From: Acidobacteriota bacterium
GTDB taxonomy: Bacteria; Acidobacteriota; Blastocatellia; Pyrinomonadales; Pyrinomonadaceae
Assembly: GCA_020200235.1 (NCBI GenBank)
Contig: JAIVJC010000043.1
Location: 1-39,705, forward strand
Direction of reading: 5' to 3'
DNA length: 39,705 bases
The stretch's first letter is position 1, and each line of letters starts with the position of its first letter. Both the position numbers and the translations under genes were made by a program. The notes beneath the pieces are model-generated. The model was not told where the DNA came from, did no database searches, and saw only the letters and a list, made by a program, of their open reading frames with translations. Of this stretch, positions 1 to 39,705 are shown piece by piece.

Positions 1-12
1 CGGGGAGAGAGT

Positions 13-681
13 ATGAGCAGCCGGAAGTGCCCGCGCTGCGGGCTGGTGAACTGGGCTGACGGCGGCGCGTGCAAGCGTTGCGGCTCGCCGCTCGACGGCT
101 CCGCCGCGCCCGCCGACGCCGAAGAGGGCGGGCCGCGCCGCGGCGGGGGATTCGTCAGGCGCGCGCTCGTGGTCGTCTGCGTCGTCCTGCTGATTCTGGT
201 CGGCTTCTACGTCTCGCTGCTCGTCACGTCCGAGCCGGTCACGCCCGAGCAGCGGAAGTTGATCGAGCGCGCCGTCGCTCTGCTCGGGGAGAAGGGCTTG
301 GGCGAGCACACGACGGCGCTGCGCCGCCTCGCGAGCTACCGCGCGACCGACAACTGGTGGAACCGCTGGAACGGTCACCGCGACGCCTACGCCGCGACCA
401 ACTTCCCCTTCGAGGTCGTCACGCTCTACCCCGACTTCTTCGCGCACCCGACCGACGACACGGAGCGCGCCGTCGTCCTGCTGCACGAGGCGTACCACCT
501 CGCGGGCGGCGACGAGCGGGCGGCGTTCGCCGGCGTCTGGCGCGACAAGCAGCGGCTCGGCTGGACGAAGGACAAGTACGGGCAGACGCGCGTCTGGCAC
601 AGCGTCCGCGAGTTCACGCAGCATAACGCGCCGGAGCTTTTCCGCTGCGGGGCGGACGGGAAAAGTAATTGCCTCGAATAG
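13..681 (+). CDS. Zinc-ribbon membrane protein with HExxH motif
   Basis: The 222-residue protein begins with a four-cysteine zinc ribbon (Cys6, Cys9, Cys20, Cys23), followed by an Ala/Gly-rich linker and one membrane segment at about residues 50-71. The remaining ~150 residues would lie outside the membrane. They contain H158-E-A-Y-H162, an HExxH motif typical of zinc metallopeptidases, followed by an acidic stretch (GGDE) that could supply a further ligand. A membrane-anchored metalloprotease is therefore possible, but no peptidase family was recognised. The ATG at 13 follows a good ribosome-binding site (GGGGAGA, 2-8), so the gene is complete. The same kind of N-terminal ribbon recurs in the unrelated protein at 35953-36771. 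Confidence 0.75.
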   Translation: MSSRKCPRCGLVNWADGGACKRCGSPLDGSAAPADAEEGGPRRGGGFVRRALVVVCVVLLILVGFYVSLLVTSEPVTPEQRKLIERAVALLGEKGLGEHTTALRRLASYRATDNWWNRWNGHRDAYAATNFPFEVVTLYPDFFAHPTDDTERAVVLLHEAYHLAGGDERAAFAGVWRDKQRLGWTKDKYGQTRVWHSVREFTQHNAPELFRCGADGKSNCLE

Positions 682-742
682 TGACGCTTGATCGTGACTT
701 GTCCCGGAACGTCGCCCGCACGGCGAGCCGGAGCGCAAAGAC

Positions 743-1366
743 TTACCCGACCCACAATTTGTTGAGTTGTGTTTCGGAGCCGTTGAACTTGTCGCGGTCG
801 CACCTGCCGACGCCACTGACCTTGTGCGGCGGCGGCCCGATGGCCCCGTCCGTATATTGCCACATCGTCCAGGTGTCCCAGTTCGGCGGGACGACGGGCG
901 TCGGACCGTACTGCGCGAGCCAGAACCAGCACTGGGCCAGCACCGGGTCTTTGTGCACGCCGAGGATCTGCTTGATGAAGTGACCTGAGTAGAGGCCGGG
1001 GAAGCGTCCCGTCTCTTGTTGGACATGGGTGACGAAGGCCCTCGCCTCATCGAGCGACATGCTGGGGCCGGTCGGGTTCGGCTCGAAGTCGAGGACGAGG
1101 AGCGTCTTGTCGGGGTTGCCCACCACGTTCAGGAAGTTCTGCGCCTGCTTGACGCCGTCGCTGCCGGTGGCGAAGTGGTAAGCCCCCCACAGCAGCCCGG
1201 CGTTGGTCGCCTTCGTGCGGTTGGTCTTGTAAGTCGGATCGGCGCCGGCCTGCCCCTGCGTGGCTTTCTGTATGACGCCGAGGATGCCGTCGGCTTTGGC
1301 TTTGTCGAGGTTGACGTTGCCGTTGTGGTGAGAGATGTCTATGACGACGTTGAGTGGCTCTGCCAT
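743..1366 (-). CDS. GH25-family lysozyme (N-acetylmuramidase)
   Basis: This 207-residue protein matches the glycoside hydrolase 25 fold, which hydrolyses the MurNAc-GlcNAc bond of peptidoglycan. The N-terminal strand carries DISHHNG (Asp10), and LDFEPNP near residue 96 supplies the catalytic Asp-x-Glu. WGAYHFA and the C-terminal WQYTDG segment are also typical. The frame is open further upstream, but the ATG at 1366 (MAEPLNVV) is preferred because AAAGGATC lies just before it and the family begins here. No signal peptide is visible, so export would need holin-like or other help. The gene converges on its left neighbour and is divergent from leuS. Confidence 0.85.
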   Translation of the reverse strand: MAEPLNVVIDISHHNGNVNLDKAKADGILGVIQKATQGQAGADPTYKTNRTKATNAGLLWGAYHFATGSDGVKQAQNFLNVVGNPDKTLLVLDFEPNPTGPSMSLDEARAFVTHVQQETGRFPGLYSGHFIKQILGVHKDPVLAQCWFWLAQYGPTPVVPPNWDTWTMWQYTDGAIGPPPHKVSGVGRCDRDKFNGSETQLNKLWVG

Positions 1367-1484
1367 GACGATCCTTTCGGAGGCACGGAGCCTGCGGACT
1401 CCGTGTGAGGCTAGCTGCGTGGATAACCGGGTCGGCCGAGCGCGGGGGCTCGCCGGGAGGCGCGACGTGAGATAAGGCGTGGGC

Positions 1485-1514
1485 ACGATATTCCCGCGCG
1501 CGTTTGCTTGTCAA
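1485..1514 (-). promoter_or_regulatory. Sigma-70-like promoter for the GH25 gene
   Basis: On the minus strand a perfect TTGACA (1514-1509) is followed after 18 bp by TATCGT (1490-1485). It points toward the GH25 gene about 120 bp away. The call rests on sequence match only. Confidence 0.5.
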
Positions 1515-1539
1515 CTTCAATTCGCGTGCGCCGAGGGCG

Positions 1540-1570
1540 TTGACAAGATGTGCGCGGATCGCGTTATGAT
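1540..1570 (+). promoter_or_regulatory. Sigma-70-like promoter for leader ORF and leuS
   Basis: TTGACA (1540-1545) and TATGAT (1565-1570) are separated by 19 bp; shifting the -10 by one base gives 18. Transcription would start near 1577, about 20 bases before the leader ORF and 250 bases before leuS. It is divergent from the GH25 promoter. Confidence 0.5.
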
Positions 1571-1597
1571 GTGGGCGCCAAAGCAGGATCAGATTCG

Positions 1598-1666
1598 ATG
1601 AAGAGTTCTTACCACCCGCAGACCAAGCTCCTCCTTACGGCGCCGCCCGCGCGCCGCGCGCTCTGA
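1598..1666 (+). CDS. Putative Leu-rich leader peptide upstream of leuS
   Basis: A 22-codon ORF runs from an ATG preceded by AGGA with 9-10 bp spacing to a TGA. It contains three consecutive leucine codons (KLLLT; CTC CTC CTT) and a fourth Leu as the last sense codon. It sits between a good promoter and leucyl-tRNA synthetase. In amino-acid attenuation, ribosome stalling at such codons reports charged-tRNA levels, so a leucine-sensing leader is a reasonable inference. The stop codon lies in the loop of a GC hairpin (stem 1655-1661 with 1668-1674). CTC is not rare in this genome, which weakens the case, and no product or homologue is known to me. Confidence 0.45.
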   Translation: MKSSYHPQTKLLLTAPPARRAL

Positions 1667-1746
1667 CGCGCGCGCGAGAGACCAGCGGGGGCGGCGAAAC
1701 TTCCGAAGCGACAATTAAAGAATCGAACGCGACGCACGGGGCGCGT

Positions 1747-1775
1747 GCGCGGCGCGGTCAACTTTTGCGCCGCGC
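1747..1775 (+). promoter_or_regulatory. GC hairpin in the leuS leader
   Basis: GCGCGGCGC (1747-1755) pairs perfectly with GCGCCGCGC (1767-1775) across an 11-base loop, 50 bases before the leuS start. No T-tract follows, so it is not a classical intrinsic terminator. It could be part of a leader switch together with the hairpin that overlaps the leader ORF stop. The rest of the untranslated leader (1667-1825) shows nothing else I can name. Confidence 0.3.
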
Positions 1776-1825
1776 CTTGCGTCGCGTGGGAAGTTGTGTA
1801 AGTTTGGAGGAAAGGTTGGCGAGCG

Positions 1826-4498
<2,673 letters not shown>

Positions 4499-4501
4499 AA
4501 G

Positions 4502-4624
4502 CGTTGTCCGTTGTCAGTGGTCAGTTGTCCGTTGCTTGTGGATTCGCAGGCGCGTTGTGCGAGAAGATCGGTCGAGTTCACGGGCGAGAAGAACAACCGA
4601 CAACGGACAACTGACAACGGACGG
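4502..4624. repeat. Inverted heptamer repeat (GTTGTCM type)
   Basis: The left arm is about four and a half tandem copies of a 7-mer (GTTGTCC, GTTGTCA, GTGGTCA, GTTGTCC). The right arm (about 4594-4624) is the imperfect reverse complement, again with period 7. Together they would form a long hairpin around a ~60-bp centre. It occupies nearly the whole leuS-tlpA gap and could terminate leuS transcription. The copy at 15088-15206 shares both the arm sequence and part of the loop (GTTGCWTGTG). Confidence 0.8.
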
Positions 4625-4670
4625 CTTTTGCTTTAATCTCACACCCGAAAGATCACGGAGCGAATAAACT

Positions 4671-5369
4671 TTGTCTGATACGACACCGGAACAGCCCGAC
4701 ACGCGGACGCCCGCGCCAGAGAAGGGCGGCGCGTGGACGACGGCGCGCGTCCTCTTGAGCGCGCTCGTCTTCGTCGGGCTCGCGCTCGCCTTCTCCTCTT
4801 CGAGCTGCAACCCCACGGACGACACCGCCAACGCGCCGCGCGCCGACGCCGATGCGAACTCGAACGGCGCCGTCCGCCCGCGCGGCACGCCCTCCGCGCC
4901 CTCCGCGAAAGCCACGCCCGTCGCGCTCCCCGACGAGATTAGGAACACGGAGCTGCGCGCGCTCGACGGCAAGGGCTTCAAGCTCGCCGACTATCAGGGC
5001 AAGGTGTTGGTCTTGAACCTGTGGACGACGTGGTGCAGGCCGTGTCGCGACGAGATGCCGCAGCTCGTGGAGTTCTACGACGACTACCGCGGGCGCGGCG
5101 TCGAAGTGCTGGGGCTGACGATGGAGGACGATCGCGGGAACACGCCCGAGGCGGTGAAGGAGTCCGTGCGCGACTTGAAGATTAATTACCGCGTGGCGTG
5201 GGCTGAGCAGGAGCTCTACGCGCGCTTCCTCGCGCCCGGCTTCGAGATACCGCAGACCTACATCATCGACCGCGAGGGGCGCATCCGCCGCAAGCTCCGC
5301 GGCGGGGGCGCGCACGTCGGCAACTTCATCCGCGCCACGGTCGACGACATCCTCGCGGGCAAAACATAA
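4671..5369 (+). CDS. TlpA-like thioredoxin, membrane-anchored
   Basis: The protein has 232 residues. A charged N-terminus and one hydrophobic segment (about residues 24-42) end in SSSSC, which resembles a lipobox but lacks its usual -3 residue. A low-complexity linker follows, then a TlpA/ResA-type thioredoxin domain. The active site is WTTWCRPC, and IPQTYIIDREG supplies the cis-proline loop. Such proteins reduce or isomerise disulfides outside the cytoplasmic membrane, for example on cytochromes or metal-binding proteins. Translation would begin at TTG 4671 after CGGAG, with no better start nearby. It is one of three TlpA-like proteins in the window (CRPC, CAPC and CVPC active sites). Confidence 0.85.
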   Translation: MSDTTPEQPDTRTPAPEKGGAWTTARVLLSALVFVGLALAFSSSSCNPTDDTANAPRADADANSNGAVRPRGTPSAPSAKATPVALPDEIRNTELRALDGKGFKLADYQGKVLVLNLWTTWCRPCRDEMPQLVEFYDDYRGRGVEVLGLTMEDDRGNTPEAVKESVRDLKINYRVAWAEQELYARFLAPGFEIPQTYIIDREGRIRRKLRGGGAHVGNFIRATVDDILAGKT

Positions 5370-5374
5370 ATGAC

Positions 5375-5449
5375 GAAGGATGAAGGATGAAGGATGAAGG
5401 ATGAATTAAGGCACGCTGCCTTCTATTCATCCTTCATCCTTCATCCTTC
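5375..5449. repeat. Inverted heptamer repeat (GAAGGAT type)
   Basis: Four tandem GAAGGAT units (5375-5406) are followed by a nested AAGGC-acgct-GCCTT hairpin. A perfect 25-base reverse complement of the array follows (5425-5449). It lies between the converging tlpA gene (stop 5369) and the CsbD-like gene (stop 5453), where it could act as a two-way terminator. The period is 7, as in the other repeat families here, but the sequence is unrelated. Confidence 0.85.
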
Positions 5450-5452
5450 CCC

Positions 5453-5674
5453 TTATTCCTCTTTCCTCTGCTCCTCGAGTTCGCGCTCGCCTTCCTCTTG
5501 CAGGCGCTCGCCCTCGCGCTCCAGCTTCTCGTCCTGCAAGCCCTGCGCGACGCCCTCCTTGGCGCGCCCCTCGATGATCTTCATCTCGGCTTCGACGCGC
5601 CCCTCCACCTCGTCGATGGCGGCGGGCTCGCCGGTCTCTTCCTGCGTCAGCACATTCTCTGGATCGATCTGCAT
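5453..5674 (-). CDS. CsbD-like small charged protein
   Basis: The 73-residue protein is almost entirely charged and helical. It has the spacing of the CsbD stress-protein family: an EGR-x-EAE repeat followed by EGRAKEGVAQGLQDEKLE and a Glu-rich tail. CsbD proteins are general stress proteins of unknown mechanism. The frame is open further upstream, but the ATG at 5674 has a strong ribosome-binding site (AAGGAGG, 8 bp before), so the shorter form is chosen. Family assignment is by pattern only. Confidence 0.6.
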   Translation of the reverse strand: MQIDPENVLTQEETGEPAAIDEVEGRVEAEMKIIEGRAKEGVAQGLQDEKLEREGERLQEEGERELEEQRKEE

Positions 5675-5881
5675 CTCGCGTGCCTCCTTCGCCCGATCAC
5701 TGCCGTCACGGAATTTATTAACGTGCGGCAATCCTCGCATTGACGCAGCCCGCCGGTCAAACCGCGACCGCGCGACTTCGGGGCGAAGGTGCGGCGCGGC
5801 GGTGGCGTGCGTCGAGTCGCCCGTGTTAAATTAACGACGCCGATTCTCCCGCAAGGTCGAAACTTAACGAGCCGGATAATT

Positions 5882-6421
5882 GTGACAGCCCTTCCGACAA
5901 AAATCATCGCCGCCCTGCTCGCCGCGCTGCTCGGCGCGTCGGGCGGAGCCGCCTCTTTCGCCGCCTGCCCATACGCCACGGGCGAAGCGCTCGCGCGGAC
6001 GGCTTCGCACGACTGTTGCCCCTCTCAACGCGCGCGCGCCGACAGCCGCGACGCGGGGTCGCATCACGCGCACGGCGCTCCGGCACACCACGATCATCAG
6101 AACGACCCCGACCACTCGCAACGGGCGTCGCAAAGGGCAGGCTGCGCCGCGCATCGCGCCTGCGACTCCGCGCGGATCGGGAGTCGGAACGATTCCGGCT
6201 CGCCGTGCGCCGACTGCTGCGCGCCACTCCTCGCCGGCGCGAGCTCTCCCGCAGTCGCGTCACCCCGCAATGCTAATCGCGCCGACGACGCGCACGACGC
6301 GACCGCGCCTCAGCCGCTCGCGCCCGCGCCGCCGCGCCGCCGAGATTTAGCCCCGACAAAGCACGCCCCGCCCGCGCCGCGCGCGCGCCTGCACGCCCTC
6401 AACAGCGTCCTTCTCATCTAG
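5882..6421 (+). CDS. Secreted His/Cys-rich protein, unknown
   Basis: The predicted product has 179 residues, starting at GTG 5882 because a signal peptide (ALPTKIIAALLAALLGASGG) begins there; the frame is open upstream. The mature part carries CPY, SHDCC and CADCC motifs and a His-rich run (SHHAHGAPAHHDHQ). It ends in a Pro/Arg-rich segment with a hydrophobic terminus (NSVLLI). Cys and His clusters suggest metal binding outside the cytoplasm. The layout (signal, SH-x-CC, later Cys, Pro-rich part, terminus ending LLI or FLI) resembles the protein at 9182-9655. No family was recognised. It heads the presumed metal-handling cluster and is followed closely by a His/Met-rich barrel protein. Confidence 0.6.
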   Translation: MTALPTKIIAALLAALLGASGGAASFAACPYATGEALARTASHDCCPSQRARADSRDAGSHHAHGAPAHHDHQNDPDHSQRASQRAGCAAHRACDSARIGSRNDSGSPCADCCAPLLAGASSPAVASPRNANRADDAHDATAPQPLAPAPPRRRDLAPTKHAPPAPRARLHALNSVLLI

Positions 6422-6552
6422 CACCCTCTCCCGCGCCCGCGGCTCTCGAACAGAGCCGTCGGTTGCGCAGCCGCGTCTTCAGAGACCGCCGATCGAGAAA
6501 CGCGAACGGCGCCACGCCCGCGACGCGCCGCAAAAATATTTCGGGAGGGAAG

Positions 6553-8511
6553 ATGAGACACGCAGTGATCGTCACGACCAGACTTCACAAACTTATCGCC
6601 GCCGCCGCGCTCGCGCTTCTACTCGCCGCCGCGCCCGCCGCGCGCGCGCAACACGAGGGGCACGATCAGCACACCGGGCACAAGACGGCCGCCAAGCCCG
6701 CGCGCCGCGCGCCGAAGCGCAAGCCGAAGCCGAAACCGACCGCGCGTAAAAAGTCCTCGCGCAACGTCGCACGAAAACCCGCCGCGTCGCCGTCGCCCCG
6801 GCAACCCGACACGCACGCCGGACACGACATGACGCAGCCCGCCGCCGCGCCCGCGTCGTCGCCAGGTACCAACCCCACCCCCGCCGCGTCTCCCACGCCT
6901 TCGCACGCGGGAGCGCACGAAGGGCACGTGAGCCCCATGCAGACCCCCGCGCCGTCGCAGGCGGCGCCCGCGACAGTCGCGCCCGCGCAGCAGCAGCAGC
7001 CCCAGAGCGAGCACACGCAGCACCAGATGCCTGCGGAGGGGAAGAAGGAGACTCCGGCGGCGACGCCGACCCCCTCGACGGCAGACCCGCACGCCGGGCA
7101 CGACATGAAGTCGGGGCACGAGGGCATGAAGATGCCGGGCGAGGCGACGACGAAACCGGCGGGTGTCGGCGGCATCGCGTCGATCTCCGAGTCGGACGTG
7201 AACGAGTTGATGGTCATGCGCGGCGACGAGATGGGCATCCGCGTCGGCGCGAGTCAAAACAATTTCATGTCGATGGGACAGATGGGCTCCGGCACCGCCT
7301 GGCAACCGTCGTCCGCCCAGATGAACATGATCCACAAGCGCGAGGGCGACTGGCTGCTGATGTTCCACTACAACGTCGTCGCGGGCGTGAACCGGCAGGG
7401 CGGACCGCGCGGCGTCACCAAGCTCGACTCCGCGAACTGGTTCATGCCGATGGCATACCGCCGGGTCGGCAGAGGCACGCTGCAACTGCGCGGGATGTTC
7501 AGCCTCGAGCCGTTCACCTTCCCGCCGGGCGGATCGCCCTTGCTCTTCCAGACGGGCGAGACCTACAAGGGCGAGCCGCTCATCGACAAGCAGCACCCGC
7601 ACGATCTCTTCATGGAGATCTCCGCGCAGTACACCCTGCCCATCGGGGAGCGCGGGACGTGGTTCGCCTACTTCGGCTACCCGGGCGAGCCCGCGCTCGG
7701 TCCCGTCGCCTTCATGCACCGCGCGTCCGCGTCGGAGAACCCTTCGGCGACGCTCTCGCACCACCTTCAGGACTCGACGCACATCTCGTTCGGCGTCCTG
7801 ACGACGGGCTTCACCTACCGCTGGTTCAAGCTGGAAGGCTCGCTCTTCAACGGTCGCGAGCCGGACGAGAGTCGCTACGACTTCGACGCGCACCGGTGGA
7901 ACTCGCGCTCGGCGCGCCTGAGTTTTGCGCCGAACCGCAACTGGGCGATGCAGGTCTCCTACGGCTTCCTGCGCAGCCCCGAAGGGCAGGAGCCCGACGT
8001 GGACGTGCGGCGCGCGACCGCCTCGGTGCAGTACAACAAATCTTTCGACCGCGGCAACTGGGCGTCCGCCTTCGTCTGGGGGCGCAACCACTTGAGCGGG
8101 CACGACGAGCCGCGCAACCTGAACGGCTACACCCTGGAGTCCACTCTCAACTTCCTCGACAGGAACTACCTCTACACGAGATTAGAGTTGGTCGATAAGG
8201 ACGAGTTGCTGCGCGCGAGCGACCGCGCGCTCTTAGGGATCACGGAGCATCACCCGTCGTTCCGCATCGGCGCGTACACCTTCGGCTACGTGCGCGACGT
8301 GTTCGACAACGACGACTGGTCGATCGCCCTCGGCGGCGACGTCACGACCTACTCGAAGCCGGGCGTGCTCGATCTGATTTACGGTCGCAACCCGACCTCT
8401 TACAAACTCTTCGTGCGCGTGCGCCCCGGTCGCATGAAGATGGATCACGGCGGTCACTCCGGTCATCAGGAAGATAAGGGGCAGGCGACAGCCCCCGCGC
8501 ACAAACATTAG
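6553..8511 (+). CDS. His/Met-rich outer-membrane barrel protein
   Basis: The 652-residue product starts at an ATG with a strong ribosome-binding site (GGGAGGGA). A signal peptide ends near AAPAARA. The next ~190 residues are a low-complexity metal-binding-like region with repeated H-x-G-H-[DK] and Met motifs (HEGHDQHTGHK, DTHAGHDM, DPHAGHDMKSGHEGMKM), interspersed with Lys/Pro/Ala. The last ~420 residues look like an outer-membrane beta-barrel (alternating aromatic strands, QHPHDLFMEISAQY). The C-terminus returns to His/Met (MKMDHGGHSGH). Such His/Met repeats are typical of periplasmic copper-binding proteins; copper is inferred, not shown. I recall similar unnamed proteins in bacterial copper clusters but cannot confirm a family name. 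Confidence 0.8.
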   Translation: MRHAVIVTTRLHKLIAAAALALLLAAAPAARAQHEGHDQHTGHKTAAKPARRAPKRKPKPKPTARKKSSRNVARKPAASPSPRQPDTHAGHDMTQPAAAPASSPGTNPTPAASPTPSHAGAHEGHVSPMQTPAPSQAAPATVAPAQQQQPQSEHTQHQMPAEGKKETPAATPTPSTADPHAGHDMKSGHEGMKMPGEATTKPAGVGGIASISESDVNELMVMRGDEMGIRVGASQNNFMSMGQMGSGTAWQPSSAQMNMIHKREGDWLLMFHYNVVAGVNRQGGPRGVTKLDSANWFMPMAYRRVGRGTLQLRGMFSLEPFTFPPGGSPLLFQTGETYKGEPLIDKQHPHDLFMEISAQYTLPIGERGTWFAYFGYPGEPALGPVAFMHRASASENPSATLSHHLQDSTHISFGVLTTGFTYRWFKLEGSLFNGREPDESRYDFDAHRWNSRSARLSFAPNRNWAMQVSYGFLRSPEGQEPDVDVRRATASVQYNKSFDRGNWASAFVWGRNHLSGHDEPRNLNGYTLESTLNFLDRNYLYTRLELVDKDELLRASDRALLGITEHHPSFRIGAYTFGYVRDVFDNDDWSIALGGDVTTYSKPGVLDLIYGRNPTSYKLFVRVRPGRMKMDHGGHSGHQEDKGQATAPAHKH

Positions 8512-8532
8512 ACCACTTGCGAAAGCAATGAG

Positions 8533-8692
8533 GTCGGAACCGCCTGCTGCAAGCGGGCGGGTCTGCCGATTGTGAGATTGCGGATTGCGGATTGCGGATT
8601 GAAAAGCATCTAAGCTCTCTCCTTCTAATCCGAAATCCGCATTCCGCATTCCGCAATTGAAGAGCCCGCCCGCTACCGCAGGCGGTTCCGAC
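8533..8692. mobile_element. 160-bp composite inverted-repeat element, copy 1
   Basis: The outer arms start GTCGGAACCGCCTGC and end with the complementary GCAGGCGGTTCCGAC. Inside are heptamer arms (GGATTGC tandem; ATTCCGC tandem) around a short centre. Copy 2 at 14054-14213 has the same length and layout. No transposase is encoded, so it resembles a non-autonomous MITE-like element. It lies directly between the barrel gene and the PCYCGC gene, whose 5' end seems to have been replaced by it. Most of the 8512-8805 gap is this element plus the in-frame remnant of that gene. Confidence 0.75.
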
Positions 8693-8805
8693 TCGCCGCG
8701 CAGCCTGCGCCGAGCGCACAGGCGACTCAGGGCGCGACGGCGGCGCACGACGATCATCATGACGCGAACGTCGCCGACTCTTCCTCTTCGCGCGTCCCGG
8801 CGTTC

Positions 8806-9117
8806 ATGAAAACGGCTGCGGAGCTGAAGGGGCTCGCGCCCACGCTCGCGCCGGAGTCGTTCGCGGGCAAGTCGCGCCTGGCGTACCAGGCGGTGCGCGA
8901 GATTCCGCGGACGATCGCGCAGTTGCCGTGCTACTGCCACTGCGACGTGGGCTTCGGTCACAAGAGCCTGCACACCTGCTTCGAGGACGACCACGCCTCG
9001 CACTGCGCCGTCTGCGTGGACGAGGCGCTGCTCGCCTACAAGTTGCAGAAGGAGGACGGGCTGAAGCCCGATCAAATCCGCGAGCTGATCGTTGCCCAAT
9101 ACTCGCGCGCGCAGTAG
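8806..9117 (+). CDS. PCYCGC-type protein, probably 5'-truncated
   Basis: The 103-residue ORF contains PCYCHC followed by a conserved Cys-rich segment (GHKSLHTCFEDDHASHCAVCVDEA). This resembles the PCYCGC-motif (lipo)protein family, whose members are secreted and of unknown, possibly metal-linked, function. The same frame is open upstream of ATG 8806 for about 60 codons with sensible secreted-protein composition (AAQPAPSAQ, HDDHHD). That stretch runs into the 160-bp repeat element without any start codon or signal peptide. The original N-terminus has therefore probably been lost to the element. ATG 8806 lacks a clear ribosome-binding site. If it is the true start, the protein would be cytoplasmic, unlike its relatives. 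Confidence 0.7.
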   Translation: MKTAAELKGLAPTLAPESFAGKSRLAYQAVREIPRTIAQLPCYCHCDVGFGHKSLHTCFEDDHASHCAVCVDEALLAYKLQKEDGLKPDQIRELIVAQYSRAQ

Positions 9118-9181
9118 TCAGGGCGTGCCGGCGCGCGATCCTGCTAGACTTCGGAATCCGTTAAGGACTAATATCCAACCG

Positions 9182-9655
9182 ATGCGTGAGCGTGTTAACA
9201 GAGACGGCCGCCTGCCGCGACGCCTCGCCGCCTTCGGGCTGGCGCTGTGGATCGGCGGGGTCGGCTGCCTCTTCGGCTGCGAGATGACGGTCTCCGCCGC
9301 GGGCGCGCGCGACCGTCACGCGGCAGGGCAGAAGGAGTCTGCCCGCGCCACGAGTCACGGCTGTTGCCACGCGGCGAAGAAGAAGAAATCTGGCGCGGCC
9401 GCGACGGTCGCCGCGTCGGACATCTCTGTTCGTCCGGCGGCGCGCGCGGACGGCGCGATCTCGCAGTGCCCTTTCAGTAACCCGGCGATCGATCCGGCGC
9501 GCAAAGTCCGCGCGGAAGACACTCAGGCGCTCGCGACCGTCAGCCCTCGCGCCCTCGCGCCCGAAGTAAAAACTTTTGCGTTCAATCCGCCTCTCAAGCC
9601 GCTCGCGCCAGACCGCGGCGGAACCTACCTCCGTTGCTGTGTCTTCCTGATTTAG
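9182..9655 (+). CDS. Secreted Cys-containing protein, unknown
   Basis: The 157-residue protein has an N-terminal hydrophobic segment (about residues 14-34) containing GCLFGC, which could be a signal or lipoprotein-like anchor. It then has SHGCC, a Lys run, SQCPF and a C-terminus ending TYLRCCVFLI. The paired cysteines suggest metal or thiol chemistry. Its organisation parallels the protein at 5882-6421. The ATG at 9182 is chosen because the hydrophobic segment follows it; AAGGA lies rather far upstream (about 15 bp). It has no recognised family and belongs by position to the metal/redox cluster. Confidence 0.6.
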   Translation: MRERVNRDGRLPRRLAAFGLALWIGGVGCLFGCEMTVSAAGARDRHAAGQKESARATSHGCCHAAKKKKSGAAATVAASDISVRPAARADGAISQCPFSNPAIDPARKVRAEDTQALATVSPRALAPEVKTFAFNPPLKPLAPDRGGTYLRCCVFLI

Positions 9656-9736
9656 AGACGGGTCGCGGTCGAGCCGCGTCCGCGCTACGCGCGCGGGCGG
9701 AGTCCGAAACCACGTCCTAAAATCAGGAGACACGAA

Positions 9737-10273
9737 ATGAACAGCATCAAAGTTCTCGCCCTCTGCCTCGCGCTGGGGCTCGTCGCGTTCGTCAACGCGG
9801 CAGGCTCCGCGCAGACCACGCAACACCGCAGCGAAGCCGACAGGACGCACGCGAGCCGTCACGCGGACTGCCCGTGCTGCGCGATGAAGCACGCCTCGCA
9901 TCAACAACACACCGCGGCGCAGACCACGGGTCAGGCCACGCAGGCGAAGACCGACGCCGACGGCTGCTGCACCGACTGCCAGCACGACGGCGCGTCATGC
10001 TGCTCGGCGCATCACGAAGGTCAGAAGACTGACGGCGCGTGCGCGAACTGCAAGATGGGCGCGCACAAGTCTGACCGTAAGACCGCCGCGACAGGCGCGG
10101 CGGCTGATGCTTCGTGCTGCAAGATGCACGGCGCCGCGGGTCACGATCACGCGGCTGCAACGTCGGGCGGCGATCACAAGGCGATGCACGACTCTCACGC
10201 CGACACAGCCGCGGGCGGCTGCTGCTGCGCCGCGGGCGACTCCTGCCCGTTGAAGAAAACTGAAGGGCGATAA
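9737..10273 (+). CDS. Secreted metallothionein-like Cys/His-rich protein
   Basis: The 178-residue protein follows a good ribosome-binding site (AGGAGA). A classic signal peptide ends at about NAAGSA. By hand count the mature part holds 16 cysteines, in CPCC, CCTDC, CC, CANC, CC, CCC and SCP groups, and 16 histidines plus several Met. Hydrophobic residues are few. This composition fits a periplasmic or extracellular metal buffer, comparable in logic but not sequence to a metallothionein. The metal is unknown. A strong intrinsic terminator lies 12 bp after the stop, so this gene may be expressed at a higher level than the downstream tlpA. Confidence 0.8.
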   Translation: MNSIKVLALCLALGLVAFVNAAGSAQTTQHRSEADRTHASRHADCPCCAMKHASHQQHTAAQTTGQATQAKTDADGCCTDCQHDGASCCSAHHEGQKTDGACANCKMGAHKSDRKTAATGAAADASCCKMHGAAGHDHAAATSGGDHKAMHDSHADTAAGGCCCAAGDSCPLKKTEGR

Positions 10274-10285
10274 AACCCTCTGACC

Positions 10286-10327
10286 GCGTGGGGCGGGGAA
10301 TCGATTCCCCGCCCACGCACCTTTTTT
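10286..10327 (+). terminator. Intrinsic terminator
   Basis: A near-perfect hairpin (GCGTGGGGCGGGGAAT with ATTCCCCGCCCACGC, one bulged G) is followed by ACC and six Ts. It separates the Cys/His-rich gene from the tlpA gene that starts 28 bp later. Confidence 0.85.
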
Positions 10328-10354
10328 CGCGGACGGCGCCCGCCGGAGATTTAC

Positions 10355-11317
10355 ATGATCGTACAACCCGAAACGAACACGCGCGCGAGTCGCGCGAAAT
10401 TCGCGGCGACAAATCTACTTCTGATCACGTCCGCCATGCTCGCGCTCTGCGTCGTCGCGGCGGCGCAAGAGTCGACCGTCACGCTCGCGGGTCAGGTCGT
10501 CTGCTCCGACTGCTGGTCGGAGGCGAAGGATCGCGTGAAGACGCCTTACGGCAACGCCGCCGATCTGGTGTGCGCCGCCACCTGCGCCGCGAAGGGGAGG
10601 CCCGCCTCGCTCGCCGTCAAGACGGGCGAGGGCAATCAGTTCGCGCTCTACCAGCTCGAAGAGGGTCGGTTCAAGACCGGCGCGAAGGACTGGCTCGCTC
10701 TGATGGGCAAGCAGGTGGAGGCGACGGGCACCATGCGCGGGGAGGGCGGCAAGCGGCGCCTGACGGTCGACGAGTTGCGAGTCGTCTCCGACTCGCCCGC
10801 GGCGCTGGAAGCCGCGAAGATGATCGGCACGCAAGCCGAGCTTGCGCTCAGAGACCTCTCCGGCGCGGAGCAGCGCCTGAGCGCGCTGCGCGGCCGCGTC
10901 GTCGTGCTCAACTTCTGGGCGACCTACTGCGCGCCGTGCCGCAAGGAGATGCCCGACCTCGCCGCCATTCAGAACGACTACGCCGCGCAGGGCGTGCAGG
11001 TCGTCGGCGCGTCGTCAGACGAGGCGGAGGATCGCGCGAAGGTCTTGCAGTTCATCAAAGAGACGAAGATCAACTTCCCCGTCTGGCTCGGCGCGACCGC
11101 CGAGATGATGCCGCGCTTCGGGCTCGTGCCGGTGCTGCCCGGCACGGTCGTCATCGACCGCGAGGGCAGGATCGTCTCGGCGTCGAACGCGGTCGTCAAC
11201 CCCGCGGCGCTGCGTAAACAGCTCGACGCCCTGCTCGCCGCCGACGAGAAGAAGGCGGCCGCGCAAGGAGGCGGGGCGAAGGAGGAGGCGGGCGAGGCTT
11301 CGACCGTCCCCTCCTGA
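10355..11317 (+). CDS. TlpA-like thioredoxin with Cys-bearing N-terminal domain
   Basis: The 320-residue secreted protein has a signal peptide at about residues 18-38. Residues ~40-145 form an OB-like domain (VTLAGQVVCSDCW, VEATGTMRGEGG) that holds its own CSDC pair and CAATCA. The thioredoxin domain at ~160-290 has active site FWATYCAPCRKE and the loop LPGTVVIDREG. The tail is Lys/Ala/Gly-rich. The ATG follows GGAG. Two separate cysteine sites suggest electron transfer between domains, or metal delivery. The gene lies downstream of the Cys/His-rich protein and upstream of two barrel-type genes, one of them the candidate selenoprotein. Confidence 0.85.
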   Translation: MIVQPETNTRASRAKFAATNLLLITSAMLALCVVAAAQESTVTLAGQVVCSDCWSEAKDRVKTPYGNAADLVCAATCAAKGRPASLAVKTGEGNQFALYQLEEGRFKTGAKDWLALMGKQVEATGTMRGEGGKRRLTVDELRVVSDSPAALEAAKMIGTQAELALRDLSGAEQRLSALRGRVVVLNFWATYCAPCRKEMPDLAAIQNDYAAQGVQVVGASSDEAEDRAKVLQFIKETKINFPVWLGATAEMMPRFGLVPVLPGTVVIDREGRIVSASNAVVNPAALRKQLDALLAADEKKAAAQGGGAKEEAGEASTVPS

Positions 11318-11344
11318 CCGCTTTGACCTGGAGAGGGTCGCGCC

Positions 11345-11872
11345 GTGAGCGGGACGGGACAACAAGATGAATACAAGTGGACGTTCGGGGCGCGCGTGAT
11401 CGCGAACCAGATCGACCGCGCGAAGTGGAGGAACACTCTGACGTACAGGTTCCACCCGCGGTTGACGGCTGGCGTCGAGTACAACCCGCTCGCGGGGAAG
11501 GTCAGCCCGCTCGCGAACTTCGTCGCGCTGACGGAGACGCACAAGCGCCCCGCCGTCATCGTCGGCACGAGCTCCGACCGCATCGGGACGCCTTCGGGTC
11601 AGTCGTTCTACGCGACCTTCAGCAAGAATCTGAAGCACGCGACGAAGCTGCCCGTCGCCCCTTACGTCGGCGTCGCCTACGGCACGTACGAGGATCGGCT
11701 GCGCGTCATCGGCGGGCTCAACGTGAACTACAAAGACTGCTGGTCGTCCACGATCCTCTTCGACGGCGTGCGCGTCCACCCGCTCGTCAACTACGCGCGC
11801 GGGCGTCACGTCGTCTCGCTCGTCATGGAGCGCGGGCGCAACCCCGGCGCGAGCTACAGCATTTCGTTCTGA
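11345..11872 (+). CDS. Small beta-barrel-like protein, unknown
   Basis: The 175-residue protein starts at GTG 11345 after a GGAGAGGG site. It is almost all amphipathic beta strand (RNTLTYRFHPRLTAGVEYN, APYVGVAYGTYEDRL) and ends in a Phe (SYSISF), as outer-membrane barrels do. However, no signal peptide is visible. It lies 27 bp after tlpA and 22 bp before the next gene, so it is probably in one operon with the candidate selenoprotein. No named family was recognised. Confidence 0.65.
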   Translation: MSGTGQQDEYKWTFGARVIANQIDRAKWRNTLTYRFHPRLTAGVEYNPLAGKVSPLANFVALTETHKRPAVIVGTSSDRIGTPSGQSFYATFSKNLKHATKLPVAPYVGVAYGTYEDRLRVIGGLNVNYKDCWSSTILFDGVRVHPLVNYARGRHVVSLVMERGRNPGASYSISF

Positions 11873-11894
11873 GTACTGATAAGGAGAACCGGAG

Positions 11895-13523
11895 ATGAGA
11901 AAAATCGTGACGGCGCTGCTCGGCTTGATCATCCTCCTCGGCGGGGCGACCGCTTCGCGCGCGGAGGTCAAACGGGTGCAGATGCACATCGCGGGCTACC
12001 TGTGCGGCAATTGAGTGTACAACATACAGAAGGCCGTGAGCCGTCTGGACTACGCACCGAAGCTCAAGGAAATTCAGATCACGAGCATCAAGAAGGGGCT
12101 CGGCGTCTTCGCGCCGCAGCCCGGAAAAAAAGTCTCGTTCGCCGCGCTCAAAGAGACGTTGAAGAAGGCGGGCTACGCGCTCGACTCAGCCGACATCACC
12201 GTCGTGGGCGTCGTCAGGCGCGACGGCGAAAGCTGGTGGCTCGTCGCGGAGCCGACGGGTCAACGCTTCGCGCTCGACGGCGCGGACGTTGAGAAAATAC
12301 TGGCGGGATTGACCGAGGGCGCGCGCGTCGAACTTACGGGCGACTGGAAGACGGCGGGCGAGGGCGACTCGGCGCGCGAGACGATCAGGCCGCGCGCCGT
12401 GAAGAAGCCGGGAGCCGCGACGAAGACGGCGCGCGCGACGGGCTCGTCGCCCGACGAGCGAACGATTTCGGAGTCGTCATCGACGGAAGAATCGCCGGTA
12501 ACATTCTCTACGGCGAGTTTCGATGCTGAAGCGCCTCGGCAGTGGCTCGCCGTCCCGCTCGCGGACACGTTGCCGTCTGAGACTTCAAAGAAGATCGTAG
12601 CAGCGTCGAAGTCGGATTCATCATCACGAGCGTCGAAGTCGGATTCATTATCGCGCGCGCCGTCGTCTTTCGACTCTTCGCCTAAGTCGTCAACTATACT
12701 CGCGCCGATCCGCACCACGTCGCCGGGGCTGACGGTCTACAAGGGGGGCGCGGTGACGCCGCGCCTCTACCTCGTCGAGCAGCACCTCGGCGGCTTGAGC
12801 GTCAGCCGCCAAATCTTCAACCTCGGCGTCTCCTACACGCCCTCGCCGCGCGTGCAGCTCGAAGTCGAAGTGCCCGTCTCGCGCACCTCTTTCGACGACG
12901 GCGCGAAGGAAGGGAGCGGCGCGGGCCTCGGCAACGTGACGCTGTGGGGCAAGTACCGCTTCTACCGGACGCTGAAGACTTACGGCGACAGGCAGGCGGC
13001 GGTGCGCGTCGGGCTGGAGCTGCCGACGGGACGCAAGACGGCGCCGACGGCGAGCGAGGTCAACGCGCCCGCGTTCGTCCGCCAGCAGTTGACGCCGATC
13101 AGCGGCGGGTTCGCGCCGCACCTCGATCTCGCGTTCTCGCAGGCGGGCGGGCGGTTCATCTTCGGCGGCGACGCCGAGGGGGTGCTGCGCACCGAGCGCG
13201 ACGGCTTCCGCATGGGGCACGAGCTGAGGGTCAACACCGATCTCGAATACGTGCTGTTGCCGTTCAGGTACGAGAGTCCCGGTCACGAGCTGTTCCTCGT
13301 CCTCGAAACGAGCTTCGTCCACCGCGGCACGGGTCGCCTGGGCGGGCTCGCGGTTCCCGGCAGCAAGGCGACCGAGTTCTACGTCGAGCCCGGTCTGCAA
13401 TACGCCGCCGCCCCGCGCTTCGTGATCGAGGGCAGCGTGCAGTTCCCGCTCGTGCGCAACACTGGCGCGTTGATGCTGCGCACCGACCGGAACATCCTCG
13501 TCGGCGTGAGATACCTGTTCTGA
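11895..13523 (+). CDS. Candidate selenoprotein: HMA (CGNU) fused to outer-membrane barrel
   Basis: ATG 11895 has a strong ribosome-binding site (AAGGAG, 8 bp). A signal peptide ends at SRA (residues 21-23). Residues ~25-95 form a heavy-metal-associated (HMA) domain with GYLCGN at the metal loop. The next codon (codon 40, 12012-12014) is TGA, exactly where the second Cys of MxCxxC belongs. The frame then stays open for 502 codons and completes the HMA fold (VYNIQKAVSRL, KKAGYAL). An OB-like segment follows (~95-150), then a Ser-rich linker with a 27-bp direct repeat (12603-12656), and a ~270-residue barrel ending in VRYLF. A SECIS-like hairpin starts 12 bases after the TGA. Selenocysteine is the best reading; a nonsense mutation or restart at GTG 12015 are the alternatives. 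Confidence 0.7.
12027..12047 (+). promoter_or_regulatory. Bacterial SECIS-like stem-loop
   Basis: CAGA (12027-12030) pairs with UCUG (12044-12047). An A/G mismatch follows, and GGC (12032-12034) pairs with GCC (12040-12042), closing a five-base loop CGUGA. The loop starts 20 bases after the UGA and has G at its second position. Both fit the general rules for bacterial SECIS elements (apical loop roughly 16-37 nt after UGA, a G among its first two bases). Short stems like this also arise by chance in GC-rich DNA. Confidence 0.55.
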
Positions 13524-13533
13524 GGTCGAGAGG

Positions 13534-14097
13534 TTGAAAGCGTTAGCCCTCGCACTACTCCTGCTCGTCGCGCAGCGCCCCGCGCCGGAAGCGTCGAAGC
13601 AGTCTCCCGCGCTCGCGCTGAGAGACCTGCGCGGTCGCGTCGTCCGGCTGAGCGACTACAGGGGCAAGGTCGTGCTGCTGAACTTCTGGGCGACGTGGTG
13701 CGTGCCGTGCCGGGCGGAAGCTCCCGACCTCGTCAAGTTGCAGCGCGACTACGGCGGCAAGGGTCTGCGAGTCGTCGGCGTCAGCTACCCGCCGAACAGC
13801 CGCCGCGCGATGCGCCGCTTCGCGCGCGAGTTCGAGATCAACTACCCACTCCTCACCGGCACGCGCGCCGCGAAAGCCCTCTACACGAAGAGCGAGACGC
13901 TGCCGATGACCGTCGTGATCGACCGCGGGGGCAGGGTGCGAGAGATCGTCGAGGGCATTCTGCTGCCGGAGGAGTTCGAAGAGAAGATCAAGCCGCTGCT
14001 CGAAGAACCCGCGCCGCCTGTGAAGGCGAGCCCGCGCGCGCGAAAGCGCATCAGTCGGAACCGCCTGCCGCAAGCGGGCGGGTCTACCGATTGTTAG
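13534..14097 (+). CDS. ResA/TlpA-like thioredoxin
   Basis: The 187-residue secreted thioredoxin starts at TTG 13534, 10 bp after the selenoprotein stop, and is probably co-translated with it. After a short signal-like segment the domain has FWATWCVPC (active-site pair about residues 54-57) and the cis-Pro loop LPMTVVIDRGG. ResA/TlpA proteins reduce disulfides outside the cytoplasm. This one is the obvious candidate reductant for the neighbouring Cys/Sec metal site (inference). The last ~15 residues, including the stop, are encoded by the 160-bp repeat element that begins at 14054, so the native C-terminus may have been replaced. Confidence 0.85.
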   Translation: MKALALALLLLVAQRPAPEASKQSPALALRDLRGRVVRLSDYRGKVVLLNFWATWCVPCRAEAPDLVKLQRDYGGKGLRVVGVSYPPNSRRAMRRFAREFEINYPLLTGTRAAKALYTKSETLPMTVVIDRGGRVREIVEGILLPEEFEEKIKPLLEEPAPPVKASPRARKRISRNRLPQAGGSTDC

Positions 14098-14213
14098 ATT
14101 GCGGAATGCGGAATGCGGATTGAAGAGCACTCAAGCCCTCTGCTTGAAATCCGCAATCCGGAATCCGCATTCCGCAATCTCGTTACCCGCCCGCTACCGC
14201 AGGCGGTTCCGAC
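14054..14213. mobile_element. 160-bp composite inverted-repeat element, copy 2
   Basis: It has the same outer arms (GTCGGAACCGCCTGC and complement) and the same length as 8533-8692. The inner arms are built of GGAATGC and ATCCGCA-type heptamers. It overlaps the 3' end of the tlpA gene and supplies its stop codon. The following 150 bp to the SYLF gene hold no gene I can support. Confidence 0.75.
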
Positions 14214-14367
14214 ATGATGAAACTCTGCGCGCTGCGAGTCTCCGACCGCGACGCGCCGAAGTTTCGCGTGCGGGGATTCGCTATCACGCCGGGAAGTTGT
14301 AAGATGATCTCGTAAAACTCCCCCGCAGTTAATAATCCGAACTCTCCCTCTCTAGAAGGAGGAGGCA

Positions 14368-15087
14368 ATGAATACCACTGTCAGGCGGAATAAGTTTTCG
14401 GTCGCGCTCACGTTCGTGATGATGCTCGGTCTCGCGGCGGGTGCGTTCGCACAAAAGAACCAGGCGAAGGCTGAGAAGGAGGCGCGCGACAAGTCGCAGA
14501 AGGCTGCGAAGGTCTTCCGCGAGGTGATGTCCACGCCCGACAAGGCGGTCCCGAAAGAGCTGCTCGACGGCGCGGAGGCGGTCGGCGTCTGCCCCGACGT
14601 GATCAAGGCGGGCATCATACTCGTCGGCGGTCGCGGCGGCACGTGTGCGATCAGCCGCCGCGTCCCCGGCGGCTGGAGCGCGCCCGCGTTCTTCAAGCTC
14701 GGCGGCGGCAGCTTCGGACCGCAGATCGGCGCGTCCTCGACCGACTTCGTGCTGCTGTTTATGAACGACGGCGCGATGGCGGGTCTGCTCTCCGACAAGT
14801 TCGAGATCGGCGGCGAGATCGGGGCGGCGGCGGGTCCCGTCGGGCGCACCGCCTCCGCCTCGACCGACGCGCGTCTCAAGGCGGGCATCCTCTCCTACTC
14901 GCGCAGCAAGGGGCTCTTCGCCGGGCTCGAGCTGAAGGGGGTCGTCATCAACCCCGACAACGATCTGAACGAGGCGGTCTACGGCCTCAAGGCGAAAGAC
15001 CTGCTCGTCGGCGTCGAGATCAAGAAGAGGATTCCGCCGAGCGTGCGCGCGCTGCCGCTGCAGATTTCGCGCTACTCCCGCAAGTAG
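14368..15087 (+). CDS. SYLF-domain (Ysc84-like) secreted protein
   Basis: The 239-residue protein has a very strong ribosome-binding site (AAGGAGGAGG) and a signal peptide ending near AGAFA. The mature protein matches the SYLF/Ysc84 domain, a lipid-binding module, with the typical GVCPDVIKAG, GRGGTCAISRR, GWSAPAFFKLGGGSFG and IGASSTDFVLLFMN segments. Bacterial members are usually periplasmic or outer-membrane-associated and their role is unclear. The stop codon abuts an inverted heptamer repeat. Confidence 0.9.
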   Translation: MNTTVRRNKFSVALTFVMMLGLAAGAFAQKNQAKAEKEARDKSQKAAKVFREVMSTPDKAVPKELLDGAEAVGVCPDVIKAGIILVGGRGGTCAISRRVPGGWSAPAFFKLGGGSFGPQIGASSTDFVLLFMNDGAMAGLLSDKFEIGGEIGAAAGPVGRTASASTDARLKAGILSYSRSKGLFAGLELKGVVINPDNDLNEAVYGLKAKDLLVGVEIKKRIPPSVRALPLQISRYSRK

Positions 15088-15206
15088 AAATGTCCGTGGT
15101 CAGTGGTCAGTTGTCCGTTGCATGTGCCTGCTAATCGAGCCGCCGATGACGAAGTCTGTTGGCTGACCGCGTGCGACGGACGACTGACCACTGACCACGG
15201 ACATTT
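15088..15206. repeat. Inverted heptamer repeat (GTGGTCA type)
   Basis: The left arm starts at 15088 and the right arm ends at 15206. About 31 bases pair almost perfectly (AAATGTCCGTGGTCAGTGG and its complement). The arms have period 7 and are related to the copy at 4502-4624. It starts on the base after the SYLF-gene stop codon, suggesting insertion at, or use as, a terminator. Confidence 0.85.
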
Positions 15207-15215
15207 TTATATACC

Positions 15216-15245
15216 TTGACGCTCGCGGCGGGCGCGGCATAGAAT
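15216..15245 (+). promoter_or_regulatory. Sigma-70-like promoter for lexA
   Basis: TTGACG (15216-15221) and TAGAAT (15240-15245) are separated by 18 bp and lie about 60 bp before the lexA start. I could not identify a LexA operator with confidence, since acidobacterial SOS boxes are not known to me. Confidence 0.5.
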
Positions 15246-15305
15246 CGGTGCGACCCCGAAGAAAGTCCGCCGCGGATCACCCTCGCAGCGGTTGAGGACT
15301 CCAAA

Positions 15306-15935
15306 GTGATGCAACCCCGCACGCAACGTCAGAAAGAGATTTTCGACTACATCAGCCACTTCATCGAGCGGCACGGCTACGAGCCTTCCTACGCGCAGAT
15401 CGCGCGCCACTTCCAAATCTCTTCGAAGGCGACCATCGCCAAGCACATCGAGGCGCTGGAGAAGCGGGGCTTGCTCTCGCGCGAGCACACGAACGGCTCC
15501 TTCGCCCTGCGCGTGCAGTTCGAGGACGTGGCGACCGACGCGACGTGCGACGTGCCCCTGCTCGGTCGCGTCGCCGCGGGCGCGCCGCTCGAAGCCTTCA
15601 CGGACGCGGCGCAGACCGTCACCGTGCCGCGCTTCCTCCTGGGCCGCGTCCGCCCCGAACAGGTCTACGCGCTGAAGGTGACGGGCGACTCGATGATCGA
15701 CGAGCACATCTGCGACGGAGACATCGCGCTGATCGAGAACCGCGTCGAAGCGCGCGACGGCGAGATCGTCGTCGCGTTAGTCGACGGGCAGCGCGCCACG
15801 CTCAAGCGGCTCTTCCGCTTCGGGCGCGAGGTCGAGCTCCGACCCGCCAACTCGCAGCTCGAACCGATCCGCCTGCCCGCCTACCAGGTGCAGGTGCAGG
15901 GCATCTTCCGGGGGCTGCTGCGACCGGCGGTCTGA
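15306..15935 (+). CDS. lexA: LexA repressor
   Basis: The 209-residue protein is the SOS-response repressor. The N-terminal winged helix (TQRQKEIFDYISHFIERHGYEPS) binds DNA. The C-terminal S24-type domain self-cleaves when RecA filaments form. The cleavage bond is Ala91-Gly92 (VAAGAP), and the catalytic pair is Ser129 (GDSM) and Lys167 (ATLKR). Translation could begin at GTG 15306 or at ATG three bases later; GAGGA (15294-15298) suits both. The gene has its own promoter and a textbook terminator. Confidence 0.95.
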   Translation: MMQPRTQRQKEIFDYISHFIERHGYEPSYAQIARHFQISSKATIAKHIEALEKRGLLSREHTNGSFALRVQFEDVATDATCDVPLLGRVAAGAPLEAFTDAAQTVTVPRFLLGRVRPEQVYALKVTGDSMIDEHICDGDIALIENRVEARDGEIVVALVDGQRATLKRLFRFGREVELRPANSQLEPIRLPAYQVQVQGIFRGLLRPAV

Positions 15936-15966
15936 AGCAGTCGATAGAAAATTAAGAGACGAAGAG

Positions 15967-16000
15967 GAGCGCCCGACTTTTGAATCGGGCGCTCTTTTTT
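15967..16000 (+). terminator. Intrinsic terminator of lexA
   Basis: GAGCGCCCGA (15967-15976) pairs perfectly with TCGGGCGCTC (15985-15994) and is followed by six Ts. Confidence 0.93.
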
Positions 16001-16037
16001 CTCACGTCGTGATGGGAGATGATCAGTTAAGGATTGA

Positions 16038-16084
16038 AGCAAAAAGAAGTTTGCCGTATAACTGAGGAACAGCTATACGGCAAA
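16038..16084 (-). terminator. Intrinsic terminator of tRNA-Thr(CGT)
   Basis: TTTGCCGTATA (16050-16060) and TATACGGCAAA (16074-16084) are perfect inverted arms. On the minus strand the stem is followed by CTTCTTTTT. It lies 12 bp beyond the tRNA 3' end. Confidence 0.85.
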
Positions 16085-16095
16085 TAAAATTCGAG

Positions 16096-16168
16096 AGCCA
16101 CCTTGGAGACTCGAACTCCAGACCTGTCGATTACGAATCGACTGCTCTACCAACTGAGCTAAGGTGGC
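16096..16168 (-). tRNA. tRNA-Thr (anticodon CGT)
   Basis: The cloverleaf is complete: 7-bp acceptor stem GCCACCT/AGGTGGC, D arm with AGTTGGTA, anticodon loop TTCGTAA (CGT, reading ACG), five-base variable loop and TTCGAGT T-loop. The discriminator base is T and CCA is not encoded. It has its own promoter and terminator. Confidence 0.96.
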
Positions 16169-16189
16169 TGGCGCGCGGGCGCGAGGGCA

Positions 16190-16219
16190 AGAATAAGGAC
16201 GCCGCACGCGGGCTGTCAA
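16190..16219 (-). promoter_or_regulatory. Sigma-70-like promoter of tRNA-Thr(CGT)
   Basis: On the minus strand a perfect TTGACA (16219-16214) and TATTCT (16195-16190) are 18 bp apart. The -10 lies about 20 bp before the tRNA. Confidence 0.65.
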
Positions 16220-16258
16220 GCGGCGCGCGGGCGGGCGTGAAGGAGGACGACTGTAGAG

Positions 16259-16855
16259 ATGGCGAAAGACGCTTGGAAGAATCAGCCGAACTACAAGATC
16301 GGCGGCGGGACGATCAACGAGTACGAGTTCAACCAGCAGCACGGCGCGCTGACGGAGCAGGAGCACGCGCACCTGCCGGGGCAGGGCGAGGGCGGCGCTG
16401 CGGACGCGGTGTGGGACGACACAGACCCGTCGGCGAGCCCGGAGGCGCGGCGCATCCAGCAACTGATGAAGGAGGCGCACGAGAAGGTCGAACGCCGGAA
16501 ACGTAAAGCCGGCGGCGCGAAGCAGGGCACGCGCCCCGCGGGCGCGGGACGAGCCGCGTCCGCTCGCGGAGGCGGCAAGGCTTCCGGCGCGAAGAAGTCC
16601 GCGAAGAAGAGTCCGGCGAAGAAGTCTGCCGCGAAGAAGTCTGCGGCGAAGAAGTCTGCGGCGAAGGGCGCGACGAAGACGGCGGCGCGCGGCGCAGCCG
16701 GGACGAAGAAGCGTGCGGCTGCCAAGAAGGGCGGCGCGAAAAGGGCAGGGGCGAAGAGATCGGGCGCGAAGGCGGGCGGCGCGCGCACGTCGGCGAAGCG
16801 CGGCACGGCTGCGAAGAAGTCGTCCGCGAAGAAGGGCGGCGCGCGCGGTCGTTAG
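16259..16855 (+). CDS. Histone-H1-like Lys/Ala-rich protein
   Basis: The 198-residue protein has two parts. Residues 1-85 are a small mixed-charge domain (WKNQPNYKIGGGTINEYEFNQQ) not recognised in any named family. Residues ~85-198 are a Lys/Ala/Gly-rich tail with repeated AKKSA units, like the C-terminal tail of histone H1 and bacterial H1-like proteins. Such tails bind DNA non-specifically, so a role in nucleoid compaction is inferred. AAGGAGG lies about 12 bp before the ATG, somewhat far. It is transcribed divergently from tRNA-Thr. Confidence 0.75.
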   Translation: MAKDAWKNQPNYKIGGGTINEYEFNQQHGALTEQEHAHLPGQGEGGAADAVWDDTDPSASPEARRIQQLMKEAHEKVERRKRKAGGAKQGTRPAGAGRAASARGGGKASGAKKSAKKSPAKKSAAKKSAAKKSAAKGATKTAARGAAGTKKRAAAKKGGAKRAGAKRSGAKAGGARTSAKRGTAAKKSSAKKGGARGR

Positions 16856-16931
16856 TCCGCGTGGTCGCAGAGTCGGGCGGTCTGATGCGGATCGGAGTTA
16901 GCTAAACGAACCGACGAGGAGGGAAGACGCG

Positions 16932-18662
16932 ATGGACGAGCGGCAGGAAGAGCGCGCGGCTGCGCGTGCGGCGGCTGGCGCGCGGCAGGTCGAGGGCGAC
17001 GCGGCGCGCGCGAACGAGGAGAACGAGTTGGAGGCGGAGCAGGAGTCAGCTGTTAACGCGACGCCCGGCGCGCGCGTCTTAACCCGCATGATCGCCGCCG
17101 CGCTCTCATTCGTCTTCGCCCTCGCGCTCGCCGCGTCCGCGCACGCGCAAGCGTCGGGCGCGAAGCCCGCCTCGGCGACGAAGCTGCCCGCGCCCGACCG
17201 CGTCGTCGCCGAATACCTGAAGGCGGTCGGCGGCAAGAAGCGCCTCCAGTCGATTCAGGACGCGACCTACGAGTGGGGCGTCGAGGGTCAGCCCGAGTCG
17301 AGCGCGCGCACCGCCACGAAAGCGCCTGCGTCCTCGCGCACAGACCTCATCCTCGCAAGCGGCGAGACGAACGAAGCGGCGAACGCGCGCACCGCCTGGG
17401 CGCGCACGCCCGACGGCACGCTCAGCACTCTGACCGACCGCGAGGCTCACGCCGCGCGACTGCGCGCCGCGCTCGACGCCTCCCGCCTCGTCGATTACAA
17501 GAAACAGGACGTGCTCGCGCGCACCGCCGCACTGGAGCAGGCGGCGAATGAACCCGCTTACGTCGTCGAGTTCTCGCGCCGCAACGGGGCGCGCCTGCGC
17601 TACCACTTCGGCGCGTCGTCGAAGCTCCTGCTGCAAATCTCAGACGAGGCGCGCGCTCAGACCACGCGCTTCTCCGACTACCGACCCGCGCAGAACGGCG
17701 CGCTGGAGCCGCACCGCGTCGAGACTGTGGCGCGCGACGGCTCGACCGTCAAACTCGCTTTGCGCGCGGCGCGCTACAACACGGGGCTCGGCGACAATCT
17801 GTTCGAGCCGCCGAGCGACGCCGCGCTGAACGTCGTCGAGCTGATGCGCGAGGTCAGTCGTAACCAGAAGGAGGACGACGAGCGCGTCAGCCAGTACACC
17901 TACACGCGCAAGCAGACCGAGCGCGAGATCAACGACCGGGGCGAGGTCAAGAGGGAGACCGTCAGGGTCTACGAAGTCTACCCGGTGGCGAACGCGGGCG
18001 ACGTGGAGAAGCTCGTCAGCGAGAACGGCGTCGCGCTCACGCCGGAGCGCGCGGCGAAGGAGGAGAAGCGCGTCGCGGAAGAGATCGAGCGGCGCGAGCG
18101 CGAGCGCGATAAGCGCAGGGAGAAGAGGGAGCGCGAGCGCGCCGGGGGCGCGAGGAAGGGCAGGGGCGAGGGCGAAGACGATCCGGGCTTGAGCACCTTC
18201 CTGCGCGTCTGCGAGTTCGTCTCGCCGCGCCGCGAGCGCTTCCGCGACCGCGCGGCAATCGTCTTCGACTTCCGCGCGCGCCCCGGCTACAAGACGCAGA
18301 GCCGCGAGGAGTCGATCGTCAGCAAGCTCGCCGGGGTCGTCTGGATCGACCCGGCGGACAAGCGGATCATGCGGCTCGAAGCGCGTCTCGTCGAGGGCTA
18401 CAAGGTGGCGGGCGGGCTGGTCGCGTCCCTGCGCCCCGGCTCGGCGATGATCTTCGAGCAGACGCGGCTCGCCGACGGCGTCTGGCTCCCTAAGTACGAG
18501 CAGATTAACTTCGCCGCCAAGCTCTTCATCTTCGCCGGCATCCGGCTCGACGCCACGCGCGAGTACAGCAACTACAAACGCTTCACGACGGCGGGCGACG
18601 AAAAGCTCGACGCGCCGAAGACTCCGCCGCCGACACCGCCGCCAGCCCCGGCGCGACACTGA
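16932..18662 (+). CDS. Secreted/membrane protein with paralogue downstream, unknown
   Basis: The 576-residue protein starts at ATG 16932 after a strong GAGGAGGGAA site. Unusually, 52 charged Glu/Ala/Arg residues precede a clear signal-peptide-like segment (MIAAALSFVFALALAASAHA). Either the N-terminus stays cytoplasmic as an anchor or the true start is ATG 17088, which lacks a ribosome-binding site. The N-terminal half resembles a lipoprotein-carrier-type beta domain by eye. The C-terminal half (SQYTYTRKQTEREI, RVYEVYP, RLEARLVEGYKVAGG) is shared with the next gene and is split by a highly charged Arg/Glu helix. Function is unknown; the pair lie 12 bp apart and are likely an operon. Confidence 0.75.
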   Translation: MDERQEERAAARAAAGARQVEGDAARANEENELEAEQESAVNATPGARVLTRMIAAALSFVFALALAASAHAQASGAKPASATKLPAPDRVVAEYLKAVGGKKRLQSIQDATYEWGVEGQPESSARTATKAPASSRTDLILASGETNEAANARTAWARTPDGTLSTLTDREAHAARLRAALDASRLVDYKKQDVLARTAALEQAANEPAYVVEFSRRNGARLRYHFGASSKLLLQISDEARAQTTRFSDYRPAQNGALEPHRVETVARDGSTVKLALRAARYNTGLGDNLFEPPSDAALNVVELMREVSRNQKEDDERVSQYTYTRKQTEREINDRGEVKRETVRVYEVYPVANAGDVEKLVSENGVALTPERAAKEEKRVAEEIERRERERDKRREKRERERAGGARKGRGEGEDDPGLSTFLRVCEFVSPRRERFRDRAAIVFDFRARPGYKTQSREESIVSKLAGVVWIDPADKRIMRLEARLVEGYKVAGGLVASLRPGSAMIFEQTRLADGVWLPKYEQINFAAKLFIFAGIRLDATREYSNYKRFTTAGDEKLDAPKTPPPTPPPAPARH

Positions 18663-18674
18663 AAGGATCGACCG

Positions 18675-19748
18675 ATGAAACCGACCCCCACCCGCAACAT
18701 CCGCCGCCGCCCCGCCGGCGCGACGCTCAAAAGATTTCTGGTTTCCGCCCTCCTCGTCGTCCCCCTCTCAATTAAGGTCAGCACGTCCCTCAACCTCGCG
18801 CGCGGCGTGAGATCGGGCGACGCGCCGCAGGAGACAGAGGCGCGAGCGCCGGTCAACGTCGCGTCGCTCGACATCCCCGCCTTCATCCGCGAGGTCGCGG
18901 CGAGCGAGCGAGCCAACAACAGAAATTTCGCCGACTACACTTACACCGCGAAGACGACCGACCGCGAGACGAAGGACGGCAAGGTCGTCAAAGAAAAAGT
19001 AACGGTCGCGGAGATTTACCCGCAGTACGGCGAGGCCGTCCACAAGGTCATCAGCCGCGACGGCGTGGCGCTCTCGGCGGAGGAGTCGGAGCGGGAGTTC
19101 AGGCGCGCGGTCGAGGGTTTCAAGAAGGGCGAGCAGGAGGCGGCGAAGCGGAGAGCCGAGGCGGCGAAGCAGGCGGAGGGGGCGAAGCAATCGAACGCGC
19201 CCACGCCAGCGCCCGATCCGAAGGCGATCCCCTCGTTCGGACCCAACTGGGGCTTCGGCTTCCGCAGCGGCTTCAGCTCCGGCTCCTTCACGCTCTCGCT
19301 CTACAATTTTTTGCGCGCGGGCGAGTTCAGCGCGCCGCGGCTCGAACGCTTCCGCGGCCGCGACGCCGTCGTCTTAGACTTCCGCCCGCGCGCGGACTAC
19401 GCGCCCGCGTCCGACGCCGTGAAGCCTTACGCCAAACTCGCGGGTCGCATCTGGATCGACGTTGCCGACAGGCAGATCATGCGCGTCGAAGCGCGACCCG
19501 TCCCCGAAGCCTTGAAGAAGGGCGACGCGCCGGCCGCGTCGAACGCCGAGCCGTGGATCGTCATCGAGCAGACGCGCCTGCCCGACGGCCGCTGGAAGGA
19601 GAGCCACATCCGCCTCAACACGACCGCCGACAAGTCCGTCTTCAACGGCGTCGAGCGCGACCACACGGAAGAGATGACCGACTTCCGCAAGTTCAGCGCA
19701 GACGCAGAGGGTAAGGTTGACGCGACCAAGCCGCCGGACAAGCCGTGA
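18675..19748 (+). CDS. Secreted protein, paralogue of upstream gene
   Basis: The 357-residue protein has a signal-like segment at about residues 19-36. It corresponds to the C-terminal domain of the protein just upstream: ADYTYTAKTTDRETKDGK, then EIYPQYGEAVHKVISRDGVAL, a charged Ala/Lys/Glu linker, FLRAGEFSAPRLERFRGRDAVV, and a closing WIDVADRQIMRVEARPVPE segment. The arrangement suggests tandem duplication. The cell role is unknown; it is probably extracytoplasmic. A heptamer array begins 7 bp after the stop. Confidence 0.8.
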   Translation: MKPTPTRNIRRRPAGATLKRFLVSALLVVPLSIKVSTSLNLARGVRSGDAPQETEARAPVNVASLDIPAFIREVAASERANNRNFADYTYTAKTTDRETKDGKVVKEKVTVAEIYPQYGEAVHKVISRDGVALSAEESEREFRRAVEGFKKGEQEAAKRRAEAAKQAEGAKQSNAPTPAPDPKAIPSFGPNWGFGFRSGFSSGSFTLSLYNFLRAGEFSAPRLERFRGRDAVVLDFRPRADYAPASDAVKPYAKLAGRIWIDVADRQIMRVEARPVPEALKKGDAPAASNAEPWIVIEQTRLPDGRWKESHIRLNTTADKSVFNGVERDHTEEMTDFRKFSADAEGKVDATKPPDKP

Positions 19749-19754
19749 ACAGCT

Positions 19755-19796
19755 GTTAGCTGTTAGCTATTAGCTATTAGCTGTTAGCTATTAGCC
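19755..19796. repeat. Tandem heptamer array (RTTAGCY x 6)
   Basis: Six head-to-tail 7-mers alternate GTTAGCT and ATTAGCT, the last ending in C. Unlike the other arrays it has no complementary arm nearby. Confidence 0.85.
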
Positions 19797-19823
19797 AGTC
19801 GTGCCGTCTTGGACTATTAACGG

Positions 19824-19844
19824 TTCACGATTTACGATTCACGT
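19824..19844. repeat. Tandem heptamer array (TTYACGW x 3)
   Basis: Three 7-mers (TTCACGA, TTTACGA, TTCACGT) end 2 bp before the trmFO ATG, in the place where a ribosome-binding site would be expected. No Shine-Dalgarno sequence is visible for that gene. Confidence 0.7.
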
Positions 19845-19846
19845 TA

Positions 19847-21628
19847 ATGAATGAGATCGTGATCATCGGCGGCGGGTTCGCGGGGGTCGAGGCGGCGTGG
19901 CAGGCGGCGGAAGCGGGGGCGCGTGTCGCGCTCTACGAGATGCGCCCGTTGAAGAGCACGCCCGCGCACCGCACGGACAAACTCGGCGAGATCGTCTGCT
20001 CGAACTCGCTCAAGTCCGACGAGCCGGGCACGGCTCCGTACCTGTTGAAGGAAGAGCTGCGGCGCGGGCGCTCGTTGGTGATGGAAGTCGCAGCCGAGAC
20101 GCGCGTGCCCGCGGGCGCGGCGCTCGCGGTCGACCGGCACCGCTTCGCGGAGTCGATCACGCAGCGGATCGAAGCGCACCCGCGCATCCGCCTCGTCCGC
20201 GAGGAGATGACGCGCGTGCCCGAAGACGCGATCACCGTCATCGCCGCGGGTCCCTTGTGTTCCGACGCGTTAGCCTCCGAGATCATTCGCCTCACCGGCG
20301 ACGATCAGCTCTACTTCTACGACGCCATCGCGCCCATCGTCGCCGCCGACTCGGTCGATCGGTCGATCGCCTTTCGCGCCGCCCGCTACGGCAAGGGCGG
20401 CGACGACTACCTGAACTGCCCGATGAACGAGGAGGAGTACCGCGCGTTTTACGAGGCTCTGACGACGGCGCAGGGCGTCCCGCTCCAGCGTTTCGAGGAG
20501 ACGCGCTGGTTCGAGTCGTGCCTGCCGATCGAGGAGATGGCGCGGCGCGGCTACGACACGCTGCGCTTCGGCCCGATGAAGCCCGTCGGTCTTCCCGATC
20601 CGCGCACCGGCAGGGAGCCCTTCGCGGCGGTGCAACTGCGCCAGGAAAACTTGATGGCTGACGCCTACAACCTCGTCGGCTTCCAGAACCATCTACGTTA
20701 CGGCGAACAGGCGCGGGTGCTGAGATTAATCCCCGGACTCGAACGGGCAGAGTTCTTGCAGTACGGGCAGATTCATCGTAATACTTATATCAGAGCGCCG
20801 CGCGTGCTCGCCGCAACTTTGCAGATGCGCGAGCGACCGCGGGTCTTTTTCGCGGGGCAGATCAGCGGGGTCGAGGGCTACGTCGAGTCGGTCGCGACCG
20901 GCTGGCTCGCAGGGGTGAACGCGGCGCGGCTCGCGACGGAGCGCGGGCTCGTCACGGCTCCTTCGAAGACGGCGACGGGCGCGCTCGCGCGCTACGTCTC
21001 GCAGGCGGAGACGGACAACTACCAGCCCGTCAACATCACCTTCGCCCTGCTCGAACCCCTGCCCGAAGAGGATCGCAGGCGCGTCAGGCGCAGTCGGGGC
21101 GGCAGCGGCCCGCGCCGCAAGCATCGCCCTCGCCCGCCGCGCAGCGCCCGCGCCGCACGAACCCTGCGACGCAGACCGACGCGCCGCCCGGTCAACCCTC
21201 GTCGCCCTCCGCGCCGAGCCGCACCGGCGAAACCAATCAGGGCGCGCCCGCAACATCTTCGTCCGCGGACAAGTCTGCGACGGCGGACGCGCCGGTCGAG
21301 GTCGAGGACGACGAGGTCTACAAAGTTAATTCAAACCTCGTGCCCGTCTCGGCGAACGCGACGGACGCGGCGGGGCGCGCCGTCACCGATCTCAAACTCG
21401 AAGACTTCGAGCTGCGCGTGGACGGTCAGCCAAAGCCGATCAGCGATCTCTCGCACTCGGAGACGCCCGTCAGGATCGCGCTGCTGTTCGACAACAGCTC
21501 CAGCATCCGCCCGACGCGCGAGCTCGAGAAGCAGGCGGCGATCCACTTCTTCCGCAGCGTCCTGCGCCCCGTCGATCAAGCCGCCATCTTCTCCATCGAG
21601 ACGATCCCGCAACTCTCGCACCCGCTGA
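19847..21628 (+). CDS. trmFO: TrmFO tRNA (uracil-54-C5) methyltransferase, 3' end altered
   Basis: TrmFO uses FAD and methylene-tetrahydrofolate to make ribothymidine at position 54 of tRNA. The protein has the FAD motif IVIIGGGFAG, VCSNSLKSDE (catalytic Cys51), a second conserved Cys in WFESCLPIE, and GQISGVEGYVES. Similarity continues through NYQPVNITFALLEPLPEED and stops near 21085, about residue 412, before the usual C-terminal helix. The rest of the open frame (to 21628, mostly Arg/Ser/Thr) is an alternative frame of the next gene, not TrmFO sequence. The C-terminus is therefore probably missing, through a deletion that also removed the next gene's start. Heptamer repeats lie where the ribosome-binding site should be. 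Confidence 0.85.
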   Translation: MNEIVIIGGGFAGVEAAWQAAEAGARVALYEMRPLKSTPAHRTDKLGEIVCSNSLKSDEPGTAPYLLKEELRRGRSLVMEVAAETRVPAGAALAVDRHRFAESITQRIEAHPRIRLVREEMTRVPEDAITVIAAGPLCSDALASEIIRLTGDDQLYFYDAIAPIVAADSVDRSIAFRAARYGKGGDDYLNCPMNEEEYRAFYEALTTAQGVPLQRFEETRWFESCLPIEEMARRGYDTLRFGPMKPVGLPDPRTGREPFAAVQLRQENLMADAYNLVGFQNHLRYGEQARVLRLIPGLERAEFLQYGQIHRNTYIRAPRVLAATLQMRERPRVFFAGQISGVEGYVESVATGWLAGVNAARLATERGLVTAPSKTATGALARYVSQAETDNYQPVNITFALLEPLPEEDRRRVRRSRGGSGPRRKHRPRPPRSARAARTLRRRPTRRPVNPRRPPRRAAPAKPIRARPQHLRPRTSLRRRTRRSRSRTTRSTKLIQTSCPSRRTRRTRRGAPSPISNSKTSSCAWTVSQSRSAISRTRRRPSGSRCCSTTAPASARRASSRSRRRSTSSAASCAPSIKPPSSPSRRSRNSRTR

Positions 21629-22953
21629 CGAACGACGTGGCTCGACTCGCGCGCACCATCGAGCGCTTCGGCGACGTGCAGGAGTCTTCGACGCCGCTCT
21701 TCGACACCATCGTGATGGCGGCGGAATACCTCAGACCGCAGCCCGGCCGCAAGGTCTTGATCATCGTCTCGGACGGCGTGGAGACGACGAGCAACCTGCA
21801 GGATTACGGCGAGATGGTGAGGCGCGTGCTGGCGAGCGACTGTCAGGTCTTCGTCATCCAGCCGGGCTTGAGCGAGAACGCCAACCTGCGCGATCTGATC
21901 GCCGAGCGCAGGATGCAGGACCTGTCGTCCTACACGGGCGGCTTCGTCTTCGTCCCCAAAGTCTCGAACGATCTGGAAGTCGCCTTCACGCAGATCGCCG
22001 CCGACCTCGCGCAGCAGTACGTCCTCAGCTACTACCCGACCGACGACGGTCGCGACGGGCGCTTCCGCGTCATCACGCTCAGGGTCGCGACGCGCCCGAA
22101 CGTGCGCGTGCGCGCGCGCCGCGGCTACTACCCTCGCCGCCGCGACAACCTCTCGTCGCTCCAACAAAATCTCTACACGGACGCGGCCGCGTCGAAGCCC
22201 GACGCGATCTCGGACCCCGCCTTCGTCTCCAGTCAGTCGCGAGCGCCGATGCGCGACGTCTCGTCGAACGGCGCGCGGGCGGCGGCGGGCACGAAGCCGG
22301 ACGCCGCGACTCCGCCCTCAAACGTCAACGCCCCCTCGCGCGGCAGCAAGAACCTCGACCCGGACGCGGGCTCCCCGCAAGGCGACGACGCGGCGAGGAA
22401 CACGCGCCCCGTCGTCAGACTCGCCCCGCCAGACCCTGCGCGCAACGCGGGCGACGTTCCCCCGGCGGGTGCCGCCGACAACTCGCCGCCCGCGAGGGGC
22501 GCGACCGCGGACAGACCGCCCGACGCGAAAGCAGCCGCGGCGACGACGAACGCGCCCGCAAAGACCGCCGCCGACGCGAACGCGAAGGAGTCTCAGCCTG
22601 TTCAGTCGCGGCAGCCCGCCGCGCCGCAGCCACAACCTTCAACGTCGCCGCAGACGAGTGAGTCGCCGCAGAAGCTCGTCGTGGCGGGCGGGGTGCTCAA
22701 CAGTCGCGCGAAGAGTCTGCCCGTCCCCGTCTACCCGGAGACGGCGCGGAAGATGCGCGTGGCGGGGACGGTGGTCGTCGCGGTGACGGTTGACGAGAGT
22801 GGTAGAGTGTTGGAGGCGAGGGCGGCGAGCGGTCCGGCGATGCTGCGGCAGGCGGCGGTGGACGCCGCGCGGCGAGCTCTCTTCCAGCCGCCGCTCGTCG
22901 GGGGGCAGCCGGCGCGTCTGACCGGCGTCATCAACTACACGTTCACGCTCTGA
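21340..22953 (+). CDS. VWFA-related (acidobacterial) protein with C-terminal TonB domain, start missing
   Basis: The product has a von Willebrand A-like domain of the type known from Acidobacteria ([36 protein letters not shown]), then a Pro/Ala-rich linker of about 150 residues. The C-terminal TonB-like domain is [25 protein letters not shown]...INYTFTL. Such proteins are secreted. The first usable start, GTG 21340, lies inside the conserved NSNLVPVS strand. The same frame is coding-like upstream to about 21085 (Pro/Ser/Thr-rich, then EVEDDEVYKVNSN). No start codon or signal peptide occurs there; the frame merges into trmFO. The 5' end is probably deleted. Confidence 0.75.
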
Positions 22954-22966
22954 GCCGAAGGCGAAG

Positions 22967-23884
22967 ATGGAACAGCTACTCGAACAGTTCTTCGAGCACC
23001 TGCGCTACGAGCGCAACGCGAGCGAGCACACGCTGCGCAACTACCGGATCGATCTCTCACAGTTCCACGACCACCTCGCGCCACCCGACCCCGACACGGG
23101 CGCGCGCCGCCATTTCGACATCCGGCAGATCGATCACATCACGATCCGCGAGTGGATGTCAGCGCTGCACGACGCGAAGAAGAAGTCGTCGATCGCGCGC
23201 AAGGTCGCCTCCTTACGCACCTTCTTCCAGTTCCTCCTGCGCGAGGGCGTCGTCGAGTCCAACCCGGCGAAGCTGGTCGCCACGCCGCGCCTCGAAAAGA
23301 ACCTGCCCTCGCACCTCTCGGTCGAGGAGATGGTGCGCTTCATCGAGACGCCAGACGTGACGACCGATCTCGGCAAGCGCGACCGCGCCATCCTCGAAAT
23401 GCTCTACGGCACGGGGATGCGCGTCTCGGAGCTGACGAAGCTGAACGTGCGCGACGTTGACTTGAGGGAGCGGATGGCGCGCGTGATGGGCAAGCGGCGC
23501 AAGCAGCGCATCGTGCCGTTCACGGAGCCGGCGGGCGAGGCGCTCGTGCAGTACCTGCTGGTGCGCGACAACTTCCTCCACCGCGCCCCCGCCACCGAGC
23601 GCGACGATCAGGCGCTCTTCCTCAACTACCAGGGCACGCGCATCACCACGCGCTCGGTCGGTCGGATGGTCGACAAGTACATCTCGGAATGCGCGGGCAT
23701 CCACGACATCAGCCCGCACTCCCTGCGCCACTCCTTCGCCACGCACCTCCTGGATAACGGCGCAGACCTCCGGCACATCCAGGAGCTGCTCGGCCACGCG
23801 CGCATCTCCACCACCCAAATCTACACACACGTCTCGATGGAAAGACTGATCGAGGTCTACGAGCGCACGCACCCCAAAGCCTGA
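22967..23884 (+). CDS. xerC: Xer-type tyrosine recombinase
   Basis: The 305-residue recombinase resolves chromosome dimers at dif. An N-terminal SAM-like core-binding domain ([18 protein letters not shown]) precedes the catalytic domain with GTGMRVSEL (Arg), the [12 protein letters not shown] strand (Lys), HSLRHSFAT (His, Arg), LLGHARIS (His) and QIYTHVS (nucleophilic Tyr). All the catalytic residues of the family are present. XerC is preferred over XerD because trmFO-xerC is a common neighbourhood in bacteria; here the VWFA gene sits between them. Confidence 0.9.
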
Positions 23885-23886
23885 CG

Positions 23887-23965
23887 ATTTCGGAATGCGG
23901 ATTTCGGAATGCGGATTAAAAGATCAACGTCTTCAATCCGCAATCCGAAATCCGCATTCCGAAAT
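23887..23965. repeat. Inverted heptamer repeat (GGAATGC/GGATTTC type)
   Basis: About 31-bp arms (starting ATTTCGGAATGCGG, ending with its complement) differ at one or two bases around a short loop. The arms have period 7. It fills the gap between convergent xerC (stop 23884) and the DksA-like gene (stop 23969), a natural place for a two-way terminator. Confidence 0.85.
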
Positions 23966-23968
23966 TCA

Positions 23969-24349
23969 TCAGAGCGTCGCGATGTCCGCGTCGAGACCCT
24001 GGCGGGTTTCCGCCTCGGATTGGCAGGCGGCGTCGAAGCGTGCTGAGGGGATGGCTTCGAGGCGGCGCTCGTCGATGGGCTTGCCGCAGCGCTCGCAGTT
24101 GCCGTAGGTGCCTTCGTCCATGCGGCGCAGCGCCTCGTCGATGTCGGCGACGGTCTGCGACTCGCGCTCGCCGAGGCGGAAGGCGAGCTCCCGATTCACG
24201 TCCTGGAGCGACATGTCGACGCTGTCCTTCACGCCGTCGTCCGCGTTCATCTCCCGCGCCTCCTCCTGCTTGTCGCGCACCTGCCCGTCGTGCTGGCGCA
24301 ACTGCTCTTCGAGCAGGCTGCGAAAGTGCTTGAGTCTCTCTTTGTTCAT
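23969..24349 (-). CDS. DksA/TraR-family zinc-finger protein
   Basis: The 126-residue protein has a coiled-coil N-terminal part (RLKHFRSLLEEQLRQHDGQ) and a C-terminal finger, as in DksA, which binds the RNA polymerase secondary channel and modulates rRNA and stringent-response promoters. The finger reads CERC, then after the usual spacing DAAC, so the third zinc ligand is Asp rather than Cys. Some DksA paralogues also lack Cys ligands, so zinc binding is uncertain. The length is shorter than E. coli DksA (151). A perfect TATAAT lies about 85 bp upstream. Confidence 0.85.
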   Translation of the reverse strand: MNKERLKHFRSLLEEQLRQHDGQVRDKQEEAREMNADDGVKDSVDMSLQDVNRELAFRLGERESQTVADIDEALRRMDEGTYGNCERCGKPIDERRLEAIPSARFDAACQSEAETRQGLDADIATL

Positions 24350-24435
24350 CGCTGGTACGGTAGCCCCCTGAAAAATGTCCGCGCGTGAGCGTGCGAAGCC
24401 CCGTGCGGTTCATACCCCTATATCCGAGTGGGCGG

Positions 24436-24464
24436 ATTATAACCCGGCGGGGCGCTCTTGGCGA
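24436..24464 (-). promoter_or_regulatory. Possible promoter of the DksA-like gene
   Basis: On the minus strand TATAAT (24441-24436) is a perfect -10. The element 17 bp upstream, TCGCCA, is a weak -35. The implied leader is about 80 bases. Confidence 0.4.
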
Positions 24465-24479
24465 CTCGCTTCGGAGCCG

Positions 24480-24519
24480 AAAAAAGCGTGCGACAGACCC
24501 TGAGGCTGCCGCACGCTTC
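24480..24519 (-). terminator. Intrinsic terminator of the TonB-receptor gene
   Basis: On the minus strand AAGCGTGCG (24519-24511) pairs with CGCACGCTT (24493-24485) and is followed by further Ts (24484-24480). It lies about 85 bp after the receptor stop. Confidence 0.85.
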
Positions 24520-24604
24520 TCCCGAAAGGGCTCTCGCAACGTCCGACTCCGTCAGACCGGGGTGCGGCTTTTGCGCGAACATGCCCGCGGCGGCGCGAGC
24601 GCGC

Positions 24605-27043
24605 CTAGCGGCCGAAGCGGAACTTCAGACCCCCTTGGACGAGGCGCGGGCTGCTCGGCAGGATGCCGCGCGCGCGGTCGACGATGTAGAGGTGGTCGAA
24701 GAGGTTCTTGGCGGTGACGAAGAAGGTCGAGCGCAGACGCTCGACCGTGTAATTGGCGGTGGCATTCCAGGCGGTGTACGCCGGGACGGGCCCGATCTGC
24801 CCGTCGGGGCGGGTCGTCAGCAGGTTGAGGTCGTCGCCGAACTGGCGCCCGACGTGGACGGCTTCGAGGAATCCGTCGAAGCCGCGCGGGTGCGCGTAGC
24901 CCACGGCGGCGGTCAGCGTGTGCTCGGGCGCGTAGGGCAGTCGGTTGCCGGTGATGACGGCGTTCGTAAAGCCCACGACGCTGCTGCGTCGCAGTCCCGT
25001 GAACTCGGCGGTCGGGAGGAACGTGTAGACGGCGCGCGCGTAGAAGTTGTGCGGCTGCTTGAGGAGAGAGCCGGCGTCGAGGCGTCCGGTGAACTCGAAG
25101 CCCTGGTGCAGGGTCGAGCCCGCGTTCGTCAACGTCGAGCCGACGCCGCCCGCGAGACTGGCGGCGACGATCTGGTTCTCGTAGTCCATGCGGAAGTAGG
25201 TGGCCTCAAGCCTCACGCCGTCGGCGGGCGTGCTCCGCACGCCCACCTCGTAGTTCCAGCTCAGCTCCGGATCGAGATCGACCACGCCGCCCGTCGCGTT
25301 GTTGATGATGTCCTCCGTGCGCGGCGGGGCGAAGCCGCGGTGAACGCCGGCGAAGAGCGTCAGGCGGGCCGAAGGGTTGTAGGCGACGCCGAGGCCGGGC
25401 ACGAACTGCGTCAGGCTCGTGCGCCCCGCGACGCCGCGGCCCGCGTTAGCCAGCCGGTTCGTGCGCTGGAAGTTGATGTGCTCGACGCGCACGCCCGGCG
25501 TGACGGTGAAGTCGCCGAGGAAAAAGCGGTTCTGGACGAAGCCGGAGTATGCCTGGTTGCGGCGCTCGTTGTCTTCGACGACGACGCCGGAGCGCGAGAT
25601 GGGCAAGTCGCCGTTCTGCTGCTGGCGGTTCTGCGTCTCGAAGTGTGCGCGCAGTCCGAGGTCTGTCTCGCTGCGCACGCCGAAGAGTTTGTGCGTGACG
25701 CTCAAGCGAGGCTCCGCGCCGACGAAGTAATATTTGCGGAGCCTTCCCTCGTTGCCGCAGGTCGTGTTGAGGTCTGCCATCGAGCGGCAGTCGGCGTCTA
25801 CGTTCAGGCGGTTCGGGCGCTGCGCGGAGTTGCTCGACTGTCGCCACCAGTGGCGGCGGAAGTAGTTGCCGTACAGCGTAGTCGTCAGCACGGCGCTCTG
25901 ACTGAGGACGAGCGCGTGCGTGGCCGACGCCCCGTAGCGGTCGCCGTAGAAGCGGTCGTTGAAGAATGGGTTGCCACGCGGGTCTGCGGCGAACTCCGCC
26001 TCGGTCAGCCCGGAGTAGGAGACCTGCGAGCGCTCGCGGTAGCGGTTGAACTTCGTCGTTAGTGCCTGGCGCGGGCTGATGGTCGTGACCGACTTGAAGT
26101 TGAAATCCGAGAGCCCGGAACGGTGCTGCGCGCGCGCGCCCTCGCCCTGCTTGCGCGTGAAGTCGAAGAGGAGCCCGGTGTTCTTCCAAGTGCCGCCGAG
26201 GTTGGCGTGACCGTTGAGGTAGTCGCGGTTGCCGCCCGCGAGCGTCAGGAAGCCGGAGAATCTCTCGGGCGGCCTGCGCGTGACGTAGTTGACGACGCCT
26301 CCGACGGTCTGGGGCCCGTAGAGTATCTGCCCGGAGCCCTTGAGGACTTCGACTGACTCGAAGCGGTCGATGGGCGGGTGGTAGTAAGAGGCGTTGTCGC
26401 CGTAGGGGGCGTAGGTGAAGGGGACGCCGTCTTCGAGCAGCAGCACTTTCGTCGAGCGCGTCGGGTTCAGCCCGCGTATACCGATGTTCGGGCGCAGCCC
26501 GAAGCCCTCCTCGTCGCGCACGTTGACGCCGGCGACCTTCCTGAGAGCCTCGCTCGTGGTGAAGACGCGGCTGCTCTCCAGAACCTGCGAACTGATGACA
26601 TCGACCGAGCCGGGAATGCGCTCGATCACCTCCGGCGTGTCGGCGATGCGCCCGACCGTGACGACGGCGGACTCCGCGAGCGTCGCGGGACGGAGCACAA
26701 ACTCGACCTCATTCCTCGCGCCCGAGATTCGCACGAGTCGCTCGGCGGGTGAGAAGCCGCCGACCGAAGCTGTCACGACGTACTCGCCCCGCGCCAGATT
26801 CTCGAACGCGAAGGCGCCCGCGTCGTCGGTCGTCGCGGCACGCTCGTAAGTAGTCTGCCGCTGGCGCAGCACGACGGTCGCGCCGCCCACGACCGCAGAG
26901 TTCTCATCACGCACGTGCCCGGTGATGGAAGTCCCGCCCGGCTGCGCCGAAGCCGGCGCGACGAAGAGCCCGAGGAAAACGAGGAGCGCGGAGGGCGCGA
27001 GAGCCCGTCCCCCCGCCGCCAAACGTGAGCACAAACTTTTCAT
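24605..27043 (-). CDS. TonB-dependent receptor, FecA-like
   Basis: The 812-residue outer-membrane receptor has a signal peptide to about residue 33 and a carboxypeptidase-regulatory-like domain (SITGHVRDENSAVVGGATV) at ~37-115. The plug domain follows (PGSVDVISSQVLESS, GIRGLNPTRSTKVLLLEDGVPF, LYGPQTVGGVVNYVTRRPP), then a 22-strand-type barrel ending GGLKFRFGR. The plug resembles ferric-citrate/siderophore receptors of the FecA type, but the substrate cannot be read from sequence. A perfect palindrome about 55 bp upstream suggests metal-responsive control. Energy would come from a TonB complex not encoded here. The gene is complete, with its own terminator. Confidence 0.9.
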   Translation of the reverse strand: MKSLCSRLAAGGRALAPSALLVFLGLFVAPASAQPGGTSITGHVRDENSAVVGGATVVLRQRQTTYERAATTDDAGAFAFENLARGEYVVTASVGGFSPAERLVRISGARNEVEFVLRPATLAESAVVTVGRIADTPEVIERIPGSVDVISSQVLESSRVFTTSEALRKVAGVNVRDEEGFGLRPNIGIRGLNPTRSTKVLLLEDGVPFTYAPYGDNASYYHPPIDRFESVEVLKGSGQILYGPQTVGGVVNYVTRRPPERFSGFLTLAGGNRDYLNGHANLGGTWKNTGLLFDFTRKQGEGARAQHRSGLSDFNFKSVTTISPRQALTTKFNRYRERSQVSYSGLTEAEFAADPRGNPFFNDRFYGDRYGASATHALVLSQSAVLTTTLYGNYFRRHWWRQSSNSAQRPNRLNVDADCRSMADLNTTCGNEGRLRKYYFVGAEPRLSVTHKLFGVRSETDLGLRAHFETQNRQQQNGDLPISRSGVVVEDNERRNQAYSGFVQNRFFLGDFTVTPGVRVEHINFQRTNRLANAGRGVAGRTSLTQFVPGLGVAYNPSARLTLFAGVHRGFAPPRTEDIINNATGGVVDLDPELSWNYEVGVRSTPADGVRLEATYFRMDYENQIVAASLAGGVGSTLTNAGSTLHQGFEFTGRLDAGSLLKQPHNFYARAVYTFLPTAEFTGLRRSSVVGFTNAVITGNRLPYAPEHTLTAAVGYAHPRGFDGFLEAVHVGRQFGDDLNLLTTRPDGQIGPVPAYTAWNATANYTVERLRSTFFVTAKNLFDHLYIVDRARGILPSSPRLVQGGLKFRFGR

Positions 27044-27096
27044 AGGAACCTTTTCAGGACGTTAGGACTTGATAGAACTAGGGAGCCACGCTTTTA

Positions 27097-27119
27097 CTGA
27101 AATTGAAAACCAATTTCAG
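27097..27119 (-). promoter_or_regulatory. Palindromic operator candidate (Fur-family-like)
   Basis: CTGAAATTG and CAATTTCAG form a perfect 9-bp inverted repeat with a 5-bp spacer (AAAAC). It lies in an AT-rich pocket 54 bp upstream of the TonB-receptor start. The size and AT-rich half-sites resemble Fur-family operators, though the sequence is not the canonical Fur box. Confidence 0.5.
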
Positions 27120-27167
27120 ATAGGTGAAGATTAAGCGATGTGCCTCGGAGCTGTCAAGGGCGAGCCG

Positions 27168-28056
27168 TTATTTGGTGTATCCGCCGCAGATTATCTGAGC
27201 GGCCAGGAGCGGGATGAGTAGTTCGTGATGCCCGGTGACGGAGTAGCCGCGCCCCGCGCCGTCGCTCGTGGGGCGGCGGACGACGTTCGTGAGCGGTCGG
27301 TAGGACTGGATGAAGTCGAAGTTGGCGGTCGTGAAGTCCGTGAGCGGATGACCGAGGTTGCGGACGAGCGTCACGCACTTCAAAAAAACTTCCGGCAGGA
27401 TGACCGCCGAGCCGACGTTGAGATAGACGCCGCCGCCGTCCATGCGCCGGACGAGTTCGGCGAGCAGACGAAAATCCGTGTGCGAGGTCTCGCCGAGAGC
27501 CGCGCCGGACGCCGACGGGTGGAAGTGCGCGATGTCCGTGCCGATGGAAAGGTGCGCGGTGAAGGGCACGCGCTCACGGTAAGCGGCGCAGAGCAGCGAG
27601 AGTTTTTTGTGCGGCGGGTCGAGCCGCGCGAGCGCGCCCCCCAACGCCTCGCCGAGACCCGAGAGTGGCGTCAACGTCCTCGGAGGTCGAGCCGACGAGC
27701 GCTATTTCGAGATCGTGAACCAGCACCGATCCGTTCCCGGCGATTGCCGTGACGTAGCCGCGCCGCATGAGATCGATGACGACGGGCGCGAGCCCCGTCT
27801 TGATGACGTGGCCGCCGACGCCCCAGATGATCGGTTTTCCCAACACGCGCGCGCGGCGAATCTGCGCGGCGAGTTCGCGCAGGGATTTGACGGCGAGGAT
27901 GTTCGGGAGTGAGTCGAGGAAATCTCCGAGCGTGGCGTCGGCTCCGACGGGGCGCGCGAAGTCCTCCGTCGAGACTTTGCTCTCGCGCGAGCGAAGCGGG
28001 TAAGTGTTCACGCCTTCGAGCGAGAGCGGGCGCAAGTGTTCGTCGTAGATGGACAC
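27168..28056 (-). pseudogene. Deoxyhypusine-synthase-like gene, internally deleted and frameshifted
   Basis: The first part (28056 to about 27660) encodes an N-terminal half with GVGGHVIKTGLAP and GNGSVLVHDLEIALVGSTSEDVDA. The second part, in another frame (about 27665 to 27168), encodes HLSIGTDIAHFHP, GGVYLNVGSAVILPEVFLKCVTLVRNLGH and GYSVTGHHELLIPLL. Together they match the bacterial deoxyhypusine-synthase-like family, whose substrate is often not hypusine. At the join the family's usual region after DVDATLG (a GRFG-type loop and helix, roughly 25-30 residues from memory) is absent and the frame changes. It starts 4 bp after the gmhA stop codon, so it was in that operon. Either a real pseudogene or an assembly deletion. 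Confidence 0.7.
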
Positions 28057-28060
28057 TGTG

Positions 28061-28645
28061 TCAGTCTCTGTCTTCGGGGAAGAGCGTGCGCTCGACCAAC
28101 TCGCAGAGGATGTGGCAGACGAGGTTGTGCGTCTCCTGTATGCGCTGCGTGTCGTCTGACGAGACGACGAGCGCGAGGTCGCACAGCGCGAACACCTCGC
28201 CGCCGTCGCGCCCCAGCAGCCCGATCACCTTCAACTCACCACGCTGCGCCGCCTCGCACGCGCGCACGATGTTCGCGGAGGCGCCCGAAGTGGAGATCGC
28301 GATGAGCACGTCGCCGCGCTCGCCGAACGCCTCGACCTGCCGTGCGAAAACATTCTCGAAGCCCGTGTCGTTGCCGATTGAAGTAAGAACTCCGCCGTCG
28401 GTCGAGAGTGCGAGGGCGGGGAGCGCGCGCCGCTTGCGTCGTCCGAACTGATTCACGAACTCGCCCGCCACGTGCTGCGCGTCGGTCGAGGAGCCGCCGT
28501 TGCCGCACAGCAGCACGCGCCCGCCGGCGCCGAAGCACGCCGCGATCATGCTCGCCGCGCGCACCACGTCCTCGGCGTGCTCAGCGAAGTAGCGCCGCTT
28601 GACCTCAAGGCTTTCGGCGACGATGGATGAGATGCGGTCGTGCAT
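28061..28645 (-). CDS. gmhA: Phosphoheptose isomerase (SIS domain)
   Basis: The 194-residue protein belongs to the GmhA family, which converts sedoheptulose 7-phosphate to D-glycero-D-manno-heptose 7-phosphate, the first step of heptose synthesis for lipopolysaccharide core. The SIS fold shows GGRVLLCGNGGSSTDAQHVAGEFVNQF and AISTSGASANIVRA, the sugar-phosphate loops. TQRIQETHNLVCHILCELVE carries the conserved Gln/Glu/His of the C-terminal helix. The length is typical. It is followed at once by the deoxyhypusine-synthase-like gene. Confidence 0.92.
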   Translation of the reverse strand: MHDRISSIVAESLEVKRRYFAEHAEDVVRAASMIAACFGAGGRVLLCGNGGSSTDAQHVAGEFVNQFGRRKRRALPALALSTDGGVLTSIGNDTGFENVFARQVEAFGERGDVLIAISTSGASANIVRACEAAQRGELKVIGLLGRDGGEVFALCDLALVVSSDDTQRIQETHNLVCHILCELVERTLFPEDRD

Positions 28646-28671
28646 TTTCTGATGTTGATACGAGGATTAAA

Positions 28672-29325
28672 TTAATTCCCACCTAGTAACTGAGAGAGTG
28701 CGGGGATAAATGGAGCAATCACCCCGATATGATCGGCTGCAAATGACATGAAGTCTCGATATTTATCAGTGAATGTTGTTGTCCCCTTAGCCTGCTCTAG
28801 TTCCTGTAATTGGTGAAGCAGAACCGTTCGCTCTTCTACGTTCTGAACCTGATTTGATATTGCCTGTCTAAGGTTAGAAAAAACATTTTCGACCGAGCGT
28901 ACGGACAGATTAATAGACTGATCTTGAGAGTTGATGTTGACCCGCGCGTGTTCACCGTGAAGGTAATAGTTCGTACCGCTCGACTGATAAGGGCGAGTCG
29001 GTTGACCAGCAACATTGATCTTTTCTACATGAACTTCAAAGTGAATGAAAGTATCATCTTTAATAATGTCCTCCGTATCAGTCGCTCTCCAATAATCTCT
29101 CCCTCCTTTAATCTGAAGTACGTCGCCAACCTTAATATCTAAGGCTTCAAGAAACTGAAATACGACTTTGCTGGAACTCTTGCTCGCAGTATTTTTCAGT
29201 CCTCTAGCCTCAAATGAAGAAACATCGGCAGAATTGAAGTTGCTGTGAACGATGATAGTTTGCCCCGTGACTTCAAGCATCATCTCGAAGCCCTCTCTTA
29301 ATGCGTCACCGATGCCATCGCTCAT
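28672..29325 (-). CDS. Low-GC orphan protein, unknown
   Basis: The 217-residue protein is encoded in DNA of about 42-45% GC by eye, far below its neighbours, and uses AT-ending codons. It therefore looks recently acquired. The N-terminal part is beta-rich (GQTIIVHSNFNSADVSSF, KVGDVLQIKGGRDYW). The middle carries repeated beta motifs (YYLHGEHARVNINSQDQSINLSV). The C-terminal half is helical (VFSNLRQAISNQ, LLHQLQELEQAKG) with a hydrophobic end (IGVIAPFIPALSQLL) that may touch a membrane. I do not recognise a named family. The start follows GGGAGC. No mobility gene or direct repeat flanks it. Confidence 0.8.
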   Translation of the reverse strand: MSDGIGDALREGFEMMLEVTGQTIIVHSNFNSADVSSFEARGLKNTASKSSSKVVFQFLEALDIKVGDVLQIKGGRDYWRATDTEDIIKDDTFIHFEVHVEKINVAGQPTRPYQSSGTNYYLHGEHARVNINSQDQSINLSVRSVENVFSNLRQAISNQVQNVEERTVLLHQLQELEQAKGTTTFTDKYRDFMSFAADHIGVIAPFIPALSQLLGGN

Positions 29326-29345
29326 ACGTATTGCTCCCTAAGTTG

Positions 29346-29582
29346 TCATTTCAGTCTGAGCAAACTTTCGATAGAGATATCTTCGTCAACTGCCTCCCAG
29401 TGAATACCAATACCCCCACCGATCAGTCGCCACTCTTTTCTCTGTGTGGGCGTCGCCTTTTGCAGGCGCGGGAACCCGACGAGCGGCGCGGAAATCTCGC
29501 GACCGTCGGCGAGCACGACGCAAAGCGCGCTGTCAGTGCAGATCACGTCAACCGCTAGTGGCTCAAGATTAACAGTCGGCAT
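29346..29582 (-). CDS. DUF2442 domain protein
   Basis: The 78-residue protein fits the DUF2442 family: LVVLADGREISAPL-type strand, a short helix with PRLQKATPTQRKEW, then GIHWEAVDEDISIESLL at the end. Function is unknown; relatives often sit beside DUF4160 proteins in toxin-antitoxin-like pairs, but no such partner is here. ATG 29582 is used; a GTG three bases earlier is equally possible. GC content is intermediate. It lies 20 bp upstream of the low-GC orphan and could be cotranscribed with it. Confidence 0.8.
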   Translation of the reverse strand: MPTVNLEPLAVDVICTDSALCVVLADGREISAPLVGFPRLQKATPTQRKEWRLIGGGIGIHWEAVDEDISIESLLRLK

Positions 29583-29635
29583 CACGGAGAGTTTATGCCG
29601 AGTGCGGATTTAATTAAAGGCGTCGGCACGGGCTT

Positions 29636-32515
29636 TTACTCAGCGCCTTTGCGCTTGCGCCGACCGTTGCCGTTGGCGGAGTTGCCGTTACGGGCGTGAC
29701 CGTTGCCGTTGAGGTGGAGGAGGGGCTTGAGGGCTTGGCCGGTGTGAGATTTTTTGACGCGGGCGACTTCTTCGGGGGTGCCGGTGGCGACGACGCGGCC
29801 GCCGCCCTCGCCGCCCTCGGGGCCGAGGTCGATGAGGTGGTCGGCGGATTTGATCACGTCGAGGTTGTGCTCGATGACGATGACGGTGTTGCCGAGGGAG
29901 ACGAGGCGCTGGAGCACGTCGAGGAGTTTGTGGACGTCTGCGAAGTGTAAGCCGGTGGTCGGCTCGTCGAGGATGTAGATGGTGCGCCCCGTGGCGCGCT
30001 TGGAGAGCTCGCGCGCGAGCTTGATGCGCTGCGCCTCGCCGCCCGAAAGAGTAGTGGCGGACTGCCCGAGCTTGATGTAGCCGAGCCCCACGTCGAGGAG
30101 CGTCTGGAGCTTCTGCTTGATCTGGGGGATGTTATCGAGGATCGGCATCGCCTCTTCGATGGTCGTGTCGAGCAGGGCGGCGATGGACTTGCCTTTGTAC
30201 TTCACCGAGAGCGTCTCGCGGTTGTAGCGCGCGCCGCGGCACACGTCGCAGAGGACGTAAACGTCGGGGAGGAAGTTCATCTCGATGCGCTTGAGCCCGT
30301 CGCCCTCGCAAGCTTCGCAGCGACCGCCCTTGACGTTGAAGGAGAAGCGTCCGGGCTTGTAGCCGCGCTCGCGCGACTCGGGGAGCATGGCGTAGAGCTC
30401 GCGGATCGGCGTGAAGAGTCCGGTGTAGGTCGCCGGGTTCGAGCGCGGCGTGCGCCCGATGGGCGACTGGTCGATCTCGATGATCTTGTCGATCTGATCC
30501 ATCCCCTCGATGGAGTCGTAGTCGCCGGGCTCGGTGAGCGAGCCGTAGACGTGCTGGGCGAGCGCGCGATACAAAATGTCATCGACGAGCGTTGACTTGC
30601 CCGATCCCGAAACGCCGGTGACGACCGTGAGCGTGGCGAGGGGGAACGCCACGTCGATGTTCTTGAGGTTGTGCTCGCGCGCGCCGCGGACGGTGACGTT
30701 GTGACCGTTGGGCGAGCGGCGCACGTCGGGCGAAGTGATCGAACGCTCGCCGCAGATGTAGAGACCCGTGATCGACTGCGGGTTGCAGGCGACCTCTTCG
30801 GGCGTGCCGACGGCGACGATCTCCCCGCCGTGCGCGCCCGCCGCGGGGCCGAGATCGACGACGAAGTCGGCGCGTCGAATAGTCTCCTCGTCGTGCTCGA
30901 CTACTAAAACCGTGTTGCCGAGGTCGCGCAGCGCCGTGAGCGTGTCGAGCAGCTTCTGGTTGTCGCGCGGGTGCAGGCCGATGGAGGGCTCGTCCAGGAC
31001 GTAGAGGACGCCGCGGAGTTGCGAGCCGATCTGCGTGGCGAGTCGTATGCGCTGACCTTCGCCGCCGGAGAGCGTCGCCGAAGGACGATCCAACGTGATG
31101 TAACCGAGACCGACCTGCGCGAGGAAGCGCATGCGGTTGCGTATCTCGCGCAAGACGAGCCCGGCGATCTGGTTCTCGCGGTCGTTGAGCTTGAGGTTGT
31201 CGAAGACGGCGACGGCTTCCTCGATGGGGAGCGCGGTGTAGTCGGCGATGCCGAGCTTGCCGACACGGACGGAGAGCGATTCGGGTTGCAGGCGCTTGCC
31301 CTGGCAGTCGGGGCACTCGACGGGCGAGACCAGCTCTTCGAGCGCGAGCCGGACTTTCTCGGACGGCGCGTTGTTCATGCGCTCGTGCAGGTGGCGGATC
31401 GCGCCCTTCCAGTCGCTCTGGTAACTGTAGAGCCCCTGCCGGAAAGTGATCTGGCCTTCGAGCCCGTGGAAGAACGCGTCGCGCGACGCTTTGGGAAACT
31501 CCACGAACGGGGCGTCGAGCTTCGCGCCGGAGTGTTCGGCGACAGCCGCGAGCGCGCTCTTGAGATACGCCGCGCCCTGCTTGTCGGCGGCGCCCATGAA
31601 GAGGAGACCGTCGGCGCGTTCGTTGGCGTCGGGGATGAGCAGCGCCGGATCGATCTCTAAAACCGTGCCGAGACCGTGGCAGCGTTTGCACGCGCCGTAT
31701 GCGGAGTTAAAAGAGAACGAACGGGGCTCAAGCGGCGGGATGTTGATCTGGCAGTTCACGCACGCCATGCGCTCCGAATAAAGTTTCTCCTCGCCGTCGA
31801 CGACCGAGATCAGGACCGCGCCGCCCGTCAGTTTCAGAGCCGTGCGGACGGATTCGGTCAGGCGCTCGTTGATGCCGGGCTTGATGAGCAGTCGATCAAC
31901 GACCGCCTCGATCGAGTGGTTGCGCCGCTTGTCGAGTTTGATGTCCTCGTCGAGCGAGACGAGGGCGCCGTCGATGCGCGCGCGCAGGAAGCCGTCCTTC
32001 GCGAGCTTCTCAAGCTCCTTCTTGAACTCGCCCTTGCGCCCGCGCACGACGGGCGCGAGCACCATCACGCGCTCGCCCTCCGGGAGCGCGAGCACGCTCA
32101 GGGTGATCTGCTCGACCGACTGCCGCGTGATCGGCGCGCCGCACAGGTGGCAGTGCGGCTGACCGATGGAGGAGAAGAGGAGTCGGAGGTAGTCGTAAAC
32201 CTCTGTGACCGTGCCGACCGTCGAGCGCGGGCTGCGCGAGACGGTCTTCTGCTCGATGGAGATGGCGGGCGAGAGCCCGTCGACCGAGTCCACGTCGGGG
32301 CGTTCGAGCTGATCTAGGAATTGCCGCGCGTAAGCGGAGAGCGACTCGACGTAGCGGCGCTGCCCCTCGGCGTAGATCGTGTCGAAGGCGAGCGACGACT
32401 TGCCGGAGCCCGAAAGTCCCGTGACCACCGTGAGGCGGTCGCGGGGGATTTCGACGCTGATGTTCTTGAGGTTGTGCGTGCGCGCGCCGCGCACGGTGAT
32501 GCGGTCAATTGCCAT
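29636..32515 (-). CDS. uvrA: UvrA, excinuclease ABC subunit A
   Basis: The 959-residue protein recognises DNA damage in nucleotide excision repair. Two ABC modules each show Walker A (GLSGSGKSS near residue 34; GVSGSGKST near 640) and signature ([24 protein letters not shown]) motifs. Zinc fingers are CHLC..., CVNCQ...CKRC and CEACEG...CDVC. It ends with an unusual Asn/Gly-rich tail and a basic KRK end. The length is normal for the family. No SOS operator was identified upstream. Confidence 0.97.
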
Positions 32516-32699
32516 TGCCTAAAACTTCGTCAGCCGCTACAGTTGCGAATCTTCGGGAGTAGCGAAACGAGTATTTTACGCGACCCGAAAGCCAATCACA
32601 AGCGAGCCACTTCCGCTCGCGACGTTCGGGAACTTTCCACGCCGCGGCGGTGAAGTAAGTAAAGACCATCCTCAAACTCGTTAGACGGGAGTTCTCGCC

Positions 32700-34565
32700 A
32701 TGCGCCTGCTCCGAGTCTCACAGAAACTCTCTCTCGTAGTTACCCTCGCCATAAGTGTCTCCGCGCAGTCGCCCGCGGGGGCGCAGCGCAAGCCGAAGGG
32801 CGCGACGCCGACGCCGCCCGCCGTGGTGTGCGACGATCAGCGCGCCGTGGCGCTCGTCCAGCAGCAGGTCTCGGAGGCGCGCTCGTTCGAGAAGCCGGTC
32901 GCGCAGATCGGCGTGATGACGCGCGCCGCAGACCTTTTGTGGCCCTACAGGGAAGACGCCGCGCGCGCGATCTTCACGGAAGTTTTCGATCTCGCCTCGA
33001 AGTATTTCGCGCAGAAGGGCGACGAGTCGCGCACGGAAGGGCGCGGGCTCGTGACGACGGCGCCCGATCAGCGTTTCGTCGTGCTGCGCGCCATCGCCAA
33101 GCGCGACGCGGAATGGTCGCGCCGACTCGCCGTGCAGGTGGCGGAAGAATCGAAGCGCGAATCGCAGAAGGCGGCGACCGGCGCGGGCAGCTTCCAGGAG
33201 ACGGGGGTCAAGCTGATCGATCTCGCCTTCTCCCTGCTGCCCGTCGATCAGTCGGTCGCGCTGACGCTCGTCCGCAACAGCTTCAGCTACCCGCTGACGC
33301 TCTCGCACCCGCGTTTCCTGTTCGAGCTGGCGAAGACGGATCGGAAGGCGGCGGACGCGCTCGCGCTCGAAGCCGTCGCCGCCTCCGCCGCGCGCGGCAC
33401 GACCGAAGACCTCTCGTACCTGTCGGTTTACGTCTTCGCCATCCCTCGCAACATCTCCCCCGTCCGCGCCTGGACGAGTTACCCGACCCCGGCGGACTTC
33501 ACCACCAACCCGACGCTGCAGGAGGCGTTCGTCAAAGCCGTGCTCGCGCGGGCGGAGTTGATCACGAAGACGCCGGATCAGTTCAGCGTCGGCAGCCGCG
33601 CGAGCAACTGGGAGACTTCGCAAATCTACTCGTCGCTGGTCTCTCTCGAACCGCTCGTCGCGCGCACGCTGCCCGCCTACACGGAGCGGCTGAGCGACGC
33701 CAGGGCTTCAGTGCAGGCGGCGATCAACGACCGCGCGCGCGAAGCTTCGGACGGCTACCAGCAGTCGCTCGAAGACTGGAAGACGTTCGGCAACTTCGAC
33801 GCGCGGTTAGAGAAGGCTGAACGCGAGACGAACCCCGAACAGAAGGACTACGCCTACGCGGGCGCCGCCTCGCAGGCGAAGACGCTGGAGCAGTTGGAGC
33901 GCGCCGAGTCGCTCGTCGAGAAGATCGACGACGCGAACGCGCGCCGCCAACTGCTCAACTGGATCAGCTTCAAGCGCGTCGAGCTGCTGGTCAAGGACGG
34001 GCGGTTCGACGAGGCGAAGCGCGCGGCCGAGCGCGTCGACGAGCTGGATCAGCGCGCCATCCTCTACTTCGAGATCGCGCGCGGGGGCGTCAAGAAGCTG
34101 AGCGACAAGTCGCGCGCCGCCGAGCTCTTAGACGAGGTGCTGGCGGCGGCGGCGAAGGCGCCGCTGACGGACGTGCGCGCCCGCGCGCAACTTGGGGTCG
34201 CGCACCTCTACGCGGAGTTCGACGGCTTGCGCTCTTTGGAAGTCCTGGGCGACGCGGTCAAGACAATCAACCAGCTCAAAGACCCGGACCTCGCGGGCAC
34301 GTTCCTCACGCGGCGCATCGAGGGCAAGACCTTCGGCATCTACACGGGCAACACCGTCCCCGGCTTCAGCCTGGAGAACGCGTTCCGCGAGGCGGGTCCG
34401 CACGACTTCGAGGGCGCGCTCCTCGCCGCGCGCAACCTCGCAGACCCGGCGCTGCGCGCGACGGGCATCATCGGTCTCGCCGCGCACTGCCTCGAAGAGT
34501 CCGCGAAGAAGGCGCAGCCGAAGAAGACGACGGGCAAGCCGCCCGCTAAGAAGAATCAACCGTGA
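32700..34565 (+). CDS. Large secreted helical protein, unknown
   Basis: The 621-residue protein has a signal peptide (about residues 8-29, ending SPAGA) and a mostly alpha-helical mature part. Helical hairpins suggest TPR-like or ARM-like repeats (ADLLWPYREDAARAIFTEVFDLA, RAEELITK-type segments, AERVDELDQRAILYFEIARGG). The C-terminal 20 residues are Lys/Pro-rich. No catalytic motif was seen and no family is recognised. GGGAG lies 10 bp before the ATG. The 183-bp gap to uvrA (divergent) must hold both promoters, but I could not single them out. Confidence 0.8.
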   Translation: MRLLRVSQKLSLVVTLAISVSAQSPAGAQRKPKGATPTPPAVVCDDQRAVALVQQQVSEARSFEKPVAQIGVMTRAADLLWPYREDAARAIFTEVFDLASKYFAQKGDESRTEGRGLVTTAPDQRFVVLRAIAKRDAEWSRRLAVQVAEESKRESQKAATGAGSFQETGVKLIDLAFSLLPVDQSVALTLVRNSFSYPLTLSHPRFLFELAKTDRKAADALALEAVAASAARGTTEDLSYLSVYVFAIPRNISPVRAWTSYPTPADFTTNPTLQEAFVKAVLARAELITKTPDQFSVGSRASNWETSQIYSSLVSLEPLVARTLPAYTERLSDARASVQAAINDRAREASDGYQQSLEDWKTFGNFDARLEKAERETNPEQKDYAYAGAASQAKTLEQLERAESLVEKIDDANARRQLLNWISFKRVELLVKDGRFDEAKRAAERVDELDQRAILYFEIARGGVKKLSDKSRAAELLDEVLAAAAKAPLTDVRARAQLGVAHLYAEFDGLRSLEVLGDAVKTINQLKDPDLAGTFLTRRIEGKTFGIYTGNTVPGFSLENAFREAGPHDFEGALLAARNLADPALRATGIIGLAAHCLEESAKKAQPKKTTGKPPAKKNQP

Positions 34566-34595
34566 GTCGAGTCGCGAGCCGAGTTGAAAGTTGAG

Positions 34596-34991
34596 ATGGC
34601 AGCTGTGGAAGCGTCAGTAGAAATGCTCGCCGCCGTGTGCTACTTCGTCATCGGCGTCTCGCACCTCGCGCAGCCGCGCGCGTGGGCTGAGTTCTTCGTC
34701 GAGATGCGCGGGCGGGGCGAGGTCGGGAGTTTTCAGAACGCGCTGCTGCACTTTCCGCTCGGCGCGATCATCGTCTCGTTCCACAACGTCTGGACGGGCC
34801 TGCCTCTGATCTTAACTCTGGTCGGATGGGGGCTCGTCCTCAAGGGACTGCTCTACTTCACGCTGCCGAAGTACGGGCTGAGGAAGGGCTTGGGGATGGT
34901 GTCGGTCGAGAAGGCGGGCGGCTTCGCCGTGGCGGGCGTCTTCGCCATCGCGCTGAGCGCGTTGTTCGCTTACCTCGCGCTGCGGCGCTGA
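34596..34991 (+). CDS. Small four-helix membrane protein, unknown
   Basis: The 131-residue protein has about four membrane segments (MLAAVCYFVIGVSHL; ALLHFPLGAIIVSF; PLILTLVGWGLVLKGLLYF; AGVFAIALSALFAYLAL) with short loops. It lies 30 bp after the preceding gene. ATG 34596 is used; an in-frame TTG at 34584 would add four residues, and neither has a strong ribosome-binding site. Function is not known. Confidence 0.75.
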   Translation: MAAVEASVEMLAAVCYFVIGVSHLAQPRAWAEFFVEMRGRGEVGSFQNALLHFPLGAIIVSFHNVWTGLPLILTLVGWGLVLKGLLYFTLPKYGLRKGLGMVSVEKAGGFAVAGVFAIALSALFAYLALRR

Positions 34992-35048
34992 GCGGGGCGC
35001 GGCTGAGATTCTTGACACCCTTCGCGGGCGACTCATACACTCGCGCGC

Positions 35049-35828
35049 GTGACGGAAGGGAAGGGAACGACGATCTGGAACCTGCCGAACGCGCTGACGG
35101 TGTCGCGCATCTTCGTCGTGCCGCTGCTCGTCGTCGTGCTGCTGACGCCGTTCTCGGAGGACTGGTTCGGTCTGCCGCGCCACGTCCTCGGCGTCACGCT
35201 CTTCCTCGGCGCGGCGTTCACCGACTACCTCGACGGCAAGATCGCGCGCAGCCGCCACCAGGTCTCGCGCCTCGGTCAGCTCCTCGATCCCATCGCCGAC
35301 AAACTCCTCATCTCTGCCGCGCTCATCTCGCTCGTCGAGAATCAGCTCGCGCCCGCGTGGGCGGTCGTCGTCATCGTCGGCAGGGAGTTCGCCGTGACGG
35401 GCTTGCGCTCCATCGCGGCGACGGAAGGGATCGTCATCGCGGCGTCGCGGATGGGGAAGGTGAAGATGCTCGCGCAGGTGGTGACGGTGGCGCTCCTGAT
35501 CGTGGCGGGCGCGGCGGGCAAGCCGCCCGTCTCCAACTTCGGTCGCCCGTTCCCCGCGATCGAGTTCTGGACCGTGCCGGAGCTGCGCGCGGCGTTGAAT
35601 CACCTCTTCGGCGCGGGCGCGATCGCGGCGAGCGACTGGCAGGTGCTGCTCTACACGGCGGGGCGCGCGATGCTCTGGGTCGTCGTGCTCTCGGCGTGCG
35701 TCTCGATGTACGGCTACTTCCGCGCGTTCTACATCTCGGCGGTCGAGCGCGCCGCGAGCGTGCGTGATGAGGAAGGGCGCGGCGGGCGCGCCGAGACTTC
35801 GCGCGCCGCCGCGACGACCGCCGAGTGA
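35049..35828 (+). CDS. pgsA: CDP-diacylglycerol-glycerol-3-phosphate 3-phosphatidyltransferase
   Basis: The 259-residue integral membrane enzyme makes phosphatidylglycerophosphate, the committed step to phosphatidylglycerol and cardiolipin. The CDP-alcohol phosphotransferase motif is complete: DYLDGKIARSRHQVSRLGQLLDPIADK (shown as D-G-x2-A-R, G-x3-D-x3-D, about residues 60-85). It is longer than most PgsA proteins (~180-200) because of an insertion before the last membrane segments (GKPPVSNFGRPFPAIEFWT) and a charged tail. The start is GTG 35049. A strong terminator follows. Confidence 0.9.
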   Translation: MTEGKGTTIWNLPNALTVSRIFVVPLLVVVLLTPFSEDWFGLPRHVLGVTLFLGAAFTDYLDGKIARSRHQVSRLGQLLDPIADKLLISAALISLVENQLAPAWAVVVIVGREFAVTGLRSIAATEGIVIAASRMGKVKMLAQVVTVALLIVAGAAGKPPVSNFGRPFPAIEFWTVPELRAALNHLFGAGAIAASDWQVLLYTAGRAMLWVVVLSACVSMYGYFRAFYISAVERAASVRDEEGRGGRAETSRAAATTAE

Positions 35829-35877
35829 TGAAAGATTCAGACGAGACCGAAGATTGAGGCGAGACTTCGGACAATGC

Positions 35878-35923
35878 GAAGAGGCGCGACCGTTGACGAT
35901 GACGGTCGCGCCTCTTCAGTTTT
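35878..35923 (+). terminator. Intrinsic terminator of pgsA
   Basis: A perfect 16-bp stem (GAAGAGGCGCGACCGT with its complement, 35878-35893 and 35902-35917) has an 8-base loop and is followed by AGTTTT. Confidence 0.88.
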
Positions 35924-35952
35924 ACATGACTCGAAGGTGGAGCCGGTCGGCT

Positions 35953-36771
35953 TTACGGGGCGAGTCCGATGGCTTCCCGGCCGTCGCCCGCGCCCGGCAA
36001 GTGTGTCCCGACCCTTCCCGCCGGGGCTGAGTATTCTCCGAGCGGTGCGGTCTCGTTGCTCGCGCGCATGCCGCGCTCGTCGCCCGCGCGGATCAGTTGA
36101 TCTTCGGAAGAGTAGTAGAAGGAGCGCGTGCCGGAGGCCGGGTACTCGACGGGCGTCGCCAGCACCACGAAGTTCTCGCCCTCGACCTTCACTTCGAAGC
36201 GGTAGCCGTGCGACACGCCGTCCTGCAGTCCTTCGGGGAGCATGAGCGAGTTCTTCAAGTCGTCGATCGTCGCCGGCGTCCCGTGTTCCGCCGTGAACAC
36301 CTCTTCGGCTTTGGCGAGCGCGCGCACCTTGCTGATCGCCGAGCCCTCGTTGGCCGCGCGCGCCGAGGCGAGCAGGTTCGGGATGGCGATGGCGGCGACG
36401 ATGCCGATGACCGGCGCGAGCAGGAGCGAGACCCCGTTCATGACCAAGCCACTGATCGCCAAGCCGCGACCCCCGTATTCATGCGGGCTTTTGTTGGCGC
36501 GCGTGAGCCCCATCACGCCGAGGGCGAGACCCGCGATCGCGCCGACGCCGAGCAGCCCAAGCGTGGGCAAGCCGACGACGCCGAGCACGAGCGACGCGAC
36601 GGCGAGACCCTTGCGCTTCTTCGTCCCGTCCTCGAACGCCTGGAAAGGCACGGGGTAATGCTGCGCCCCCGCGCCCGCCTGCGCCGACTGAAGGGCGTTG
36701 CCGCACTGCTTGCAATGCCCCGCGCTGGCGAAGCTGACGAACCCACAACGACCGCACCTGATGCTGCCCAT
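35953..36771 (-). CDS. Zinc-ribbon, DUF4190-like, pilin-like membrane protein
   Basis: The 272-residue protein has an N-terminal zinc ribbon (CGRC...CKQC, residues ~6-22). Two membrane segments in a DUF4190-like arrangement follow (GLAVASLVLGVVGLPTLGLLGVGAIAGLALGVMGLTRANKSP). A third hydrophobic stretch (GIVAAIAIPNLLASARAANEG) reads like the N-terminal helix of type IV pilins or type II secretion pseudopilins, without a prepilin cleavage site at the protein start. A soluble C-terminal domain follows (AEEVFTAEHGTPATIDDLKN). It may sense or bind something at the membrane; role unknown. It converges on pgsA. Confidence 0.8.
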   Translation of the reverse strand: MGSIRCGRCGFVSFASAGHCKQCGNALQSAQAGAGAQHYPVPFQAFEDGTKKRKGLAVASLVLGVVGLPTLGLLGVGAIAGLALGVMGLTRANKSPHEYGGRGLAISGLVMNGVSLLLAPVIGIVAAIAIPNLLASARAANEGSAISKVRALAKAEEVFTAEHGTPATIDDLKNSLMLPEGLQDGVSHGYRFEVKVEGENFVVLATPVEYPASGTRSFYYSSEDQLIRAGDERGMRASNETAPLGEYSAPAGRVGTHLPGAGDGREAIGLAP

Positions 36772-36915
36772 CTTTGAAATCCCCGCCCTGTCGTTTGAGA
36801 AAAGTCTGAGATCGTTTGAGGAGAGTGTGAGGAAGTTTTTGTTACCGGTCGCGCCGCCGCCGGTCGCGCGCGAAAACGTTTCCCGACTCGCGCGCGAGAG
36901 GCGGCGCGCTGCGCG

Positions 36916-37953
36916 TCACTGGATTTCGACCTCGTCGCCCGTGTGAATCTCCTGACCGGCGCGCGTGATGATCGCGGTCGCGGCGCGACCCTGCACGTTG
37001 ATGATGACCAACTCGCCGACGACCTTGCGCGGCATCTCAGGCCGCGTGCGCTTGATCTCCGGCGTCTCGATGGGCGGTCCGAACGGATCGCTCTTCGTGT
37101 CCTTCACGCGCTGCGACTTGTTCGAGAACTTGCCGCCCTTGAAGACCCAGCTCTGGAAGCCGCCGCTCGCCGACGGCGTGATCTCCTCGGGGAAGTCGAC
37201 GATCCTGCCCTTGCCAGTCTTGCGGAAGATCGTCAGCCGGTCGCCCGCGCGCACGTTGTCCTCCGTGCCGAGATCGACGTAGACGATCTGGTTGAGCGAC
37301 ACCATCTCTCTCGCGTCGCGCGCCAGCACGATGTGACCGTGCTGCTTGCCCGAAGAGTCTGCGAACTGGTAGAACGTGCCGCCCTCGCCCCTCGACGGCG
37401 TCGTCGAGCGCACCTCGGCGGGCTTCAGCAGATCGCCGAGCAGCATCTGGTCGCACGAGTGGACGACCTGCGCGATCGAGACCGCGCCCTTCACGTCCGT
37501 GACGCGCAGACGACCTATCTCCTGCGTGAAGACGCCGAGGCTGCCCTTCTTCGCCGAGAGATCGGACTGGAACTGCCCGCGCGGTCGCACGACGGTGAAC
37601 TCCTGCCCGACTTTGACGCCCGCCTGTGAGCCGGCGTTGATGTAGACGAAGTCGCCGAAGGCGTAGGTGCTCCTCTCCTGCTCCTGCGCGCCGCCGACGA
37701 GCGAGAGCCCGCCGTAGCCGGGGTTCTGCTCGATGTATCCGGCGCAGTAGAGCTCGGAATCGCGCGCGAGGGGCTGGAGCGCGCTCGTCACGGGCGTCTC
37801 GGCGGGCATCTGCGCGCGGGGAGCCTGCGGGGGCGCGGTCTGCGCCTGCGCCGCGGCGTTCAGGAGTGCGATGAGCAAGAGCAGCGTGATCAGGATGGTC
37901 AGGTCTCGCAGTTGACGAAGGGGCAGTTGGCGTAGGGAGTTTAGGGTCCGCAC
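36916..37953 (-). CDS. Secreted two-repeat protein, unknown (FlgT-like fold possible)
   Basis: The 345-residue secreted protein begins at GTG 37953, chosen because AAGGAG lies 8 bp upstream; a longer open frame exists. A signal peptide (LRDLTILITLLLLIALLNAAAQA) is followed by a linker and two tandem beta domains of similar plan. The first runs FVYINAGSQAGVKVGQEFTVVRP to IGRLRVTDVKGAVSIAQVVHS. The second runs VYVDLGTEDNVRAGDRLTIFRK to VGELVIINVQGRAATAIITRAGQEIHTGDEVEI. Such paired modules recall the C-terminal domain of flagellar FlgT, but no flagellar context exists here. Function is unknown. Confidence 0.8.
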   Translation of the reverse strand: MRTLNSLRQLPLRQLRDLTILITLLLLIALLNAAAQAQTAPPQAPRAQMPAETPVTSALQPLARDSELYCAGYIEQNPGYGGLSLVGGAQEQERSTYAFGDFVYINAGSQAGVKVGQEFTVVRPRGQFQSDLSAKKGSLGVFTQEIGRLRVTDVKGAVSIAQVVHSCDQMLLGDLLKPAEVRSTTPSRGEGGTFYQFADSSGKQHGHIVLARDAREMVSLNQIVYVDLGTEDNVRAGDRLTIFRKTGKGRIVDFPEEITPSASGGFQSWVFKGGKFSNKSQRVKDTKSDPFGPPIETPEIKRTRPEMPRKVVGELVIINVQGRAATAIITRAGQEIHTGDEVEIQ

Positions 37954-38181
37954 GGAAGTTCTCCTTGAAACTATGGGCGGAAGCAACAGAAAGCCTCCGG
38001 GAATCTTCAAAGGTTGGTCTGCAAACGGGGACGAAGAGTGAGGTTGGACTCGAACGGGCTCGCGCGGCGCGCGCCGGGCGGCGCGGACGCCTCGCGGGGC
38101 ACTTTCAATCCTACCGGCTGGCGGAGCGGAGCGTCAACAGATTTCTTTTCGCCCTCACAACGGCTAAACCCTTTCGGCGGC

Positions 38182-38210
38182 TTGCGTTTTACAGACTCGA
38201 TTGCTAGTAT
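38182..38210 (+). promoter_or_regulatory. Promoter of the tRNA-tuf operon
   Basis: TTGCGT (38182-38187) and TAGTAT (38205-38210) are 17 bp apart and about 45 bp before the first tRNA. The rest of the 302-bp gap (37954-38255) shows no gene. Confidence 0.5.
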
Positions 38211-38255
38211 TTGCGTTTTGTCGGATAGCGTTTCACGCCGTCTGTGTGAGCGTTA

Positions 38256-38327
38256 GCCGGTGTAGCTCAGGGGTAGAGCGGCAGTTTTGTAAACTGCGGG
38301 TCGGGGGTTCAAATCCCTCCACCGGCT
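38256..38327 (+). tRNA. tRNA-Thr (anticodon TGT)
   Basis: Acceptor stem GCCGGTG/CACCGGC, D loop AGGGGTA, anticodon loop TTTGTAA (TGT, reading ACA), T-loop TTCAAAT, discriminator T. CCA is not encoded. First of four tRNAs ahead of tuf. Confidence 0.96.
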
Positions 38328-38351
38328 CTTGCCGTTTGACAAGTTAAGCGC

Positions 38352-38439
38352 GCAGGGGTGGTCGAGTGGTTAATGGCACCGGGCTGTAAACCCGGCGGGC
38401 TCACGCCCTACGTAGGTTCGAATCCTACCCCCTGCACCA
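38352..38439 (+). tRNA. tRNA-Tyr (anticodon GTA)
   Basis: Type II tRNA with a long variable arm (CGGGCTCACGCCC region), acceptor GCAGGGG/CCCCTGC, anticodon loop CTGTAAA (GTA) and T-loop TTCGAAT. ACCA is encoded at the 3' end. A heptamer inverted repeat starts 6 bp later. Confidence 0.96.
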
Positions 38440-38445
38440 TGCTTG

Positions 38446-38522
38446 ATTGCGGAATGCGGATTTCGGATTGCGGATTAAAAGCCCGCCCTTCAATCCGCAA
38501 TCCGAAATCCGCATTCCGCATT
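38446..38522. repeat. Inverted heptamer repeat inside the tRNA operon
   Basis: Arms of about 30 bp (starting ATTGCGGAATGCGG, ending with its complement) match almost perfectly around a short loop. The period is 7 and the family is the same as at 23887-23965. It separates tRNA-Tyr from tRNA-Gly, so the primary transcript would carry a very stable hairpin between two tRNAs. Confidence 0.88.
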
Positions 38523-38529
38523 TGGTTCG

Positions 38530-38605
38530 GCGGGAGTAGCTCAGTTGGTAGAGCATCAGCCTTCCAAGCTGAGGGTCGCGAGTTCGAGCCTCGTCTCCCG
38601 CTCCA
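38530..38605 (+). tRNA. tRNA-Gly (anticodon TCC)
   Basis: Acceptor GCGGGAG/CTCCCGC, D loop AGTTGGTA, anticodon loop CTTCCAA (TCC, reading GGA), T-loop TTCGAGC, discriminator T and encoded CCA. Confidence 0.96.
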
Positions 38606-38652
38606 AACTTTCGCTCTCGGCGGCGGGGCAGGTTTTCGTCGGCGGTAGCAGT

Positions 38653-38727
38653 GCCCGCGTAGCTCAGGGGTAGAGCGCCTCCTTGGTAAGGAGGAGGTCA
38701 TGAGTTCAAATCTCATCGCGGGCTCCA
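38653..38727 (+). tRNA. tRNA-Thr (anticodon GGT)
   Basis: Acceptor GCCCGCG/CGCGGGC, anticodon loop TTGGTAA (GGT, reading ACC), T-loop TTCAAAT, discriminator T and encoded CCA. It is the last tRNA before tuf, 45 bp upstream of its ATG. Confidence 0.96.
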
Positions 38728-38772
38728 CCAAAACGGTTTTCATCCCAACTTCCTGAAGAGGCTATTTGAGAC

Positions 38773-39705
<933 letters not shown>

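Follow-up and report, generated by a model that had tools for sequence, protein, structure and literature searches.

The window, by which we mean the whole 39,705-nucleotide stretch of DNA analysed, is contig C113 of a metagenome-derived assembly of a soil acidobacterium (4.08 Mb, 258 contigs, 87.6% complete). On its forward strand, preceded as a sequence-only reading had claimed by a ribosome-binding site (AAGGAG, 8 nt before the ATG at 11895), lies a frame that runs from 11895 to 13523 and contains a single internal TGA, at codon 40 (12012-12014), in addition to the terminal TGA at 13521-13523. The same reading placed this codon within GYLCGN-TGA-VYN with 502 codons beyond it, all of which proved to be as described. 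The gene and its close surroundings are organised as follows.

10355-11317, forward strand: second TlpA-like gene (PF00578, 85.6 bits), present in 3 of 16 relatives' loci and in L125; link to the system uncertain
11345-11872, forward strand: gene for a 175-residue protein that accompanies the 10355 gene in L089, L090, L096 and L125; link to the system uncertain
11895-13523, forward strand: gene almost certainly encoding a selenoprotein of 542 residues with Sec at position 40, the TGA being kept at the same codon in loci across the class
11895-11960, forward strand: signal-peptide-like stretch, hydrophobic and ending SRA/AEV, similar in relatives, as judged by eye
11961-12179, forward strand: HMA-type domain with Cys37-x-x-Sec40 (AlphaFold pLDDT 83-97; PF00403 weak)
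12012-12014, forward strand: TGA very probably read as selenocysteine
12027-12047, forward strand: SECIS-like hairpin with a CGUGA loop at 12035-12039, the loop starting 20 nt past the TGA; conserved at silent sites
12180-12404, forward strand: OB-like beta domain (AlphaFold; weak Foldseek matches, best E 2.3e-3)
12414-12719, forward strand: linker of about 100 residues, predicted to be disordered (pLDDT <50 at model residues 152-253) and of variable length in relatives
12744-13517, forward strand: predicted outer-membrane beta-barrel like FapF and COG4313 (Foldseek E 1.8e-11 and 1.4e-9, respectively; AlphaFold strands)
13534-14097, forward strand: TlpA/ResA-like thioredoxin gene with a CVPC motif, 10 bases downstream (PF00578, 80.7 bits)

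In keeping with the sequence-only reading, homologues carry either a Sec-type TGA or a Cys codon at the aligned position. A class-wide search (162 genomes, E<=1e-8) returned 20 loci in 19 genomes, with TGA in 19, spread over 13 genera and two families, and TGC in one. TGC is also what aligns there in L120, L121 and L122, three HMA proteins of the phylum that are more distantly related. When 119 genomes of the order were queried with the read-through protein, 20 matched, source genome included, and the GYLCGN motif could be read at 17 loci in 16 of them, the codon being TGA in 17/17. The remaining four matches were barrel pieces (G016, G030 and G110, the last at a contig start) and a different small CxxC HMA protein (G027). 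Being readable in 16 of 119 genomes, the gene is therefore patchy within the order. Among named genomes, a scan picked up 17 loci, which come exclusively from Pyrinomonadaceae or Acidobacteria(ota) assemblies and again have TGA in every case, a set that overlaps the order set in part (two loci are identical to those of G338 and G501, and most others are apparently repeats). G038 has the gene twice, and its additional copy (L042/L084, G038:C32) retains the TGA, partly lacks the barrel and contains an in-frame TAG. No relative was present among the 47 stretches of viral contigs that fit a pattern, and a search of plasmids for relatives gave no match.

Bacterial SECIS elements are hairpins lying just 3' of the TGA, with a small apical loop that contains a G (according to PMC1088965), features that are found in the hairpin with the CGUGA loop. 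Over its six codons (CAG AAG GCC GTG AGC CGT), the mean synonymous difference is 0.042, when all 308 scored columns average 0.55; none of the other 216 six-codon windows in the 16 aligned genes is as low, and the next-lowest windows either overlap these codons or lie just 5' of the TGA. Together with the 19 TGA and one TGC at the 20 class loci, this makes the TGA more than a product of chance. The hairpin that the sequence-only reading had claimed is thus present after the TGA, but its folding energy alone is unexceptional, with a z of -0.91 over the 45 nt from the window TGA (an equally good fold arises in 34 of 200 shuffles) and a range of -1.72 to +0.41 over 11 stretches (two from the window; selD excluded). 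In L033 another structure is the best fold, in L118 the loop is shifted, and RNAalifold over 91 columns also favoured another structure. In alignment A4 (21 rows, among them the TGC and UxxU copies), the loop has an invariant GU and 79.2% of hairpin cells are paired, more than in every slid version (14.9-51.2%) and no better than in column shuffles (234 of 500 reach that value) because most pairs never vary. One pair is double-changed (A-U to G-C, in L119), a level of covariation reached by 28 of 500 shuffles. We found folding energy or covariation alone unconvincing as proof of a SECIS, and it is silent-site conservation that bears the argument.

As for the Sec genes that were expected in the source genome, the assembly contains a tRNA-Sec (69.6 bits, cut-off 47, anticodon TCA), selA (531 bits) and a Sec-type selD (349 bits) with its own in-frame TGA within CAGUAAK, but selB was not found in this 87.6% complete assembly, either above the family-model cut-off or with the SelB of a congener as query. 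The best match to the latter, at the end of the window contig, is probably EF-Tu, judging from its tRNA neighbours. In the order, selB is above cut-off in 94 of 119 genomes (the sole congener among them), that is, in 13 of 16 genomes with the gene vs 81 of 103 without it, which indicates that the Sec pathway is common and does not single out the carriers. The missing selB is probably a gap in an incomplete genome. Of 23 genomes checked for tRNA-Sec, 22 gave a match, the exception being G107; matches above cut-off number four in G093 (C6, C11 and C15) and two each in G036, G037, G100 and G360.

A Cys version of the system is found in G360, a 100% complete genome from another family of the class, whose domain is 59% identical over 81 residues and has TGC at the codon. 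There, the HMA domain has a 174-residue gene to itself, behind which come a distinct barrel gene (386 residues) and a TlpA gene, an order like that of the window. Since G360 carries tRNA-Sec and selB, its Cys was not imposed by a missing Sec pathway. The TGC copy retains most of the hairpin sequence (alignment A4), which suggests that it may descend from a Sec form. In a genome of another class, G472 (L119/L124, G472:C95), the motif reads GYLUGFU, a UxxU variant with two in-frame TGAs, whose frame soon breaks down and which looks decayed, shortened or mis-assembled.

The protein that reading through the TGA would produce has a composite architecture, for which AlphaFold gave a mean pLDDT of 72.2 when the mature sequence was modelled together with 17 relatives, and of 92.6 for the first 156 residues alone. 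The sequence-only reading had proposed that the TGA stands at the second-Cys position of an HMA-type metal loop (GYLCGN-U), which is borne out by profile matches and AlphaFold: model residues 1-73 follow the HMA order strand-helix-strand-strand-helix-strand, the first helix being preceded by a CxxC-type loop, and the second Cys of this loop is Sec in the window protein and Cys in L118. The domain is best termed HMA-type, and no Pfam member, because the window protein scores 14.3 bits with PF00403, under the gathering score of 24.8; at E<=0.01, the profile picks up 15 of 16 members (best 1.2e-5). All 17 domains weakly match copper-chaperone CopZ, UxxU metal-binding and MerP models (with the window protein, TIGR02052, the MerP model, gives 17.6 bits, under its curated cut-off of 92.55). 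Among the seven profile matches in the PDB, six are HMA chains of copper or zinc ATPases and the seventh is a glutaredoxin. No NCBIfam cut-off was reached by the Sec protein, nor at E<=0.1 by the first of the 17 domain sequences. The selenoprotein proposal, although supported, had overlooked what lies beyond this domain, that is, the OB-like domain (no Foldseek match with E <0.001), the C-terminal outer-membrane barrel and the TlpA partner gene. For the barrel, PF13557 (Phenol_MetA_deg) gives 20.9 bits with the window protein, under the gathering score of 22, and E<=0.01 in 7 of 16 members (best 1e-7).

The downstream TlpA-like gene is a regular neighbour, found at most about 135 bases downstream in 14 of the 16 fetched relatives' loci, as well as in L123 and L125; as for the exceptions, L096 ends 126 bases past the gene, and L091 has sequence there with no match. 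In G103, the TlpA gene is followed by an ordinary CxxC HMA gene. On the other side, 2.8 kb upstream (8806-9117), the window encodes a Cys-form CYCXC (seleno)protein that scores 103.1 bits with NF041379 (cut-off 90), a family of which Sec forms exist elsewhere (PMC13188914). This gene recurs in 2 of 16 loci and metal-type neighbours are found in few of the 16, and the metal context is thus suggestive only. Small secreted-looking Cys/His-rich proteins are also encoded upstream (5789-6421, 9092-9655 and 9737-10273; no Pfam match at E<=0.1), two of which have tails that end in LLI/FLI, as does a protein upstream of the gene in L086. Where the pair at 10355-11872 recurs, it is once on the opposite strand and its 175-residue protein, which has no Pfam or NCBIfam match, is 59-83% identical. 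Further along the window, a 593-residue frame (19847-21628), the start of which we take to resemble TrmFO, has an Arg-rich tail that is apparently out of frame, a possible frameshift.

The CxxC of HMA domains is a ligand for soft metals, proteins of the TlpA type reduce disulfides in the periplasm, and Sec exceeds Cys in both softness and acidity as a ligand. The computations establish the conserved TGA with its Cys counterpart, the conserved codons of the hairpin, the Sec genes listed above, the order of the domains with their predicted folds, and the TlpA gene next door. Sec insertion as such, the place of the protein in the cell, its binding of metal, its reduction by TlpA and the way in which metal moves are what we infer, the function being derived from the above general properties, in a scheme where (i) the hairpin 20 nt past the UGA at 12012-12014 would direct selenocysteine insertion at residue 40, (ii) the protein would be exported, with its barrel in the outer membrane and the flexible linker keeping the OB-like and HMA-type domains in the periplasm, (iii) Cys37 and Sec40 would form a soft-metal site (of the Cu, Ag or Hg class) that binds only when reduced, (iv) the Cys-Sec bond would be reduced by the TlpA-like thioredoxin encoded next and (v) the tethered domain would pass metal to the channel, or gate it, moving metal out of the periplasm. 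We put at about even the chances that the function is indeed that of a soft-metal site in the periplasm, attached to a channel by its tether and maintained in the reduced state by TlpA. The conserved TGA with TGC in its stead in the like-ordered genes of G360, the silent-site conservation of the hairpin, the tRNA-Sec, selA and Sec-type selD genes, the HMA matches, the FapF/COG4313-like barrel, the adjacent TlpA gene, the CxxC HMA gene of G103 and the Cys/His-rich and CYCXC proteins upstream speak for it, while it is weakened by the absence of a detectable selB, by the weak folding energy and covariation of the hairpin, by the differing structures in L033 and from RNAalifold, by the scarcity of metal-type neighbours, by the glutaredoxin match and by L091, which lacks TlpA.

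Nearly as well placed, with chances that we would rate somewhat below even, is a redox-only alternative in which the protein is likewise a selenoprotein but uses its Cys-x-x-Sec for thiol-redox chemistry and not for metal, relaying electrons in the periplasm together with TlpA to the cargo of the channel or to another protein. This would fit with the TlpA-like gene being a steadier neighbour than any metal gene, and with CxxU being usual in redox selenoproteins, as stated in PMC13188914. Against a redox centre stand the predicted fold, which is HMA-type and not thioredoxin, and the statement in that review that Sec may act as a metal ligand in some families. Returning to the soft-metal site, one can picture a single-protein, selenium-dependent exporter, in which a Cys-x-x-Sec metallochaperone domain, on its tether of about 100 residues, would feed soft metal from the periplasm directly into its own outer-membrane channel and be recharged by a dedicated thioredoxin, without a tripartite pump, an unlikely version.

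Explanations that do away with selenocysteine fare much worse. If the TGA were a true stop, a short HMA fragment would end at 12012 and a barrel protein would restart at the adjoining GTG, for which one could invoke the GTG that follows the TGA in the window and the separate HMA and barrel genes of G360. We rejected this very improbable scenario since the codon right after the in-frame TGA is GTG in 15 of the 20 class loci, but GTC in four and ATC in one; moreover, a stop would cut the HMA fold past its first strand, the flanking residues are conserved on either side, and silent sites past the TGA are conserved as in a SECIS. Less credible still are the ideas that the TGA arose in assembly, that the codon is decayed or that suppression inserts another amino acid, which a fragmented metagenome assembly without a detectable selB might invite, but we rejected error and decay because 13 genera show the same TGA in other assemblies, with the frame open beyond it, and suppression has to contend with the presence of tRNA-Sec and with TGA also being the terminal stop of the window gene and of 13 of the 17 loci read. 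That the gene encodes a selenoprotein is close to certain, and an apparent stop codon is very probably read as selenocysteine in the metal-binding loop of an outer-membrane-channel-like protein.

How does this protein relate to known systems? The sequence-only reading had mentioned reports of mercury-transport-like selenoproteins from metagenomes, and HMA-like selenoprotein families, which it had missed, are already catalogued (NF041115 and NF045683). NF041115 (UxxU_metal_bind, metal-binding (seleno)protein), which likewise has an HMA-like metal loop with Sec, is weakly matched by all 17 domains (for the window protein, 21.7 bits for the domain alone and 16.6 for the whole protein, curated cut-off 95), but is a 74-position model of UxxU type with two Sec (PMC13188914) and no barrel, whereas the window protein is CxxU with a barrel. 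Sec is likewise found in heavy-metal-transport-type proteins such as NF045683 (MerT_CopZ_Se, NCBIfam 20), matched by one of the 17 domains (E 0.059), and the MerP and putative mercuric transport selenoproteins of the GOS survey (PMC2398784), which, going by their names, are inner-membrane MerT or free MerP types and, unlike the window protein, have no outer-membrane barrel. Outer-membrane proteins with predicted Sec include the FCYXU TonB-dependent receptor (NF049945, with CxxU) and the GSU2204 MtrB/PioB barrel (NF041027), which are other barrel families, neither model matching the window protein up to E 1. FapF and the COG4313 channel share the barrel fold, but with 14-16% identity over the aligned part and with the HMA, OB-like and Sec parts outside those matches. 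Table 1 of a 2026 review (119 families; PMC13188914) contains the UxxU metal-binding protein, the putative mercuric transport protein, the FCYXU TonB-dependent receptor and the MtrB/PioB barrel, and no HMA-barrel fusion; nor is an HMA-barrel selenoprotein named in titles or abstract openings among the matches listed in the open-licence literature. HMA-like selenoproteins and outer-membrane selenoproteins are both known, and it is the combination of the two that seems new as far as these sources go.

In conclusion, these genes apparently represent an uncatalogued selenoprotein family in Acidobacteriota, which will appear truncated or split wherever the TGA is taken as a stop. The split-gene Cys homologue of G360, in a genome where tRNA-Sec and selB are still present, is a natural counterpart against which to gauge the contribution of selenium, and Sec in a metal-loading loop, rather than in a thioredoxin fold, bears on the question of Sec as a metal ligand.
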